Shown here: positions 1 through 64,000 of the stretch, piece after piece
Position numbering within the stretch: the first letter of the stretch is position 1
Layout: every line of letters begins with the position of its first letter
Source of the DNA: an uncultured Pirellulaceae bacterium
GTDB taxonomy: Bacteria; Planctomycetota; Planctomycetia; Pirellulales; Pirellulaceae
Assembly (NCBI GenBank): GCA_937929805.1
Contig: CALFUT010000031.1
Location: forward strand, 1 to 64,000
Reading direction: 5' to 3'
Length of the DNA: 64,000 nt
The notes under the pieces: model-generated
Databases searched by the model: none
Told to the model about the DNA's origin: nothing
What the model saw: only the letters and a program-made list of their open reading frames with translations
Translations under genes and position numbers: made by a program

Positions 1-1
1 C

Positions 2-202
2 ACCTTCACCAGTTTGCTGGCAACCTTTGGAGCACTCTTTGATCGAGTTACTCCACAGAAAATCCGACAGCGATTTACTCGTTTCAAAAATCGTGACCTC
101 AAGCAGTGGCTAAAAGATGCAGGCCTGACAAACTCTACCCAATCAAGAAGAACAAAGGCCTACGAAAAAACGAAAAAACGCGTAACAGAATCGAAACACT
201 AG
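2..202 (+). CDS. 3' end of an unrecognised gene (5' cut by window)
   Basis: An open frame runs from the window edge to a TAG stop. Only about 66 residues of the C-terminus are visible. They are very basic (many Lys/Arg, tail rich in KKR and TKK) and contain a stretch resembling a short helical segment ending DLKQWLKDAG. I do not recognise the family. A basic C-terminus like this occurs in transposases and DNA-binding proteins, but nothing here proves either. The gene is directly followed by a GC-rich repeat block. Confidence 0.45.
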   Translation, partial: TFTSLLATFGALFDRVTPQKIRQRFTRFKNRDLKQWLKDAGLTNSTQSRRTKAYEKTKKRVTESKH

Positions 203-220
203 AAAATTCTTTTCACCTCC

Positions 221-372
221 CCAGGGCGAGGCTCCGCCCGAGCCACGCGGAGCAATCGGGAGGGCGAGGCTCCGCCCGAGCCATGCGGAGTAAAAAGCTC
301 AGCCATCCAACCGAGGTGCGGACGAAGCCTTAAACCGAGGTGCGGACGGAGCCTTACCCTCCCGAGCATCTG
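221..372. repeat. GC-rich intergenic repeat block, family GGAGGG-GCTCCG
   Basis: Two direct copies of a unit around GGGCGAGGCTCCGCCCGA, the second ending in GAGCCATGCGGAG, are followed by two copies of ACCGAGGTGCGGACG(A/G)AGCC in inverted sense, ending at CCTCCCGAGCATC. The two halves form a large imperfect dyad. The same architecture recurs near 15.51-15.60 kb, and related units lie at 7.10-7.32 and 40.31-40.58 kb. Confidence 0.75.
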
Positions 373-399
373 TGTCACTTTGGGAACACCGCCGTCCCA

Positions 400-1629
400 C
401 TATCGGCTCAGCTGCAACAGCTGCTCGCGAGCATTTCTGTACCTTCCACTCACGTCCGTCGCGGAAATCGGTACTCGATAGCGAACCACGCGGGACTGAG
501 GTTCGCGCTGAATTCCGGCGTGATTTTCGGACCGATCAAAACCTTTATCCGTTTTTGTTTTGCTGCCGGCCAAACCCCACAGGTTTCGAAAGGCCGACTC
601 GAACCCCGAAGGTTCGTCTTCCTTTTTCAACGCTTGCTGAGCGTCCACCAACTGACGAAACCCGGTTTCAGCCCGCACATATTCCACCGCTCGAGCCCGA
701 GCTTCAGCGCGATCGGCAAGATAAACGGGCAACGTAAACGAGCGTACAACTTCGATAGGTTCTTTCCAGATCCCCGCGATTTTTCGCTCCCCGCTGGCTC
801 GGCACTTCACCTGAAGCAAGCCAGCCTGCCACTCGCGAGGGACCCGAAATGAAACGTTCAGCGTACGACTTCCCTCAAGCGTTTCGTGACGGGACCGATG
901 GAAACGAAAAAACACACCGGTGCCGCGATCGGTCGTACCGCTGGCGACCAGAATATCTTGCTGGGGAATTTCCTGATACTGGTTGCTTTCACTGTTGCTG
1001 GCTCCGGCTTCGACGTTGGCCGTACCCGCTAGGCCGGGCGGATCGATCCCATTGAGCGCCAGACCAAGCTTCAGCTTTCGATCGGCTTGCTTCTTTACTT
1101 GAATGGTTCCATCAACAATGCTGGTCGTCCTTGTTCGCGGTCCGAACTCAATGACCGGATATCGAGCCTGTTGCCATTGAATGTCATAGCGGAACTCGCT
1201 GACGTGTGCTCGATCGGCAGACGCGATTTCTGACGTGACAGGTACCGAGAGTCGAATCGTCATCAGTTCGTCATCGTTAAACTCCCCATCCGAAACCAAA
1301 AACGCCTCGGACAAGGCATGCACGTCGAAACGAACTGCCGCGTCCGCAGCCTCACCAGCAGCACAAACAGAAGACGCCAAAAACGCATGCGAGAACAAAA
1401 ACACCATCAAGCTGAAGGTCTGTACCGGGCGCCCCCAACGCCATGCTCGCAATTGAGCTTCCAGACGTTCGTTGATCCAGATCAGCGGTCCTGAGATTGC
1501 CGTCAAGAATCTACCGCGGTTCCAATTAACCGAATCAATTTCAGAAACCTGAGCAGAGTCAGCTCGCGTGTGTTCGTTCTGAAATCCTGCTCGCTCGATC
1601 GCTCCGAATGGTCCAAATGGTCCGTACAC
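400..1629 (-). CDS. secreted hypothetical protein
   Basis: Long minus-strand frame (409 residues from the outermost ATG). A clear signal peptide lies inside it: around residues 60-93 there is an Arg/Trp-rich n-region, a hydrophobic core MVFLFSHAFLASS and a VCAA cleavage site. Translation therefore probably starts later, either at a TTG near 1452, preceded by a GGAAG motif, or at an ATG at 1407; the first 60-75 residues may be artefactual. The mature part looks like a beta-rich exported domain, then a Glu/Lys/Ala-rich segment (PSGFESAFRNLWGLAGSKTK). I recognise no catalytic motif and assign no function. The gene is isolated: repeats lie downstream and a 600-bp gene-poor stretch upstream. Confidence 0.6.
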   Translation of the reverse strand: MYGPFGPFGAIERAGFQNEHTRADSAQVSEIDSVNWNRGRFLTAISGPLIWINERLEAQLRAWRWGRPVQTFSLMVFLFSHAFLASSVCAAGEAADAAVRFDVHALSEAFLVSDGEFNDDELMTIRLSVPVTSEIASADRAHVSEFRYDIQWQQARYPVIEFGPRTRTTSIVDGTIQVKKQADRKLKLGLALNGIDPPGLAGTANVEAGASNSESNQYQEIPQQDILVASGTTDRGTGVFFRFHRSRHETLEGSRTLNVSFRVPREWQAGLLQVKCRASGERKIAGIWKEPIEVVRSFTLPVYLADRAEARARAVEYVRAETGFRQLVDAQQALKKEDEPSGFESAFRNLWGLAGSKTKTDKGFDRSENHAGIQREPQSRVVRYRVPISATDVSGRYRNAREQLLQLSR

Positions 1630-2232
1630 GCTACCACCTCATGAAAGCAAACCCGTCCAGCCACCAACGTCAGTGTTGGCGCTTCTGGAAAAAGCGTGCT
1701 TCCATCCTTGATAGCAATGTCGGAGGACCAACCTCCGTGTCCGCAGGTGGTACGCAAGGGCCGGAAGAATGGTTCACCAATTTTGCAAACGAAAAGAAAC
1801 CCGACTCGCACGAGCCCAGCAAATCGCGATTTCATCGTCGGCCCAATCCGGGGCGATCTCGGCGGGCTAGAGGGATCTGTTCTCAGGGCTTCCGCCCTAA
1901 GCTACCAACGAAGACTCCTCCGGAGCCAGCCTGTTCCGGAACACTTAGAGAAAATCAGTTCGCCTGTTGAGCACTTCCAAACCCCGAACGAACGCGAAGT
2001 CCATGACGACTCCGCGCCGAATCCCGCCGTGCCGAGTCCGTGACAAATCCCGCCGTGACAAATCCATCCATGCCGAAGGCATGACAGCCGGTAGCCGGTG
2101 GTCGAGCGCAGCGAACACCACCGGTTCGCGTCGCCAAGCAATCGCATCCCGAAGGGATGCCAGCCGCAAGCAGCACCTACGTGATCAGCGATAGCAAAAC
2201 CCAACTGCAACGCCCACAAAACAACCCCCGAC
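1630..2232. other. gene-poor stretch with palindromic repeats
   Basis: No convincing coding region: the open frames here have no family features and overlap on both strands. The left half includes CTCAGGGCTTCCGCCCTAAG, typical of dispersed planctomycete intergenic elements. The right half holds three copies of AATCCCGCCGTG-like words and the palindromic repeat listed separately. Confidence 0.5.
2070..2163. repeat. intergenic palindromic repeat composite
   Basis: Three dyads in series: ATGCCGAAGGCAT (2070-2082); CCGGTGGT paired with ACCACCGG (about 2095-2124) around a loop rich in GAGCGCAGCGAA; and GCATCCCGAAGGGATGC (2144-2160). This looks like a composite REP-type element. It could fold as RNA if transcribed downstream of mtnC. 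Confidence 0.65.
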
Positions 2233-2997
2233 TCAAGCCACCGGTTCACCGATCGAAAAAATCTCGTCCAACTGATCGAAGCTTTCGATCACCGGATAGT
2301 CATTCGGATTCTCCACTGGCTTGTTCCCCGGACGGACGCTCAACGCGACTTGCATCCGCGCCTCATTGGCCGCGTCCAGTTCCGCCACGACATCGCTGAC
2401 AAACAGCACGCGATTGGCCGGCACTCCGTAGTCCGACGCGATCATGTGATAACTGGTGCGATCATGCTTGGGACCATAACTACGATCATAATGTCGGGTC
2501 AGGCACGGTAGCAGATCCCCCTTGACGGTGTGACCAAAGAAAAGCTTCTGGGCCTGAATACTGCCCGACGAGTAAATCCGCAGGTCGATTCCAGCAGATG
2601 TCCATCGCTTCAACGCCGGCTCCACATCATCAAACAGATGAGCCACCATTTCCCCGCTTTTGAAACCTTTCTCCCAGATCATGCCTTGAAGCTTCTTCAA
2701 GCCGGGGGCTTTCACATCCGAATTCATTAGCCTGTTCACATTTTTTACGTGAGCCGCCTGCAGGTCTTCTGGAGTCACCGTGTCATCAAACTCGGCCAGC
2801 CAGTTCTCGGTGCCTTGATGTTCCGCATATTCAGTCAGCAAAGCAGCCAGCGACTCCTGCAGATCGGGTTCACCCCAATGCTCAGACAAATAGCGTTCTA
2901 AATGCTCACGTACGTAGGGGAACATCATGTCGTAAACAAAACTGATCGAAGACGTCGTGCCTTCGATGTCCAGCAAAATACCGCGAATAGCTGGCAT
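2233..2997 (-). CDS. mtnC: enolase-phosphatase E1 (methionine salvage)
   Basis: HAD-family bifunctional enzyme that enolises 2,3-diketo-5-methylthiopentyl-1-phosphate and then dephosphorylates it to the acireductone. The first HAD motif has the family-specific form LLDIEGTTSS near the N-terminus; motif II is YSSGSIQAQKLFF and motif III is FVSDVVAELDAA. The ATG at 2997 was chosen because a strong GGAGGG motif lies just upstream, so the product is 254 residues, normal for MtnC. An in-frame ATG 33 bases earlier is less likely. It is the last of three methionine-salvage genes, in the order mtnB-mtnD-mtnC, with about 118 bases separating it from mtnD. Confidence 0.95.
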   Translation of the reverse strand: MPAIRGILLDIEGTTSSISFVYDMMFPYVREHLERYLSEHWGEPDLQESLAALLTEYAEHQGTENWLAEFDDTVTPEDLQAAHVKNVNRLMNSDVKAPGLKKLQGMIWEKGFKSGEMVAHLFDDVEPALKRWTSAGIDLRIYSSGSIQAQKLFFGHTVKGDLLPCLTRHYDRSYGPKHDRTSYHMIASDYGVPANRVLFVSDVVAELDAANEARMQVALSVRPGNKPVENPNDYPVIESFDQLDEIFSIGEPVA

Positions 2998-3115
2998 AGC
3001 AATTCCCTCCCTCTTGGCTTGGTCACTCAATGTGACCCGATCGCTGCAACGACAATCTAGACACGGCCGTTGCGTTAGAATTTAACTTCTTGCTCTGATT
3101 ACTCTTTCGACAAAA

Positions 3116-3703
3116 TCAGATATCCACCACGCTGTCAAACTTGGGACCTTGATCGCCATCCAAATAGCTGGGGCCCATGCACAATGGCGAGTAGTCCTTG
3201 TGAGCGCTGTCCTCCATGTAATGAGGCGTCCAGCCGGTCATGTCTTCGAACAACCGGATGCACCGAATTGTCTTGTCACCACACAGATTGAACCAGTGGT
3301 GCGTCCCCTTTGGCACGCTGATCAAATCGCCCGATTCGACGGTGATACTGAACACGGGCGAAGTTTCCGGGTTGATATGAAAAACGCCGCTGCCTCGAAC
3401 GGTGAAGCGAACTTCGTCCTCGGTATGCAGGTGCTCTTTGTCGAACTTCTGCAGCATATCGTCCAAGCCCGGTGTTTCCGGCGTCACGTTGATGACGTCC
3501 GCCGTCACGAATCCATGAGCCTGTTTTAGACGTTCGATTTCGGGCGAGTAGGCATCAAGAATTTCTTCGTTAGTCGCCTCAGGACCAATTCGCCCCTCAA
3601 CATCCCATTGCTCAAAATTGATCCCAAACGGCGCAAGGAACTCGCCAATCGCCTTGGGTTCGGTGATGTCTTGGTCGGTATCTGGAACGTGTACGCGAGC
3701 CAT
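3116..3703 (-). CDS. mtnD: acireductone dioxygenase
   Basis: Cupin enzyme that cleaves the acireductone made by MtnC with O2. With Fe2+ it gives the ketoacid precursor of methionine; with Ni2+ it gives the off-pathway products. The metal ligands are visible as the HxHxxxE pattern in HLHTEDEVRF plus a later His in PKGTHHWF. The N-terminal MARVHVPDTD fits family starts and is preceded by GGAGAG, giving about 195 residues; the frame stays open 123 bases further upstream with no family similarity. It lies between mtnB and mtnC in the same orientation. Confidence 0.95.
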   Translation of the reverse strand: MARVHVPDTDQDITEPKAIGEFLAPFGINFEQWDVEGRIGPEATNEEILDAYSPEIERLKQAHGFVTADVINVTPETPGLDDMLQKFDKEHLHTEDEVRFTVRGSGVFHINPETSPVFSITVESGDLISVPKGTHHWFNLCGDKTIRCIRLFEDMTGWTPHYMEDSAHKDYSPLCMGPSYLDGDQGPKFDSVVDI

Positions 3704-3868
3704 TGGAAACTCTCCGCGGCAGTTGAAGGTTTGTTGATCGGCGATCGATTCGTAGCAACCGAAATCGGAACTCGGCAACCGATGCTGCCCGTTGTCTATC
3801 GTCGATTTCCGGTCGCGGCGCGACATGGAATATCGAGCCCCAATTCTAACGAAAATCGGGATCGTTCG

Positions 3869-4555
3869 TCAGTCATTTTTTCCGGGCAAAGCCAACTTCC
3901 GCCCCTCACATTCAAACAAAAACTCATAAACTTCCACGTGACGGCGGGCGGCGGCGATATCTTTCCCCCACGTGTACAACCCATGCTTTCTCATTAAAAA
4001 GCCATGAGTCATTGAAAAATTGGGATCAGCCAGCCGAGTTCGAATCTTTGCCGCCAAAGTCGCAATGTCTTGCGTGTTTTCAAAAATCGGAACCGTGTGA
4101 GTCGTTTCGTGGGTCGGAGTCCCCTCCAAGCCTTTCAACATTTCGTATCCCGAGATTTCGATCGCACCAGACTCGAAATAGTAGTCCGACAACAGTGTTC
4201 CCCAAACACTGTGCGTATGCAAAACACTGCCCACGTCAGGTAACTCAGCCAAGACAACGTGCAACATCGTCTCGGCGGAGGACTTGGGCTGATTGAGCTC
4301 GATCCCGTTTCCATCCGGACCGATGTGGGCGAAGTCGCTTCGCTCAAGCCGCCCTTTATCTTTGCCGCTGGCAGTAATTAATAACTCGGCCGGATCGTGA
4401 TTCAACACCGCGCTGTAGTTGCTGCTGGTCCCAACCGACCAGCCTCGCTGATGAAACAGTCGACCACAGTCGCGCAGTTGGTCTAGTGTTTCTTCATGAC
4501 CGTAAAGCGGATGCGTGGCCGGGAAGGCTTCCGTGTTCTCTTTAGAATCAAGCAT
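3869..4555 (-). CDS. mtnB: methylthioribulose-1-phosphate dehydratase
   Basis: Class II aldolase-family zinc enzyme that dehydrates 5-methylthioribulose-1-phosphate to the diketo intermediate used by MtnC. Visible family features are the zinc-binding pair in VLHTHSVWGT, the SSAETMLH segment, the GTSSNYS substrate loop and the C-terminal MRKHGLYTWG with a third His, then the ARRHVEVYEFLFE helix. The ATG at 4555 gives 228 residues, close to the usual length; the frame extends further upstream with unrelated sequence. No clear Shine-Dalgarno motif. First gene of the mtnB-mtnD-mtnC run. No mtnA, mtnK or mtnP occurs in the window. Confidence 0.93.
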   Translation of the reverse strand: MLDSKENTEAFPATHPLYGHEETLDQLRDCGRLFHQRGWSVGTSSNYSAVLNHDPAELLITASGKDKGRLERSDFAHIGPDGNGIELNQPKSSAETMLHVVLAELPDVGSVLHTHSVWGTLLSDYYFESGAIEISGYEMLKGLEGTPTHETTHTVPIFENTQDIATLAAKIRTRLADPNFSMTHGFLMRKHGLYTWGKDIAAARRHVEVYEFLFECEGRKLALPGKND

Positions 4556-4772
4556 GTTCAGAATTCGACGTGACAAAGCTACAATTTTGCGTTTACGTTT
4601 AAAGACGCAGCAGTTTAAGCCAGAGAAGACCCGAAAGCCACCGGATAACGAAAACGAAAACGAACCTCGCTCTCGAAGGGTCCCGCGCCAATCGCCGCCC
4701 AAACTTTCAATTAGAATCGGATGATTGGTTCGGCATGATCAATACCACTTAAGCTTAATCACTCCTGAACGC

Positions 4773-5657
4773 ATGAACCGCACCTCACGACATTCCGAAA
4801 ATTCAGCCCACGCATCCCGTTCGGGTCGCGTGTTGCCGTTCCTCGTATCGCTGGCTTGGATTGGATTTGTTGCACTCGCCGCAACATGGGGATTGGGGGG
4901 GCGTAAGCTTTTCGAGAAATCGTTGACCGCGTTGGCGACTCCAGTTGGATTAGCGTGGCTGTCTCTATTCGGTATCGGCTGGTGGCTATTTCGAACAGAC
5001 AGGCGAGGCGAAGCGACCGTCGTTTTCTTAACATGGCTGGTGCTGACTCTGGGAGGAAACATCTGGGTCACCCACCAACTGGTCGGCCACCTAGAAGCAC
5101 CGTGGCAAGAAGTGGATGGCATCACTGGCGAGCCGTTTGATGTCGTCGTGGTGCTGGGAGGTGGCACCAGCGAACGTGGACCGGGGCGAGCCCAATTGAC
5201 CGCCGACGGCGAACGAGTCACCACTGCCGCTCGCATGTTCCAAGCTGGAAAAACTCAGCGGATCATCTGTACTGGAACGCAGCGATGGCGTGCCACAGAG
5301 AACGATTTACATTTCCGCGAAGAAGCCATCCAGATTTTGGTCGGCCTTGGCATTCCTGCAGATCGAATCGAACCGCTCGAAGGCCACAACACCAGCAAAG
5401 AAATGCAGAGCCTGCGATCGTGGATCGAACAACAGCCGGATCCGGCAATTCGAATCGGCGTCATCACGTCTGCGTACCATCTTTCACGCGCCATGCGTTT
5501 GGCGGCTGCCAACGGCATCGTGGCCGAGGGCATCCCCGCAAACTTTCGCACACCGCAGCTGGCGGTCTCTCATTCGTGGGTCATCCCCACGGCCGAGAAC
5601 CTGCGAAACTCGGCCATCGCAATCAAAGAATACTTGGCCAGTTTCGTTGGGCGTTAG
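4773..5657 (+). CDS. YdcF/ElyC/SanA-family membrane protein (DUF218)
   Basis: Three hydrophobic segments occupy roughly residues 20-110 (VLPFLVSLAWIGFVAL, GLAWLSLFGIGWWLF, VVFLTWLVLTLGG), followed by a DUF218 domain: FDVVVVLGGGTSERGPG, then AARMFQAGKTQRIICTG, a TSKEMQS segment, and VITSAYHLSRAM. Members of this family act in envelope processes such as vancomycin tolerance and polysaccharide carrier recycling, but their reactions are mostly unsettled. The ATG at 4773 was preferred over an ATG 48 bases upstream because the intervening residues lack family character. The gene is divergent from mtnB. Confidence 0.88.
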   Translation: MNRTSRHSENSAHASRSGRVLPFLVSLAWIGFVALAATWGLGGRKLFEKSLTALATPVGLAWLSLFGIGWWLFRTDRRGEATVVFLTWLVLTLGGNIWVTHQLVGHLEAPWQEVDGITGEPFDVVVVLGGGTSERGPGRAQLTADGERVTTAARMFQAGKTQRIICTGTQRWRATENDLHFREEAIQILVGLGIPADRIEPLEGHNTSKEMQSLRSWIEQQPDPAIRIGVITSAYHLSRAMRLAAANGIVAEGIPANFRTPQLAVSHSWVIPTAENLRNSAIAIKEYLASFVGR

Positions 5658-5697
5658 CACGACAACGCCGAAGCAATCGTCGTGGGTAACGACTGGT

Positions 5698-6087
5698 CTA
5701 CATCTCGCGCCGGCGACGTACAACGACTCCTAACCCAAACGCCGCGAGCAGAGTTAACGCTCCCGGCTCAGGAATCGCTAAACCTGGCGTTAGCAGCTCA
5801 ACGCCCCCGTTAGCAACCGTGAATGTCTCCGCAGGAACACCCGCCGCGCCAAACCGTAGCTAAAAACCCGCAAGCCCCTGTTCAGTGCGAAAAGATGGAT
5901 CAATGATCGCTCCTAGGTTGAAGGTACCCGGCGAAAATGGAGACAAGCTCAGGAATCCGATACCATTTGGATCCAGTTGCTGGGCAAGGCCAAGCCCAGT
6001 GTTTGAAGTAAAACCGCTGACATCGAAAATTGCTCCTCCACCAACTTCAAGACCCAGAATCTGCAAGCCAGAGCCAATATCAAGGAC
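5698..6087 (-). pseudogene. C-terminal remnant of a PEP-CTERM exported protein
   Basis: The last codons encode a textbook PEP-CTERM sorting tail: AIPEPGALTLLAA, a hydrophobic stretch, then VVVRRRREM and a stop at 5698-5700. PEP-CTERM tails direct proteins to exosortase-dependent processing. Upstream in the same frame is a Gly/Asn/Phe-rich domain typical of such proteins (GFTSNTGLGLAQQLDPNG), but an in-frame TAG at about 5860 (after EQGLAGF) separates it from the tail. The 5' part is missing: the frame runs into the transposase remnant at about 6085. It is therefore a broken gene, probably inactivated by the insertion. A single C-to-T change (CAG to TAG) would explain the stop. Confidence 0.8.
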
Positions 6088-6931
6088 ACTTTTGCTTACT
6101 GCGTGGAGGCAGCAAATGGTCCAGCTCGGTTTGCTGAATGGAGGCCGTCGTTTGCCCCAAGTGAGTTACAAAGGCTTGAAAGCGTTCGTCGTCCTTGAGA
6201 TGTTTCTTGAGAAGATTGGAAACCTTGTGCTTGGTGTCATCTAGGTGAACTCCGGAAAAACCAAGCTTTTTCAAAGCGAGAGCGCCGTGGTGCAACTCCG
6301 CTGCGCCATCGCTAAGCACCGCCAACGGCGTCCCGCAGTGCCCGGCCAGTTCGGTCAACTGCCGCGATACTTCTGCCTTGTCACGTGACGTGGAGGGCAG
6401 GACAGCCAGAGGCGTCATGTCGTCTCGTCGTAACGCCCGGCCCACCGGCATTGCCGACGAACGAATCCCCAGCACCACCAACACAAACATTTTTCCCAAC
6501 TGAACACTGTGGTCGATCATCCAAACCCAGTCGTCGGCGTGAGTCGCTTCCTGAAGGATCGCGACTCCGTTTCGACTATTCCAGTTCCGGACGATATCTC
6601 GCGACGGGATCTCAATCGGCAAGTCAACAGCTCTGGCATAACGAGCGAGAACTTTGGGCACCGCGCGGACGCCCATCAGCAAGCTCAATTGACAGCATAG
6701 GCAAATCATCTCAGCGCTAAACTGATACCCCGGCAGCTTTTTCCACTCAACCGGACAGTCGGCTCGTTGAGCCGTTTGACGCTGAAGTTCCTGGCAAAGT
6801 TGGCCGATCCGCTCTTGCCGCCGAGTTTGTGACTGTTGCAGCTGGCGGCAAAGCAGCCGATTCTCGGCGGATAGTGGTTCGCGTTCTCACGCCAGCGATT
6901 TTGCGACCGCGTGAAGGACGGCAAAAGACAT
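6080..6931 (-). pseudogene. decayed transposase
   Basis: Reading from an ATG at 6931 the frame gives MSFAVLHAVAKSLA, then an in-frame TGA at 6887-6889. It then continues open with a coiled-coil-like Gln/Arg-rich segment (SAENRLLCRQLQQ), VEWKKLPGYQFSAEM, and a core with DWVWMIDHSVQLGK, CGTPLAVLSDGAAEL and FSGVHLDDTKHKVSNLLKK. The spaced Asp residues suggest a DDE-type transposase; I cannot name the IS family. The frame ends abruptly at SKQKCP where the PEP-CTERM remnant begins, so the C-terminus looks lost. No terminal inverted repeats or target duplication could be seen. Confidence 0.65.
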
Positions 6932-7100
6932 CGAAAAGGTGACTTGTACTAACCGAGTGTTTTGAGAGATCATACAGACACTGTTGCGCTCCTTCGTTTC
7001 GCGGGTTTGACAAAACGAATATGCGGGAGCGTAACACTTTTAAAAGACCAATCTTATGCAAGCTGTCCAGATTGACGACGTTTCAACATCCCAGCCTTGG

Positions 7101-7318
7101 CCTCCCGGATTGAGGCAGAAATTGGCTCGGACGGAGCCTTGCCCTCCCAGATTGGCGAAGAAGTTGGCTCGGACGGAGCCTTGCCCTCCCGGATTGAGGC
7201 ATAAGTTGGCTCGGGCGGAGCCTTGCCCTCCCGGATTTGCGCAGAAGTTGGCTCGGACGGAGCCTTGCCCTCCCGGATTTGCGCAGAAGTTGGCTCGGAC
7301 GGAGCCTCGCCCTCCCGG
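7101..7318 (+). repeat. five-copy 42-bp tandem repeat
   Basis: Units begin with CCTCCCGGAT at 7101, 7143, 7185, 7227 and 7269, with a partial sixth at 7311: an exact 42-base period with few differences. Each unit contains TTGGCTCGGACGGAGCCTTG, related to the GC-rich intergenic family at 221-372. Because 42 is divisible by three, both strands stay open. On the plus strand each unit would read as PPGFAQKLARTEPC, in frame with the following gene. Two units of the same 42-base period lie at 40489-40572. Confidence 0.9.
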
Positions 7319-7352
7319 TGTTAATCGATCTGAATCACGAGTTCGTTTCGGC

Positions 7353-8189
7353 TTGATTTTCAAAAGAGCACGAATTGTCACTGCGTCGTTGTTGTTTGTT
7401 CTTTGCAGTTTGCCAGTGTTGGTGCAAAGCGACGAAGTGAAAACGACTGAATCGTGGACTCGGCTGTCAGAAGCAGGTTTCGATTTGCAACAGCTTGATG
7501 GATTGAGGCGACGGAACAGCCAGCCGCTCACGGGCAAGGATCGGCAGCCGATGGATGCGTTGCTGGCGGCAGTCGATCAATGGGATCAAAACGGATTCGG
7601 CTCGATTCAGCCGCTCGGTTTGCTGGATCTCTTGGCTGACACGAACGACAGTGTTTGCCGCCGCGTTCAGATGATTGGGAAAGTCCGACAGTGTTTGCGA
7701 ATCAAAGCCGATCCGGCTTCGGCTGATGCCCCCACTCCTGCGAGGGATTCGTTTCAGCTAACGATCTTTCCCGATTTGGATGGGCAAAAAATCACGGTGA
7801 AATCGTCGGCAGGTGATCGAGTCCCCTACGGTCGGTTTGCGGTCACGGTGCGGGCCTTCAAGTTGCCCGCAGGTGAAACAGAGCAATCGCTGTTGGACAA
7901 ACGAATTCGGGTCGACGGGTTTCACTATCGATTCTGGCGTTACGATTCGGTTTTCTCGGATCAGAAAGGTTTGCAGGGACAGATCGGCGCTTTGGTGATC
8001 GGCGGGCCGATGGCGGTTCTGAAAAAGCCTTCCGCCGCGTTGCTGAACGATGGTTTGATGTGGGTCGTTGCTCTGTTGGCGATCGGTTTGATCGGCATGG
8101 GTTGGTGGTATAGCCAAGCCGCGACGAAGAACAGCCGAACCTACGACGCCTTGCCTGACATGTTGCCCGAGGACTGGAAAGCTGATTGA
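7353..8189 (+). CDS. membrane-anchored exported hypothetical protein
   Basis: After the tandem array the frame encodes a credible signal peptide (IFKRARIVTASLLFVLCS, cleavage near LVQS-DEV), a soluble region of about 210 residues, one transmembrane helix near the C-terminus (MWVVALLAIGLIGMGWWY) and a short cytoplasmic tail. The TTG at 7353 was chosen because it places the signal peptide at the N-terminus. The frame is open back to 7056 only because the 42-bp repeats are in phase, and no ATG lies between. The soluble part has no motif I recognise, although RVQMIGKVRQCLRI followed by DKRIRVDGFHYRFW looks like a small beta-barrel. Function unknown. Confidence 0.65.
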   Translation: MIFKRARIVTASLLFVLCSLPVLVQSDEVKTTESWTRLSEAGFDLQQLDGLRRRNSQPLTGKDRQPMDALLAAVDQWDQNGFGSIQPLGLLDLLADTNDSVCRRVQMIGKVRQCLRIKADPASADAPTPARDSFQLTIFPDLDGQKITVKSSAGDRVPYGRFAVTVRAFKLPAGETEQSLLDKRIRVDGFHYRFWRYDSVFSDQKGLQGQIGALVIGGPMAVLKKPSAALLNDGLMWVVALLAIGLIGMGWWYSQAATKNSRTYDALPDMLPEDWKAD

Positions 8190-8436
8190 GCCGAAGTTCC
8201 TCGATGAACGCGGCGTCCCTTCGGATGGGGGCACTTGAACTGAGCGATCAAGTTCGGGATATTTTCTTGGCTGAACTTGGAGGGATTGGGACGAAACTCA
8301 GGCTGACGTGCAACGCAATCGAGTGGACTTGTTTCTGCGATGATTATCCACTGGTCTGCGCGTCGTGCTTGCAGTGATGGCCCAATCCTGACTTTTTGTC
8401 CGCTCACTCATTAACTACGAATTTGGAAATCCATCG

Positions 8437-9414
8437 ATGAAACAACCTGTACGAGTCACCGTGACCGGAGCCGCCGGCCAGATCAGTTACAGCCTTCTGT
8501 TTCGTATTGCTGCGGGCGATATGCTGGGCCCCGACCAGCCCGTCATCTTGCAGATGCTGGAGATTCCTCAGTCGATGGAGCGTCTGAAAGGCGTTGTGAT
8601 GGAACTGGAAGACTGCGCGTTTCCTCTGTTGGCCGGCACCGTTGCGACGGACGATCCAAACGTGGGCTTCAAGGATTCCGACTTCGCCTTGCTGGTGGGT
8701 GCGATGCCTCGTGGAAAGGGAATGGAGCGAAAGGACTTGCTGCAGGCGAACTCAAAAATCTTCTCCGTTCAAGGAAAAGCGATCGATGCCGTCGCGAAAA
8801 AGGACATCAAAGTTCTGGTCGTCGGAAACCCTGCGAACACCAACGCTTTGATCGCCGCTGCGAATGCTCCCAGCATCAAGGCGGGGAACATCACCGCGAT
8901 GACTCGTTTGGATCACAACCGTGCATTGAGCCAGTTGGCGGGGAAGACAGGGATCGCCACAACCGAAATCAAAAAGATGACCATCTGGGGAAATCACTCG
9001 GCCACGCAGTACCCTGACATCAGCGATTGTTTGATCGACGGAAAGCCCGCCGCGGAGTGTGTGGACGAAAGTTGGTATCGCGAAACGTTTATTCCCGTCG
9101 TTCAAAAACGAGGTGCCGCGATCATTGAGGCTCGTGGCGCGTCGAGTGCCGCTTCGGCCGCCAGTGCCGCAATCGATCACATTCGGACTTGGGTTTCTGG
9201 CACGGCGAATGGAGATTGGGTCAGCATGGCGATCCCAAGCGACGGTAGCTACGGCATTGATGAAGGTTTGATTTACTCGTTCCCCGTGACGTGTAGTGGC
9301 GGTGAGTATTCGATCGTTCAAGGCTTGGAGATTGATGATTTCAGCCGGGAAAAGATGGATGCCACGCTGGCCGAGCTGAAAGAAGAGCGTGACGAAGTGA
9401 GTGACTTGCTTTAG
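8437..9414 (+). CDS. mdh: malate dehydrogenase
   Basis: NAD-dependent oxidation of malate to oxaloacetate in the TCA cycle. The N-terminal Rossmann motif is [19 protein letters not shown], characteristic of the bacterial/cytosolic MDH group. Catalytic features are seen in [14 protein letters not shown] (substrate Arg, catalytic-relay Asp region) and in the catalytic-His segment [12 protein letters not shown]; a [15 protein letters not shown] helix follows. Length 325 residues, normal. The gene is monocistronic: about 250 bases precede it and a gene-free stretch follows. Confidence 0.95.
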
Positions 9415-9792
9415 TGCGAGTCGATGCAAGGGGCCAGCGGCTTTGCCACCACAAGTGCGGAGCGCTTAGCAACGGAGCCTCCGGTCTGGAGGCTGACACG
9501 CCTGCTTTAGCCAGTTTTTGTCCTGCTAGCGAGGTGGCGAAAACAACGCCGCTCAAATTTGCGCGTTGGATTGGGCGAGCAACTCGCGAATCTAGCCGTA
9601 GTTCGTGATGGCTCAAACCGTGATTACTGACGGCTGAGATTGACGAAGCGCCGGGTGTGAATTAAAAACGGATTTTGACGGCTGCGGTAACGACGACGTC
9701 TTCGGGAATCGGCTTCTCTTGATTTCTTGTTGCGGCTGTTGAGAAGATCGTAAGCGACAACTGAAACTTCTGCGAAACGGATTGAGGCAGGC
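9415..9792. other. gene-free stretch after mdh
   Basis: No coding region is supported. The first 110 bases are GC-rich with short mirrored words (GGAGCCTCCGGTCTGGAGGC), a possible hairpin downstream of mdh. The rest shows no recognisable element. Confidence 0.45.
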
Positions 9793-10563
9793 ATGAACAG
9801 GATTAAAATCAGCCCTTTGGCGGCGGTTGAACCTCGGTCATCAAACCCCAAGGACCTGAAAGATTCTGACTCGCAGAACGTTTCTCCCGCCCCTCAGCCG
9901 GTCGATTGTTTCGAAAGTCTTGCGTTTGGGGCGGTCGACGATCTTTCGTTGTTTCTGCCGATGCATTACGAGAAAAAATACGGGTACCCACTGGTCGTCT
10001 GGTTACATGGCAACGATCAATCGGCAGAACAGATTCAACAAATCATGCCCTCGGTCAGCATGCGGAACTTTGTCGCGGTGGCTCCATCCGCGCCGGCGAT
10101 CGATCGTGAGCACAATCAACTTTGGCTGCAGGATCCGATGATCGTCGGCGAGGCTCACGAGTCCGTTGTGCAAGCAATTGACTACGCAGTCACTCGGTTC
10201 AACATTAACCCAGATCGTATTTTTCTGGCCGGAGCGGAGCAGGGCGGAACGATGGCGTTCCGTCTGGCCTTCCAACGCCCGGATCTTTTTGCGGGTGTTA
10301 TTTCGCTCAACGGACCTCTGCCGACCGAGCGATCGGTGCTGGGCGATTGGGCCCGATGTCGCAACATGCCCGTCCTGTGGGCCCATTGCCGGGACTCCGA
10401 GGATTTCGATCAGGACACGTTGTGCCAGCAATTGAAGTTGCTTCACGTGGCAGGTTTTTCGGTCACGCTACGACAGTATCCGGGCTTCAAAATGATGTCC
10501 GACAAGATGCTTTCGGATTGCAATTCTTGGATCATGGAACACGTTAGCTCGGTGATTTCCTGA
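9793..10563 (+). CDS. alpha/beta hydrolase-fold protein, probably catalytically inactive
   Basis: The fold of a phospholipase/carboxylesterase is recognisable: YPLVVWLHGNDQSAEQ (oxyanion-loop strand), FNINPDRIFLAGAEQGGTMAFRLAF (nucleophile elbow) and VISLNGPLPTE. In active relatives the elbow reads GxSxGG; here it is GAEQGG, with Glu in place of the nucleophilic Ser. The usual late His segment also lacks a His (QYPGFKMMSDKM). It is probably a pseudoenzyme or uses different chemistry. ATG start; 256 residues. It is upstream of a HATPase-domain gene and the flagellar block, so a link to motility is possible but unproven. Confidence 0.75.
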   Translation: MNRIKISPLAAVEPRSSNPKDLKDSDSQNVSPAPQPVDCFESLAFGAVDDLSLFLPMHYEKKYGYPLVVWLHGNDQSAEQIQQIMPSVSMRNFVAVAPSAPAIDREHNQLWLQDPMIVGEAHESVVQAIDYAVTRFNINPDRIFLAGAEQGGTMAFRLAFQRPDLFAGVISLNGPLPTERSVLGDWARCRNMPVLWAHCRDSEDFDQDTLCQQLKLLHVAGFSVTLRQYPGFKMMSDKMLSDCNSWIMEHVSSVIS

Positions 10564-10689
10564 ATCAAGATCCCGATTTTCGTCCATTGACATCGATTGC
10601 CGGTTTCCTCTAAAAGCGGTCTTCCTGATTGCGGTTTTTTGTTTGCAATCAGTCAACGCTATCAGAAACCACTTACGGGCGAACCTTCC

Positions 10690-11238
10690 ATGCGTCTGAA
10701 CGATGCCTCTTCTCAATCTGCTCGCACAACGCGACAGACTTCCGATCGTGACCGAATCTCGATCAGTCGACTGATCAATGAAATTGTTCTCTCACTGAGC
10801 GATCATTTTACCAGCAGTCGAATCACGGTCGAGCTAGACGTTCAGTCGTTAGAAGTTCACGCCAACGGCCCCTTGATTCAAGACGCGCTCAAAGGACTGA
10901 TGCAGAACGCACTCCAGTCGATGCAGCGCGGCGGCGAACTGTCGGTCACGCTGATCGATTGTCCGCATCAATGGGAATTGGAAGTTGCCGACACGTCGAC
11001 CAATCGCCTCGTTGAGGCATCGATCTTAAAAGATCAACCCAGTCCAGCAATTCATCCTAGTGAACAGCCCGAAACGATTAGCATGGCGCGGGATGCAACC
11101 GGCTCAGATTGCGAATCGCTAAGCGTTGTTTATGCGGCGGCGGAGGCTCACGGCGGTCATGTCCAGACTTGGAACTGCCCCAGCGGAGGCACTGCTAACG
11201 TCCTGATCATTCCCAAGCTTCATCGCAACGCGGCCTAG
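10690..11238 (+). CDS. HATPase-domain (GHKL) protein without a kinase core
   Basis: Residues about 20-175 resemble the ATP-binding domain of histidine kinases: a segment LINEIVLSLSDHF, then the N-box-like LKGLMQNALQSMQRGGELSVTL, a degenerate Asp box (WELEVADTST) and a C-terminal AAAEAHGGHVQTWNCPSGGT resembling the G2/F region. There is no phospho-acceptor dimerisation domain and no membrane segment. The classical DxGxG is degraded to DTSTN, so ATP binding is uncertain. The ATG at 10690 follows an open but unrelated stretch. The gene directly precedes fliF and is probably co-transcribed with it, suggesting a role near flagellar control. Confidence 0.65.
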   Translation: MRLNDASSQSARTTRQTSDRDRISISRLINEIVLSLSDHFTSSRITVELDVQSLEVHANGPLIQDALKGLMQNALQSMQRGGELSVTLIDCPHQWELEVADTSTNRLVEASILKDQPSPAIHPSEQPETISMARDATGSDCESLSVVYAAAEAHGGHVQTWNCPSGGTANVLIIPKLHRNAA

Positions 11239-11306
11239 TGCAATCTTTCGGGCGTCTGCAATCGGCTCCTGTTCGACGACGTCCAACCAACACCGGAGAA
11301 CCCCCA

Positions 11307-12872
11307 ATGGATTGGCAACAACGGTCATCTCAATGGCTTCAACGTCCGCAAACCATCGGGCTGGTCGTGGTTGCGGTCGCGATCGTCGGTTTGATTTCGT
11401 TTCAAACCAATTTGCTTGCGCCGGCCAAGCCACAGATGTGTGAGCTGATCTCCAAATGCCATTTGCGGCATAGTGACCTGCAACGAATTCAAGTTGCCTT
11501 AGGGGAATCGGGGCTGAACGATTTTCAAATCGATGGGCAGAAATTATTGGTGCCACGCAGTCAACATTCGCTGTATCTGCAAGCCGTTTCTGAACGCAAC
11601 GCGCTGCCGATGGATTTGCGAGAAACTTCTTCTGATTCAATTTCGAACCCGCTGCTGTCGCGTTCTCAGCAGCAGGCATTGAAGTGGCAGCAGAAGAAGC
11701 GGCAACTCAAGGAGATGATTTTGCGATTGCCTTTCGTGCAACAAGCATGGCTTGAGATCGATGTGGCTCCTTCGTCATCGCCATTTCAGCCGGATCGTCA
11801 ATCGGCCGTGATTTCGATCCGGCCTGAAGGGGATCGACCGTTGGACGGTCAGCATGTTGATACAATTCGTCGGATGATCGGCGGTGCCGTGGCGGGATTG
11901 CAGGCCAGTCAGATTGAGGTCATCGATTTAGGAGAAGGTTTCGCGTACGACCGTGCGAATGAATCTGCTGGTGATTTCGACCGGCATTCGATGCAGCAGT
12001 TGCGAACCAAAGAACAGCAGTTGGAAGATCAGATTGCGATCGCGTTAAGCCGTTTTGATGGCGTGGACGTCGACGTGCGATTGAGCCCATGTCCGAAAGT
12101 GGCGACTCGTAGGGCTCAGTTGGTTGCCGAATCGGTGACGGCAGAGACTCCTGCCCAGTTGAATTCGATTCAGCCCGCGAAGCGTCTAACGGTAGGCTCA
12201 AATGGCGTTGCATCGATCTACGATGAACCATCAACGCCAATTAGTCAGCAGAATGATTCGGCCGTGTCAGCAAGATCGGTCAGCCATGTGAAACAAGCGT
12301 CAGCCGTTGGAGGCATACAACGGGACACGCGTGAAAATTCTTCCGCCTGTCGAGTCGCCGTGCAAATCGATGTTCCCGAATCCGCGTTGGCTAACGTGGC
12401 GATGTCGTTGACGTTGCAGCGACCGGCCTTGCACTCAGGTGGTCAGAAAGTCGATCCGGTCGAGCAGAAATTTAGAACCATTCGGCCTCAAATTCAACGC
12501 GAAGTCGCCTCGATGTTGCCGGCAGATTGGTTGAAGGCGTCGGGGGCTGCACCGATTGAAGTGACGCTTCATCGATCGACTGCGCCATCGGTTGCTAATC
12601 CCAGCCAACAGATTTCTCAGCTTGTTGAAAAATACTGGCCCACCGTGGCCGCGTTGGGATTGGGACTGGTGTTGTTGACGCTGGTCGTTCGCAAACCGAA
12701 TTTTAGTGAACGTGCTGGCACAAGCGAAGGCAGAGTTCTTTCGATGGCCGGTCATCAGGATGCGGAAACGGACGCGGGCAAGAACGCCAAGGAACGCATC
12801 AACCGAATGTTTCGAGACGATCCTGATAAGGCAGCGGCGACCATCGAAAGCTGGATCAAGAAAGCCAGCTAA
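11307..12872 (+). CDS. fliF: flagellar MS-ring protein FliF
   Basis: FliF forms the membrane/supramembrane ring that houses the export gate and binds the FliG rotor protein. Seen here: an N-terminal transmembrane helix at about residues 16-35 (TIGLVVVAVAIVGLISF); YscJ/FliF ring-building domains with LQRIQVALGESGLNDFQI and VQQAWLEIDVAPS; a poorly conserved middle part; a second transmembrane helix near residue 441 (TVAALGLGLVLLTLVV); and a C-terminal FliG-binding tail (RDDPDKAAATIESWIKK). The ATG at 11307 has a GGAG motif upstream; the frame is open 69 bases further. About 521 residues, near normal. No fliG follows, unlike many flagellar operons. Confidence 0.88.
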   Translation: MDWQQRSSQWLQRPQTIGLVVVAVAIVGLISFQTNLLAPAKPQMCELISKCHLRHSDLQRIQVALGESGLNDFQIDGQKLLVPRSQHSLYLQAVSERNALPMDLRETSSDSISNPLLSRSQQQALKWQQKKRQLKEMILRLPFVQQAWLEIDVAPSSSPFQPDRQSAVISIRPEGDRPLDGQHVDTIRRMIGGAVAGLQASQIEVIDLGEGFAYDRANESAGDFDRHSMQQLRTKEQQLEDQIAIALSRFDGVDVDVRLSPCPKVATRRAQLVAESVTAETPAQLNSIQPAKRLTVGSNGVASIYDEPSTPISQQNDSAVSARSVSHVKQASAVGGIQRDTRENSSACRVAVQIDVPESALANVAMSLTLQRPALHSGGQKVDPVEQKFRTIRPQIQREVASMLPADWLKASGAAPIEVTLHRSTAPSVANPSQQISQLVEKYWPTVAALGLGLVLLTLVVRKPNFSERAGTSEGRVLSMAGHQDAETDAGKNAKERINRMFRDDPDKAAATIESWIKKAS

Positions 12873-13100
12873 AAGTCGGTTCGCAGTCCCGCTGCGATGA
12901 ATTCCTGTCCGTCCTCAGACCGCTAGCGTTCCTACTACGCGGAAGCCGGTGCCGATTGATCTTGCCGCTGTTTCCCATTTGAGCGACAACAGTGGGTGGT
13001 GTGCGGCGTTTTAAAAATTCGGCTTCAGGAAGAAGTCCGACTTTTCAGCCGCAGCGACTCTGCTTTTCCATCATCATTATCGTCACGGACGACGCCAAAG

Positions 13101-14099
13101 ATGAATTCATGTCATACAAAATCAAACTTCACGTCGACTTGCTTCTTAGCAACAGTTGTCGTTGTATCAATTTGTTGTAGTGAAGGAAGGGCTTTTGCCC
13201 AAGGCGATTTCGGTGGTCTTCGCGTGCCGAACGTTTTCGCTCAAGGTTCTCAGGCCGCAACTCCAGTTCCTCAGCCGAGTCAATTTCAGCAGGCGATCAA
13301 TCAAGCCGCTGATAACTTGGCGAACCAAGCCAATGACGCAATCGAGCGATTAGAGCCCCCGCCTGTTTTATCGCGACCCAATTCATCGCAGCTCGGATCG
13401 ACTTGGCCCGATAAACCGGTGAAGTTCGATGACTTCGTTAGACAGACGAATCTCGAGCAATCGGATGCTTCCAAAAACGTGAACGGTTTGATCGGCAGTA
13501 CAGTCGACTCGGCCGGTCAGTTGTTGGGGTCATGGAAAGACAAAATTGGACAGAAAACGAATCAACTATTGGGTGACGGTTCTGCGATCACAGAGTCGGC
13601 CGGTTCCGTCGGCCAAGACTGGTTTAACACGATCAAACAGAAAGCAAACTCACCCGACATTCGTCGTATGTTGGGAAGCTTGGCATTGGTTGTCGGCGGC
13701 TATCTCGCGTTGGTCGTGGTCTTGCGAAAGTTTAATGGCGGCGGTCAGAAAGGTATTCCGGCCGAAGTGGTCAGCGTGCTGGGGAATTTGCCGTACGGAC
13801 ACAAGCAGAACCTCCGGTTAGTTCGGCTTGGCAGCAAACTTGTATTGTTGCTTAACGGGCCCGAGGGAACTCATCCTATCGGCGAAATCACTGATCCGGG
13901 CGAAGTTGACTATCTGGCCGCTTTGTGCCAAGGAAAACGAGCCGCTCGACCTTCGGTTCCATCGACAAATTTTCGACAAGCAGAGCAAACCATTCAAACG
14001 GATTCGGGCGTGCGTGGAATCACCGACGAACGACTCGCGCAGGTGATCAACCGTCTTGAGCAGGCGACCCGCGGCGGCACCGCCAACTACGAGGCATAA
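13101..14099 (+). CDS. fliO: flagellar export accessory protein FliO
   Basis: FliO assists assembly of the FliP-FliR export gate. The protein begins with a signal-like segment (FLATVVVVSICCSEGRAFAQ), has a long Gln/Asn/Ser-rich extracytoplasmic region, one transmembrane helix at about residues 190-208 (GSLALVVGGYLALVVVL), and a cytoplasmic FliO-type beta domain (VSVLGNLPYGHKQNLRLVRL, then SKLVLLLNGPEGTHPIGEI). The extracytoplasmic part is unusually long for FliO. ATG at 13101. It lies 228 bases after fliF and ends 11 bases before the fliP ATG, so translation is probably coupled. Confidence 0.85.
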   Translation: MNSCHTKSNFTSTCFLATVVVVSICCSEGRAFAQGDFGGLRVPNVFAQGSQAATPVPQPSQFQQAINQAADNLANQANDAIERLEPPPVLSRPNSSQLGSTWPDKPVKFDDFVRQTNLEQSDASKNVNGLIGSTVDSAGQLLGSWKDKIGQKTNQLLGDGSAITESAGSVGQDWFNTIKQKANSPDIRRMLGSLALVVGGYLALVVVLRKFNGGGQKGIPAEVVSVLGNLPYGHKQNLRLVRLGSKLVLLLNGPEGTHPIGEITDPGEVDYLAALCQGKRAARPSVPSTNFRQAEQTIQTDSGVRGITDERLAQVINRLEQATRGGTANYEA

Positions 14100-14110
14100 G
14101 GCAACTTTTG

Positions 14111-15439
14111 ATGCGTAATATCGCCACAACATTTCCTAGCGGTTGCAAGATTTGCTCGTGCCTTGCGTTGGCATTTGTGTTGCTCGTAGTCTTCGGTGCA
14201 TCGACGCCGGATAGCGCCGCTCAAATGTTGCGGCCCAACAGGCTGCAAGCGGATCGAAGTGGCTGGGGAAACCCTGCTTCGGTGGATGCTCAAATCAACG
14301 ATTGGCCGTATTCCAAATCGGGATCCCAATCAGAGCCGAGTCGATCGATTCCAGTGGATCGGTTTCCTAACCAAAGCACAAGGAACGAAATTGGGCTGGC
14401 CAGCTATCAGCAGGAAGCTCACCAAGAGGATCAGCAAGAGTTTGATTCTGAATTGCCTGTGGATGCTCCTGTCCGAACAGCAGCCGTAACGCCGCCTCCA
14501 CGAGACGCAATCACCAACCCATTTTCGAATCGTGTTGAGCAACGCGTTGATCAGACTTGGCCCGCGGCATTGCCACAAGATTTGGAACAATCAGCTGACG
14601 TTGATCCCGCTCCATCAACCGTCGTCCATTCCGGTTTCTTTTCCATTGCGAGTGAAGGCAAGTCCGGGCCCGTTGCATCGCCGGAGCCGTTACCGACTTC
14701 TTCCGAGGCCCCGTCTTTTGATTTTTCCACGCTGAACCAAGTGTTTTCGGGAGAAGATTCAGCATTGCCTCGCACCGGTTTGGGATCTTCTATCCAAGCC
14801 ATGCTGCTGTTGGCGACCTTGAGCCTAGCTCCGGCCATTGTGCTGATGACCACCTCCTACGTGCGAGTCGTCGTGGTGCTTTCGTTGTTGCGACAAGCGT
14901 TTGGGTCTCAACAGTTGCCGCCGACTCAAGTGATCACTGCGTTGTCCCTATTTCTGACAATGCTGGTGATGGCTCCGGTATGGAACGAGGTGAAAACCGA
15001 GGCAATTGATCCATACGCGTCTGAGGGAAGTGAATTATCTTGGCAAGAGGCTTGGGACGCAGGCGTGAAGCCGGTCCGTAGCTTCATGCAAAAACAAATT
15101 CAGTTGGCGGGCAACGAGCAATCGATTGCCACGTTTTACAATTACCTGCCTGAAACGTCTCAGCAGCCGCCCAGCAGTTTCGATGATGTTCCCTTGAACG
15201 TGTTGTTACCCGCGTTCATGGTCAGCGAACTAAAGGTTGCGTTCCTGTTGGGCTTTCAAGTGTTTTTGCCGTTCCTAGTTTTGGATCTAGTCGTTTCATC
15301 GGTGACCGTTTCAATGGGCATGTTGATGCTGCCTCCGAACATGGTCAGTTTTCCCCTGAAGTTGATTTTGTTTGTGATGGTTGATGGTTGGAATTTGGTC
15401 ATCGGCATGTTGCTGCAAAGTTTCGGCCCGTTTGTGTAG
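14111..15439 (+). CDS. fliP: flagellar export gate protein FliP with long N-terminal extension
   Basis: FliP is the main subunit of the inner-membrane gate for flagellar protein export. The canonical core occupies roughly residues 226-442: LLLATLSLAPAIVLMTTSYV, VVVVLSLLRQAFG, ALSLFLTMLVMAPVW, LPAFMVSELKVAFLLGFQ, and the C-terminal PFLVLDLVVSSVTVSMGMLM and VDGWNLVIGMLLQSF. Before it is a signal-peptide-like segment (LALAFVLLVVFGASTP) and about 190 residues of low-complexity Ser/Pro/Gln/Asp sequence, so the protein is 442 residues rather than the usual near 250. Start at the ATG at 14111, preceded by a TTG in frame. Confidence 0.92.
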   Translation: MRNIATTFPSGCKICSCLALAFVLLVVFGASTPDSAAQMLRPNRLQADRSGWGNPASVDAQINDWPYSKSGSQSEPSRSIPVDRFPNQSTRNEIGLASYQQEAHQEDQQEFDSELPVDAPVRTAAVTPPPRDAITNPFSNRVEQRVDQTWPAALPQDLEQSADVDPAPSTVVHSGFFSIASEGKSGPVASPEPLPTSSEAPSFDFSTLNQVFSGEDSALPRTGLGSSIQAMLLLATLSLAPAIVLMTTSYVRVVVVLSLLRQAFGSQQLPPTQVITALSLFLTMLVMAPVWNEVKTEAIDPYASEGSELSWQEAWDAGVKPVRSFMQKQIQLAGNEQSIATFYNYLPETSQQPPSSFDDVPLNVLLPAFMVSELKVAFLLGFQVFLPFLVLDLVVSSVTVSMGMLMLPPNMVSFPLKLILFVMVDGWNLVIGMLLQSFGPFV

Positions 15440-15946
15440 GAGTAGGAAATTAGTTGTACAGCGTTGGTTTTTAGCTTCACCGTTGTTTCGAATGGGGCAG
15501 TGTCACCGGGAGGGGGAGGCTCCGTCCGACCCATGCGGAGAAATAAGCTTAACCATTCACGCGGGGCGGGCGGAGCCTTCCCCTCCCAAGCATCGGTTTC
15601 CCTTGGGGAAAGCAACGCTGTCCAACTAGAGATTATTCAATGGTGATAGCCGCGGAGGGCGGCAGTTGTGGTTAGCCTCGGAGAGGCCGTGATTTTTTGT
15701 GACAGGGGTTTCACTAAGTTGTTCGCGCCGTTTGTAGTAGCGGCTTCAGTCGCTTGAAAATGACAGCCGAAAGCCTAAAGGCTTTACGACGAACCTTGCT
15801 CTCAAAAAAATCATAGCCCCGGAGGGCGGCAGGATGTAGCCCACGGCGTAAGCCGTGGGAAAAGATTCAACAATTACGCAGCCCCGGAGGGGCGACAGAG
15901 TCGATTCCACCATGACGTGGAATATTTTTAACAAAAAGAGCAAGGC
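15440..15946. repeat. repeat-filled gap between fliP and fliQ
   Basis: About 500 bases without a gene, inside the export-gate gene run. At 15508-15598 lies a copy of the GC-rich dyad family seen at 221-372: a GGAGGGGGAGGCTCCG half, GACCCATGCGGAG spacer and an inverted GGGCGGAGCCTTCCCCTCCC half. Further on are three copies of a second unit around AGCC(C/G)CGGAGGGCGGCAG (15645-15665, 15810-15831, 15879-15899). The last lies about 50 bases before the fliQ start. Confidence 0.75.
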
Positions 15947-16444
15947 ATGGATGCCCAAGAAGCAATTGATCTCGGTCGCGAAGCGATCCGAGCCTGCATG
16001 ATGATCGGCGGCCCGATTTTGGTGATTTCGCTGCTGGTCGGTCTAGCGATCGGAATGATGCAGGCCATGACGCAGGTCCAAGACCAAACCGTTTCGTTCG
16101 TCCCAAAGCTGTTGATCGTGATGGTCGGGATTGCGGTTTGTTTGCCGTGGCTTTCCGATCGAATGCTTGAGTTTTCTCATGATATGCTCAGCAAGCCAAT
16201 GATGATGGCTCATGGGTCGACCCAACAGACGGTCCATCATTCAGCGAACTTCGTTCCTGTCGCGTGGCCAAGCCCGCAGCCGGACGCTTCGATCGCTCCT
16301 TTGAACCCAAGTGAATCTGACCAAGCACCGGTTTGGTTCGATCCGTCCATCGAGCAGCCAGAACGTGAACTCAAAGTGAAATCACCCTTCCAATTGCCGC
16401 ACTACCGTTTCTCCAGAAAACCTACCGACGATCTGGAAGGGTAA
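15947..16444 (+). CDS. fliQ: flagellar export gate protein FliQ with C-terminal tail
   Basis: FliQ contributes the lateral subunits of the FliP-FliQ-FliR gate. The first 88 residues are typical: MDAQEAIDLGREAIRACMM, a first helix (GGPILVISLLVGLAIGMMQA), the conserved TQVQDQTVSFVPK and a second helix (LLIVMVGIAVCLPWL). Family members normally end there; this one continues for about 75 hydrophilic residues rich in Pro/Ser/Gln, of unknown role. Only three bases separate its stop from the fliR ATG, so the two are translated together. Confidence 0.92.
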   Translation: MDAQEAIDLGREAIRACMMIGGPILVISLLVGLAIGMMQAMTQVQDQTVSFVPKLLIVMVGIAVCLPWLSDRMLEFSHDMLSKPMMMAHGSTQQTVHHSANFVPVAWPSPQPDASIAPLNPSESDQAPVWFDPSIEQPERELKVKSPFQLPHYRFSRKPTDDLEG

Positions 16445-16447
16445 TCA

Positions 16448-17266
16448 ATGGAGTCCATCGCGATCCTGTTTCTGCTGGTTCTGATTCGAACCTCCGCGCT
16501 CGTGATGACGGCTCCGTTGATGGGCAGCCGAGCGATCCCGGTGCGATTTCGAGCAGGAATCGCGGTCGTTTTGAGCCTCGTCACGCTTCCGATGGTTCGC
16601 AGCAACACGGCCGCCGAATCATTGGCATCCAATCCGACGGAGTTACTGCACTTGGCGTCCGCCGAGCTGGTGATCGGGTTCGCATTGGGCCTAGGTGTCA
16701 GCCTCATGTTTGCCGCTGCCCAAATGGCGGGCACGCTGTTGGGGCAGATGGCCGGCATTCAGATTTCCGATCAGCTCGACCCGACCACTGGCCAGTCCGG
16801 CACGCCCGTCAGCCAGTTCTTCTCGATTCTTTCGCTGGCGACCTTCGCCCTGATGGGCGGACCCGAACTGGTTCTGTCCAGCTTGTTGAACACGTTCGTT
16901 CAACTACCGATCGGTGTGCAGGTTCTAGCAAGTTCTCAAGATGCCGGCGGAATCACGTTGGCTCGAACAGAGATGGCGGACCTGCTGGTCGAAATCTTGC
17001 GCCAAAGTTTTTTGTTGACTCTACGAGCCGTTGGGCCCGCTGTAGTGGCCATGATGATTTCAACGGTGACCATCAGCATGATCGGTCGCTCGTGTCCGCA
17101 AATGAATCTTTCCGGAATCGGATTCGGTTCGAACGTGGTCATCATGCTGCTGGCGGTGTTTCTGTTCAGCGGCGGGTGCGTGTGGTTGTTCGTTGACGAT
17201 CTGACGGGCGTGGTCGAGCACATTCAGTCGACCTTGGTTGCTAACCCGGCAGCCTCGATCCGTTGA
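16448..17266 (+). CDS. fliR: flagellar export gate protein FliR
   Basis: FliR caps the FliP helical assembly of the export gate. The N-terminus (ILFLLVLIRTSALVMTAPLM), the PVRFRAGIAVVLSLV segment, ELVIGFALGLGVSLMFAAAQ, and GQMAGIQISDQLDPTTGQ with VSQFFSILSLATFALMGG follow the family order. C-terminal helices (LRAVGPAVVAMMISTVTISM and VVIMLLAVFLFSGG) complete a 272-residue protein of normal size. It lies three bases after fliQ and is followed closely by flhB. Confidence 0.92.
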   Translation: MESIAILFLLVLIRTSALVMTAPLMGSRAIPVRFRAGIAVVLSLVTLPMVRSNTAAESLASNPTELLHLASAELVIGFALGLGVSLMFAAAQMAGTLLGQMAGIQISDQLDPTTGQSGTPVSQFFSILSLATFALMGGPELVLSSLLNTFVQLPIGVQVLASSQDAGGITLARTEMADLLVEILRQSFLLTLRAVGPAVVAMMISTVTISMIGRSCPQMNLSGIGFGSNVVIMLLAVFLFSGGCVWLFVDDLTGVVEHIQSTLVANPAASIR

Positions 17267-17291
17267 TCGACAATTTGGGAGTCAGAATTTC

Positions 17292-18035
17292 ATGTCCGAA
17301 ACATCTCAAAGCGATCGCACGAATCCGGCCACACCGTTACGGTTGGAGCGAGCCCGATCCGAGGGCGATATCGCGCGGAGTGCGGATCTCGCGTTTGCGA
17401 TACAATTATTTGGTGTGATTGGAATCATTTGGCTTTTGTCCGGTGGCATCGGGCATTGGCTCAAGCAATCAACGACTCAGATGTGGACTGGAACGACCAT
17501 CCGAGCCGATCAGTTCGATCCGGCGACCGTCATGCAAGAGAGCATTTGGTCGGGGGCTCTGACCGTCGCGCCGATTTTGGTTTTGATGATGCTGGTGGCG
17601 GTTGCGTCATGGTGGTTGCAAACCGGGCCGTTGTGGATCGTTGACAAACCGACGCCGGACATCAGTCGAATGAGTCCCATGAACTGGTTTACTCGATTGT
17701 TTTCAGTTTCCAGTTTCGCCTACCTGCTGATTGGGCTTCCTCGAGCTGCCATCGCGATCGTGGCGGCGTTGGTCAGCGTCTACTGCCAGCGGGAGTCCAT
17801 GTTCTTGATGGCCGGATTGCCGGCGGACACGATGGTGATTCGCATGATGGATTTGGTTTTATCCACCGCATTGTTTGTCGCGTTGGCGATGCTGGTAACG
17901 TCGATGGCCGACTACGGTATGCGCTGGTTCTCGCATCGTCAAAAGTTGCAGATGTCCGACCAAGAGATCCGCGACGAGCAAAAAATGCAAGGCGCCGACA
18001 ATCCCTTTCGGGCAGCCAAGGCAATGCGGCGGTAG
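17292..18035 (+). CDS. flhB: FlhB membrane domain only (lacks NPTH autocleavage domain)
   Basis: FlhB wraps the export gate and, through its cytoplasmic C-terminal domain, switches substrate class after self-cleavage at NPTH. This 247-residue protein has the N-terminal signature (TPLRLERARSEGDIARSADL), four membrane segments and the conserved cytoplasmic linker (KLQMSDQEIRDEQKMQGADN). It then stops at KAMRR just before where NPTH and the rest of the cytoplasmic domain should follow; normal length is about 360. The stop is followed at once by intergenic REP sequence, so no second half lies adjacent. Starting at the ATG at 17292 it follows fliR by 25 bases. Confidence 0.85.
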   Translation: MSETSQSDRTNPATPLRLERARSEGDIARSADLAFAIQLFGVIGIIWLLSGGIGHWLKQSTTQMWTGTTIRADQFDPATVMQESIWSGALTVAPILVLMMLVAVASWWLQTGPLWIVDKPTPDISRMSPMNWFTRLFSVSSFAYLLIGLPRAAIAIVAALVSVYCQRESMFLMAGLPADTMVIRMMDLVLSTALFVALAMLVTSMADYGMRWFSHRQKLQMSDQEIRDEQKMQGADNPFRAAKAMRR

Positions 18036-18293
18036 TTTCTGCCAACATGTTACCCCTCTGGGGTAATGGTCGTGTGTGGGGGGGGGGGGGCGGTTGCTAC
18101 CTACATTTTGCCCCGCCGGGGCATGCGTGTTCGTCGCAACGTTGCCGCAACAGCATGAAAAATTGGCTTTCCGCAAGAACGCGCCGTCGGCATGAAATCC
18201 CGCAAAGAGATCTGCGTTCCGTAGGAACCCAACGTTGGTAGAAAAACGAATCGCACCAGAATCCGCGTTCCGTAGGAACGCAATGTCGAAAAT
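18036..18293. repeat. REP pair, G13 tract and short direct repeats
   Basis: Two REP-like units, GCCAACATGTTACCCCTCTG... (18041-18066) and GCTACCTACATTTTGCCCCG... (18096-18123), match the REPs flanking the transposase at 45.9 kb and are spaced like that pair. Between them is an uninterrupted run of 13 G (18078-18090). Further right, GCGTTCCGTAGGAAC occurs twice (around 18212 and 18262), each in a palindromic setting. Confidence 0.75.
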
Positions 18294-18740
18294 CTACCGG
18301 TCGTCTTCGACTTGCTGGATGTATTGGCGGAGACGTTCGTTTTCGTCAGCCATCCCTTTGAGCGCCAGCATGTTCTCGACGCGTTTTTGAAGTGTCAGCC
18401 GATTGACGGGCTTGGACAGAAAATCATTCGTGCCCGCATCAACGGCTCGCTCGACGTCACCCAACTCATCCAACGCGGTGACCATGAGGATCATGATGTG
18501 TTTCAACGCATCGTCGCCTTTGATCTGCTCGCAAACCTCAAAGCCGCTCAGTTTGGGCATCATGATGTCGAGCAAAATCAAATCCGGTTGGAACGATTTT
18601 GCTTTCTCAATCGTTTCCTGTCCGTCGACCGCGTAATCGATTTCGCAATCCATCACTGCCAAGTACGCCTCGAGCAGTTCGCGATTCGCTTCGTTGTCGT
18701 CCGCGATCAAGATTCGATGAGTGCGTGAGGGTGTGTCCAT
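18294..18740 (-). CDS. single-domain response regulator
   Basis: A stand-alone CheY-like receiver: acidic pocket in ILIADDNEANREL, phospho-acceptor Asp in LILLDIMMPKLSGFEV, conserved Thr/Ala in ILMVTALDE and conserved Lys in DFLSKPVNR. A short helical tail (NERLRQYIQQVEDDR) replaces any output domain. Regulators of this type work through protein contacts or phosphotransfer. No histidine kinase is adjacent; the HATPase-only protein and flagellar genes lie upstream on the other strand, so a chemotaxis/motility link is conceivable. The ATG at 18740 (second in-frame ATG) is preferred. Confidence 0.9.
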   Translation of the reverse strand: MDTPSRTHRILIADDNEANRELLEAYLAVMDCEIDYAVDGQETIEKAKSFQPDLILLDIMMPKLSGFEVCEQIKGDDALKHIMILMVTALDELGDVERAVDAGTNDFLSKPVNRLTLQKRVENMLALKGMADENERLRQYIQQVEDDR

Positions 18741-18923
18741 GGTTATCAAGCTTAAAGTTTACAGTTAACAGAGTACAGTTTTCGGTGAAACTGTTCTTTG
18801 CCGTTTGTGGCAATCCCAGTTCTGGAATTCCGAATTTCGACCTCCGAATTCCGCCTTTCCCCATTGTAGAACTTCACGCTCGTTTTTGCGATTGGACGAA
18901 AAAATCCCCAGTCGGATCGGATT

Positions 18924-20540
18924 TCAAGCCGACTCGCTGCGATTGAAGCTGGCCAATAATTGGCGGCCCTGCCAAATCGAGTACGCGAGCTGCCCGTCGA
19001 TCGGAGCGTTCGAATTGCCGGCGGCAATCCACTCGATCGAGTTCGCCTCCACGATCAGCGTGCCCGGTTGGCCGTCTTGAGTTGCCGATGCGATCAGCAC
19101 CAAGTCACCGAAAAAGCTGCCCACCGATTCAATTTCCACCGATTCGGCATCCAACGATTTGAGCGAACTCTCTAGACGTCGAAAGTCATTGGAGAAATTT
19201 TTCTGAGCCTGAGGAACGGTCATCTGGAAGATGTCATTGTGAACGGTTTGCCAACCGGCAAACGCGGCATACATGTCATCGACGCTTAGCGGTTGAATAT
19301 CGGCGGCAAACGCATGAGTCAGCGGACCACAGATGCCGATGTTGGTGAACGTCTTGTCGCCCGACCCATAAGTGAACCGAAACAAGTAGCACTGCAACGG
19401 ATGTTCGTAGCTGGGCCAATAATATTCTCGTTGGTCGACCAGTTCCAACTTGCTGGGTGCCAAGCCCATTTGTTTGGGTTCGGACAACCAGATCGCCAAA
19501 TGACTTTCGGCGATCGCCAGTTCGCCCTGTAGCTCAAGCGAAATATCTTTCGTCAGCCCCAGTTCTTCGGCGTAAGCCAGAACTCGCATCCGTGCCACGG
19601 GTTCTTCGGCAAGACGGACCAACGCTTGGCGTCCTTTCTCGTCGTCCAGCCGAGCCAATGCCGATGCGGATTCGGTTTGGATGCGGCGATGTTTTAAGTT
19701 CAACGCGGTGTGCAATTCAGTGATCGCCGGTTTGTGATCTAGCAACGCAAACAGGTCACACAACGAAATAATCATGGCGACCGAATCGGAAACCAAGCGA
19801 TTGACTTTGGCGGGCGTGATCCCTTTCGGAAATTCACCTTTTTCAATTTTCTGCATCTGCAGGACCAATTGGCCCAGCAGCGTGGTTAACTCGTTGCAGC
19901 GGCTGGACGCAGGATGGTGCCCCATCTGGCCGCCGCGAAAATAATAATTGAACAGATCAAAAACCGCCGGCGCGATTTGCGGATGAGCCGTCGCGTGATG
20001 GAGTAACTTGGTCAGCACATCGCTTGATGGTGCGAAACCGGCTTGCATCAGCGGCGCGAAAGCTAGGCCGATGCTGGGTCGGTGCTCGGGTGGATCGTCG
20101 GCCAGCAAATTACTCCAAACCTCCAATGACTCGTCTTCCCGAGTCAACGCCAGCAGGTGCAGAATGTGATTGCGTTGTTCTTGGTCGGGCGGCAATCGGT
20201 GATAAAGCTGCGCCACCGCGCCGATGCGATTGGTGGACCAAGTCGTGGCCGAAGCCGAATCGCCATCGGATGCTTCGTGTCGTGCGATTGCCTCGCGTTG
20301 GTTCATTTCGGCAAGAATCGGCTGCAGCGCTTCGTGAAATTTTTCGTCGGTCAGCAGGTTCGGTCCCACGTACCCCGGAGCCGCCATGTTCGCCTGCAGC
20401 TGAAGCAGTTGCTCAAGCAATTCGTCTAAGTTGGAATCAGTCAGTTCGCGGACGATGCGAGCTTCTTGGGCCACACGAGCCAGCCACGCATTGTTGTCTT
20501 CACCGGGAATCGAGATCGTTTCGATCAGGTTTTGGAGCAT
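18924..20540 (-). CDS. large helical-repeat hypothetical protein
   Basis: About 538 residues from the ATG at 20540; the frame is open 135 bases further but with unrelated sequence. The body is made of repeated amphipathic helices with HEAT-like spacing (for example ILHLLALTREDESLEVWSNL, RRIQTESASALARLDDEKGR, ALVRLAEEPVARMRVLAYAE). The last 180 residues are more globular (CYLFRFTYGSGDKTFTNIGI, PLSVDDMYAAFAGWQTVHND). There is no signal peptide or membrane segment, so it is probably cytoplasmic. I do not recognise the family; a scaffold or interaction role fits the repeats. Confidence 0.75.
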   Translation of the reverse strand: MLQNLIETISIPGEDNNAWLARVAQEARIVRELTDSNLDELLEQLLQLQANMAAPGYVGPNLLTDEKFHEALQPILAEMNQREAIARHEASDGDSASATTWSTNRIGAVAQLYHRLPPDQEQRNHILHLLALTREDESLEVWSNLLADDPPEHRPSIGLAFAPLMQAGFAPSSDVLTKLLHHATAHPQIAPAVFDLFNYYFRGGQMGHHPASSRCNELTTLLGQLVLQMQKIEKGEFPKGITPAKVNRLVSDSVAMIISLCDLFALLDHKPAITELHTALNLKHRRIQTESASALARLDDEKGRQALVRLAEEPVARMRVLAYAEELGLTKDISLELQGELAIAESHLAIWLSEPKQMGLAPSKLELVDQREYYWPSYEHPLQCYLFRFTYGSGDKTFTNIGICGPLTHAFAADIQPLSVDDMYAAFAGWQTVHNDIFQMTVPQAQKNFSNDFRRLESSLKSLDAESVEIESVGSFFGDLVLIASATQDGQPGTLIVEANSIEWIAAGNSNAPIDGQLAYSIWQGRQLLASFNRSESA

Positions 20541-20853
20541 GAGTCTGAAAAGAATTTCTGCCGCAGGGGCAAGGATGTCGATGAAATGAGCGGCCAACCT
20601 CGTTGACCGGTTGCGCTGACGCAGATAGCCTATATCAATCAATTCGAGCGTTTTAACGCTCGGTGATCTTATCAAGCCGCTCCATCATGATCTGAGAGGC
20701 TTGATCAGGCGAGTGGCCGGATGAAATTTGCTTCGAATCGTTCAAAAAAATCGGGATTTTCCGAAGGAGTTTTTGACGCGGAAGGGGCCAATTTCATTTT
20801 GCCATTTGCCAGCCACGATCACAATCCGTTCTGATCGATAACCTGAGCAAGTT

Positions 20854-22074
20854 TTGAAACGTAAACAAATTCTGTCGTTTGATCAGCTGGGCCTGTCAGA
20901 CAAAATGATGGCGACGCTGGAAAAAATCGGCTACGAGAAACCGTCGCCGATTCAAGCTGGCGTGATCCCACTGGCGTTGGAAGAGCACGACGTGATCGGT
21001 CAAGCTCGCACGGGTACCGGCAAAACGGCCGCCTTCGCGATCCCCATTCTTGAGCAATTGGATTTGGATGTCCTGAAGCCAAAGCCGCAAGCGTTGATCC
21101 TGACGCCAACGCGCGAACTGGCTGTGCAGGTCGAGAACGAATTTCGACGCATGTCGGATGAGAAAGAAGTTCGTTGCTGCTGTCTGTATGGCGGTCGTCC
21201 AATCAAAAAGCAGATCAGCCAACTGGAAAAGGGTTGTCACGTCGTGGTCGGTACTCCCGGTCGCGTGATCGATCACCTCAACCGCCGGACATTGAACATT
21301 GACCAGTTGTGGTTTGTCGTGCTGGATGAAGCGGATCGAATGCTAGATATCGGTTTCCGTCCTGACATTGAAAAGATCTTGAGTCGTTGCCCCGAGGAAC
21401 GCCAAACGATGTTGCTCAGTGCGACGTTGCCGGAGTCCATTATTCGGTTGGCCAAGACCTACATGTACCGGCCGAAAGTGATCAACTTTTCGCAAGGCAG
21501 CGTGGCGGCCGACACGATCGAACAGTTTTACATCACCGTGCCGGGTGAAATGAAGTATGACGTGCTGGTGAAGTTGCTTAAGCGTGAGGAACCCGAGCAA
21601 TCAATCATCTTCTGCCGCACTAAGCTCGGCACAGAAAAGCTCTATCGAAAGCTCTTTAAGTCAGGCAAGTTCAAGGGTGTCGCAACGCTGCATGGCGATA
21701 TGACTCAGTCGTCGCGTGATCGCGTGATGAAGGATTTCCGCGCAGGGACGGTCACCTATTTGGTAGCGACCGATGTGGTTGGTCGCGGAATCGACATCAC
21801 CAACGTGTCACACATTATCAACTACGACATTCCTGAACTTAGCGATGACTATGTTCACCGCGTCGGACGAACCGGACGGATGGGCAAGCAGGGCGTTGCG
21901 TTCTCGATGGTCCGGCCCGACCAAGGGAACGAACTGACGGCGATCGAGCAAAAGATCAACGTGCAGTTGAAAAAAGATCCGCTTCAAGAAGAAGTTGACA
22001 AAATTCGCGCTGCCAACGAACCCAAACGACCCGAGCGTGCGAAACCCAAGTCGCGTTACCGTCGAGGGTTGTAA
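20854..22074 (+). CDS. DEAD-box ATP-dependent RNA helicase
   Basis: Complete set of DEAD-box motifs: Q motif (YEKPSPIQAGVIPLAL), Walker A (ARTGTGKT), PTRELA, GG, TPGR, DEAD (VLDEADRMLDIGF), SAT, the second RecA domain with IIFCRTKLGTEKL, LVATDVVGRGID and HRVGRTGRMG. Products of this kind unwind short RNA duplexes in ribosome assembly, RNA decay or cold adaptation. The 406-residue protein has a short basic tail (PERAKPKSRYRRG), typical of RhlE-like enzymes rather than DeaD. TTG start, with GAGCAAG upstream. It ends 10 bases before glnE. Confidence 0.93.
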   Translation: MKRKQILSFDQLGLSDKMMATLEKIGYEKPSPIQAGVIPLALEEHDVIGQARTGTGKTAAFAIPILEQLDLDVLKPKPQALILTPTRELAVQVENEFRRMSDEKEVRCCCLYGGRPIKKQISQLEKGCHVVVGTPGRVIDHLNRRTLNIDQLWFVVLDEADRMLDIGFRPDIEKILSRCPEERQTMLLSATLPESIIRLAKTYMYRPKVINFSQGSVAADTIEQFYITVPGEMKYDVLVKLLKREEPEQSIIFCRTKLGTEKLYRKLFKSGKFKGVATLHGDMTQSSRDRVMKDFRAGTVTYLVATDVVGRGIDITNVSHIINYDIPELSDDYVHRVGRTGRMGKQGVAFSMVRPDQGNELTAIEQKINVQLKKDPLQEEVDKIRAANEPKRPERAKPKSRYRRGL

Positions 22075-22084
22075 GTGGTCTCTG

Positions 22085-25000
22085 ATGGACAAGGTTTCTC
22101 TTGCTGCCGTGCTGAAAAACCCGGCCATGACAACGACATGGTTGACCGAGGCTGGGTTTCGAAACATGGCAGCCAGTGCCACCAATCTTCGCCAGATTGC
22201 GACTCTCTGGGACGCAGCATCTCGTACAAGCGATCTGCTTGGGCTGCTACAGACGCTTCTGCCGGAGCTTGGCGACCCGGATTTGGCGCTCAATTATTTG
22301 GAACGCTACCTTTCTTTCAGCCTTTCCTCCCGTGATCAGGCTCAATCATCCGAAGGCGAAAATGATCGCGCCGTTTTGCTTGATCAAATGATCTCGCAGG
22401 ATGTTGCGGCGTTGCCAGGCTTGCTGACGCTGTTTGCTTCCAGTCAGTATCTGGCCGATTTGTTGATCCACGATGCCGATCAATATCCGCGGCTGCGAAA
22501 AAGCCGAGGTGCTCGATGTGCCCGCGCGGTGTTGGATGCTCAGTTGGAGCCATTGATCGCGGCGGCCGAAACGATGGACGAAGCGATGGAAACGCTTCGA
22601 AAGTTTAAGCACCAGCAGACGTTACGAATCGCGTTTGGTGATTTGATTTCCGGGCACCGGGTCGAATTGGTGGCGGAGCAAATTTCTTATCTGGCTGAAT
22701 CACTGTGCCAAGGCGCGTTCGCATGGGCGATGCGCCAACTTAATTCCACTTGGGGAGTGCCACTTAAACGAGACGGAACCCGCAGCCAGTTTGTGATACT
22801 CGCGATGGGGAAACTGGGCGGGCGTGAGCTAAATTATTCGAGCGATATCGATCTGCTGATGATCTACGAACAAGATGGGTTCGTCGAATCGCCAACCGGC
22901 GGCAAGACTTCGCGCAGCAACGAGCACTTCTTCGAAAAATTGACCCAGACGATTGTCAAACTGCTTAATGATGACACCGCTTTGGGTCGTGCATATCGAG
23001 TCGACATGCGATTGCGACCGCATGGATCGCGAGGAAAAATTTGTCCCTCGTTAAGATCCGTGTTGCGGTACTACGACCTGCAAGGACGCACTTGGGAACG
23101 GCAGGCCTTGATCAAGGCGCGTGCGATCGCCGGTGACATCGCGTTAGGGCAGGGCATGATGCGTCAGCTTGTGCACTGGATTTACCGCCCAAACCTCAAC
23201 CGGATGGATATCTCGGGTATCAAGGCGTTGAAGCGGAAGATTGAACGCCGTGCTCGTCTGGAAGGGGAAGAGCATACCAACATTAAGACCGGTCGTGGCG
23301 GAATTCGCGATATCGAATTTACAATCCAGTTCCTGCAGTTGCTTAACGGATGTTTGTTAAAAGAAGTGCGAGGCAACAATACTTTTCGGGCAATCAAACG
23401 GCTTGAGCGAGCTGGCTGCCTGACGGTTAAGGAAGGCAACTTGCTGTACCACAACTACAGTTGGTTACGAAAACTAGAGCACCGCTTGCAGATCGTTCAC
23501 GATTTGCAGACCCATACGCTTCCGAGTGGCCTGAGCGATATGGCAATTGTTGCACGGCGGATGAACTACACCGACACGGGTGATCACACGGCGTTGGAAC
23601 AGTTTCAGGCCGACTTGAAAGAAAAGACAGAGACCAATCGATCGATTCTAAACCACCTGCTGCACGGTGCTTTCAGTGCGTCTTCAGCCGGTGATGAACT
23701 GCCGGAAGGGCAAAGTGCGGGTTTCCATCCTGAAAAAGTTCCTCCCGAGGTTGATTTGATTTTGGATGCTTATCCGGGAGAGGCCATGATTCGCGAAACG
23801 TTAGCGGGCTACGGTTTTCGCAACGAAATGCAGACGTACCAACGGCTGATGGAGATGGCTCGGGAGTCGACCCGGTTTCTGTCGCCCCGTCGTTGTCAGC
23901 ATTTCTTTGCCGCAATCACTCCTTCGTTGCTCCGCGAGGCGTGCATGATGCCGGACCCGGATGCGACGCTGGTGGCTTTGACCACGATTAGCGATTCGCT
24001 CGGTGCCAAGGGTGTTTTGTGGGAACTATTCAGCTTCAATCCTCCGACACTGCGGCTGTACATTCGGATGTGCGCGTTGACGGATTATCTGGCTTCGATC
24101 TTGAAGCAGAATCCGGGCATGATTGATGAGCTAATGGACGCGTTACAGTTGCAGCAACTTCCAACCCGTTTATGGCTTGAACAGAATCTGGAAGAACTAT
24201 CCCGAGGCGCCGAAGATTTGGCTCTGGTTTTGCACAGTTTCAAAAACACACAGCACATGCGGATCGGTGTGCGAGACCTTTTGCGACGGGATGACATTCG
24301 TGACATTCACCAAGCGCTGTCGGACGTCGCCAGTTTGTGTCTGCAATCAGTTGCAAAACATCAATACGAAAAAATGATTGGGCGTTATGCTCAGAAGGAA
24401 AAAGCCGATTTTCTGTTGAATGAATTCGAATGCCCGTTCATGATTCTTGGCTTAGGAAAACTGGGTGGGCAAGAGCCCAACTACCACAGCGATCTGGACG
24501 TGATCTTTCTTTATGATTCGTCATCGAAAATTGAGGATTACTTGGCGACTGATGTGACGCAGCCGTTTTTCTTCAGCGAACTGGCCGCAGGGATCACTCG
24601 GTTTATCGCTCATTCCCCACGCCATGGTCAGCTTTATGAAATTGACAGTCGCCTAAGACCAACCGGTAAAAGTGGGACGTTGGCGGTTTCATTAGATGAA
24701 TTCGAGCGATACTTTTCGTCAGATTCGGGGCAGCTCTGGGAACGTCAGTCACTCTGCAAGGCGAGGCCGGTTTTTTGCGAGTCGCCGATCGCGGCGCGAG
24801 CGATGACCGTGGTTAAGAAAGTGCTCCAGCAGAAGCCGTGGACGACCGAGATGGCAGCTTACATCAGAAAGATGCGATCCGCTTTAGAAAGCGATTGCGA
24901 ATCGACCAATCTGAAACGAGGCGTCGGTGGGACGATCGATATCGAGTTCGCGATCCAAATGCTTCAACTGAAACATGCAAGGGAAGACGATCGCGTGCTG

Positions 25001-25285
25001 GTCCCGGGGACACTGGACGCGATTTCCAATTTGGTAGCCGGAGGATTTTTGGATCCCCAGCGGGGTGATCAGTTTACCGAATGCTATCGGCAACTGAGGC
25101 GGGTCGAAGCTCAATTGCGATTGATGAACACGACGGCTCGACACGATCTGCCGACCGATCCGGGCCAGTTGGCAAAACTGGCGAAGCTACTGGATTATGC
25201 CGACTCAAATGAAATGCTGGAATCGATTGGCAATTGTAGAAAAAAGGTTCGTCGTCTGTTTGAAAACATCTTTGACGAACAGTGA
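22085..25285 (+). CDS. glnE: glutamine synthetase adenylyltransferase/deadenylase
   Basis: GlnE attaches and removes AMP on glutamine synthetase according to nitrogen state. Both nucleotidyltransferase domains carry the signature: ILAMGKLGGRELNYSSDIDL near residue 241 and ILGLGKLGGQEPNYHSDLDV near residue 790, each with the DxD metal pair. Each is followed by the family helix bundle (GRGGIRDIEFTIQFLQL and GVGGTIDIEFAIQMLQL). At about 1066 residues it is longer than the Escherichia coli enzyme (946). ATG at 22085, 10 bases after the helicase gene; an upstream in-frame ATG lies inside that gene. Confidence 0.95.
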   Translation: MDKVSLAAVLKNPAMTTTWLTEAGFRNMAASATNLRQIATLWDAASRTSDLLGLLQTLLPELGDPDLALNYLERYLSFSLSSRDQAQSSEGENDRAVLLDQMISQDVAALPGLLTLFASSQYLADLLIHDADQYPRLRKSRGARCARAVLDAQLEPLIAAAETMDEAMETLRKFKHQQTLRIAFGDLISGHRVELVAEQISYLAESLCQGAFAWAMRQLNSTWGVPLKRDGTRSQFVILAMGKLGGRELNYSSDIDLLMIYEQDGFVESPTGGKTSRSNEHFFEKLTQTIVKLLNDDTALGRAYRVDMRLRPHGSRGKICPSLRSVLRYYDLQGRTWERQALIKARAIAGDIALGQGMMRQLVHWIYRPNLNRMDISGIKALKRKIERRARLEGEEHTNIKTGRGGIRDIEFTIQFLQLLNGCLLKEVRGNNTFRAIKRLERAGCLTVKEGNLLYHNYSWLRKLEHRLQIVHDLQTHTLPSGLSDMAIVARRMNYTDTGDHTALEQFQADLKEKTETNRSILNHLLHGAFSASSAGDELPEGQSAGFHPEKVPPEVDLILDAYPGEAMIRETLAGYGFRNEMQTYQRLMEMARESTRFLSPRRCQHFFAAITPSLLREACMMPDPDATLVALTTISDSLGAKGVLWELFSFNPPTLRLYIRMCALTDYLASILKQNPGMIDELMDALQLQQLPTRLWLEQNLEELSRGAEDLALVLHSFKNTQHMRIGVRDLLRRDDIRDIHQALSDVASLCLQSVAKHQYEKMIGRYAQKEKADFLLNEFECPFMILGLGKLGGQEPNYHSDLDVIFLYDSSSKIEDYLATDVTQPFFFSELAAGITRFIAHSPRHGQLYEIDSRLRPTGKSGTLAVSLDEFERYFSSDSGQLWERQSLCKARPVFCESPIAARAMTVVKKVLQQKPWTTEMAAYIRKMRSALESDCESTNLKRGVGGTIDIEFAIQMLQLKHAREDDRVLVPGTLDAISNLVAGGFLDPQRGDQFTECYRQLRRVEAQLRLMNTTARHDLPTDPGQLAKLAKLLDYADSNEMLESIGNCRKKVRRLFENIFDEQ

Positions 25286-25379
25286 ATCGGTTTTTCGTTT
25301 TCAAGACTGACGTGGCGTTGTTTTGCTATCGTCCGGTACGATGAAGCGGCGACGGAATCGGATTTTTTGCTGACGAGCC

Positions 25380-26216
25380 ATGGAAACAACGCTTCACCGA
25401 CAACTAAAAGATTACTTTCGACAATCGGACTCTCAGCTGGAGGTCCGGTTGGGCCGCTATCGGATCGATGTGGTCAATGGGAATCGCCTTGTCGAAATCC
25501 AACGCAGTGGCCTTTCATCAATTCGCGCGAAAATTCAGAAGCTGTTGGACGATGGCCACATGGTTGACGTTGTTAAGCCTTTGATCCGACGTAAGCGACT
25601 GATCAAATTGGATTCGATCGATGGCCGCCAGACCGACCGGCGGTGGAGCCCGAAAAAAGGGTCGGCGTTGAGCATCTTTGACGAACTGCTCTATTTCACT
25701 CGGGTCTTTCCTCATCCGAATTTAAAATTGATCACGCCGCTAATCGACATCGAGGAGATCCGTTACCCCGGACAAGGAAAACGACGCCGACGCCGGAAGA
25801 ACGCGTTTTTGGTAAAGGATCAAAAGATCCTCGAAATGGGCGAGATGGTCAGTTACTCGACCGTGCGCGATCTGCAAAAGTTGTTGCCAGCTGAATTGCC
25901 CAAGAAGTTTGATACCGCAGAATTGTCAGCGGCGTTGGATGTTCCTCGCTGGCAGGCGCAGCAGATTGCTTACGTGTTAAGAAAGACATCGGCGGCAATT
26001 GAGACCGGCAAGCGAGGCAACGCGATCGTATGCCGTTTGGCGACGGTCAAAGAGTCCGATCGCCAGCTTTCGCTGAAGCGGCCTAAGCGAAAACCGAAAT
26101 GCAAACCGGGCCAGACTTTGCTGGACGGAAAAATCCGTGCTGGCAAAACAGCGGCTCCGCCCAAACCCAAGCGTCGCAAGACCACGACCAAAAAACCGCT
26201 GAGAGCCGCGTCATGA
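25380..26216 (+). CDS. hypothetical protein with possible PD-(D/E)XK nuclease N-terminus
   Basis: 278 residues. The N-terminal 60 residues read LEVRLGRYRIDVVNGNRLVEIQRSG (split here as LEVRLGRYRIDVV and LVEIQRSG), which fits the D...ExQ/K core of PD-(D/E)XK nucleases: an Asp on one strand, then Glu and Gln on the next. Basic stretches follow (RRRRRK), then a winged-helix-like region near residues 165-215 (FDTAELSAALDVPRWQAQQI), and a very basic C-terminus. Nuclease plus wHTH would suit a DNA-processing enzyme, but this is inference. ATG start, 94 bases after glnE. A bidirectional terminator follows. Confidence 0.65.
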   Translation: METTLHRQLKDYFRQSDSQLEVRLGRYRIDVVNGNRLVEIQRSGLSSIRAKIQKLLDDGHMVDVVKPLIRRKRLIKLDSIDGRQTDRRWSPKKGSALSIFDELLYFTRVFPHPNLKLITPLIDIEEIRYPGQGKRRRRRKNAFLVKDQKILEMGEMVSYSTVRDLQKLLPAELPKKFDTAELSAALDVPRWQAQQIAYVLRKTSAAIETGKRGNAIVCRLATVKESDRQLSLKRPKRKPKCKPGQTLLDGKIRAGKTAAPPKPKRRKTTTKKPLRAAS

Positions 26217-26240
26217 TTGATTAGGTGGAATCCAACGAAA

Positions 26241-26272
26241 AAAGCCGGACCACATTGGTGTGATCCGGCTTT
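26241..26272. terminator. bidirectional intrinsic terminator
   Basis: Perfect 9-bp stem AAAGCCGGA / TCCGGCTTT with an inner CACA/TGTG pairing. It is flanked by A-rich sequence on the left and T-rich on the right, between two convergent genes. Confidence 0.85.
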
Positions 26273-26322
26273 GAGTTTTATCTGATTGAGCCACAAACAC
26301 TGACGCAGTGCATCGGCCTTGG

Positions 26323-27108
26323 TTACGAAGACGCTTCGGCTTCTGCTTTGGCGCGAGCTTCGCGGAGGCCTCGGCTGAGGATGTCGCGGAGCATTGGCGA
26401 GTAGTCCTCGAACTTCGCCTCGTCAGGGGCTCCGTTGGAATACTGGTAGATCGCATCGCGTGGTTTTTTTCCTAACGCGATCAAGGTCGAACTGACCGTT
26501 CCGTAATCTTTCTCGTGGATGACCATGCTGGGGCGATCCGGAGCGATTGGCGGACGAGCAAGAACCTTGCTGGCGATCGCCAAAAACTTGACGGGCGAAT
26601 CGAGTGTTTGAAGTGTCAGCAGTCGGCGAGCCATGGCGACTCGTTCATCACGAGCGTCATCGATATCTTTCTCGCTGACGATTCTAAGCCCTTGCTGAAG
26701 CTCGACCACGTTGACGTCGTTGCCTCCATGGATGCACCAGCCGTTTTCGTAGTCGGCGACCACGAAGTTGGCTCCGTCATAATCACCCGTCTCTAGTTCT
26801 TCGAGTGCCATGTCGACGGCCTGTTGAGCCGAATTGCAACGAAGCATCTCGCGAGCGAGAGCGCCGCGCGACTTGGGGCTGACGGGAGAATCAAATTTAC
26901 GGCGTCGAATTACCCCTACAAACAATCCGTTTTGATTGACACCTAGGCATGTTCCGCCTGTGGCCTGATCCATGCTGGCCAAAACTCTGGGCTTACCGGA
27001 CTGAATCGAAGGAGCAGGGCAAATACGATCGAGGGGCTCGTCGCGGTTAAAGGCAACCAAAATTGGTGCCTCTGGGACCAGCTTATAAACAACTGCCAAA
27101 AGGCTCAT
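26323..27108 (-). CDS. NRDE (TANGO2-like) family protein
   Basis: Named for the motif seen near the N-terminus, FNRDEPLDR, in a short start MSLLAVVYKLVPEAPILVAF where the second residue group resembles an Ntn-hydrolase strand; typical members have Cys at position 2, which is absent here (Met-Ser-Leu). Further family features are ATGGTCLGVNQNGLFVGV and DYDGANFVVADYENGW. The eukaryotic homologue TANGO2 is linked to lipid/heme homeostasis; the bacterial role is unknown. 261 residues, no signal peptide. It converges on the possible nuclease gene. Confidence 0.88.
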   Translation of the reverse strand: MSLLAVVYKLVPEAPILVAFNRDEPLDRICPAPSIQSGKPRVLASMDQATGGTCLGVNQNGLFVGVIRRRKFDSPVSPKSRGALAREMLRCNSAQQAVDMALEELETGDYDGANFVVADYENGWCIHGGNDVNVVELQQGLRIVSEKDIDDARDERVAMARRLLTLQTLDSPVKFLAIASKVLARPPIAPDRPSMVIHEKDYGTVSSTLIALGKKPRDAIYQYSNGAPDEAKFEDYSPMLRDILSRGLREARAKAEAEASS

Positions 27109-27522
27109 ATGTTCACTTTTCCAAAGAACAATTGACGATCATGCGCCGTTAGACGCACGGTTTTTACGGGCGACACTGTCGCTTTTCACATTCCGTGTTT
27201 GGGTCCACTGTATCGTAATAAATATCCTTAAACACCCAAAAAACGGGTAGGCAGGTGAGAATCAGCGTTTTTCGAACCAAGTCGCCTTATCCACTCGGAA
27301 AATTCAATGTAAAGTCAACCCAGCGAAGGTTTGATGTCTCCCATTATTTGCGGATATCCCCACATTTGGACCAGTTTTGATCACGTTTCCTTCGCCCCAA
27401 ATCAAACCGGATTCAGGACAGATTTAGACTGCCCAGACCTGATAAACTCACTTTTTTGACCCACATACCTCGCCGCGTCGTCAAATTGACTCGCGCGGCG
27501 TCAGCCAGTTACGGATAGCTCA
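27109..27522. promoter_or_regulatory. divergent intergenic region upstream of fabH
   Basis: About 410 bases between divergent starts, with no coding potential seen. Close to fabH, CGCCGCG (27471-27477) and CGCGGCG (27494-27500) form a 7-bp inverted repeat that could be an operator or a leader hairpin. The left half is comparatively AT-rich and is the likely promoter area for both genes. Confidence 0.4.
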
Positions 27523-28533
27523 TTGCCAGCAACAACTCTTAGCGGAATTTCGGTCCTTGCTGCTAACTACGCAGTTGGGGAAAGGAAGGTTCCCAATGAA
27601 GCATTGGCGGACCTCGGTTGTGACCCGGAATGGATTGTCAAGCGAACCGGGATTCAGCAACGGTTTCAGATTGGTCCCGATCAAGCCACTAGTGATTTGG
27701 CGATTGCGGCTGGTCGAGCTTGCTTGGAATCGGCCAACGTGTCACCCGAGGAAATCGATCTGATTGTGGTGGGCACGATGACCCCCGATCACTTTACTCC
27801 GTCGGTTGCCAATCTTGTTCAGAGTGCCTTGGGATGTCGAGCGGCCGCTTTTGATGTGAACACAGCCTGCAGCGGGTTCGTCTACTCGTTGGTGACGGCC
27901 AGTCAGTTTATCAAAACTGGTTGCAGCAAGCGGGCGTTGGTGATCGGTGCCGATGCCATGACCACGGTTTGCGATCCGAAGGATGTCAAAACGTACCCGT
28001 TGTTTGGCGATGGTGCAGGAGCAGTTTTGCTGGGGCCAGCCGAGCAGCCCGAATCGGGCAGTCCTAAAGAGCCGGGGATTTTAGCGTACGAACTTGGATC
28101 CGACGGTGACCAAGCAAGTTGTCTGTTGGTGCCTGGCGGCGGGTCGCGACAGCCGCTAAGTCAAGAAGTGCTTGCCGAACGATCGAACTATTTGAAGATG
28201 GATGGCCGCACGGTTTTTAAATGGGCGGTTCGTCTGATCCCGGAAGCCATCCAGACGATGCTTGATCAATCCGGCCTGCAATTGGACGACATCGATCTGA
28301 TTGTGCCTCATCAAGCCAACGTGCGGATCATTGACGCGGCGATCGAGTCGATGGGGATCGAGCGAGAAAAATTCGTGGTCAACTTGGATCGGTTCGGCAA
28401 CACTTCAGCGGCCAGTGTTCCGATTGCTTTGGCGGAAGCGGTCGCAGACGGCCGAATCCAACCCGGCAAGGTCATCATGATGCTAGGCTTCGGCGCAGGG
28501 CTGACGTGGGGTTCGTGCTTGTTCCGGTGGTAG
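27523..28533 (+). CDS. fabH: beta-ketoacyl-ACP synthase III
   Basis: FabH condenses acetyl-CoA (or a branched starter) with malonyl-ACP to begin fatty-acid synthesis. The catalytic triad is visible: Cys in DVNTACSGFVYSL, His in VPHQANVRIID and Asn in FGNTSAASVPIAL. The N-terminal EWIVKRTGIQQR and the GDGAGAVLLG glycine loop are typical. 336 residues. A TTG is the only reasonable start. It is separate from the fabD-fabG-acpP-fabF cluster at 50-54 kb. Confidence 0.94.
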   Translation: MPATTLSGISVLAANYAVGERKVPNEALADLGCDPEWIVKRTGIQQRFQIGPDQATSDLAIAAGRACLESANVSPEEIDLIVVGTMTPDHFTPSVANLVQSALGCRAAAFDVNTACSGFVYSLVTASQFIKTGCSKRALVIGADAMTTVCDPKDVKTYPLFGDGAGAVLLGPAEQPESGSPKEPGILAYELGSDGDQASCLLVPGGGSRQPLSQEVLAERSNYLKMDGRTVFKWAVRLIPEAIQTMLDQSGLQLDDIDLIVPHQANVRIIDAAIESMGIEREKFVVNLDRFGNTSAASVPIALAEAVADGRIQPGKVIMMLGFGAGLTWGSCLFRW

Positions 28534-28578
28534 CCGAATACGCTTGCGATGATCTGGGAAAGCGGTAGTTCAGTCGGA

Positions 28579-30189
28579 CTACAACGGGAAGTCTTCCTCG
28601 AGCACCGTTTCGTTGTAAAGAGGCAGGAAGCGGTAGTAAACCTCCAGCGTCATGCAGGCCAGCGAAGTGGCGTAAAGACGTCCAGCGGATTTAGCGTGCC
28701 GTTCGTCAAACATCCAGCTGCCAGTCGCGGGGCCCTCGCGTTCTTGTTGTTGAACTAGGTAGTCTCGCATGCCGTTATTCCATTTTCGCCAGCGATCCCC
28801 GCCGTATTGTTTCATCACTTGGGTTGCGTAGTAGTTGTAGTACATATTGGTAACACGGTCATGCGAGCCGTCGTTATCCGGGCCCCACTCGTCTAGGCGG
28901 TCAATCGCTTTGCTAAGATCGTCCGCGTCTTTCTCGGCCCCCAAGTACATGCGGCTCAAAACGCCAATCGCCGTGCAGGCTCGAAGTCGACCGGTGGCCG
29001 TAGGTGGTTTGCTGGTATACCCAAAAAAACCGATCTTTGGGTTTTCCATCTGTGCCAGAAATTTCTTCGTTAACTTGAGCGTTCGTGGTCGAACCTGCAG
29101 TCCAGATCCAATCGCACTTTTGATCGCCATGACTTGCCATCCGACGACGGAGGTGTCCCCTTTTTCTTTAGGTCTGTAGCGCCAGCCTCCACCGCTATCG
29201 TCCTGAGTCTGTTCGATGTAGCGAATGGCCGCTTGAGCGAAAGGAGCCAGTTCAGGATCTTCTGTCATGGCGAAGGTTTCGCACAAAACAATGGAAACCA
29301 ATCCATGCGAGTACATTCGTCCGCCCGGTTCATAGAAAGAAATCCCTTTGTCGACCGGACGTCCACGCTCAAGCAAAAATCGCAGGCCCTTGAACACCGC
29401 ATCGCGATACTCGCCAGACTTGTGAGTATGACCGTGGCCAAGCAGCGGCAGCAAGGCAAGAGCAGTAGCTGCGTTGCGCGATGGAAACTCGCCAGACATT
29501 TCACCCGGATCCGGGCTGGTGCGTTTTCCGGGACCCAGTTGATGGTTCAAGTTCCAGCCGCCGTCAGGAAGCTGGTGATCGACGATCCATTTCAGCGCCA
29601 GCTTGACGGCCGATTCGGACTCGGCCGAACCTCCATATTTTCTGAGTGCTTCCCCGCGAGCGTCTCCGGTCCGCATGCTGGTCTCGTTGCTTGCGGTTAC
29701 CGATGTGGATTCGATCGGCGACGTTTCAAACTCCATGGTGCTATCGACTCCCGCGAGGATTTCTCCGACGTCGACGGTTGCTTCGGGTGCGATTGCTTCG
29801 GTAGGCTCGCTGACTTTTGCTGGATTACTGGCGGCCAGTTCGGCAGGAGGTTCTTCGCTGACGTCGTCAAACGAATCGAGGCTGATGTCAACCGACTCGA
29901 CAAGGCTGTCCGAAGGCGGCGCTCCATCAAACGAGATAGATTTTGCAGGCGGTTTGGGAAGAGCGAAAAAGGCAGCGACCAAAATCAGGGTAACGTGTGT
30001 TAATAAGCTGATAATCCAGCTGGGCACCACGGTGAACAGCAAAAACCGGCCGCCCAAAAATTCGTTTTCCTCGTCTTCGTTTTGGGGCTCGATTTTCTGA
30101 GTGCCCTTCTTTTTGACTCGGCGATCGGCAGACTTCTGCTTGGCGGCGGGAGAAGAAGACTGTTTCTTTTCAGGAGGTTGGGTACTCAT
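28579..30189 (-). CDS. membrane-anchored squalene-cyclase/prenyltransferase-fold protein
   Basis: A basic, disordered N-terminus (about 60 residues rich in Lys/Ser/Gln) leads to one transmembrane helix near residues 63-80 (IISLLTHVTLILVAAFFALP). A Ser/Glu/Thr/Pro linker follows, then an alpha/alpha-toroid domain with repeated motifs: ALKWIVDHQLPDGGWNLNHQ, GLRFLLERG, AAIRYIEQTQDDSGGGWRY and AIGVLSRMYLG. The repeat spacing resembles squalene-hopene cyclase, but the DxDD catalytic motif is not seen, so terpene cyclisation should not be assumed. ATG at 30189 preferred; an ATG 99 bases upstream is in frame. Divergent from panC. Confidence 0.8.
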   Translation of the reverse strand: MSTQPPEKKQSSSPAAKQKSADRRVKKKGTQKIEPQNEDEENEFLGGRFLLFTVVPSWIISLLTHVTLILVAAFFALPKPPAKSISFDGAPPSDSLVESVDISLDSFDDVSEEPPAELAASNPAKVSEPTEAIAPEATVDVGEILAGVDSTMEFETSPIESTSVTASNETSMRTGDARGEALRKYGGSAESESAVKLALKWIVDHQLPDGGWNLNHQLGPGKRTSPDPGEMSGEFPSRNAATALALLPLLGHGHTHKSGEYRDAVFKGLRFLLERGRPVDKGISFYEPGGRMYSHGLVSIVLCETFAMTEDPELAPFAQAAIRYIEQTQDDSGGGWRYRPKEKGDTSVVGWQVMAIKSAIGSGLQVRPRTLKLTKKFLAQMENPKIGFFGYTSKPPTATGRLRACTAIGVLSRMYLGAEKDADDLSKAIDRLDEWGPDNDGSHDRVTNMYYNYYATQVMKQYGGDRWRKWNNGMRDYLVQQQEREGPATGSWMFDERHAKSAGRLYATSLACMTLEVYYRFLPLYNETVLEEDFPL

Positions 30190-30392
30190 GGGAGACCAAC
30201 ATTCGGGCAAGGAGCTGAGTGGTGGAGGTGATTCGGTAAGCGGCGGTTGAGAATTTACCTTTCGAATCGGCTGACTCTCGACGCTCAAAGCAACATGAAG
30301 ATAAATTTCATGCGGCCAATCGCCTTACGTCAGACAACGTTTACGTTATACCATACCGAACCGAATTCGTTGGTAACTATGTACACAAACTT

Positions 30393-31268
30393 TTGATTGA
30401 TCAGGTGAGATCTTTGAGCGATTTCCCGCGCGTGATAGAAAAAATCGATGCTTTGAGGGCTTTCGTCAGCCAGACGCGGACGGCCGGAAAAACGATTGGG
30501 CTAGTCCCAACGATGGGTGCTTTGCACGAGGGCCACCTGTCGCTGGTGCGACGATCTGTCGAACAGACAGACGTCACGATCGTGACCGTTTTCGTCAATC
30601 CGACTCAGTTTGCACCCGACGAAGATCTTTCGGCGTACCCTCGGACATTGGACCAAGATCTGGATCTGTTGGCGCAGGCCGGAGCCGCAGTTGCGTTTGT
30701 GCCTTCGAACGAAGAAATGTACCCGCCCAATTGCTCGACCACTGTATCGCCTTGCGAACTGAGTTCGGCGTTGGAAGGTGAGTTCCGGCCAACTCACTTT
30801 GGCGGTGTGCTGACCGTTGTGCTGAAGTTGTTCAACATTTGCCAAGCTGACATGGCATTCTTTGGCAGCAAGGATTACCAACAGTCCTTGGTGATTCAAA
30901 AAATGGTCGAGGACTTGAATGTGCCCATTCAGATCGAGGTTTGTCCGATCGTACGAGAACCCGACGGGATGGCGATGAGCTCGCGAAGTGTTTATCTGTC
31001 GGCCGAAGAACGTGAAATCGCTTTGTCGCTCAAGCGAACGATCGATTTGGCGAAAGATCAGATACAGCAGGGGCAACGTGATGGGTTTGAGCTAATCACC
31101 GAGATGCGACAGTCGCTGATCGATGGCGGAGTCACCAGTATCGATTATGCGGTAGTCGCCGACGCGAAAACGTTGGAAACGCTGGACCCGATCCAGTTGC
31201 CGTGCGTGATCTTGGTCGCCGCTCACGTGGGATCGACACGTTTGATCGACAATTGCGTCGTCGAGTGA
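30393..31268 (+). CDS. panC: pantothenate synthetase
   Basis: Joins pantoate and beta-alanine using ATP, the last step of pantothenate (vitamin B5/CoA) synthesis. Signature sequences: TIGLVPTMGALHEGHLSLV (first ATP-binding HIGH-like motif), VTVFVNPTQFAPDEDLSAYP, LEGEFRPTHFGGVLTVVLKL, FFGSKDYQQ, and the KMSKS-like AMSSRSVYLS. 291 residues, normal. TTG start at 30393; an in-frame GTG at 30405 is an alternative. Other pan genes are not nearby. Confidence 0.95.
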   Translation: MIDQVRSLSDFPRVIEKIDALRAFVSQTRTAGKTIGLVPTMGALHEGHLSLVRRSVEQTDVTIVTVFVNPTQFAPDEDLSAYPRTLDQDLDLLAQAGAAVAFVPSNEEMYPPNCSTTVSPCELSSALEGEFRPTHFGGVLTVVLKLFNICQADMAFFGSKDYQQSLVIQKMVEDLNVPIQIEVCPIVREPDGMAMSSRSVYLSAEEREIALSLKRTIDLAKDQIQQGQRDGFELITEMRQSLIDGGVTSIDYAVVADAKTLETLDPIQLPCVILVAAHVGSTRLIDNCVVE

Positions 31269-31393
31269 TTTTCAAAACGCGAGTGAATTACTTGCATGAG
31301 GATTGTTGTTCCGTCAAATCGTCGCGTCGGTTCTAATGGTGGAAAACACCGTGAACTGATGACTGTGTCCCGTACAACGTCGACTTCGAACCA

Positions 31394-32719
31394 ATGCAGC
31401 AGACTCTATTTTTCATTCCGCATAGTTGGTTCGAAGGACCGCTGCTGATCGCTTGGTTGTTGATTGGTGCGATGGTGATTGGGTATCACGTCTGGCGTCA
31501 CGGATGGGGTGAGCAAGCGTCTGGGTTTCTGCCGATTTACGGAATCGTGGCTGCGATTATCTGGTTCGTGCTTCCTCAGGTGGAAGTGTTGGGCGTCAAT
31601 CCGGCCGATCCGCTGGGGCCCTTCATCAAGCAGGGACTTGCGGTTCGAGGTTACGGTCTGTTTATGGTCGCGGGGATCGCCGCCGGAACTTGGTTGGTGC
31701 TAATGCGCTGCCGACAGGCCGGCACCGACCCGGATCAAATTTTGACGCTGGCGTTTTGGATGATCATTTGCGGGATCGTGGGCGCAAGGACGTTTTTCGT
31801 GATTCAAAACCGTGACCAGTTTTTTGGGAACGGCATGCCGGTTGGGCAAATGTTGCTGAACATTGTCGACATGACCAAGGGAGGACTGGTTGTTTACGGC
31901 AGTCTGATCGGTGGAATGTTGGCGGCCGTTGTTTTCTTCCGGGTGACGCGTTTGCCGTTTGGGCGACTGGCGGATCTGATTGCTCCGGGGATGGTATTGG
32001 GCCTAGCGTTCGGACGCTTGGGCTGTCTGATGAACGGTTGTTGCTTTGGAGGCGTTTGTCCTGCTGAACTTCCCGCGATTCAGTTCCCGCCTGGTTCACC
32101 TCCGTACATGCGACAGCTTGAGGAAGGTCAGTTGCTGGGGCTGAAGACAGTGCCGCACGAAACAGAAATTGCAGCGACACCAAATTTTCAACTGACGGTC
32201 CAGTCGGTGAAAAAAGATTCCATCGCTTACAGTTTAGGAATCGAGCCTGAACAACAGATCAGTATTTATGCGCCCGATAGCCTGCGAGTGCGACATTTCA
32301 AAACACAGGATGTTTCGTCATCCTTACCATCAACAGGCGGGCAGGACTTGGCGGTGATCGTGGACACGGATGCAGGGAATCGAATGTCGGTCCCAATGTC
32401 GTCGCTGCCGGCGTCCTCGTTGCGAGTCCATCCGACTCAGATTTACAGCGCGATCACGGCGCTGCTGCTTTGTATCGCGTTGTGGCATTTCTGGCCTGTT
32501 CGACGCTCGGACGGTGAAGTCTTTGCGCTGATGCTGATTCTTTACCCAATCGCTCGATTTCTGCACGAGATTATTCGTCGCGATGAAGCGGGGCAGTTCG
32601 GGACCCAGCTAACGATCTCGCAATGGGTCTCCGTCGCGACGGTGTTGCTGGGATTCTTGCTGTTTGGCTGGTTCCGTTTGCATGGGAAGGCAGTGCAGGT
32701 TCATGCAAAGCCTGAATAA
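31394..32719 (+). CDS. lgt: prolipoprotein diacylglyceryl transferase with inserted domain
   Basis: Transfers diacylglycerol from phosphatidylglycerol to the lipobox cysteine of prolipoproteins. Polytopic membrane protein with family motifs VRGYGLFMVAGIAAGTWLV, GGLVVYGSLIGGMLAAVVFF, GRLGCLMNGCCFGGVC and, after an insertion, HPTQIYSAITALLLCI. Between roughly residues 225 and 343 sits about 118 extra residues in which LTVQSVKKDSIAYSLGIEPE resembles part of a PDZ-like fold; ordinary Lgt proteins have only a short loop here. 441 residues in total against about 290 normally. Its last 17 bases overlap the next gene. Confidence 0.93.
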   Translation: MQQTLFFIPHSWFEGPLLIAWLLIGAMVIGYHVWRHGWGEQASGFLPIYGIVAAIIWFVLPQVEVLGVNPADPLGPFIKQGLAVRGYGLFMVAGIAAGTWLVLMRCRQAGTDPDQILTLAFWMIICGIVGARTFFVIQNRDQFFGNGMPVGQMLLNIVDMTKGGLVVYGSLIGGMLAAVVFFRVTRLPFGRLADLIAPGMVLGLAFGRLGCLMNGCCFGGVCPAELPAIQFPPGSPPYMRQLEEGQLLGLKTVPHETEIAATPNFQLTVQSVKKDSIAYSLGIEPEQQISIYAPDSLRVRHFKTQDVSSSLPSTGGQDLAVIVDTDAGNRMSVPMSSLPASSLRVHPTQIYSAITALLLCIALWHFWPVRRSDGEVFALMLILYPIARFLHEIIRRDEAGQFGTQLTISQWVSVATVLLGFLLFGWFRLHGKAVQVHAKPE

Positions 32720-33644
32720 TCTCTTTCCGATTTTCGCGGTGATCGGATTAGGGATCCTGCTGCGGAATCGCCAGTTCTTAAGCCACGAGTCGACACGAGT
32801 TTTCAACCGATTCGCTTACTACTTCGCTTTGCCATGCTTGCTGCTTTACAAAACGAGCGCGGCGGCAACGCCGACTGGTTTGGCCAACCTATTTTTGGCC
32901 ACTTTGATGGCAGCCGCTCTGTTGACCGCGGTTGCCGGTTGGGTGATTAGCGGATTGCTGAAAGTTCCCAATCGCTCGCGCGGCGCGATGATTCAGGCTT
33001 CGTTTCGAGGCAACCTAGCGTTTGTGGGGTTGCCGCTGCTCATTTTCATGCTTGAGGACTTGCCTGTTGATCAACGATCACAGATTGAGGCCGCCATGTT
33101 GGTGGCGATTGTCCCGGTGATCATTTTCTACAACGCAGCGGCGGTGGCGACGCTGGCGGTCTATCAAGATCAGCCGGACGAGAAGTTTTCATGGCAGCGA
33201 ATGATTATCGACATCGTGACCAATCCCCTGATTCTAGCCTGTGTGGTCGGAGCGATTCTTCAAACGAATCAACTTGAACTACCGGTCATGATCGAGCGTA
33301 CCAGCAAGATCGTGGGCTCGGCCGCGTTTCCGCTGGCGCTGCTGGGGATCGGCAGTCAACTTGCGTCGATCTCGGTGGCGAAACAGTGGTCGCTGGCGTT
33401 TGTTAGCACGTTGATCAAGTGTATTTTGTGTCCCTTGATTGGATGGGTGGTCGGCTATGCGATCGGGCTGGAGGGAGCGGAGCTTCAGCTGATCCTGATG
33501 ATGTGTGCGGTGCCGACGGCGGTTTCCAGCTATGTGTTGACCGATCAGATGAAGGGCGACGGCGATCTGGCGGCCAGTGCGGTGGTGGTCTGCACCGCGT
33601 TTTCCCTGTTTTCGCTGTCGGTGGTGTTGTGGCTGACGGGATAA
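32703..33644 (+). CDS. AEC-family transporter
   Basis: Ten-helix membrane protein of the auxin efflux carrier family, whose bacterial members export organic acids or similar small molecules. Seen: FPIFAVIGLGILLRNRQFL, VFNRFAYYFALPCLLLYKT (first half crossover), FRGNLAFVGLPLLIFML, NPLILACVVGAILQ, SAAFPLALLGIGSQLA and a PTAVSSYVLTDQM segment typical of the second half. 313 residues. The ATG at 32703 overlaps the end of lgt, which implies co-expression with it. The substrate cannot be told from the sequence. Confidence 0.88.
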   Translation: MQSLNNLFPIFAVIGLGILLRNRQFLSHESTRVFNRFAYYFALPCLLLYKTSAAATPTGLANLFLATLMAAALLTAVAGWVISGLLKVPNRSRGAMIQASFRGNLAFVGLPLLIFMLEDLPVDQRSQIEAAMLVAIVPVIIFYNAAAVATLAVYQDQPDEKFSWQRMIIDIVTNPLILACVVGAILQTNQLELPVMIERTSKIVGSAAFPLALLGIGSQLASISVAKQWSLAFVSTLIKCILCPLIGWVVGYAIGLEGAELQLILMMCAVPTAVSSYVLTDQMKGDGDLAASAVVVCTAFSLFSLSVVLWLTG

Positions 33645-33711
33645 AGAAGTCCGCAGCGTACAATTTAAACAAAAATGTGGGAACGAATCACGCAACCAAT
33701 GCGTCGGAAGC

Positions 33712-34290
33712 ATGAACCAATCCTCGAACAACCAAGACGACGATCACCTGATTCGCCAGACGTTGGCGGGTGAGTCGTCTGCGTTCGAGGGGTTAATCGA
33801 GAAGTATCAGAATCGGCTGTATCATTCGATGACTCATGTTTTGCGCAATTCGACTGACGCCGAAGACATTGTCCAGGATACGTTCGTCAAAGCGTTCACT
33901 AAACTAAGCACCTTTCGGGGCGGCAGTCAGTTTTACACTTGGCTTTATCGAATTGCTCATAATTCCGCAATCAGCCAGATTCGAAAACGCAAACCGACCG
34001 AGTCGTTGGACCATGATGCGGGAATCCCAGCGGCTACGTTGGAGGGTCACGGCGTTTCTCCTTCGCAGCGCATTGAACAACAGGAACAGAGCCAACACTT
34101 GAACGATGCGCTGGGCCGATTAAAAGAGGAACAGCGTCGCGTGTTGGTGCTGCGAGAAATGGAAGGGCTTGACTATGATGCGATCGCCGAAATTCTGGAC
34201 GTGCCCGTGGGCACGGTTCGTAGTCGGCTTCATCGAGCTCGAACGCAATTGAAAGAGGAACTGGAAAGGCAGTTCACGGACACCGAATAA
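33712..34290 (+). CDS. ECF-type RNA polymerase sigma factor
   Basis: 192 residues with the two domains of an extracytoplasmic-function sigma factor: region 2 (DAEDIVQDTFVKAFTKLSTF, then TWLYRIAHNSAISQIRK) binding the -10 element and core enzyme, and region 4 (LKEEQRRVLVLREMEGLDYD, IAEILDVPVGTVRSRLHRAR) reading the -35 element. The linker has no extra domain. The gene immediately downstream, 12 bases away, encodes its likely membrane anti-sigma factor, so the pair probably responds to an envelope signal. Close to RpoE/SigW-type factors. Confidence 0.94.
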   Translation: MNQSSNNQDDDHLIRQTLAGESSAFEGLIEKYQNRLYHSMTHVLRNSTDAEDIVQDTFVKAFTKLSTFRGGSQFYTWLYRIAHNSAISQIRKRKPTESLDHDAGIPAATLEGHGVSPSQRIEQQEQSQHLNDALGRLKEEQRRVLVLREMEGLDYDAIAEILDVPVGTVRSRLHRARTQLKEELERQFTDTE

Positions 34291-34302
34291 CCAATTGATT
34301 GA

Positions 34303-35724
34303 ATGAACAAACCGATTCCCGATGACGAACTCCTGTCGGCTTATCTTGACGATGAGCTCAGCCCGGAGGAACGTGCGCGAGTCGAACAGCGACTGGTGAC
34401 CGATCGGGAGTATGCCGCCACGTTGGATGCGTTTCGGGATCAGCAACAGCGTTTGCGTGGGTTGGCTGGTTCGTTGCCTGAAGGTTCAATCGACGTGCGG
34501 CAGCGTGTGATGGATGCTGTTGAGGCGAAGTCGACAATCGCCGCGGCTGAGAACCGATCCGGCCAGAAGTTTAACTTGTGGGTGCTGGCTTCCTTGGCGG
34601 CGCTGATTCTACTGGGCGTGTTTTTGTTCCTGCCGGATTTTGGGATGGAACAGGCGGTGGTTCAGAATGACCTATCGGACAATCCCGCTGTGGTCGCGGG
34701 CAAGGTGGACGAAACGGTCGACGATGCAGATCTTTCGGAGGAGAATGAAGCAGCTGTGGTGTCGAAGGGAATTTTCATGGAGGCTCAGGATCCAATTCCG
34801 GCTTCGCGGCAGTCTCGGCTCGAGCGGCAGATGGCTTCAGGTGAGGAAGGTGACGAGGCTTTGGGTTCTGATGCTGAACCTGAGTTCGCGGCGGTGGATG
34901 CAGCTGCGTCAAAGTCCTCTTTGGCTGCCGCGGACGATGCTCAGCCGGCCCAGCCAAACGATTTTTCCATGAAGTTTCACATGAGACAAAACGAAATGTT
35001 AGACATGGCGGCGTTGGCCGGATCGGATGTTGAGGCGGCACCGGAGAAACTTCAGCAACAATCGAATGCCAACAGGATGACGCGAAGTCGATCCGCACCA
35101 AGTGCTCCGACATTTAGCAAGCCGGGTCCATCATCTGTTGTACAGAACGAAGCAGACAAACAATCGCTGCGATTGCAGGCTGGAGCCGCTGGTGAAAGTG
35201 AGCTTACTTCCAAACGGTCGGCTTCAGAATCTGTTTTCGAAGAGAAAACGGTTGATGATGAGGTCGATGGTGTGAAGGTTTTCAAGCAGCTTGAAGGGCG
35301 TTGGGCTCGCACTTGGCACGTTCGTCCGGCAGGTGAAGGCTCGGCGGTTGCTTTATTCCGCCAGTCGCTTGAACTGGCAGGCTGTCGTTTTCAGTTAGTT
35401 CGATCTTCGGATGCTCAATCACATTCGTCGGGCTTCGCGGCAGGACCCCAAAAGGATCAGTTGGCAAAAAAGAAAAAGGGGCAGCAAGTCGACTTCATTG
35501 TCACCGCTACTCCACAGCAGTTGGTCAATCTCCGAAATAGCGTGGTGTTTTTTGCTGATCTTAGACGGTTGGACCGAATGCTTAGCGCGTTGAAAGCAGA
35601 TGAAGCTCAATCGAGCTGGGATGGCTCGCTGTTGCCGCGTGTGAATGGTTTGGATCCAGCGGGGGACGCGCGTGTCTACTTATTTAACGTATTTCCAGCC
35701 AAAGAGCTGCCTGCCAAGCCATAG
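34303..35724 (+). CDS. membrane-spanning anti-sigma factor
   Basis: The N-terminus (DDELLSAYLDDELSPEERAR, VEQRLVTDREYAATLDAF) is the typical cytoplasmic anti-sigma helical domain; no HxxxCxxC zinc motif is present. One transmembrane helix lies near residues 91-109 (LWVLASLAALILLGVFLFL). The extracytoplasmic part is about 360 residues: an acidic, Ala/Ser-rich linker, then a C-terminal folded domain (RWARTWHVRPAGEGSAVALF; VDFIVTATPQQLVNLRNSVV) that may be the sensor. Signal release would normally require regulated proteolysis; a site-2 protease gene occurs at 60.1 kb, but a functional link is speculative. Confidence 0.85.
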   Translation: MNKPIPDDELLSAYLDDELSPEERARVEQRLVTDREYAATLDAFRDQQQRLRGLAGSLPEGSIDVRQRVMDAVEAKSTIAAAENRSGQKFNLWVLASLAALILLGVFLFLPDFGMEQAVVQNDLSDNPAVVAGKVDETVDDADLSEENEAAVVSKGIFMEAQDPIPASRQSRLERQMASGEEGDEALGSDAEPEFAAVDAAASKSSLAAADDAQPAQPNDFSMKFHMRQNEMLDMAALAGSDVEAAPEKLQQQSNANRMTRSRSAPSAPTFSKPGPSSVVQNEADKQSLRLQAGAAGESELTSKRSASESVFEEKTVDDEVDGVKVFKQLEGRWARTWHVRPAGEGSAVALFRQSLELAGCRFQLVRSSDAQSHSSGFAAGPQKDQLAKKKKGQQVDFIVTATPQQLVNLRNSVVFFADLRRLDRMLSALKADEAQSSWDGSLLPRVNGLDPAGDARVYLFNVFPAKELPAKP

Positions 35725-36100
35725 GCTGCTTGGTTGAATTCTGAAGAGCGAGCCTCTGACCGCCGTCATTCGCTTCGCTCGGTGCGGCCTGCTTCGTATG
35801 GCCTGCTTGATACGTCTAAGTGGATCGCCACAGGCGGGCGTTGGCACTATTCGACATGTTTTCCACGATGCGATTGGGTGCGATTTACTTGTTGTGTGGA
35901 TTGGTGGCCGATGACGAATTGCTGGTCGGCCGCTGAAGGGCTTGTCTATTCGGCACAATGCGAAGCGGAGCGGCAACATCTTTTCGTGACGCGTTTGAAT
36001 CTGGCCGTTTCGACTTTCCAAAGCTGGCCGCACTGGTAACTTTGGTGTTTTCCTGACACCTGCTACCAACGCTTGCAGCCCAAATCTGAACAGAGGAATC
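35725..36100. other. gene-free stretch after the anti-sigma gene
   Basis: Open frames exist on both strands but show no family features. The first 70 bases carry mirrored GC-rich words around CATTCGCTTCGCTCGGTGCG. The final 30 bases hold a clear GAGG ribosome-binding motif for the next gene. Nothing else is recognised. Confidence 0.4.
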
Positions 36101-36928
36101 ATGCGCGAGACCACGACTGCCGAATTGAACCCAGAAACATTGCCCTCCGCCGAAACGACCGAGCACTCGGTGCCGTTTATCGGGCAATGGAACCAGTTGA
36201 TTTCGACGACGAACTGGGACAAGGGGCAGATCATCCAAGATTGGCGGCAGTCGCTCGAAAAATCCGATGCACCCGCTTCGCAGTATTCGGACGAGGCGTG
36301 GAGCCAGCTAGTTGGCGGGGTGACGCCTCAGCATGTTGGACGACTGCGACGAACTCACGAACGCTTTGGTCACGTTTGCAAAGAGTACGAAGGTTTATTC
36401 TGGAGTCATTTCTACGCGGCGATCGATTGGGACGACGCCGAGATGTGGCTCGAAGGAGCCGTGCAATCGAAGTGGTCGGTTTCGAAGATGCGGCAGCAGC
36501 GATGGGAAACGATGGGCAAGCTGCCGGGAGAAGAACCGAATGCGGCGGACATCGTCTCGGCCGAGGCAGGTGAGGAGACTCAGTCGTTGGCTCTTTCGGA
36601 TGGAACCGAAAAGCCTCGCAGCAACGATCGAGACTACATCGAGGGCCCGGTTCACGAGGGTCCGGACTTCGGTGACGAAGGGCAGGGCGGTTCCGGGGCG
36701 TCAACAGCGACTGCGGAGCTTGATGCGGCCGATGCTGCTGATCCGGTTGATCCGATCAAGCATTTCGAGGCATTCGACAGCTTGCCGGACGATGTGAGCG
36801 AAGCCGCCAGTGCGTTCAAGGTTGCCATTATCACTCATAAGGCAGCAGAATGGGAAGAGATTTCTCGTGAAGACATGGTCGGGATGCTGGACGCGTTAAA
36901 GGCGTTGGCGATGGCCCCGCTAAGCTGA
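36101..36928 (+). CDS. hypothetical protein with acidic linker
   Basis: 275 residues, soluble, no signal peptide. The N-terminal half (IGQWNQLISTTNWDKGQIIQ, WSQLVGGVTPQHVGRLRRTH, YEGLFWSHFYAAIDWDDAEM) is rich in Trp and well ordered; the Trp/His pattern suggests a small alpha-helical domain. The middle is an acidic Gly/Ala/Asp-rich linker, and the C-terminus is a short helical module (FKVAIITHKAAEWEEISRED). I do not recognise the family. ATG with GAGG upstream, and a strong terminator follows at 37036, so this is a single-gene unit. Confidence 0.75.
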   Translation: MRETTTAELNPETLPSAETTEHSVPFIGQWNQLISTTNWDKGQIIQDWRQSLEKSDAPASQYSDEAWSQLVGGVTPQHVGRLRRTHERFGHVCKEYEGLFWSHFYAAIDWDDAEMWLEGAVQSKWSVSKMRQQRWETMGKLPGEEPNAADIVSAEAGEETQSLALSDGTEKPRSNDRDYIEGPVHEGPDFGDEGQGGSGASTATAELDAADAADPVDPIKHFEAFDSLPDDVSEAASAFKVAIITHKAAEWEEISREDMVGMLDALKALAMAPLS

Positions 36929-37035
36929 TCTGGTCACGCGATTTTGGTCGATGGAGGGGCGATTGTCCCCGCAGCAGGACGATCCTTTTGCCTCCGTGGC
37001 ATCATTCCGTTTTGAAAACAGATTTTCTACAATAT

Positions 37036-37068
37036 GCGTCTCCCCGGTTTGGGGTGACGCATTTTTTT
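37036..37068 (+). terminator. intrinsic terminator
   Basis: Stem GCGTCTCCCC / GGGGTGACGC (one mismatch) with a 5-base loop, followed by A and seven T. It ends the transcript of the hypothetical gene upstream. Confidence 0.88.
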
Positions 37069-37083
37069 GTACGACAGTTGTTT

Positions 37084-37176
37084 TTGTAGCACAGTTGTTT
37101 TGTAGCACAGTTGTCCCAACTGTTTCTTTTCAGCTGGGACAGCTGATCGACACTAAGTTTTCAGCTGGGACAGCTG
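37084..37176. repeat. paired direct/inverted repeats upstream of a Gfo/Idh gene
   Basis: TTGTAGCACAGTTGT occurs twice (37084-37098, 37100-37114), and TTTCAGCTGGGACAGCTGA twice (37128-37146, 37158-37176). Each contains a small dyad, ACAGTTG/CAACTGT and CAGCTG/CAGCTG. Similar GTAGCACAG...CTGT words look like a dispersed element; placement just ahead of a start codon could affect expression. Confidence 0.7.
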
Positions 37177-37225
37177 AACTACCATCATTCGAACGTTTAT
37201 TCAGACTAATATCTTGGAGTTATTC

Positions 37226-38422
37226 ATGGCCACCAACCCACCGCTCAATCGCAAACTTCGAATGGCTCTAGTCGGTGGCGGCCGCGGATCGTTCATCGGC
37301 CGCGTACACGCAACGGCTGCCGTGCTGGACAATCGTGCGGCGCTGGTGGCGGGTGCTCTTTCGTCGGACCCGCAGCGAGCCAAAGAATCGGCGGCTGACT
37401 ACGACATTGCCGAAGACCGAGCGTATGGCTCGTATCAAGAATTGATCGAGAAGGAACTCGCGCTGCCGGAAGATCAGCGGATCGATTTTATTTCCGTCGC
37501 GACACCCAATCATACTCACTTTGAAATTGCCAAAGCGGCCGTTGATGCGGGCTTCAATGTGGTCTGTGACAAACCTTTGACGCTCGATTACGCACAGGCG
37601 GAGACACTCGCGGCAGCCGTTGAAAAATCGGGCGTTGTGTTTGCGGTGACTCATAACTACACCGGCTATCCGCTGATCCGACAGGCTCGTCAGATGATTC
37701 TTGATGGTGAACTGGGCGAGATCATGGCCGTCCGAACGGCCTACATTCAAGGCTGGTTGGTCACAAAACTGGAAGCCGAAGACCAAAAACAGGCGGCGTG
37801 GCGAACCGACCCCAAGAAAAGCGGTGCAGCCGGTTGTTTTGGCGATATTGCGACTCATGCTTACAATCTTGGTCGTTACGTGACGGGCCTGCTGCCAGAT
37901 CAGATCAGCTGCCATCTGAAAACGTTTGTTGAAGGACGAGCGCTTGATGATTACGGGCACGCGATTGTGAAGTACGAAAATGGAGCCCTAGGCACGGTGA
38001 CGGCTTCTCAGATTAGCCACGGTCGAGAAAACGATTTGACGCTGGAAGTGGACGGGACCAAGGGTTCGCTGTCATGGCGGCAGGAAAACCCGAACGAGCT
38101 ATGGGTGCGGACCAATGGGCAGCCTCATCGATTGTTCACTCGAGATCCAAACGCCTCGTTTATGAAACCGGGGGCGGCAGCGTCTTGCCGATTGCCATCC
38201 GGGCACCCTGAGGCATTCTTCGAAGCTTTTGCCAACGTTTACCGCAGTGCCTACGACGCGATGTGCCTGCGAGCGGCCGGCAACAATTTTGAGAAAGTTG
38301 ACACGATCTATCCGAACGTAAACGACGGCGTCGAAGGGATGTACTTTATCCAGCAAAGCGTGGCCAGCAGCAAGCAGGATGGTGCTTGGTTGCCGCTGAA
38401 TCATGATTTGGCAAGGGTTTGA
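37226..38422 (+). CDS. Gfo/Idh/MocA-family oxidoreductase
   Basis: NAD(P)-dependent oxidoreductase of the family that acts on sugars, inositols and sugar derivatives. N-terminal Rossmann fold: LRMALVGGGRGSFIGRVHAT, FISVATPNHTHFEIAKAAVD, FNVVCDKPLTLDYAQAE, with the catalytic-Lys motif CDKPL. C-terminal substrate domain: FGDIATHAYNLGRYVTGL (conserved His) and the LTLEVDGTKGSLSWRQENPN beta sheet. 398 residues. The ATG at 37226 has GGAG upstream. Planctomycetes have many paralogues; the substrate cannot be assigned. Confidence 0.9.
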   Translation: MATNPPLNRKLRMALVGGGRGSFIGRVHATAAVLDNRAALVAGALSSDPQRAKESAADYDIAEDRAYGSYQELIEKELALPEDQRIDFISVATPNHTHFEIAKAAVDAGFNVVCDKPLTLDYAQAETLAAAVEKSGVVFAVTHNYTGYPLIRQARQMILDGELGEIMAVRTAYIQGWLVTKLEAEDQKQAAWRTDPKKSGAAGCFGDIATHAYNLGRYVTGLLPDQISCHLKTFVEGRALDDYGHAIVKYENGALGTVTASQISHGRENDLTLEVDGTKGSLSWRQENPNELWVRTNGQPHRLFTRDPNASFMKPGAAASCRLPSGHPEAFFEAFANVYRSAYDAMCLRAAGNNFEKVDTIYPNVNDGVEGMYFIQQSVASSKQDGAWLPLNHDLARV

Positions 38423-38569
38423 TCCTCACGGCGCGGGTTGTTTTTCTTAAGGATCGATGCTGCGACTCGCTGTGATCGGCTCGACAATTCGGTACACTGG
38501 GCAACTGAAACTGAATCCAATTTGGATCTTGTCTTTCTGAAATAAAACCCACGGTGCAGGAACGAAGCT

Positions 38570-39640
38570 ATGACTGAATCGATGTCGTTGATTGGCCAAG
38601 CCGAAATTTCACCTATGCAGATTGCGATTCTGGTCGCGATTGGATTCGCGTTTCTGGCTTTGCTGGTGGTCGGCGGATTCTTCATGTCGTTTTTTCGCTG
38701 GTGGCTGCAGGCAGCGCTAACGCGAGCGAAAATTTCGCTTTGGGATCTAACCGGAATGTGGTTTCGGAAAGTGAAGCCCAGCATCATCGTGCCTAGCAAA
38801 ATCATGGCGGTGCAGGCGGGTTTGAATGATCCTGAATTGACGACCAAAAATCTGGAGGCTCATTACTTGGCCGGCGGCAATGTGCCGATGGTCGTGCGAG
38901 CCTTGATTGCGGCGAACAAAGCGAAAACGATTCAGCTGAGTTTTCGCGAAGCTGCTGCGATCGATCTGGCGGGTCGAAACGTGCTCGAAGCGGTTCAGAC
39001 TAGCGTTTATCCGTTGGTGATCGATTGCCCGGCACGAGGCTCCGCGCGGAAGTCACTTGATGCGGTGGCCAAAAATGGAATTCAATTGAAGGTTCGGGCC
39101 CGAGTCACCGTTCGCTCTAACCTTCAGCAGTTGATTGGTGGTGCGACCGAGGAAACGATTATCGCTCGTGTGGGCGAAGGCATCGTCAGTGCGATCGGTT
39201 CGGCCGATACTCACAATGTCGTGCTGGAGAACCCCGACATGATCTCGAAGGCCGTGCTCGCCCGGCGTTTGGATTCTCAAACGGCGTTCGAAATCGTTTC
39301 GATCGACATCGCGGACATCGACGTGGGCGACAACATCGGAGCGAGACTGCGAGCCGACCAAGCGGAAGCAGATACTCGAGTCGCGAAGGCTCGAGCCGAA
39401 GGTCGCCGCGCGATGGCGGTGGCTCAAGAGCAAGAAAACACGGCGACGATCGAATCCAGCCGCGCGAAATTGGTGGAGGCTCAATCGCAAGTCCCCAAGG
39501 CGATGGCCGACAGTTTCCGAGGCGGTCAGTTGGGGATTCTGGACTATTACAAATTACGAAATGTCCAGGCCGACACGGACATGCGGAAGTCCATTTCCCA
39601 AGCGGGATCATCGACTCCAGCGAACGACGCGTCGATTTAG
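38570..39640 (+). CDS. floA: flotillin-like protein FloA
   Basis: Membrane scaffold protein of the bacterial flotillin group, thought to organise ordered membrane microdomains. An N-terminal hydrophobic hairpin ([20 protein letters not shown]) is followed by FloA-type sequence: [57 protein letters not shown], and an Ala/Glu-rich coiled coil ([20 protein letters not shown]) with [13 protein letters not shown] at the end. 356 residues, slightly longer than usual (about 330). The small basic-tail protein downstream lies 124 bases away. Confidence 0.93.
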
Positions 39641-39764
39641 CCCACAACTCTACAGCACACAATTTTCAGAACGCAGTAGTGGATTTGAGTTGCGGAAAGC
39701 GTGACGCGATTGTGTAAACAATTCTGACACTTTGTAATCCCCAAGAACTCATTCGGCGATCAAC

Positions 39765-40304
39765 ATGGCTCGAGATATTGAAGAGTTTCTTCGCAAGGCG
39801 GCCGAGCGTCGTCGGCAGCAGCAAGCCGAGAAGCAGGGCGGTGCGGCCGGAAAAAAGCCAGCCAGCCCGCAGCCCACGCGGCAGCCGCCAAGACAACCAC
39901 CGCGTCGAGAGCCTCAGGCGAACATTGTTGAAGCCGTCGAAGCGGTTGATGACGAAATCATTGAGGCTCAACCGGTCCAGCGAAGTAGTAGCCGTCGGCG
40001 ATCGGTACAGTCCGGCGTTGAGTCACATATCGATACCAGCAAGATTGCTAGTCATGCGGACCAGATTGGTAGTCTGAAGGTTCAGAAGTCTGGCGATGTG
40101 GACAAGGTCAAGCAAAAGTTTGACCGGGGGGCGAGAAAGTTCGAAACCAGACATACCACACGCGATAACACGGACGATGAAATTGTCGGGCAGGACGTGT
40201 CAGCGGTGGCGACGGATTTGATCCAAATGTTGCGAGACCCCAAGAGTATTCGGCAGGCGATTCTAGTATCGGAAATACTTCGACGCCCCGATTTTGATGA
40301 CTAA
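39765..40304 (+). CDS. conserved-looking small hydrophilic protein downstream of floA
   Basis: 179 residues without membrane segments. The N-terminus MARDIEEFLRKAAERRRQQQ is amphipathic and basic, then comes a Pro/Arg/Gln-rich linker (QPPRQPPRREPQ). The C-terminus is an ordered module ending LIQMLRDPKSIRQAILVSEI LRRPDFDD-like (about 35 residues). The helical end with Lys/Arg could bind a membrane or nucleic acid. I do not recognise a family. Its position after floA suggests a functional partnership, but no operon evidence beyond orientation exists. Confidence 0.7.
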   Translation: MARDIEEFLRKAAERRRQQQAEKQGGAAGKKPASPQPTRQPPRQPPRREPQANIVEAVEAVDDEIIEAQPVQRSSSRRRSVQSGVESHIDTSKIASHADQIGSLKVQKSGDVDKVKQKFDRGARKFETRHTTRDNTDDEIVGQDVSAVATDLIQMLRDPKSIRQAILVSEILRRPDFDD

Positions 40305-40808
40305 AGCTGGGAGGGTAAGGCTCCGTCCGCACCCCTTTCAATGCTTCGCCCGCACCCCTTTCAATGCTTCGCCCGCACCCCGTTGCAAACCCCGCTGCGA
40401 TGCTCCGCCCGTACACCGCCTCAGAGATCCAGCCGAGCTGCCGGGATGAGAAGTCTTGTTCCGCCGTACGGCTCGGACGGAGCCTCGCCCTCCCGGATTG
40501 GCGCAGAAGTTGGCTCGGACGGAGCCTTGCTCTCCCGGATTTGCGCAGAAGTTGGGTCGGGCGGAGCCGTCAATATTTCTGGAGACGCCTTCTCGCTGGT
40601 CGCCAATCTTGGGTTTAGCAACGCTCCGTAGGTCGTTTCATAGATCTCGCGGGCCGCATCTAACAGAGTCGCGGCCATCGCGAGCGTAGTCAGTAGTTTC
40701 TGAGTTCACACCGCGTCACGTTGGCTATTCAGCTTGTAAGCAGAACCGAATGAGGGCTCGTCGTGGCGTACTATCAGCAGAGACTAACGCGACAGCCGGT
40801 CTAAAAGG
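40305..40808. repeat. GC-rich repeat block with two 42-bp units
   Basis: No gene is supported. The left part has GGAGGGTAAGGCTCCGTCCG and three copies of GCACCCC(T/G)TT followed by CAATGCTTCGCCC-like words. From 40489 come two 42-base units (40489, 40531) matching the array at 7101-7318, then a degenerate third. Simple stop-free reading on both strands is a by-product of the repeat. Confidence 0.8.
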
Positions 40809-42068
40809 CTACACGGCTTCAGCTTGAAGTTTCTCAATCCATGGATCCATGTCCTCAAAAATTGCGCCGACTTTGCCGTCGAAGACGCGACCTACCAACA
40901 GGTCGGTTAGCTCGCCCGCGTGTTGAGGATGTTCTTTCATGAACCCAGCGAAGCTGAAGTCTTTGTTGTAAAACGCTCGCACGAGTTTCCGGATCAAAGC
41001 AACGCCGGACTCGTAGTCCTTCGACCAACGCCCCAACTGTTTGGCGGACACGTCATTCTTCCCCAGACCCTCGGCAACGGCTTCTCCTGCTTTCATGCCC
41101 GACCATAGAGCAAGATAAACGCCAGAAGAATAAATCGGGTCGATGAAACCTCCCGCGTCACCAACCAACACCCAGCCGTCTCCCGCCTGCTGCGTCGTGC
41201 GATACGAGAACTCTTTGGCGACATTGAAACGGCCTTTGTGACCTTCCAACGAACTTTGAGTTGCATCACGCAACCGTCGCTTAATTCCGGGGCAGTTGTT
41301 GACCTCGGTCTCAAAGGTTTGCTGAGGACTCCCGCCTCGTTTGAGTAGAAAATCGTTGTCGCCGACGACGCCCACGCTAACCGTTCCGTCGCCCAACGGA
41401 ATGTACCAGAACCACGCGTCTTTGCTTTCGGTGTGCAGAATGCAAGTGACTTCCGGGTTCTTGCCGCCGGCTCGTTCTGCGTTATCAAAGTAACCCCAGA
41501 TCGCCGACTTCTTCAAATCTTCGTAGTACTCTTTAAGCTGCAGCCGATTGGCAATCAACGAAGATTGTCCCGACGCATCGATCACGACTTTGGAAACAAT
41601 CTCTTGCTCTTTCCCATCAGACGTTTGCATAACGACTTTGTGCTGGCCTTTCTTCTTGATTTCGATATCCAGCACTCGCGTCTGGTCGATGCAAGTTGCA
41701 CCTCGGTTGTAAGCCGTATCAAAAAGTAGCTTGTCCAGTTTGTCTCGCTGCACATGCCACGATTCGTTGCTCGGTCCGTCGTCGTGATCCGCAAAGATGA
41801 ACGGCATCGATTCTTTGCCACTACTGCTAACGAACTGGACACCATTCTTCCGAGTGAACCCAAGCTGTTCGATTTCGTGCGACACGCCCAGTCGCTCGAA
41901 AATCCAGTGTGACTCAGGCATCAACGATTCGCCCACATGAAAACGAGGCAACTTGTCTCGTTCGATCAACAACGTCGAGTGCCCTTGCTCAGCGACCAAT
42001 GCCGCCGCGGCACATCCTCCGGGGCCAGCCCCCAACACCACGCAGTCAAAACTTCGGTTGGCAATCAT
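40809..42068 (-). CDS. FAD-dependent oxidoreductase, halogenase-like
   Basis: N-terminal dinucleotide motif VLGAGPGGCAAAALVAEQGH, ERDKLPRFHVGESLMP, a central RKNGVQFVSSSGK and DAWFWYIPLGDGTVSVGVVG, and the second FAD motif VLVGDAGGFIDPIYSSGVYL. The WFWYIP segment matches the GWxWxIP pattern of flavin-dependent halogenases, and GESLMP matches their N-terminal box, though geranylgeranyl-reductase-like proteins share parts. 419 residues. No biosynthetic cluster is adjacent. ATG at 42068; a TTG two codons upstream is possible. Divergent from the M28 peptidase gene. Confidence 0.85.
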   Translation of the reverse strand: MIANRSFDCVVLGAGPGGCAAAALVAEQGHSTLLIERDKLPRFHVGESLMPESHWIFERLGVSHEIEQLGFTRKNGVQFVSSSGKESMPFIFADHDDGPSNESWHVQRDKLDKLLFDTAYNRGATCIDQTRVLDIEIKKKGQHKVVMQTSDGKEQEIVSKVVIDASGQSSLIANRLQLKEYYEDLKKSAIWGYFDNAERAGGKNPEVTCILHTESKDAWFWYIPLGDGTVSVGVVGDNDFLLKRGGSPQQTFETEVNNCPGIKRRLRDATQSSLEGHKGRFNVAKEFSYRTTQQAGDGWVLVGDAGGFIDPIYSSGVYLALWSGMKAGEAVAEGLGKNDVSAKQLGRWSKDYESGVALIRKLVRAFYNKDFSFAGFMKEHPQHAGELTDLLVGRVFDGKVGAIFEDMDPWIEKLQAEAV

Positions 42069-42339
42069 GGTCAATCTTTCAGAGTCGTGGAATTTCGATG
42101 GCTTGTGGCTCGTGAATCAGACACGGTCTATTGCCGGGCTGAGGCGATTGATAGTCTATTCGTCAGTCTACACGGCTGACAGCAACCATTGATCATTACG
42201 TGCGACAAAGTGCCGCAAATCGAGCCCGTTTTGTTGATGATTCGAATTGAAACGGCGGAGATCACGGTATCTACTCTCTACCAGCGGTTAACCGTGGGTT
42301 TTGAACCATTTTAACGTATTCCATTTTCGCCCGAACGCC

Positions 42340-45300
42340 ATGAACGAATTCAACCAGCAATCCAAAACCGCCGACAGTGTTTCGACACGACGCAGATGTC
42401 GGCAAGCCGGATCGATCATGCCACCGATCGCCTTCGCCCTGCTTGGTTGGCTGTCCGTTTCCAGCTCCAGTTTCGCCCAAACGAATCCTGCCGCTGCCAA
42501 AACTGAGCAAGAAATTGCCAGCAAGAAATCAATCGAATCCCGGCTGCTGTCAAACGTTCGGCAACTGACGTTTGAAGGGCGCCGCAGCGGCGAGGGATAC
42601 TACAGCGCCGACGGTAGCGTGATGGTTTTTCAAAGTGAACGCCAAGCCGACAACCCGTTCTACCAAATTTACACGCTCGACTTCGAAACCGGCGACATCG
42701 AAAGAGTTTCTCCCGGGCATGGCAAAACGACCTGCGCGTGGATACACCCGGGTGGCAATCGAGTCCTGTTCGCGTCGACTCACAACGACCCGGAAGCCCG
42801 CGCCAAACAGAAAGCCGAACTTGAGTTCCGCGAATCCGGACAAACGCGGCGTTACTCGTGGGACTACGACCCCACCTATGAGCTTTACTCGTTCGACCGC
42901 ACCACCAACGAGTATCAACAACTTACCGACGCCAAGGGTTACGACGCCGAAGGATCTTATTCGCCCGATGGCAAACTCATTGCCTTCGCCTCCAACCGAA
43001 ACGGCTTCGGATCCGACGCCTCGGACGAAGCGGCCGAAGAATTCGCACGCGATCCCTCCATTGCGATGGAGATCTATATCGCCCATGCAGACGGCTCAAA
43101 CGTAAAGCAACTGACCGATGTTCGCGGCTACGATGGCGGCCCATTCTTCAGCCCAAACGGCGAACGAATTTGCTGGCGAAGGTTTGCTCCTAACGGACTA
43201 ACCGCCGAAATCATGACCATGAACATCGACGGCAGCGAACAACAACAAATCACACGAATGAACGCGATGAGTTGGGCTCCGTTCTATCACCCATCGGGCG
43301 AGTACTTAATCTTCACCACGAACAAGCACGGCTTTGGAAACTTTGAACTCTACCTTGTCGCGGCCGATGGCAAGTCGCCGCCTGTCCGAGTCACCGACAC
43401 GGATGGTTTCGACGGTCTAGCCAGCTTTTCGCCCGATGGCAAAACACTGACTTGGACGTCGACACGAAACGCTCGCAAGCAATCGCAGATTTATCTTGGC
43501 AAGTGGGATCACGAAACTGCAATGAAAATGTTGTCCGCCGGCACGAAAGAGGAAGCGGATGTCTCGACCGCCACACGACAAGGAGTCGAAGCCGCAAATG
43601 CTGCCGCCAGCGGTTTCGACCAGCGAGATCTGATTCGCCACGTCGATTACCTATGCCGCAAGGAACTGGGCGGGCGAATGACGGGCAGTATTGGCGAGCG
43701 GAAGGCGACTGCCTACGTGGCCGCCTATTTGGATCATTTGGGACTTTTGCCCGCAGGAGACAACGGTGGTTGGTATCAAAAATTTGACTTTCCCGATGGA
43801 GCCCGACTTGGTTCCGAAAACGGGCTGACGCTGAGCCGCGATGCAACGACCAAGGATTCAACGAAGAATCTAGAAATCGACACCGACTGGCGACCGCTCA
43901 CGTTTTCCGCCAACACCACGCTTCCTCAACGAGCCATCGTGTTCGCGGGCTACGGAATCGTTGCGCCTGAAACGGAAGACCAAGCCGCCTACGATTCTTA
44001 TGCCGACCTTGATGTCAAAGGCAAATGGGCGATGGTGTTTCGGTTCGTTCCCGAAGACGTGACGCCCGAGCGACGTCAACACTTGCAGTTCCACGCCGGA
44101 CTGCGCAAGAAAGCGTTTCAAGCGCGACAACGTGGGGCCGCCGGCCTGATCGTCGTTAGCGGCCCGAACTCACAGGTGCGAAAGCAATTGGTTCCGCTGC
44201 AGAACGATTTCTCCCCAAGCGGTTCGAGCCTTGCGGCCGTCAGTGTCAGCGACGAAGTGGCTCAGAGGATTCTTGATGGCAACGATCACGATCTGAAAGC
44301 GTTACAAACTTCACTTGATGCAGGAGAACCTCACCCCGGTTTTGTGTTCAAAAATGTTCAGCTGGCAACGGCGATTGACGTGATTCAAAAAACTGGCGCG
44401 GGCCGAAACGTGTTGGGGCGTTTGCAGGCTGGAGAGAAACCGTCCCGCGACGCGATCATCGTTGGGGCTCACATTGACCACCTTGGGGCGGGCAAGGCTG
44501 GAAGTAGCCTAGCCAAAGAAGCAGAGCAGGGCAGTGTGCATGTTGGAGCCGACGATAATGCATCGGGAGTTGCCGCCATGTTGGAGATCGCCGAATACTT
44601 GGCCGACGCGAAAAAATCCGGCAAGCTAAACATGAAACGCGACATCATTTTTGCCGCGTGGTCTGGCGAGGAGCTTGGTTTGCACGGTTCGAAGGCGTAC
44701 GCGAACTCGATTCAGGGAGTCGCTCCGACCGCCAAAGCGAAAAAGAAGTACGACATTCACGACTTCGAACTAGCGATCGACGCGAAAAACAACTTGTGGC
44801 TCAATGGAGAAAAGACGACCCTGGATGAACTGAAGGGCTCGCTGAGCTTCATTGGCAAAGTTGATCCAAACTTTTTGATCAAAGTTCAGATTGACCCCAA
44901 AGCGTACTCTGACTCGCTGCCTGGTTTAGTCGACGCCATCCATAAAAATGGCATTTTGAGATCGCCAACAATCAGGTCCGAGAAAGTCGAACTTGAGAAC
45001 AGAACGACCGACAGCAAGAAACTCCGCATCGTCGCGGCGTTGAACATGGACATGGTCGGCCGCTTCAAAGAAAAACTGGTGCTGCAAGGAATCGGCAGCA
45101 GCGACTATTGGGCTCGCGCGATCGAACAACGCAATGCCGTGGTTGGGCTGCCGCTAACACTTAGCGACGACACGGATTTACCAACCGACGCCAGTTCTTT
45201 TTACCGAGCTGGCGTCCCGATCCTGTCGGCCTTCACGGGATCGCACACCGACTATCACACGCCGCGTGACACGCCGGAAAAACTCAACTATCCGGCCGCC

Positions 45301-45678
45301 CAAAAAATTGCTCGCTTGATGGGCTTGATCACACGGCAGCTGGTGACCGACGACCAAACGCCCAAGTTTGTCAAACGAGAATCGAAACCAAAGCAGGCAT
45401 CGCGTGGCGGCAACCGAGCGTACCTAGGCACCGTCCCGTCCTACGGCGACGACGTGGTGGGCGTGAAACTGGAGGACACCACCTCCGGTGCGCCTGCCGC
45501 ATTGGCGGGAGTCCAAGGCGGCGACATCATCATCGGTCTGGCCGGACAAAAGATCGAAAACATTTACGACTACACGGCGATCATTGACGGCCTGAAGATC
45601 AATCAAGAAACAACCATTCGTGTGAAACGTGGCGACGAAGAGCTCGAATTGAAAATTACGCCACAATCTCGACAGTAG
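42340..45678 (+). CDS. exported propeller-M28 metallopeptidase-PDZ protein
   Basis: About 1112 residues. Signal peptide near residues 27-47 (IAFALLGWLSVSSSSFAQ). Residues about 60-410 hold TolB/PD40-type beta-propeller repeats (GSVMVFQSERQADNPFYQIY, DGKLIAFASNRNGFGSD, GKTLTWTSTRNARK). An M28 zinc aminopeptidase-like domain follows with ligands in IIVGAHIDHLG, HVGADDNASGVAAML, AWSGEELGLHGSKAY, ALNMDMVGRF and GSHTDYHTPRDTPEKL. Between EELGL and NMDMVG is an insertion of about 110 residues. The last 95 residues form a PDZ domain (DTTSGAPAALAGVQGGDIII). Probably periplasmic protein degradation; substrate unknown. ATG at 42340 chosen; a later Met is also possible. Confidence 0.9.
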   Translation: MNEFNQQSKTADSVSTRRRCRQAGSIMPPIAFALLGWLSVSSSSFAQTNPAAAKTEQEIASKKSIESRLLSNVRQLTFEGRRSGEGYYSADGSVMVFQSERQADNPFYQIYTLDFETGDIERVSPGHGKTTCAWIHPGGNRVLFASTHNDPEARAKQKAELEFRESGQTRRYSWDYDPTYELYSFDRTTNEYQQLTDAKGYDAEGSYSPDGKLIAFASNRNGFGSDASDEAAEEFARDPSIAMEIYIAHADGSNVKQLTDVRGYDGGPFFSPNGERICWRRFAPNGLTAEIMTMNIDGSEQQQITRMNAMSWAPFYHPSGEYLIFTTNKHGFGNFELYLVAADGKSPPVRVTDTDGFDGLASFSPDGKTLTWTSTRNARKQSQIYLGKWDHETAMKMLSAGTKEEADVSTATRQGVEAANAAASGFDQRDLIRHVDYLCRKELGGRMTGSIGERKATAYVAAYLDHLGLLPAGDNGGWYQKFDFPDGARLGSENGLTLSRDATTKDSTKNLEIDTDWRPLTFSANTTLPQRAIVFAGYGIVAPETEDQAAYDSYADLDVKGKWAMVFRFVPEDVTPERRQHLQFHAGLRKKAFQARQRGAAGLIVVSGPNSQVRKQLVPLQNDFSPSGSSLAAVSVSDEVAQRILDGNDHDLKALQTSLDAGEPHPGFVFKNVQLATAIDVIQKTGAGRNVLGRLQAGEKPSRDAIIVGAHIDHLGAGKAGSSLAKEAEQGSVHVGADDNASGVAAMLEIAEYLADAKKSGKLNMKRDIIFAAWSGEELGLHGSKAYANSIQGVAPTAKAKKKYDIHDFELAIDAKNNLWLNGEKTTLDELKGSLSFIGKVDPNFLIKVQIDPKAYSDSLPGLVDAIHKNGILRSPTIRSEKVELENRTTDSKKLRIVAALNMDMVGRFKEKLVLQGIGSSDYWARAIEQRNAVVGLPLTLSDDTDLPTDASSFYRAGVPILSAFTGSHTDYHTPRDTPEKLNYPAAQKIARLMGLITRQLVTDDQTPKFVKRESKPKQASRGGNRAYLGTVPSYGDDVVGVKLEDTTSGAPAALAGVQGGDIIIGLAGQKIENIYDYTAIIDGLKINQETTIRVKRGDEELELKITPQSRQ

Positions 45679-45812
45679 CTATCGACCGGAACGCCTGTCG
45701 AAAAAAATCACCGCCTCGCAGGGATATCGTATAGATCAAAAACGCCGCTAAAAAATAGCGGGCACAAAAAAGACGATATTTCAGCACACGTGACTCTCGC
45801 TTCAACACACCT

Positions 45813-45841
45813 TGTCCCGGTAGGGACATCATGTCGGTAGC
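45813..45841 (-). repeat. REP unit (inverted) left of the RAYT gene
   Basis: TGTCCCGGTAGGGACATCAT... then GTCGGTAGC: the reverse complement of the REPs on the right of the transposase (GCTACCGACATC + ATGCCCC). A degenerate second copy (CCCGTGAGGGACGCCATGC) lies at about 45868-45886. Confidence 0.8.
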
Positions 45842-45893
45842 GAACACACCCCCAACCCCACGCGTCCCGTGAGGGACGCCATGCTGACTGACT

Positions 45894-46376
45894 TCAGCTA
45901 ACGTCATTTTTTTGGTATGCCACGGGCGTAAACGAATACCGTTCTTCAAAGGGCACGCCGAACTTCTCTAACAAATCGTGATACTCTTCAATAAACGTTC
46001 GCTTTCGATGATGTTCTTCTTGATTCCGAATGTATTGAATCACTTTAGGAACCTGCGATTTGCTGTACGAAAATCCTCCGTATCCCTCTTGCCACGCAAA
46101 CCGGCCGCGTACGAATCCTTTCGAGTTGATCCACTTTGAAGAATCGCCTTTAACGGCTTGCATCAATTCCGACAATGATTGTTTTGGTCGCATACCAAAA
46201 AATAAATGCACGTGATCGGGCATTCCATTGATTGCCAATACCTTGTGGCCGTTATTTTGCACGATTCCCGTGATGTAACGATACAGCTCTTCTTTCCATC
46301 GATCACCAATCACAGAGGCGCGGTTTTGAACGGTGAAAACCGTTTGGATGTGAATTTGTGTATATGTGTTTGGCAT
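45894..46376 (-). CDS. REP-associated IS200-like transposase (RAYT)
   Basis: Single-strand HUH-type transposase of the Y1_Tnp (IS200/IS605 TnpA_REP) family. The HUH motif reads MPDHVHLFFGM, surrounded by the family sequences IQTVFTVQNRASVIGDRWKE, VLAINGMPDH and FAWQEGYGGFSYSKSQVPKV. The likely catalytic-Tyr helix is VIQYIRNQEEHHRK. 160 residues from MPNTYTQIHIQ; the frame is open 99 bases further upstream but without family residues. REPs in opposite orientation flank it on both sides (45813-45841 and 46429-46508), the classic arrangement of a domesticated RAYT. Confidence 0.92.
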   Translation of the reverse strand: MPNTYTQIHIQTVFTVQNRASVIGDRWKEELYRYITGIVQNNGHKVLAINGMPDHVHLFFGMRPKQSLSELMQAVKGDSSKWINSKGFVRGRFAWQEGYGGFSYSKSQVPKVIQYIRNQEEHHRKRTFIEEYHDLLEKFGVPFEERYSFTPVAYQKNDVS

Positions 46377-46428
46377 AAGAACCAACTTGATCTTTTGACT
46401 AGCCCCGCATCCATGCGAATCATATTTC

Positions 46429-46508
46429 GCTACCGACATCATGCCCCTACGGGGCAAGCGACTTCGGCGATCCAATCGTTGCTACCGACATCTTGCCCCT
46501 GCGGGGCA
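46429..46508 (+). repeat. two REP units right of the RAYT gene
   Basis: GCTACCGACATC followed by a hairpin ATGCCCCTACGGGGCA at 46429-46456, and the same unit with TTGCCCCTGCGGGGCA at 46481-46508. The tetranucleotide/hairpin design is what HUH transposases of this family recognise. A partial TGTCGGTAG at 46726-46734 may be another fragment. Confidence 0.85.
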
Positions 46509-46762
46509 GCAAATGCAAGAATAAAATGTCAGCACAAAATCGCTCATTCTCAAAATTTTCGTGCCCCACCCGAACAAAGCGAAAAAAATTCGCTCCCGTA
46601 CTTCAACATTCTCGTGCCGTACTCCCACCATAATGGCGAAAAGGCTCCTCAAAAATCGTGGCCCCCGAAACGCAATTTGCCAGGCTCTACTTTCTCCTCA
46701 ACACCCGTCATCTCGCAATGACGCCATGTCGGTAGAACCTCGGATTCGCGGCGTGAGTCAAC

Positions 46763-48400
46763 ATGGCTACAATGTCGAACATGAAACGCAACAAGAAATC
46801 GAAACCCGATAAAACTCCCGCGCCAGCTGCGTCCCAAAACCAATCGGCTACGAAATCAGACACGTCTGAATGGCTGGCAGCACGCGACAAAGATGCCGTC
46901 GGGACGATCTCGATGAATCGACTCGTCTCGTTCGGGCTGCTGCTGACAGTCATCATTTTGCTGTCCATCGTGTTTTACAAGGTCATGGCCAGCTTCCTGA
47001 TTCCAATGTTCCTAGCCGCGTTGCTGGTGGTGATTTTCGACCCTTTCCACCAATGGTTTTTGAAGAAGTGTAGCGGGCGCGAGACCCTTGCTGCGGCACT
47101 GACGACGCTAAGTATCATGTTGACGGTGCTGGTTCCGATCGGACTGTTGCTGACCATGGCAGTGATGGAAAGCCAATCGCTGTTCCGACAGTATCGCTCG
47201 CCCCAACTCGTCCAGTCGCTCGTGGACCTAAGGAAAAATTTGAAACTGGATTCACCCTTATCCGAACAATTTCGTCAGGTCGAGTCCCGCTTTGACAGCC
47301 TTCACTTGCAGTTGCTAAACGACGACATGGATAAGCAAAGGATTGGTATTTCCGAAATCTACCAAACTGCCGCTGAGATCGCAGAAGCCAGTGAACTTCA
47401 ATGGTCTGACGCTGGCGACGCAGAAAAAGCGGAAGAAGTGGCTTCAAGCAAATCACAGCAAACAGAAGAAAACTGGGCACTCTTCCAGCAACACATTGCT
47501 GCGGCGCGAGAGATCGATCAATCGGCTAGCTGGGAGTTATCCAAAGAAGACAGCGACGTCGCCCGATCCGAGTTGCAACGCCACGAGAATCTGCAAGCTT
47601 ACAAGCAAGAACTGAGTGAAGCGAATGCTTACTTTGAAAAGTTCAAAGTCGCCTTTTTGGGTGGACGCATTCGTGCCCTGTTTACTCAGGCCGTTAATCC
47701 ATCCAACGAACAAATTGAGTCTTACGTCAATTCATTCTCAAAGTTTACTCAGACGAATCTGCCAAAACTTGGTGGAGCGACTTCTGCTTTTCTTGGCAGT
47801 TTACTGCTGGGAACTTCGATTATGATTTTCAGCCTGTATTTTTTCTTGCTTGATGGCGAACGCATGATCAAGTCCATTCAAGGGCTCTCCCCGCTGGACG
47901 ATCAGCACGAGGTCGAATTGATCGAAGAGTTTGGTCGCGTCAGCCGAGCAGTCGCAGTTGCGACACTTCTGTCCGCAGTGGCTCAAGGACTGCTGGCCGG
48001 AATTGGGTTCTACGTTTGTGGTCTTGAATCGGTCTTCTCGTTGACCTTGCTTTCGGCAGTATTGGCGATGGTCCCATTTGTGGGAGCGGCATCTGTTTGG
48101 ATCCCCTGCTGTCTTTACCTGTATTTTGTCGATCAAAACTTGGCCGCCGCCATCGGCCTAGCCATTTACGGCTTTGCGGTGATCTCCATGGCTGACAACA
48201 TCATCAAGCCCATTGTTTTGCACGGACAATCGAACCTGCATCCCTTGCTGGCCCTGCTAAGCGTCATCGGAGGCGTATCAACACTAGGCCCAATCGGAAT
48301 CGTGATTGGACCGATGGTGGTTGTCTTCCTGCAGACGCTTCTGAAAATCCTCCGACGTGAGTTGGACGGCATCGAGCACGAACTGGAAGCCACCCAATAA
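46763..48400 (+). CDS. AI-2E family (PerM/UPF0118) transporter
   Basis: 545 residues with an N-terminal soluble Lys-rich stretch, an early helix set (VSFGLLLTVIILLSIVFYKV; FLIPMFLAALLVVIFDPFHQ; ALTTLSIMLTVLVPIGLLLT), a central soluble coiled region of about 180 residues (ESRFDSLHLQLLNDD, AGDAEKAEEVASSKSQQTEE), and C-terminal helices including VATLLSAVAQGLLAGIGFYV, LSAVLAMVPFVGAASVWIPC and GVSTLGPIGIVIGPMVVVFL. The last two are the typical family loops. Members export quorum signals or act as Na+/H+ antiporters; the central insertion is larger than usual. Several adjacent ATG codons exist; the first is taken. Confidence 0.9.
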   Translation: MATMSNMKRNKKSKPDKTPAPAASQNQSATKSDTSEWLAARDKDAVGTISMNRLVSFGLLLTVIILLSIVFYKVMASFLIPMFLAALLVVIFDPFHQWFLKKCSGRETLAAALTTLSIMLTVLVPIGLLLTMAVMESQSLFRQYRSPQLVQSLVDLRKNLKLDSPLSEQFRQVESRFDSLHLQLLNDDMDKQRIGISEIYQTAAEIAEASELQWSDAGDAEKAEEVASSKSQQTEENWALFQQHIAAAREIDQSASWELSKEDSDVARSELQRHENLQAYKQELSEANAYFEKFKVAFLGGRIRALFTQAVNPSNEQIESYVNSFSKFTQTNLPKLGGATSAFLGSLLLGTSIMIFSLYFFLLDGERMIKSIQGLSPLDDQHEVELIEEFGRVSRAVAVATLLSAVAQGLLAGIGFYVCGLESVFSLTLLSAVLAMVPFVGAASVWIPCCLYLYFVDQNLAAAIGLAIYGFAVISMADNIIKPIVLHGQSNLHPLLALLSVIGGVSTLGPIGIVIGPMVVVFLQTLLKILRRELDGIEHELEATQ

Positions 48401-48404
48401 AAAC

Positions 48405-48433
48405 GGCCGCCGAGAAATTCTCGGCAGCCTTTT
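48405..48433. terminator. bidirectional intrinsic terminator
   Basis: GCCGAGAA / TTCTCGGC stem extended by GGC/GCC across one mismatch, followed by TTTT. It sits between the transporter gene and the convergent Gly-rich peptide gene. Confidence 0.85.
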
Positions 48434-48487
48434 CTGTTCGCCACAAAATGATAGCGTAAACGAAATTGTCGAAGCCTTCTGCTTGAG

Positions 48488-48808
48488 TTAATAGCCGCAA
48501 CTGCGACCACCACGGTAGCCGCCGCCGCCATAGAACGAACGGCCATAGCTGTACGAAGGCCGGAACGACGAGTATCCGACATTGAAACCAGAAGGTCGGT
48601 AGAAGCCGTTGTTAAAGCCACCGAAGCCGCGATTGAAGCCATAGCTCGGGCCGAAACCACCAAAGCCGGGACCGAAGCCGGGACCAAAGCCATTGCCGAT
48701 CGAAATCGCAAAGCCTGATCCGCCACGATGGAATTGAGCGTCAGCTTCCTGTGGTGATGCCAGAGCGACGACGCCCATAGCGACAAGTAATGCAAGTGCA
48801 CGTTTCAT
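48488..48808 (-). CDS. small secreted Gly/Tyr/Phe-rich protein
   Basis: 106 residues. Signal peptide MKRALALLVAMGVVALASPQ with an ADAQ cleavage site. The mature part is a low-complexity repeat of Gly, Phe, Tyr, Ser and Asn (GFGPGFGPGFGGFGPSYGF, YSYGRSFYGGGGYRGGRSCG). The ATG at 48808 has GGAGATT upstream; an earlier ATG at 48850 is in frame but lacks a ribosome-binding site. It resembles envelope-decorating peptides of planctomycetes; function unknown. Confidence 0.8.
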   Translation of the reverse strand: MKRALALLVAMGVVALASPQEADAQFHRGGSGFAISIGNGFGPGFGPGFGGFGPSYGFNRGFGGFNNGFYRPSGFNVGYSSFRPSYSYGRSFYGGGGYRGGRSCGY

Positions 48809-49279
48809 GATAAATCTCCTAAACTTGGATACCGAGAGAGGGGCGATCAATCTTCAAACCGCCGAGATTGCCTGACGACAACCGTCGGACAACAACCAAA
48901 AGTGGTCGCTTGACGGCGGCAGTTGAAAATGATGCTGTTGTAGAGTGTTACTTACTTAACTCCATCGACTGATTGATGCATGTCGCGTGCCGAAACCTGA
49001 CTACCAGCATTTAATCAACTTAAACGTTGGTATCCCATTGATAATTGTGTTCTACATGGCCAATCGAAGGATTTTCGTTTCGCGAAATGTAATCCAGTTG
49101 ACCACAGCGCGTGATCAACTGGATAAAATTTGACCGTTTACTCATAGTTGCTCTCGATCTAGTGAACGCCAATCGTTGCGACCGGTTGCGTCAACCTGAG
49201 CTGATGAAACGAAAAAACCCGCTGGACGCATCCAACGGGTTCTAAGGTTTCGAGAAAGCCTGATGTTACAGGTTCGACA
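48809..49279. promoter_or_regulatory. AT-richer intergenic region upstream of the Gly-rich gene
   Basis: 470 bases without a gene. An inverted repeat ATCCAGTTGA (49092-49101) / TCAACTGGAT (49115-49124) stands alone in the middle, possibly an operator. The right end holds the hsp20 terminator listed separately. The part nearest the Gly-rich gene start is its probable promoter area. Confidence 0.5.
49212..49241 (-). terminator. intrinsic terminator of hsp20
   Basis: Stem AACCCGCTGGA / TCCAACGGGTT (one G-T wobble) with a four-base loop. In minus-strand sense it is followed by a run of T, as expected after hsp20. Confidence 0.85.
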
Positions 49280-49726
49280 TCACTCGGCGACCTTGATATT
49301 AATTTTGCGAGGCAGCACCTTCTCGGACTTTGGTAGCTCGATAGAAAGCACACCGTTTTCATATGCCGCCTCGATCGCATCGGCGTCAACCAGCGTGGGA
49401 AATTCAAACTTGCGTCGGAATTCACCCGATCGTTGCTCGACCTTCAGTGCCCGCACTCCTTCCGGCAGTTCCGCTTTTTCTCGTGTGCCAGAAACTTCCA
49501 ACACGCCATCGTGCATTTCGACAGTCACGTCTGCCGGTTTGACTCCGGCCAATTCGATGCTGACTCGATACGCCGTGTCAGATTCTGAGATATTCGTGTG
49601 CGGCAACCAGCGTCCCTGCGGAGCGACTGGTCGATCGCCAAAAAATTGCTCGAACAAATTCTCAACGTCAACCTGAAAATCTCCGAACGGTGTCGCGATA
49701 CGATTTTTTGTTTGATTGCAGTGCAT
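49280..49726 (-). CDS. Hsp20/alpha-crystallin small heat-shock protein
   Basis: ATP-independent holdase that binds unfolding proteins. The alpha-crystallin domain covers roughly residues 48-145: NISESDTAYRVSIELAGVKP, ADVTVEMHDGVLEVSGTRE, SGEFRRKFEFPTLVDADAIE, then the signature AAYENGVLSIELPKSE and KINIKV. The N-terminal arm contains VENLFEQFFGDRP. 148 residues. ATG with GAGGAAA upstream. Upstream sequence has a small palindrome AAATCCA-gaatct-TGGATTT (49893-49912), but no known HrcA box or recognisable RNA thermometer. Confidence 0.93.
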   Translation of the reverse strand: MHCNQTKNRIATPFGDFQVDVENLFEQFFGDRPVAPQGRWLPHTNISESDTAYRVSIELAGVKPADVTVEMHDGVLEVSGTREKAELPEGVRALKVEQRSGEFRRKFEFPTLVDADAIEAAYENGVLSIELPKSEKVLPRKINIKVAE

Positions 49727-50067
49727 AATATGTTTTCCTCGAAAGAGCTGTTGCTGAAATGCAGTTTGCCGGCTGCTGACGTTTTGTCATCTTTTGCCGG
49801 TGAACTGATCTGTTATTACGCAACCATCGTGCCAAACAGCGTCATACGGGGTTTTATCCTGCGTTTTTCCACTCGAAACGCTTACAGAAAGCAAATCCAG
49901 AATCTTGGATTTCACAGCGTGATCCCAGCTTCGACCTGACAGGGAGACGATTCTGTCAGCCAGCTAAACGGATCGAGAAATGGCATTTGGTTGCCAAAAC
50001 GACGCAAAAATGCGGTCGCTAACAAATAAAGCCTTGTTCTCCCGAACGGTCGCTTGAGGCGAAAACA
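49727..50067. promoter_or_regulatory. hsp20 upstream region
   Basis: 340 bases between fabF and hsp20, both on the minus strand. It contains the palindrome AAATCCAGAATCTTGGATTT (49893-49912) and several T-rich tracts in the hsp20 sense. It likely holds the hsp20 promoter; I see no gene. Confidence 0.45.
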
Positions 50068-51312
50068 TCAGTCTTCGTATTTTGCCACAATCATCGAAGC
50101 GTTGTGACCGCCGAACCCAAAGCTGTTGCTCATCGCATAACGAATTTCGCGATCACGAGGCACATTCGGTGTGTAATCCAAATCGCAGTCAGGATCGGGA
50201 TCAGTCAGATTGATCGTAGGAGGAACTTTCGACTCCAAGATCGCTTTAATTGAAAGGATCAGCTCGATGCCACCACTGGCTCCCAGCGAATGTCCCAACT
50301 GACTTTTGGTACTGCTGATGCTGACATCTTTTGCAGCATCTCCGAAAACGGATTTGATCGCTTTGGTTTCTGCTTTATCACCTAACGGGGTGCTCGTACC
50401 GTGAGCGTTGATGTAATCAATCTGCTCAGCCTTCAAACCCGCGTGTTCTAGTGCGGCCACCATGGCGGCCGCGGCTCCGGTTCCGTTTTCGTCGGGAGAC
50501 GTAATATGCCCAGCGTCGCAAGTGGTTCCAAAACCAACGACTTCGGCCAGAATGTTCGCCCCCCGAGCTTTCGCGTGCTCCAATTCCTCGAACAGCAGCA
50601 GGCCAGCGCCTTCGGCGAACACAAAACCGTCGCGTCCGGAATCGAACGGACGACTAGCTTTGGTTGGTTCGTCGTTCCGGCCGGACAAAGCTTTCATGTT
50701 TTGGAAAGCACTAAGACCCATTCGAGTCATCCCAGACTCGGTTCCGCCCGATACGACAAAATCGCAAATGTTGCTACGGATCAGATCAAGCGAGTTGCCC
50801 AACGCGTTTCCTGCACTGGCACACGCAGTCGCGACGCTGTAGTTGGGGCCTCGGAATCCGTAACGGATTGCGATGTTGCCTCCACCCGCATTAAGCATCA
50901 GCTTGGGAATCGTCAGCGGCGAGACCCGCCCCGGCCCTTTATGAATCAACCGCTCCATCTGCTCGGAAATCGTGGTCATCCCACCAATCCCGGAGCCTAA
51001 CACGACACCAAAACGAGACTTATCGGGGTATTGATCAAGATCAATCCCACTGAACGTCATGGCTTTGTCGGCACAATATAGAGCCAACTGAGTGTATCGA
51101 TCGACCTTTTTGGCTTCCTTGGTGCCCAGCAAATCAGTGACATCCCAATCGTAGATATCGCCACCAATTTTGATCTTCATATCCGAAGTATCAAAAAGCT
51201 TGATATCGTGAATGCCACTTTCGCCGGCCAACACACGATTCCAACAGTCATCCACGTCGCAACTGAGTGATGTTGCAAGACCCCAACCGGTGACGACTAC
51301 ACGCCGTGTCAT
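50068..51312 (-). CDS. fabF: beta-ketoacyl-ACP synthase II
   Basis: Condensing enzyme for elongation of fatty acids. Catalytic Cys in NYSVATACASAGNALGN, His in YINAHGTSTPLGDKAE, second His in STKSQLGHSLGASGGIE, with SNSFGFGGHNAS at the C-terminus. N-terminal MTRRVVVTGWGLATSLSCDV. 414 residues from the ATG at 51312; the frame opens 51 bases further. Last gene of the fabD-fabG-acpP-fabF order, separated from acpP by a leader with a strong hairpin. Confidence 0.94.
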   Translation of the reverse strand: MTRRVVVTGWGLATSLSCDVDDCWNRVLAGESGIHDIKLFDTSDMKIKIGGDIYDWDVTDLLGTKEAKKVDRYTQLALYCADKAMTFSGIDLDQYPDKSRFGVVLGSGIGGMTTISEQMERLIHKGPGRVSPLTIPKLMLNAGGGNIAIRYGFRGPNYSVATACASAGNALGNSLDLIRSNICDFVVSGGTESGMTRMGLSAFQNMKALSGRNDEPTKASRPFDSGRDGFVFAEGAGLLLFEELEHAKARGANILAEVVGFGTTCDAGHITSPDENGTGAAAAMVAALEHAGLKAEQIDYINAHGTSTPLGDKAETKAIKSVFGDAAKDVSISSTKSQLGHSLGASGGIELILSIKAILESKVPPTINLTDPDPDCDLDYTPNVPRDREIRYAMSNSFGFGGHNASMIVAKYED

Positions 51313-51706
51313 ACGTTTGCCTGTGATACGAAGAGGTGACTGCTTAGAATGAAGCCGCAACAAAACTCAGTGCGGCTGAACAACAAAACATTTCGCGGCT
51401 GGGTACTCAAGGACCAACTCAAACGAGCGAATTTTGGCCAAACGTCCTAAGCAACGCTCTGGAACCCTCGCCACAAAACTACTCTCATCCGAAAACGAAA
51501 CGACGGACGATCAATAAAAGCTGGTGCCCTAAAACAAATTCCGCACAAGGAAGGCTTTCGGCACTCCTCGTGCGGAAGAAAAAATTCTGTGAACAACCGA
51601 GTCATTTCACCTGCCTAGTTAAAAACTTACGCCCCAAGTGTTCCGAAAAACGAAACAAAATCTTGGGACAATGGCACGCGCTACAGCTTGGGCTGATTCA
51701 ATTTAT
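51313..51706. promoter_or_regulatory. acpP-fabF intergenic with hairpin
   Basis: About 390 bases. TTCCGCAC (51539-51546) and GTGCGGAA (51570-51577) form an 8-bp stem that in minus-strand sense is followed by TTTGTTTT, so it may end or attenuate the acpP transcript before fabF. An inner CGGCAC.. is compatible with a branched structure. No gene is supported. Confidence 0.6.
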
Positions 51707-51952
51707 TCAGGAGGCCGCAGAGGCGTTGCTGTTGATATGACTGATCGCTTCGCCAACGGTCTGAATTTTTTCAGCCGCGTCGTCCGCGATATTGATATCG
51801 AACTCCTCTTCTAACTCCATCACCAGCTCGACTGTATCCAGCGAGTCAGCACCCAGATCGTTAACGAAGTTCGACTCTGGTTTGATTTTATCTTTATCGA
51901 CACCAAGTTGCTCGGCGACGATGTTAACAACACGTTCTTCGACCGACGACAT
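51707..51952 (-). CDS. acpP: acyl carrier protein
   Basis: 81 residues, small and acidic. The phosphopantetheine Ser is in the invariant [20 protein letters not shown]. The helix starting [16 protein letters not shown] and the C-terminal [14 protein letters not shown] are typical. ATG with GGAGG upstream. It lies between fabG and fabF, and carries growing acyl chains for all enzymes of the cluster. Confidence 0.96.
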
Positions 51953-52185
51953 AAATCGGCCTCCTTCTCTGAAAACTACTGTACGGAGAACTTTAACTTT
52001 TGATTGATTCGCACCACTCTTTCGAACGATGCAGGACTGCGATCTGCCTGCGACAAATCGGGTATGCCCTTATTTCAAGTGCCTGAGAATAGAGGATAAG
52101 GACAAAATAGGTCAAGCCAGAATTGCCCCAAAACCCTGTTTTCTTCGCGCTGAAACGATACCCAAGTTCTACCAGAACCACATGA

Positions 52186-52947
52186 TTACGCGGTCATGCC
52201 GCCATCGACGGTTAAAACCTGACCGGTTACGTAACTTGCTGCGGGGCTGGCTAGAAACAGCACACAAGCCGAAACATCGTCCGGAGTGCCGATTCGGTTG
52301 GCAGGAATGCGTTTTTTGACCTCGCCAAGGATCGTATCGCCCAATTTGGCCGTCATTTCAGACTCGATAAATCCTGGCGCGACCGCGTTGACGGTGACTT
52401 TTCGCTTGCCCAGCTCTTTTGAGAGACTGCGAGTCATCCCGATCACGCCAGCCTTTGATGCCGAGTAATTCGTTTGACCAGCGTTTCCAATCAAGCCAGA
52501 GACGCTAGAGATATTGATGATCCGGCCATAACGCTTTCGCATCATCTTTTGCGACGCGGCTCGAGTGAACAAGAACGTCCCTCTCAGATTCACCGCGATC
52601 ACGTCATCCCACTGCTCGTCCGTCATCACCGGCAGCAGGGTGTCACGAGTAATCCCGGCATTGTTAACCAAGATATCCAGCTGCCCCCATTCCTCGGCAA
52701 CCGTTTCCACGATCTTTTCGATGTTCTCTTTCACGCTCACGTCCGCCGCCATGACGTCCGCTGCGCCACCCGCGTCAGTGATCGCTTTGACCGTTTCGGC
52801 CAGTTTCTGTTCGTTGCGAGCCACACACGCGACACGCGCTCCGGCGGCGCCCAATGCGATGGCCATCGATCGACCCAATCCCTGCGAGGCACCGGTGACG
52901 ATGGCGTTCTGACCTGACAGGTCAACTTTTAATGATTCAAGACTCAT
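52186..52947 (-). CDS. fabG: 3-oxoacyl-ACP reductase
   Basis: NADPH-dependent short-chain dehydrogenase reducing 3-oxoacyl-ACP. Rossmann motif [23 protein letters not shown] in [14 protein letters not shown], catalytic triad Ser ([13 protein letters not shown]) and YSASK ([13 protein letters not shown]), and the C-terminal [12 protein letters not shown]. 253 residues. Its start codon lies directly beside a long heptamer repeat region that forms its 5' leader, most unusual for a housekeeping gene. Confidence 0.95.
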
Positions 52948-52972
52948 GGTTTTTCAAGTTTCAAGTGTGTAG

Positions 52973-53191
52973 TTTTCAGTTTTCAGTTTTCAGTTTTCAG
53001 AGTTCAGAGTTCAGAGTTCAGAGTTCAGAGTTCAGAGTTCAGAGTTCAGAGTTCAGAGTTCAGAGTTCAGAGTTCAGAGTTCAGAGTTCAGAGTTCAGGC
53101 GTACTCAGTACTCAGTACTCAGTACTCAGTACTCAGTACTCAGTACTCAGTACTCAGTACTCAGCATTCCGCATTCCGCATTCCGCATTCC
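52973..53191. repeat. four adjacent heptanucleotide arrays in the fabG leader
   Basis: Consecutive perfect arrays, all period seven: TTTTCAG x4 (52973-53000), AGTTCAG x14 (53001-53098), a GC dinucleotide, GTACTCA x9 (53101-53163), and GCATTCC x4 (53164-53191). They fill nearly the whole gap between the fabD stop (53194) and the fabG start. A non-repetitive neighbour around 52950-52970 (TTCAAGTTTCAAGTG) looks related. Each array is a different word, so this is not one expanding locus. Confidence 0.95.
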
Positions 53192-53193
53192 CA

Positions 53194-54105
53194 TCACTCT
53201 CCCACGCCGTGAAAGGTAACTTTGCGATTGATCCGCTTCATTAGGCCACGCAGCACTCGGCCACTGCCAATTTCATAAAATTCGTCATAGCCGTCTGCCA
53301 ACATTTGTTCCATCGAACCCTGCCACAGCACCGGCGAGCAAACTTGCTTCACCAACAACGATCGAAAATCGTCTGGTTTTTGATGAACCTGCGCATCAAC
53401 ATTGGAATAAACCGGCAACCGAGTTTCAGACATCTCCGTTCCATCGAGCGCCGACTTTAGCTTGTCGACCGCCGACTCCATCATGCCGGTATGAAACGCG
53501 CCGGCAACGGAAAGAGGAATGCACTTCATTGCACCGGCCTCCGTCGCGATCGCCTCAACTGCCTCGCACGACTTCTGCCCACCCGAGACAACAATGTTCC
53601 CTTTGCACAACAAGTTCGCGATCTGCAGCACTTCGCCGTCAACGCGAGCCTTTTCGCAAACCTCTTGGACAACTTCACGGTCCAGCCCAAGCACGCTGAC
53701 CATCGATCCGGCTGTCTGATCGGCTGCCGCCTGCATCACCTGACCACGAAGCTGGACCAATTTTAGGCCATCCTCAAAACTCATTCCTCCAGCGAACGCA
53801 ATCGCGGTGTACTCGCCCAAGCTCAACCCCGCCGTTCCGGCACAGCTTTCGACAACGTCGGGCGATTCTTGCTTCAGCTTCTCCAACGCAATCATGCTGG
53901 TCACAAATAGAGCCGGCTGGCTGATCTCTGTCATGTTCAGCCGATCAGCAGGGCCGTTAAAACAAACGTCCGCAAGATCGAATCCAAGCACGTCCGACGC
54001 ATGATCAAACATCTTCACCGCCACCGGCAATTCGTCGAATAACGACTTACCCATGCCGATCGATTGAGCCCCTTGGCCCGGAAACAGGAACGCAATTTTA
54101 CTCAA
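53194..54105 (-). CDS. fabD: malonyl-CoA:ACP transacylase
   Basis: Moves malonyl from CoA to ACP. The nucleophile elbow reads GLSLGEYTAIAFAGG; the N-terminal FLFPGQGAQSIGMGK is diagnostic; the catalytic His is in VAGAFHTGMMES; QLRGQVMQ carries the conserved Arg. 303 residues, normal. It is the first of the fab genes in transcription order, 128 bases after ruvB. Confidence 0.95.
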   Translation of the reverse strand: MSKIAFLFPGQGAQSIGMGKSLFDELPVAVKMFDHASDVLGFDLADVCFNGPADRLNMTEISQPALFVTSMIALEKLKQESPDVVESCAGTAGLSLGEYTAIAFAGGMSFEDGLKLVQLRGQVMQAAADQTAGSMVSVLGLDREVVQEVCEKARVDGEVLQIANLLCKGNIVVSGGQKSCEAVEAIATEAGAMKCIPLSVAGAFHTGMMESAVDKLKSALDGTEMSETRLPVYSNVDAQVHQKPDDFRSLLVKQVCSPVLWQGSMEQMLADGYDEFYEIGSGRVLRGLMKRINRKVTFHGVGE

Positions 54106-54233
54106 CGGTTTGTCTCACAAGAAAGAAAAATGGCCTCCGCGGCGCCGCCACTAGGATCGACAATCTATGGCCCGCTTTTTCGAGTGTCAACGTGGGCAAA
54201 TCCCGCCAGCCACCACGCTGACTTGAACGACGA

Positions 54234-55256
54234 TCAGTCAAACAGAGCGGATCCTTCACTGGTTCCCGGCGGATCGAGATTCATATGAGCAAATGCCTTC
54301 GGTGTCGCGACTCGGCCACGCGGCGTTCGAAGAATCAATTCGCTCCGCAGCAAGAATGGCTCGACTTCGTCCGCCAAAGTATCGGTCACCGAATTCATCG
54401 TCGCAGCCAACGTCTCAATCCCCGTCGGCCCGCCCATGCAGACTCGGATCAGCGTGTCCAAATACTTTCGGTCCTGTCGGTCCAGCCCCAAGCCATCGAT
54501 CTCGGCCATTTTCAATGCGTCGCGGGCTACCTCCAACGTAATTTTTCCTGCCGCGCGGCTTTGAGCGAAATCACGCACCCAGCGGAGTCGATTGTTTGCC
54601 ACTCGAGGCGTACTGCGACTGCGAGCCGCAATCTCAATCGCCGCCTCTTGCTCGATCTCCACCGAAAGCTTCCCAGCGTTGCCCGTCACGATTTGAGCAA
54701 GCTCTTCCAGCGAGTAAAAATCTAACCGCTCACGAAGTTGAAAACGATCTCGCAGCGGACCGGTCAGCATTCCCGCTCGCGTCGTCGCGCCGATCAAGGT
54801 GAATGGGCGTAGCTTGAAGTTATGAGTCCTCGCATTGATCCCCTCGCCCAAAATCATGTCGATGCGAAAATCTTCCATCGCCGTGTACATGTACTCTTCG
54901 ACCGCTTTGGGAATGCGGTGAATTTCGTCAATGAACAAAACCTGTTTGGCTCGCAAGTTCGTCAGACTCGGCACCAGATCTTTGGGAGCTTTTAAACTGG
55001 GGCCGGACAAAAAATCCACATGCACGCCCAGTTCGGCCGGAATACAAGTCGCAAAGGTCGTCTTGCCAAGCCCCGGCGGCCCATCAAACAGAATATGCCC
55101 CAGCACTTCATCGCGCTGCCGAGCCGCATCGATCGCGATTTGCAGTCGCTCAATCACGTCGCGCTGACCAATCATGTCGCTCATTCGCGTCGGTCGCAGC
55201 GTCGGATCGTCGTCCTTCGCATCGGGCTTGTTGGAAAGTATCGTTTCGCGAGCCAT
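54234..55256 (-). CDS. ruvB: Holliday junction branch-migration helicase RuvB
   Basis: AAA+ motor that drives branch migration with RuvA. Walker A GPPGLGKTTFA, Walker B FIDEIHRIPKAVEEYMYTAM, sensor segments GATTRAGMLTGPLRDRF and the RuvB C-terminal DNA-binding winged helix (GPTGIETLAATM, EPFLLRSELILRTPRGRV). 340 residues. ATG at 55256. It is upstream of fabD on the same strand; RuvA/RuvC are not in the window. Confidence 0.96.
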   Translation of the reverse strand: MARETILSNKPDAKDDDPTLRPTRMSDMIGQRDVIERLQIAIDAARQRDEVLGHILFDGPPGLGKTTFATCIPAELGVHVDFLSGPSLKAPKDLVPSLTNLRAKQVLFIDEIHRIPKAVEEYMYTAMEDFRIDMILGEGINARTHNFKLRPFTLIGATTRAGMLTGPLRDRFQLRERLDFYSLEELAQIVTGNAGKLSVEIEQEAAIEIAARSRSTPRVANNRLRWVRDFAQSRAAGKITLEVARDALKMAEIDGLGLDRQDRKYLDTLIRVCMGGPTGIETLAATMNSVTDTLADEVEPFLLRSELILRTPRGRVATPKAFAHMNLDPPGTSEGSALFD

Positions 55257-55489
55257 CGAAAATCGGGCCTCAACTTGCGTTGATCGTTAAAGTTTGCGTT
55301 GCTTTTCAAAACCAGACTATACCACTGTCCACCAATGAACGGGAACCGCAATCGCTTCAAATCCACGCGGATCCCTTCGCCCACATTGGCTGCCGCAGCA
55401 CATTTTCGATCGCCGTCACGAATTTCCCGGCACTTTGTCCGACTGCCTGAACGACCAAGACGCTATGGCCGACGACAACATGCACTAGA

Positions 55490-57118
55490 ATGGGTGGCAG
55501 CATGAAGAAATCTCGAAAATTCAACCGATCGCTCGGCACTTACTTCGACCGCAGCGCCGAACCGATCTACCTTGTCAGTGCCGACCGGCAAATCGTTTAC
55601 ATGAACGCCGCCTGTTTGGCGTGGGTGGGATTGGACGCCGATCACGCTGATGACTTGCAGTGCTTCTTCACGTCGGAGGATACGATTGAGCCGAAAGATG
55701 ATCCGGTCAAGGGACTTTGTCCTCCCCCGGAACTCTTTTCCGATTCCCACGACGACGGAACTCTTTCCGATCAAACTCAATCCATTGCCGGGCCGATCAC
55801 CACGAGCGTCTTCGTTTCACTGCCCAAAGGAACCGAAACTCGGCCCGCCACGTTTCACCGCCTGCTGAACGAGGAACAACAACTGCTGGGAGTGCTGGGC
55901 GTTGTCAGCGCGAACTGCGAAAGCAACTCAAGCGAACCAAACGCCACCTCCGCCGATCCATCCACATCGAGCCAGTCTCAAGCCCTTCACACCGCGCTGG
56001 CAATGCTCCGGCAGCACCATGCCGACAACTACGCAATGGGGAACCTGATCGGAACGAGCCCCTTCGCCGATCGATTGCGTCGACAGACTGCGGCCATCAT
56101 TGGATTGGATGCCGAAACCGTCATCACCGGCCCCCCGGGCAGTGGCCGCGAACATTTGGCTCGCACGATCGCAGCGTCCGGCACCGAAAGCGAAGATTTC
56201 TCAGTCGCCGTTTTGCATTGCGTGCTGGCCGATGACGAACTGACGCAGCAATCGATCGACCAAGTCGCCAACCAGATCACGAAACGAACACGACGCGGCC
56301 GCGCGGTGCCGGTTGCATCCGACCAACAAACGCACCCGATTCTGCTGTTGCTGGACATCGACAAACTAATCGGTTCCGCGCTGTTGCTGGTCGAAAGCTT
56401 TTTAAAACGCAGCGGCGATGCGTGCCGAGTCATCGCGACATCGGAAACCTCGTTGGTGGAACTTGCCACTCAAAACAAGTTCCCTGCTGGCATTGCTCAT
56501 CAGTTGACCACGATCGAAGTCCCGTTAATTTCTCTCGCTCAGCGACGCGAAGACATTCCCCTGATGGCTCAGGCGTTCGTCGAACATGCCAACCGATCGC
56601 GCGAGCATCAACTTGGGGGATTCGACGACGCTTCCATGCAGTTGCTGAACGAGTTCCATTGGCCCGGCAATTTGGAGCAGCTTCAACAGGTGGTTACCGC
56701 CGCCTGCGATCATGCGACCGGTCCAAAAATTCAGGTCGACGATCTACCTGACTCGTTTCGACACGCCGTCCAAGCGTTTCGAATTGGCGATCCGGAAGAA
56801 ACGACAATTGACTTGACCCAATGGATCGAGCAACTGGAATTGGAACTGATCCAACGCGCTCTCCTGCAATCGAAAGGCAACAAAACCAAAGCGGCCCAAC
56901 TGCTAAGCATTTCTCGATCGCGGCTGATCCGGCGGATGGGGCACTTCGAACTTTCAGCGTCTACCGAAGAGAAAACTAAAGGGAAAACTAAAGGGAAAGC
57001 CAAAGGGAAAGCCAAAGGGAAAGATTCGCCGAGCGATCAGAGCACGCCCGATGACACTCCGCCGACCGAATCGGATAACCAAATGATCGATCCTTCCGCG
57101 TTCGAGGAATTGGAATGA
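55490..57118 (+). CDS. sigma54-activator-like AAA+ protein lacking the GAFTGA loop
   Basis: Residues about 12-130 form a PAS-like domain (AEPIYLVSADRQIVYMNAAC). The AAA+ domain follows: a degenerate Walker A (TGPPGSGREHLARTIA) near residue 214, Walker B-like ILLLLDIDKL near residue 283, LAQRREDIPLMAQAFVEHAN and a roadblock-like FHWPGNLEQLQQVV typical of bacterial enhancer-binding proteins. The sigma54-contacting GAFTGA loop is not present. A Fis-type HTH (NKTKAAQLLSISRSRLIRRM) sits near residue 463, then a Lys/Gly repeat tail. It therefore probably binds DNA without activating sigma54. Start ATG at 55490 or 55502. The stop overlaps the next gene by four bases. Confidence 0.8.
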   Translation: MGGSMKKSRKFNRSLGTYFDRSAEPIYLVSADRQIVYMNAACLAWVGLDADHADDLQCFFTSEDTIEPKDDPVKGLCPPPELFSDSHDDGTLSDQTQSIAGPITTSVFVSLPKGTETRPATFHRLLNEEQQLLGVLGVVSANCESNSSEPNATSADPSTSSQSQALHTALAMLRQHHADNYAMGNLIGTSPFADRLRRQTAAIIGLDAETVITGPPGSGREHLARTIAASGTESEDFSVAVLHCVLADDELTQQSIDQVANQITKRTRRGRAVPVASDQQTHPILLLLDIDKLIGSALLLVESFLKRSGDACRVIATSETSLVELATQNKFPAGIAHQLTTIEVPLISLAQRREDIPLMAQAFVEHANRSREHQLGGFDDASMQLLNEFHWPGNLEQLQQVVTAACDHATGPKIQVDDLPDSFRHAVQAFRIGDPEETTIDLTQWIEQLELELIQRALLQSKGNKTKAAQLLSISRSRLIRRMGHFELSASTEEKTKGKTKGKAKGKAKGKDSPSDQSTPDDTPPTESDNQMIDPSAFEELE

Positions 57119-57672
57119 GCACTCGGCATCTCCGCCCCGATCTACACCGGCAAAAGGTCATCAGCCTCACGCGAACCGAGCGCTGGCTGTCCGTTATTCG
57201 CCACCATTCGGATTCTAACCAACGGATCTCGGCACTCGACCTGAACGATCTGGCCATCGAGTGCCGGAATTGGCCGGGAAGCGTTGCGGTGGTCGAAGTG
57301 GACGAGGTTAACCTAGCTGCCTGCTGCCGGTTTGCCGCCGAGCATCGGCACTCGTTCACTCGCTGCGCATTGTTCGCGGTTACCGATTTCAGCTCGATCG
57401 AAATACTGAATGCCTTGGCCGTGGCCGGTTACCAGTGGACGTGTCGTAGCCCGCTGGCTGCGAAAAGGCTTTTCCGTCAAATCCAACGTCACCACGACTT
57501 AAACCCGCTCGAATCGTTGGATATCGAGTCCTCGTTCGGACAACGCCTCCCGTGGAAGGCGGTCGCTCGCTACGCTGGTGGCTCGTTCAAAACGACTCGT
57601 TTTTCTGTTCCACCGACCAAACTGACACAACATTCCGACTCTCTGACCGACGCTGAAAACTCCAATGACTGA
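57115..57672 (+). CDS. hypothetical protein coupled to the AAA+ regulator
   Basis: 185 residues; the ATG overlaps the preceding stop in an ATGA arrangement, so the two are translationally coupled, and it also overlaps the start of mrp. The protein contains HRQKVISLTRTERWLSVIRH, GSVAVVEVDEVNLAACCRFA, and TRCALFAVTDFSSIEILNAL; the alternation of hydrophobic strands and helices resembles a degenerate receiver or a small alpha/beta domain, but the acidic phospho-site is absent. I do not recognise it. Confidence 0.7.
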   Translation: MSTRHLRPDLHRQKVISLTRTERWLSVIRHHSDSNQRISALDLNDLAIECRNWPGSVAVVEVDEVNLAACCRFAAEHRHSFTRCALFAVTDFSSIEILNALAVAGYQWTCRSPLAAKRLFRQIQRHHDLNPLESLDIESSFGQRLPWKAVARYAGGSFKTTRFSVPPTKLTQHSDSLTDAENSND

Positions 57673-58741
57673 TTCCAACGAACTCAAATCCCAAGTCCAA
57701 CAGACGCTGGCGAAAATCCCAGACCCCGAAACAGGCCGCCCGCTGAAGAATCAGATTCACGCGATCTCGGCCGACGGCGACTCGATCGCGGTTGAGGTCG
57801 GGCTGACCAGCTTCGCGGCACCTATCCGAGATTCGTTTCAGACACGCGTCCAAGAGGCGCTGGAGAAAGCGTTCCCCGACATCAAGTCGATTGATGTGAC
57901 GATCATTGATCACGATCGACCGGCCCAGCCGATTGGCCAAGTCGGGATCACCGCGAAGGCCGTCATTGCGGTGGCGGCAGGGAAGGGCGGGGTAGGCAAA
58001 AGCACCGCAGCTGTCTCGATGGCCATCGCGCTTAAACGAGCAGGTTGCAAGGTGGGAATTTTAGATGCCGACGTTTACGGACCCAGCGTGCCGCAACTGA
58101 CCGGCGTCCGTGGCCAAGTCACCAAAGATGGCAACAAGATTGCGCCGCTAGACTTCGATGGCATTCCTCTCATGAGCATCGGGTTCCTTGTGCCTCCGGG
58201 CGAGGCCGTGATCTGGCGGGGTCCGATGTTGCATTCAACCATCACGACTTTCCTACGCGATGTGGCGTGGGGAGATCTAGACTACTTGATCATCGACATG
58301 CCACCGGGCACGGGCGACATCGCATTGAGTCTTTCTCAGATGCTACCGCTAACGGGAGCCGTGATCGTTTGCACTCCGCAAGAAGTTGCCTTGATCGATG
58401 CGATCAAAGCAGTCGGCATGTTTCGCAAAGTAAAGATTCCCGTGCTGGGGTTGATCGAGAACATGAGTAGCTTCGTGTGCCCAGACAACGGCAAGGAGTA
58501 CGACATCTTCGGCAAGGGCGGCGCGAAGAAATACGCTGGCCAAGACAAGATCCCGTTTCTTGGAGAGATCCCGATCAACATCCAGCTGCGCGAACGAGGC
58601 GATGCGGGACAAATGGCGGCCAATTTTGATGACGAAAACGTGGCTCCCTACCTAGAGGGGATCGCCAAAACGCTCTGCCAGAATCTGGCTGACTCTGCCG
58701 CCGCCAACCCGCCTCAAACTCAGCTACCGGTCCTTGGGTAG
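57665..58741 (+). CDS. mrp: Mrp/NBP35-family iron-sulfur carrier ATPase
   Basis: P-loop ATPase that transfers Fe-S clusters to target proteins. An N-terminal MIP18/DUF59-like domain (VQQTLAKIPDPETGRPLK) leads to the deviant Walker A AAGKGGVGKSTAAVSMAIAL near residue 106, GILDADVYGPSVPQLTG, YLIIDMPPGTGDIALSLSQM and IENMSSFVCPDNGK. In most Mrp proteins the last segment is CPxC; here it is CPDN, so the second cluster-binding Cys is missing. 358 residues. It overlaps the previous gene by 8 bases; a terminator follows. Confidence 0.93.
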   Translation: MTDSNELKSQVQQTLAKIPDPETGRPLKNQIHAISADGDSIAVEVGLTSFAAPIRDSFQTRVQEALEKAFPDIKSIDVTIIDHDRPAQPIGQVGITAKAVIAVAAGKGGVGKSTAAVSMAIALKRAGCKVGILDADVYGPSVPQLTGVRGQVTKDGNKIAPLDFDGIPLMSIGFLVPPGEAVIWRGPMLHSTITTFLRDVAWGDLDYLIIDMPPGTGDIALSLSQMLPLTGAVIVCTPQEVALIDAIKAVGMFRKVKIPVLGLIENMSSFVCPDNGKEYDIFGKGGAKKYAGQDKIPFLGEIPINIQLRERGDAGQMAANFDDENVAPYLEGIAKTLCQNLADSAAANPPQTQLPVLG

Positions 58742-58819
58742 GTTCCGAACATGTTCACGCAAGCGTAAGGCGCGGCACCCGGACAATTGAATCAGCCGAT
58801 TCTATGAGCGCAAAAAAGT

Positions 58820-58849
58820 AGGGCCGTCGATTCAGATCGAAGGCCCTTT
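58820..58849. terminator. bidirectional intrinsic terminator
   Basis: AGGGCC (58820-58825) / GGCCCT (58842-58847) stem with an inner TCGA/TCGA-like pairing, A-run upstream and TTT downstream. Between mrp and the convergent H1-like gene. Confidence 0.85.
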
Positions 58850-58889
58850 CTCGTTGTTTCAGTCAGCAGATTCAGTTCATCGAACCGAA

Positions 58890-59138
58890 CTACTTCTTGC
58901 GCTTTGCAGCTTTCTTCTTTTTCTTCACGACCTTCTTCTTTTTCTTGGTCGCTTTTTTCTTCTTAGTAGCCTTCTTTTTCTTCTTAGCTACTTTCTTCTT
59001 CTTAGTAGCCTTCTTTTTCTTCTTGGCTACTTTCTTCTTCTTAGTAGCCTTCTTTTTCTTCTTGGCTACTTTTTTCTTCTTAGCTACTTTTTTCTTCGTT
59101 GCCTTTTTCTTGGCAACCTTCTTTTTCTTCTTGGCCAC
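58890..59138 (-). CDS. lysine-only histone-H1-like DNA-binding protein
   Basis: 82 residues that are about 70 percent Lys with Ala, Val and Thr: repeats of KKKKVAKKKKKATKK-type blocks of about 12 residues. This is the tail module of bacterial H1-like proteins, expected to bind and compact DNA without sequence specificity. A GTG at 59138 is the only sensible start; a GGAGG lies about seven bases upstream. No globular domain is present. Repeat-driven length change is likely between strains. Downstream it faces mrp across a terminator; upstream is an AT-rich CpG-dense non-coding block. Confidence 0.85.
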   Translation of the reverse strand: MAKKKKKVAKKKATKKKVAKKKKVAKKKKKATKKKKVAKKKKKATKKKKVAKKKKKATKKKKATKKKKKVVKKKKKAAKRKK

Positions 59139-59217
59139 AGGACGTCCTCCATTTTTAGACCGTGGCGAATTTGCCGCTCGCTGAGAACACGAGTTCGTCA
59201 GCCCTGAGCAAACTCAC

Positions 59218-59254
59218 CATTCGAAAAAAACCATTACATGTGATGGTTCGAATG
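59218..59254. promoter_or_regulatory. inverted repeat upstream of the H1-like gene
   Basis: CATTCGAA (59218-59225) / TTCGAATG (59247-59254) with inner ACCAT/ATGGT and a short A-rich bulge: a 13-bp imperfect palindrome about 80 bases upstream of the H1-like start. It could be an operator or an RNA hairpin of the leader. Confidence 0.55.
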
Positions 59255-59259
59255 ATGCA

Positions 59260-60095
59260 ACTGCCTGCTAATCATCGTTGATCAACGCTTTGAACTCGTC
59301 AGAAATAGTTTCAAACAAATTCAAAGGCAGTTGCGTTGCGATAGTTTTAGGAAACAAACTGAACTTTTCAATATTGTTTTTGCACTTTTCGGAATTTTAA
59401 CTATTGAACATGAGCCAGTTTTCAACATCGCAAGAGTTCGTATCCGGCAAACGAACGAACCAACTTGCCACGAACAACCGAGGACATTACGCACTCAATG
59501 TCACAAACTTGTTAATCAAATGCGAAAGTGGCGTGGCTGCGTTGTTTGGTGTTCAGTTTTCGCGATGCGAGAGTCATTTTGAACGCAGTGACGATCTATT
59601 TCGGCAACATCGTACGTCATTGGAGCATTACGAAAGCTTTCACGCGGTGCGTTAAGTCTTTGAAAAACAAGTATTTAATGCATGAACGCGATCGCAAACA
59701 CGGTTTACGCAAACGTTCTAGCGAGGGACGCGTTTTGCGTCTCAAAATGAACATCAAAACCAAGTCAAAACCTTAATTCGCGCTCGTTCTAACTTTGAAA
59801 CGAACAAAAATCGTTTTCGTTCTGACAAACTTTCGTTCTTGATCGCCAACTTGATCACTAACTTAAACGGACGCGCAACGTCGTATGCAAACACGTTTTT
59901 GAAGTTTGAAAAAACGCAAAAAAAATTTCGTTTTTTTTGAAACGAGACCCGCAACTGGCGATTTTTTTACTTTCGTCGCGCGCGAAACGCAGCGCGATTG
60001 AGAAATTTCAAACACTCGACATGTTTATTAAGTTGCGTTCATCATCAGGATACGAACTTGAGAACGCACATGGCGAACAACGTTTACCATCAACG
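59260..60095. other. AT-rich, CpG-dense non-coding stretch
   Basis: About 700 bases (59260-59960) clearly richer in A and T than the surroundings yet dense in CG steps, with words such as ACGAACGAAC, CGTTTTCGTTC and ACGCAAACGTTC repeated without a fixed period. Short open frames exist (for example 59404-59655) but carry no family features and mixed composition. Near the right end AAAAAACG ... CGTTTTTT (59908-59934) makes an AT-rich hairpin. The final 130 bases precede the site-2 protease stop on the other strand. Confidence 0.6.
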
Positions 60096-60908
60096 TTACC
60101 AAGGTCTTCGTGTGCCGCTGCTCTGTTGCCATGCTTGGTAATTCTGCCACGCCATGAACCCGAAAAAGAATGCGAGGAACCTGTCTTGGCCGGACAGCCC
60201 AAGTATCGCAAACGCAACGCCTGTCGCGACAGATAGAAGCAAGCTATTGCTAACCCCGTTCCAAGGATCGAACTTTAAGAATAGTTCTCTAGAAACCTGC
60301 CCACCATCAAGAGGATAAACGGGAACTAAATTCAGCAGGTTGATAAAAATGTTCCAGATGATTCCTCCTTGGATCAGCATCCAAAACACTTCGTTCCCTT
60401 CCATTGCAGTACCCGCCATATTGGCAAACGGCACAGGCACGAACCCAAACACCCAACCCAACCTTACCGATCCGCCAAACGCGTAGACCGCTGCAACACA
60501 GGCAGCCGCCAGCAACAGACCGGCAGCGGGGCCGGCAAGGGAAATAGCGATCTGTTGATTCCCAGAAAAGCGGCGACCACTGGTTCGAGCCCATGGCAGG
60601 TTCCCAGAATCCGCAATCGCAATGCCTCCCATCCAATACAAGACGATGCGTCCCGCCTGTCCAAAGTAGCGATACGCAAACACGTGCCCTAGCTCGTGAA
60701 CGAGGATTGAAACGAAAAAGAGCCCAACAACCAGCAACAAGCCGACCCCAACGTTCATCCCCGGCGCAATCAAACCACGCCCAAGCAGCACCGGCATGAT
60801 GAAGAATGCCGGATGGACCCTGACAGGAATGCCAAACATCTGAAAGTTAATATCGAAATCGGTTCGGCCCGGTTCGCTCAGTAACACGCGATCGCTCCAC
60901 TGCAACAA
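60096..60908 (-). CDS. site-2 protease family membrane metallopeptidase
   Basis: Intramembrane zinc protease of family M50. HExxH motif in VSILVHELGHVFAYRYFG and second zinc-ligand region in NLLNLVPVYPLDGGQ; a variant of the usual NPDG. Four to six membrane segments, including PAFFIMPVLLGRGLI and ISLAGPAAGLLLAAACVAAV. 270 residues. It starts 10 bases after lpxB on the same strand, so the two are co-transcribed. Regulatory S2P enzymes cleave anti-sigma factors; this short, CBS-less type also processes other membrane stubs. A TTG start is used. Confidence 0.9.
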   Translation of the reverse strand: MLQWSDRVLLSEPGRTDFDINFQMFGIPVRVHPAFFIMPVLLGRGLIAPGMNVGVGLLLVVGLFFVSILVHELGHVFAYRYFGQAGRIVLYWMGGIAIADSGNLPWARTSGRRFSGNQQIAISLAGPAAGLLLAAACVAAVYAFGGSVRLGWVFGFVPVPFANMAGTAMEGNEVFWMLIQGGIIWNIFINLLNLVPVYPLDGGQVSRELFLKFDPWNGVSNSLLLSVATGVAFAILGLSGQDRFLAFFFGFMAWQNYQAWQQSSGTRRPW

Positions 60909-60917
60909 AAGTGTCTT

Positions 60918-62147
60918 CTACATTTCCAAGTTGTCGATAATGTACTCCGCCGCGCGGTCGGTCGCACCCGGTCGAGCGTACTCGCTGGCTAGGCTGTCCA
61001 ATTGCTGCACGTTATCGGCCAACTTTTGCGGGTCTTTCAACCAAGCAATCGCTCTTCTTGCCACAGCAGCTGCGGGGTTGCCGACGGTCACATACTCCGG
61101 CATCACGGCAACTTCTTGATCGCTTGCGTCTGCGGGAGCATCCGGGTCATAGACACCCCACGTGCGCTTACGAATATCCTTGGCCGCAATCAGGTTGACC
61201 AGCGTGACAAATTTCGTCCGTAGCAGAAACGCTTGAGCAACCATCAGCCAGCGGGGTAGCTGATAAACAATGATCGTCGGCTTGCGGTAGTGCAACAGTT
61301 CCAACGAAACCGATCCGCTGCACGCCAGACACAGCGTGCTGCAACGCATTAGCTCGGGCGTACGATTCACGTGAGAATCAATATTCAACGTTCGCTGTTC
61401 GAGCATTTCAATGGTTCGATCCAAGTGTTTCTGATTGAAACACGCGATCGCGATGCGGCAGTCGGGGACTTCGGTTCGAATTTGGTCCGCTACGTCAAGT
61501 AAAATCGGCAGGTGCCGTTCAACCTCTTGATTGCGTGAACCGGGCAACAGGGTCACCAGTGGCTGCGACTGGCGGGTCACTTCCTCGCAAAACGATTCGT
61601 CATAAGTCTGCGTGGCCAGTTGGTCGAAGTACGGATGCCCCACGTAAGTTGCCCGGCAATCGCGATCCGCAAACCAATCGACTTCAAACGGCAATTTGCA
61701 CAACACATGGTCAACGTATTTGCGGATTTTGCGTACTCGCCACGGGGCCCACGCCCACATCTGAGGAACACCGTAGTAGAAAACCGGAATGCCGTGTTTT
61801 TTGGCCCGCTTGGCAATGTGCCAGTTAAAGCCCGGGTAGTCGATCAGCACCACGGCGTCGACTTTGTTTTGCTGGAAGTATTCCTCGGCCTGATCAACCA
61901 AGCCAAAAAAGAACCGAAGCTTCTTAATCACCTCCCACAAGAACATCACCGCCATCTGAGTCAGATCGTAGTGAATGTCGCAGCCGGCTGCCTTCATCTT
62001 TGGACCTCCAAAACCAACGCACTCGATCGAGTCATCGTGTTGTTTCAGCCGGCGTACGAGGTTGGAGCCGTGCAGATCACCGCTGGGTTCACCCACGGAA
62101 AAAAAAATACGAACTGGCACGAGTGATTGTTTGGGGCGAAGAAGCAA
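60918..62147 (-). CDS. lpxB: lipid-A-disaccharide synthase
   Basis: Glycosyltransferase joining two acylated glucosamine phosphates in lipid A assembly. Family features: IFFSVGEPSGDLHGSNLVR at the N-terminus, VLIDYPGFNWHIAKRAKKHG, FYYGVPQMWAWAPWRVRKIR, VTLLPGSRNQEVERHLPILL, and ACSGSVSLELLHYRKPTIIV. 409 residues from a TTG at 62147; a GTG at 62120 would give an equally good N-terminus. Its presence indicates an LPS-type outer leaflet. No other lpx genes are close. Confidence 0.94.
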   Translation of the reverse strand: MLLRPKQSLVPVRIFFSVGEPSGDLHGSNLVRRLKQHDDSIECVGFGGPKMKAAGCDIHYDLTQMAVMFLWEVIKKLRFFFGLVDQAEEYFQQNKVDAVVLIDYPGFNWHIAKRAKKHGIPVFYYGVPQMWAWAPWRVRKIRKYVDHVLCKLPFEVDWFADRDCRATYVGHPYFDQLATQTYDESFCEEVTRQSQPLVTLLPGSRNQEVERHLPILLDVADQIRTEVPDCRIAIACFNQKHLDRTIEMLEQRTLNIDSHVNRTPELMRCSTLCLACSGSVSLELLHYRKPTIIVYQLPRWLMVAQAFLLRTKFVTLVNLIAAKDIRKRTWGVYDPDAPADASDQEVAVMPEYVTVGNPAAAVARRAIAWLKDPQKLADNVQQLDSLASEYARPGATDRAAEYIIDNLEM

Positions 62148-62218
62148 GGAGAGTAAACGAAGGAATTCAGATTTAAGTTTTGTAGTGAGCCAAAACGGCG
62201 ATCGATTATCGTCGGCGA

Positions 62219-63118
62219 CTACGGTTTTGGTTTTGAGGGTTCTGAGTCAGCATCAGCTTGGGCGGACGCCGGTTTGAACGCTTGACCAAATCGGGCTGGA
62301 TCGAAAACCAGCTTGATCTTCTCGTTGTCCGTTTTCGCTTTTTCGATGGCGGCGGTGCACTTCTCGCAACAAAGCTGGACAGGCACCCCGCCGACAACCG
62401 CAGCATGATTATCGGTGACAGGACCTCCCACCAACGGGCACGCAGTCTGAACATACTGCCCGGTTTGAACTAGCTGCCGGTTCGCAGCCGCCGCAAATTT
62501 TTTCGTATCCTTTTCAAAAGCCTTCGCACAACTCTTGCAACAGAAAAACACCTTCCCACCTAAATGGTCGGCCGAGTACTCGCCTGAAACCTTTCGGTTT
62601 GATTCGACCACACACATTGCTTTGGCAAGATCGATCTCCCGCACGGCGGCCTTGGCATCCGTTTCAACTTTAACGAAAGATTTTTTGAAAACATTGCTGC
62701 CAAACACAAGTTCAGCCCGCTCCGCCAAGTCTTGCGTATCGTTAACTTTCTTCAAGCAACCTTGGCAGCAGAACGCGATGCTGGTTCCGCCGACGTTTGC
62801 GGTGACCTCCGGATCGAAGTCGGTGTCATTGATCGGGCACTTCGATTGTCGATACTGCCCCGTCAGCACCAATTGATGGTTCGCTCGGGCAGCAAACTTT
62901 TTGGGATCCTTTTCGAATTGCTTAACGCACTCCTTGCAACAAACGTAGACGCGGCCGCCTTGATATTCGATCGAAGCGTCGGCGGAAGCACTTTGGTCAC
63001 CGTTGACAACGCACTTGATTCCGCTCAAATCCTGCGCGTCAGAAGCGGCGACCACGGCAAACGTCACAACGCATGCAACAATCATCCCGGTCCAGGACGG
63101 GTTCTCTGTTCGAGTCAT
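62219..63118 (-). CDS. secreted protein with four TRASH/YHS-like cysteine modules
   Basis: Signal peptide (GMIVACVVTFAVVAASDAQ) then four related modules of about 60 residues, each with an early Cys and a CCxxC: VYVCCKECVKQFEKDPKKFA, IAFCCQGCLKKVND, VFFCCKSCAKAFEKDTKKFA and VQLCCEKCTAAIEKA. The KxFEKDxKKFA pattern resembles YHS/TRASH domains, which bind copper, heavy metals or heme. Modules 1 and 3 are most alike, as are 2 and 4, suggesting a duplicated pair. 299 residues. A periplasmic metal-binding role is inferred. Confidence 0.85.
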   Translation of the reverse strand: MTRTENPSWTGMIVACVVTFAVVAASDAQDLSGIKCVVNGDQSASADASIEYQGGRVYVCCKECVKQFEKDPKKFAARANHQLVLTGQYRQSKCPINDTDFDPEVTANVGGTSIAFCCQGCLKKVNDTQDLAERAELVFGSNVFKKSFVKVETDAKAAVREIDLAKAMCVVESNRKVSGEYSADHLGGKVFFCCKSCAKAFEKDTKKFAAAANRQLVQTGQYVQTACPLVGGPVTDNHAAVVGGVPVQLCCEKCTAAIEKAKTDNEKIKLVFDPARFGQAFKPASAQADADSEPSKPKP

Positions 63119-63314
63119 GGTCTGCTCTCTCTTTTTTGGCGGGGGACGGACGGATTTTTCGAATCAGCAGTCGACAAAAAACCGCCTGTCATGGCAAGGG
63201 CGATCGAAGTGACGGCATGCGTGAGTATGCTGAAATTTCAGATTAGTGATACTTTCCTCGCGCGTTAGCAAGATAAATTCCCCGAATTCGGCTCTCAGCA
63301 AAACCCACCAAAGA

Positions 63315-64000
63315 ATGAACACGCCAAAGGAACAACCTGACATCGCCAAACAACCACCAGCTGGCCAATTGGTTTCCGGGTTCTGGTTCGTGGCAAAGTT
63401 GTTCGTGACAGTTGGCGATGTGGTGGCCGTCTTCTTTGGAGCGATCGCGATCTTTGCCTTCGCGGCACGTTTCTCATGGGCGGCCGATCTTTGCTGCCAG
63501 TTTCGAGTCCAACTGTTGATGATTTTGGCGGTGGCAAACTTCGTCTACTGGATTTGGCGGCGTGGCGGCATCGCGTATTGGGTACTGATTTGCTTCATTG
63601 CCAACCTGCTGCCTTTGTCTCCGTATCTCATTCCGAACTCAAATCCAGCCGCAGACGTCACCGCAACCGCGCGGGTGACTCGGATCATGACATTTAATTT
63701 GCTGCAAGGAAATCAGCATCACGATGAAGTGGTCGACTACGTGACCGAGAATGCTCCCGACGTTTTTGTTGCGTTGGAATCGGATCAAGAATGGACTGAA
63801 GGCTTGAGGCCGCTCCATTCAATCTACCCCCATCGTCACATCATTGACGGCCGTGGCACCAGCAGCATTGCTGTTTATTCACGGCTCCCACTCGAATCCG
63901 TTGACGTCCACCTTTCCACACGCCGCCGACTTCCCTCCTTAGATTTGAACGTCACCGTGGGCGGGAATCCAATCCGAATCTTCGCGACACACCCCTACAT
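63315..64000 (+). CDS. EEP-family (exo/endonuclease/phosphatase) membrane protein, 3' cut
   Basis: Starts at an ATG 14 codons before a hydrophobic stretch; about three membrane segments (LFVTVGDVVAVFFGAIAIFA; LLMILAVANFVYWIW; YWVLICFIANLLPLSPYLI) are followed by the EEP fold: RIMTFNLLQGNQHHDE, PDVFVALESDQEW with the metal-binding Glu, and IRIFATHPY at the window end. The combination matches the YafD/EndoU-like membrane-tethered EEP proteins. Substrate (nucleic acid, phospholipid or other phosphoester) cannot be told. It is divergent from the TRASH-module gene. Confidence 0.88.
   Translation, partial: MNTPKEQPDIAKQPPAGQLVSGFWFVAKLFVTVGDVVAVFFGAIAIFAFAARFSWAADLCCQFRVQLLMILAVANFVYWIWRRGGIAYWVLICFIANLLPLSPYLIPNSNPAADVTATARVTRIMTFNLLQGNQHHDEVVDYVTENAPDVFVALESDQEWTEGLRPLHSIYPHRHIIDGRGTSSIAVYSRLPLESVDVHLSTRRRLPSLDLNVTVGGNPIRIFATHPY

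Follow-up and report, generated by a model that had tools for sequence, protein, structure and literature searches.

The STRR (short tandemly repeated repetitive) heptamers of heterocystous cyanobacteria are arranged in tandem and dispersed between genes, and long simple sequence repeats of unit seven, perfect and longer than chance, are reportedly the commonest long-unit repeats in many genomes (Mrazek et al. 2007, as cited in PMC4679880). The closest precedent for the arrays considered here is the TAACTGA heptamer found before start codons, which forms direct repeats in marine Beggiatoaceae, Cyanobacteria and Bacteroidetes and for which translational regulation was proposed (MacGregor 2015, PMC4679880). 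That report also describes other orientations of TAACTGA in Microcystis and holds that the tolerated sites and orientations would depend on coding potential and folding, a remark that anticipates part of our present reading. A second group comprises the GGGAATC heptamers of Xanthomonas and the GGGGA(T/C)T heptamers of Nostoc, which are quadruplex-forming with G tracts of at least 3; the paper on them mentions the Calothrix report on STRR heptamers and states that a detailed heptamer literature was lacking (PMC4692102). Heptamer-derived satellites have been described in Chloroflexus in a study that also lists Rhodopirellula (PMC6749651). For mixed-word heptamer leaders in planctomycetes we found no description in a literature search that reached few subscription papers. 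Apparently new are the mixed-word order, an orientation that matches folding, a shift of word between sister species, and a ruvC gene with a CTG in the repeat as its only near-start codon.

The window, by which we mean the whole 64-kb stretch of DNA analysed here, carries four such arrays between fabD and fabG. Both genes lie on the minus strand, and the transcript therefore carries the plus-strand words in reverse complement, as GGAATGC, TGAGTAC, TGAACTC and TGAAAAC. Read along the mRNA, the gap consists of the fabD stop, TG, GGAATGC x4 (thus beginning 2 nt past the stop), TGAGTAC x9, GCC, TGAACTC x14, TGAAAAC x4, TACACACTTGAAACTTGAAAAACC and ATG, within the following features:

53194 to 54105, minus strand: fabD, malonyl-CoA:ACP transacylase (PF00698, E 5.3e-27)
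53164 to 53191, minus strand: GGAATGC x4 in mRNA sense (plus strand GCATTCC x4), exact copies; GGA-type, in a predicted hairpin domain
53101 to 53163, minus strand: TGAGTAC x9 in mRNA sense (plus strand GTACTCA x9), exact copies; self-complementary GTAC-type
53098 to 53100, minus strand: GCC slip at the junction of the second and third arrays; the plus-strand AGTTCAG x14 likewise ends at 53098
53000 to 53097, minus strand: TGAACTC x14 in the mRNA register, exact; plus-strand AGTTCAG x14 at 53001-53098
52972 to 52999, minus strand: start-proximal TGAAAAC x4 in the mRNA register, exact; plus-strand TTTTCAG x4 at 52973-53000; unpaired in the predicted fold
52948 to 52971, minus strand: 24-nt unique leader tail to the fabG ATG, by eye like the 24-nt tail of the sister species (G182)
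52186 to 52947, minus strand: fabG, 3-oxoacyl-ACP reductase (PF13561, E 1.3e-70; PF00106)
51707 to 51952, minus strand: acyl carrier protein (PF00550)
50068 to 51363, minus strand: fabF, beta-ketoacyl-ACP synthase (PF00109 and PF02801)

Each of the four arrays that an earlier note on this DNA had reported is exact in the sequence; its description of the gap as nearly all heptamers is borne out by 221 of the 246 nt from the fabG ATG to the fabD stop (90%), and its gene names fabD and fabG agree with Pfam, which then gives ACP and FabF. Copy numbers are those assembled in a 74-contig draft, and their exact values are uncertain. The longest unbroken period-7 run in the gap covers 96 positions, as compared to a maximum of 8 in 200 shuffles of the gap; as a perfect 7-nt tandem longer than chance the gap belongs to the general class of heptanucleotide simple sequence repeats, whose description does not extend to word order, gene orientation or word shift. 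All four words fit KGANNNC in a single register, which is broken once, by the 3-base slip (GCC) that separates array two from array three. Further runs of at least two copies of TTTTCAG, AGTTCAG, GTACTCA or GCATTCC occur nowhere else in the 64 kb. A search of Rfam at gathering score returned 0 matches over 50000-56000 of the window, a promoter search of the gap returned no sigma-70-like site, and the one terminator-like site (plus strand, 52910-52924; 0.2 expected by chance) lies within fabG. The plus-strand ORF at 52932-53219 is an open frame across the repeats, and we do not regard it as a gene. Elsewhere in the window, a lysine-rich frame (VAKKKKKVAKKK...) lies on 18-39 bp tandem repeats at 58890-59138, and GGCTCGGACGGAGCCTCGCCCTCCCG repeats form 42-bp tandem units at 7093-7318 and 40470-40568; single GGCTCGGACGGAGCCTCGCCCTCCCG-type copies adjoin heptamer arrays at loci L044, L156, L163 and L218.

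In the source genome (G000, 4.2 Mb) the pattern KGANNNCx4 has 126 overlapping matches, as compared to 0 for the backward-read pattern, and the matches listed fall into at least 23 same-register places, merged by hand, a few of which are mixed units rather than perfect arrays. AGTTCAGx3 has its only site in the fabG gap; TGAAAAC, TGAACCC, TGAACAC, GGAATGC and GGAGGTC recur at unrelated genes. The earlier note had treated the arrays as part of the fabG leader and counted a widespread intergenic family without relation to fab genes as an argument against its idea. The latter is partly the case, in that the family is genome-wide and not special to fabG, but where its arrays lie with respect to start and stop codons, and which way they point, is strongly non-random. 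A period survey of 464 kb, i.e., the window and 20 stretches picked without regard to arrays, on contigs that are known to carry them, gave 6 runs and 272 nt for period 7, mostly from the window array, together with 16 runs for period 3, 3 for period 4 and 0-2 for each other period from 5 to 15.

Within the family, TGAAAACx3 was found in 17 of 199 genomes, representing 12 of 68 genera, and the reversed word in 0. We rejected the heptamer word as a phylum universal, TGAAAACx3 occurring in 4 of 392 genomes and the reversed control in 2 of 392, barely above control outside the family; the enrichment therefore belongs to the family. The reversed-word control of CGAAAACx3 matched 1 of 28 genomes of the genus (G160, 10 matches). 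Exact copies of the compound TGAACCCx2-TGAAAACx2 are present in a Wenzhouxiangella record and a Chthonomonas MAG; in the former an ATG follows about 35 nt after the array, and in the latter the array lies past a frame ending in TGA (both by eye). The period in relatives is not always seven, since one of them (G025; L100-L104, L225) has TGAAAAC heptamers beside octamers such as TGAATCAC. A mobile element as carrier was also rejected, the arrays standing at unrelated loci without common flanks outside the repeats (by eye).

Like the TAACTGA repeats, which according to PMC4679880 form intergenic arrays, in BOGUAY mostly forward and just 5' of starts without a clear Shine-Dalgarno (SD) sequence, and which are patchy across phyla with 7-nt indels between related strains, the arrays described here are intergenic and patchily distributed; TAACTGA itself, rotated to TGATAAC, fits KGANNNC. 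TGATAACx3, on the other hand, occurs in 0 of 28 congeneric genomes, G000 included. Related heptamers are rarely repeated according to the same report, whereas the arrays described here are ordered mosaics of many related words, with a word that changes from one sister species to the other and an orientation that follows the predicted folding. The GGGAATC and GGGGA(T/C)T repeats are similarly intergenic, G-rich, perfect or heterogeneous, and close in their letters to GGAATGC and GGAATTC, but no word of the window contains GGG, GGAATGC and GGAGGTC have only GG pairs, and the start-proximal words have one G. With the STRR heptamers the arrays have in common that they are tandem and scattered between genes.

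Orientation was counted for 82 arrays of at least 3 units of TGAAAAC, CGAAAAC, CGAACAC or TGAACAC (A-rich arrays), from G000 and relatives among the matches listed, with genes called by a codon-usage script made for this analysis; places at or near contig ends (G078:C56, G120:C873, G120:C1031, G210:C288) were left out of the locus set. Of the 82, 35 lie in sense and 0 in antisense in the 50 nt that precede a start codon, i.e., in the intergenic, forward, near-start placement of the TAACTGA type, and G000 alone gives 9 sense vs. 0 antisense (p = 0.004, though orientation p-values overstate because related genomes and orthologous sites were counted separately). Between 50 and 100 nt before a start the numbers are 5 sense and 4 antisense, and six arrays within called frames were left uncounted (sense L151, L206, L209, L212 and L220; antisense L214). 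The remaining 38 A-rich arrays have no start within 100 nt; in 14 of them the 3' end faces an opposing stop at most 50 nt away, and in 2 it is the 5' end that points to a stop; G025 supplies 5 of 18 stop-facing cases. The polarity of 30 GGA-type arrays is different, with 0 sense and 7 antisense before starts and 12 sense and 6 antisense behind stops. The array-led start codons look real. ATG is used in 29 of 35 as compared to 138 of 259 called genes, and the coding score of the first 20 codons after arrays is 0.102 (called genes 0.059, upstream stretches -0.051).

Predicted folding around array-led starts (-60 to +30, n = 35) averages -5.4 kcal/mol, as compared to -16.4 with the leader flipped, -8.7 when shuffled and -18.0 for 301 leaders of G000. 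When leader cores as placed are set against the same cores flipped, the GGA cores are less folded in 7 of 7 and the A-type cores less folded in 13 and more in 0, giving 20 less, 0 more and 22 ties for both together; ordinary leaders have a mild bias (121 less, 84 more, 14 ties). The ties are all among the 35 A-type cores and TGAAAAC is predicted to fold on neither strand, so that folding does not explain the TGAAAAC polarity. Behind stops, GGA trailer cores are more folded as placed in 8 cases, less in 1 and tied in 2, and A-type trailer cores more in 3, less in 1 and tied in 11. On these predictions, both word classes put the less-folding strand in the leader. For fabG itself the four arrayed leaders range from -2.0 to -6.5 and the 23 array-free ones average -11.4 (range -17.5 to -1.2; one-sided p = 0.003), though some of the latter are equally low (-1.2, -5.2). 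The predicted fold of the window gap places nt 1-120 (GGAATGC, TGAGTAC and the first TGAACTC units) in one domain of -52.8 kcal/mol, followed by a weak domain at 123-190 (68 nt, -6.1) and then 56 unpaired nt to the ATG; ten TGAGTAC units alone are predicted at -42.9 kcal/mol. Where GTAC-type and A-type blocks are paired (13 pairs from 11 loci), the GTAC-type block is the more 5' one in 12, L224 being the exception.

SD-like motifs are present in 47 of 226 leaders vs. 36 in shuffles, or 28 of 149 vs. 15.9 in a narrower count, i.e., in about a fifth of leaders and at 1.3 to 1.8 times chance. Planctomycetes are among the phyla with small SD-gene fractions, and non-SD starts fold more weakly, according to PMC5397173. 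SD loss as a trigger for arrays was rejected, as such motifs were present in 10 of 42 leaders from five array-bearing relatives (G199, G119, G212, G211, G208) and in 14 of 64 from eight array-free ones, no clear difference in a small sample of 13 relatives. We likewise considered an all-frame stop barrier; the TGA words stop every frame, but the common CGA words of the sister species hold no stop, and such a barrier is therefore not a general function.

A FabD search of 28 congeneric genomes yielded 27 orthologous loci, one remote match being dropped. The fabD-fabG gap is arrayed in 4 of the 27, G000 included, with differing words (by eye): CGAGTAC x6 and CGAAAAC x3 in the sister species G182 (FabD 87% identity), CGAGTAC, TGAGTAC and then CACACAC and CGAAAAC units in G211, and CGAACAC x4 in G212. 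The other 23 gaps are 43-279 nt long and without clear arrays, that of L079 having a faint one (by eye). Repeats with longer periods are found in the gaps of G134 (L070) and G119 (L080). The arrays are dispensable, given that most congeners are without them at the fabG gap (23 of 27) and that TGAACACx3 is absent from 24 of 28 congeners and CGAAAACx3 from 20 of 28.

Array sites persist across species while their words turn over. For instance, L048 and L149 keep a unique spacer between the GGA-type and A-type block with differing words, L051/L158 and L115/L165 have repeats in both G000 and G182, and G210 and G212 appear to have four more common sites with differing words (L199/L206, L200/L209, L201/L207 and L205/L208; by eye). 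Counter to such turnover, the same three TGAAAAC units are retained at L233 and L234, which belong to two species of a different genus. The second array of L043 (4790-4900) is absent in G182 (L148), where the upstream gene end differs; the G000 frame called upstream of this array stops at a TGA within it.

The two sister species differ in their words. Matches to TGAAAACx3 number 47 in G000 vs. 0 in G182, those to TGAACACx3 10 vs. 0, to CGAAAACx3 4 vs. 28, and to CGAACACx3 14 vs. 13. Among the places listed, TGAAAAC occupies 9 in G000 vs. 0 in G182 and CGAAAAC 1 vs. 8 (Fisher p = 0.0004, or 0.0009 if the 8 places in G182 are 6, two contig-end pairs being possibly the same places to judge from their flanks). 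The 18 G182 loci were reached by BLAST with G000 arrays and lean to G000-like words. The shift from TGAAAAC to CGAAAAC is not total, TGAACCC before ruvC being kept in both species, and it may reflect copying between loci, a common selective cause or mutational bias.

Within arrays, the idea that several words of one period arose by partial replacement of their neighbours, also put forward in the earlier note, agrees with a sample of 106 chains, 228 blocks and 114 neighbouring pairs, in which neighbours are on average 2.16 of 7 positions apart when compared in register, as compared to 5.03 (random phase) and 2.66 (best phase) for random pairs. One base separates 40 of the 114 pairs and two bases 33, and 6 repeat the identical word after an interruption; the two-base differences are adjacent in 58% vs. 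33% expected (n = 33). Mutation with in-register expansion explains most junctions, but not the eight of 114 that differ by 5-7 changes.

We favour, with a probability of about 0.58, the reading that these are slippage-grown arrays that mutate and expand and are filtered by selection into low-structure leaders, the fabG leader being one member of a family and mainly a ribosome landing region, not a dedicated fabG switch. Arrays would grow by 7-nt slipped-strand events, and a point mutation in one unit might later be expanded in register, which would be why blocks of related words follow one another. Beside genes, where the orientation is observed and selection on mRNA structure is presumed, the orientations and block orders that suit the mRNA would persist, with folding words (GGAATGC, GTAC type) behind the upstream stop and scarcely folding words (TGAAAAC, CGAAAAC, CGAACAC) before the start codon. 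Such a leader may ease ribosome entry without strong SD pairing in an organism of modest SD use. This leader model leaves unexplained why arrays are polar to stop codons (14 vs. 2), why TGAAAAC is polar at all, why the period is seven and why other phyla have identical words. The dispensability of the arrays, the array-free fabG leaders that fold equally little, the similar SD use with and without arrays and the eight junctions of 5-7 changes also count against it. Alternatively, slippage might be purely neutral: GAAAAC-like seeds would be common in leaders and arrays would grow there, in the same orientation, without selection on the array. We regard this as quite possible, if on the unlikely side. 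GAAAAC is above expectation in 226 array-free leaders (13 sense and 7 antisense vs. 2.7-2.8), and both the patchy occurrence in 17 of 199 family genomes and the free variation of word and length between species fit; but seeds at 13 vs. 7 contrast with arrays at 35 vs. 0, the GGA arrays have an opposite polarity that matches the folding prediction, and the sites persist between species while the words change.

A factor that binds RNA or DNA, reads the word and coordinates many genes has been proposed for TAACTGA (PMC4679880), and the sister-species shift might represent a change of such a factor. The common vocabulary within a genome, the 9 vs. 0 and 1 vs. 8 places (p = 0.0004) and the presence of essential genes such as fabG among those preceded by arrays speak for it; the mixture of many words per genome, even within one leader, and the TGAACCC before ruvC that stays in both species while other words shift speak against it, and we think it improbable. 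The proposal in the earlier note that copy-number change between cells could alter fabG expression, i.e., a phase-variable switch, is very improbable: the arrays are long and perfect, and copy number and words of the gap do differ between species, but the family precedes many unrelated genes, and a period of 7 in a leader leaves the reading frame unchanged. That note had also raised the concern of an assembly artefact, and the 74-contig draft and the arrays at the very ends of several relatives' contigs (e.g., L098, L210, L220) might seem to justify it. With the window array inside a contig of 203,671 bases, the same gap arrayed in separately assembled congeners and CGAAAAC arrays in a one-contig genome (G199), we consider it scarcely credible for the array as such, and the concern is mostly answered, save for the exact copy numbers. 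If our preferred reading of the arrays as ribosome landing regions is true, simple-repeat growth would be a recurrent route to translation leaders in bacteria of modest SD use, and there would be many natural pairs (the same gene and site with another word, or with and without an array) in which to test what a leader needs.

More speculatively, and as a rather unlikely proposition, one evolving vocabulary might be common to arrays at dozens of unlinked leaders, with the favoured word shifting between sisters at several sites (TGAAAAC in G000, CGAAAAC in G182) while sites and block order stay. Either the word would have a common reader, or the repeats alone would be copied from locus to locus, through conversion or template switching. 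Dispersed simple repeats of bacterial leaders would then undergo concerted evolution and could even capture a start codon, as at ruvC. The sister-species shift makes it testable how simple repeats scattered over one genome acquire a common sequence. The ruvC arrays are:

G000:C6 near 126263 (L043, L168): CGAACAC x13 and TGAACCC x7 before ruvC
G182:C227 near 6920 (L148, L169): TAAACCC x5 and TGAACCC x5 before ruvC

The gene-proximal word is thus kept and the distal word differs. In both genomes there is no ATG, GTG or TTG between the last in-frame stop, a TGA in the array, and the conserved TRILGIDPG; the sole near-start codon is a CTG, which belongs to the last TGAACCC unit and is spaced like the ATG in relatives (e.g., L176). 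The other 26 ruvC loci have ATG in 23 and TTG in L180, L189 and L191 (by eye). This suggests that a conserved gene may even draw its start codon from an array, with CTG as the candidate. At the same G000 locus, a stretch of about 100 bp (L043:5789-5892) matches more than 30 places in G182 at approximately 70-80% identity and represents another dispersed repeat family.
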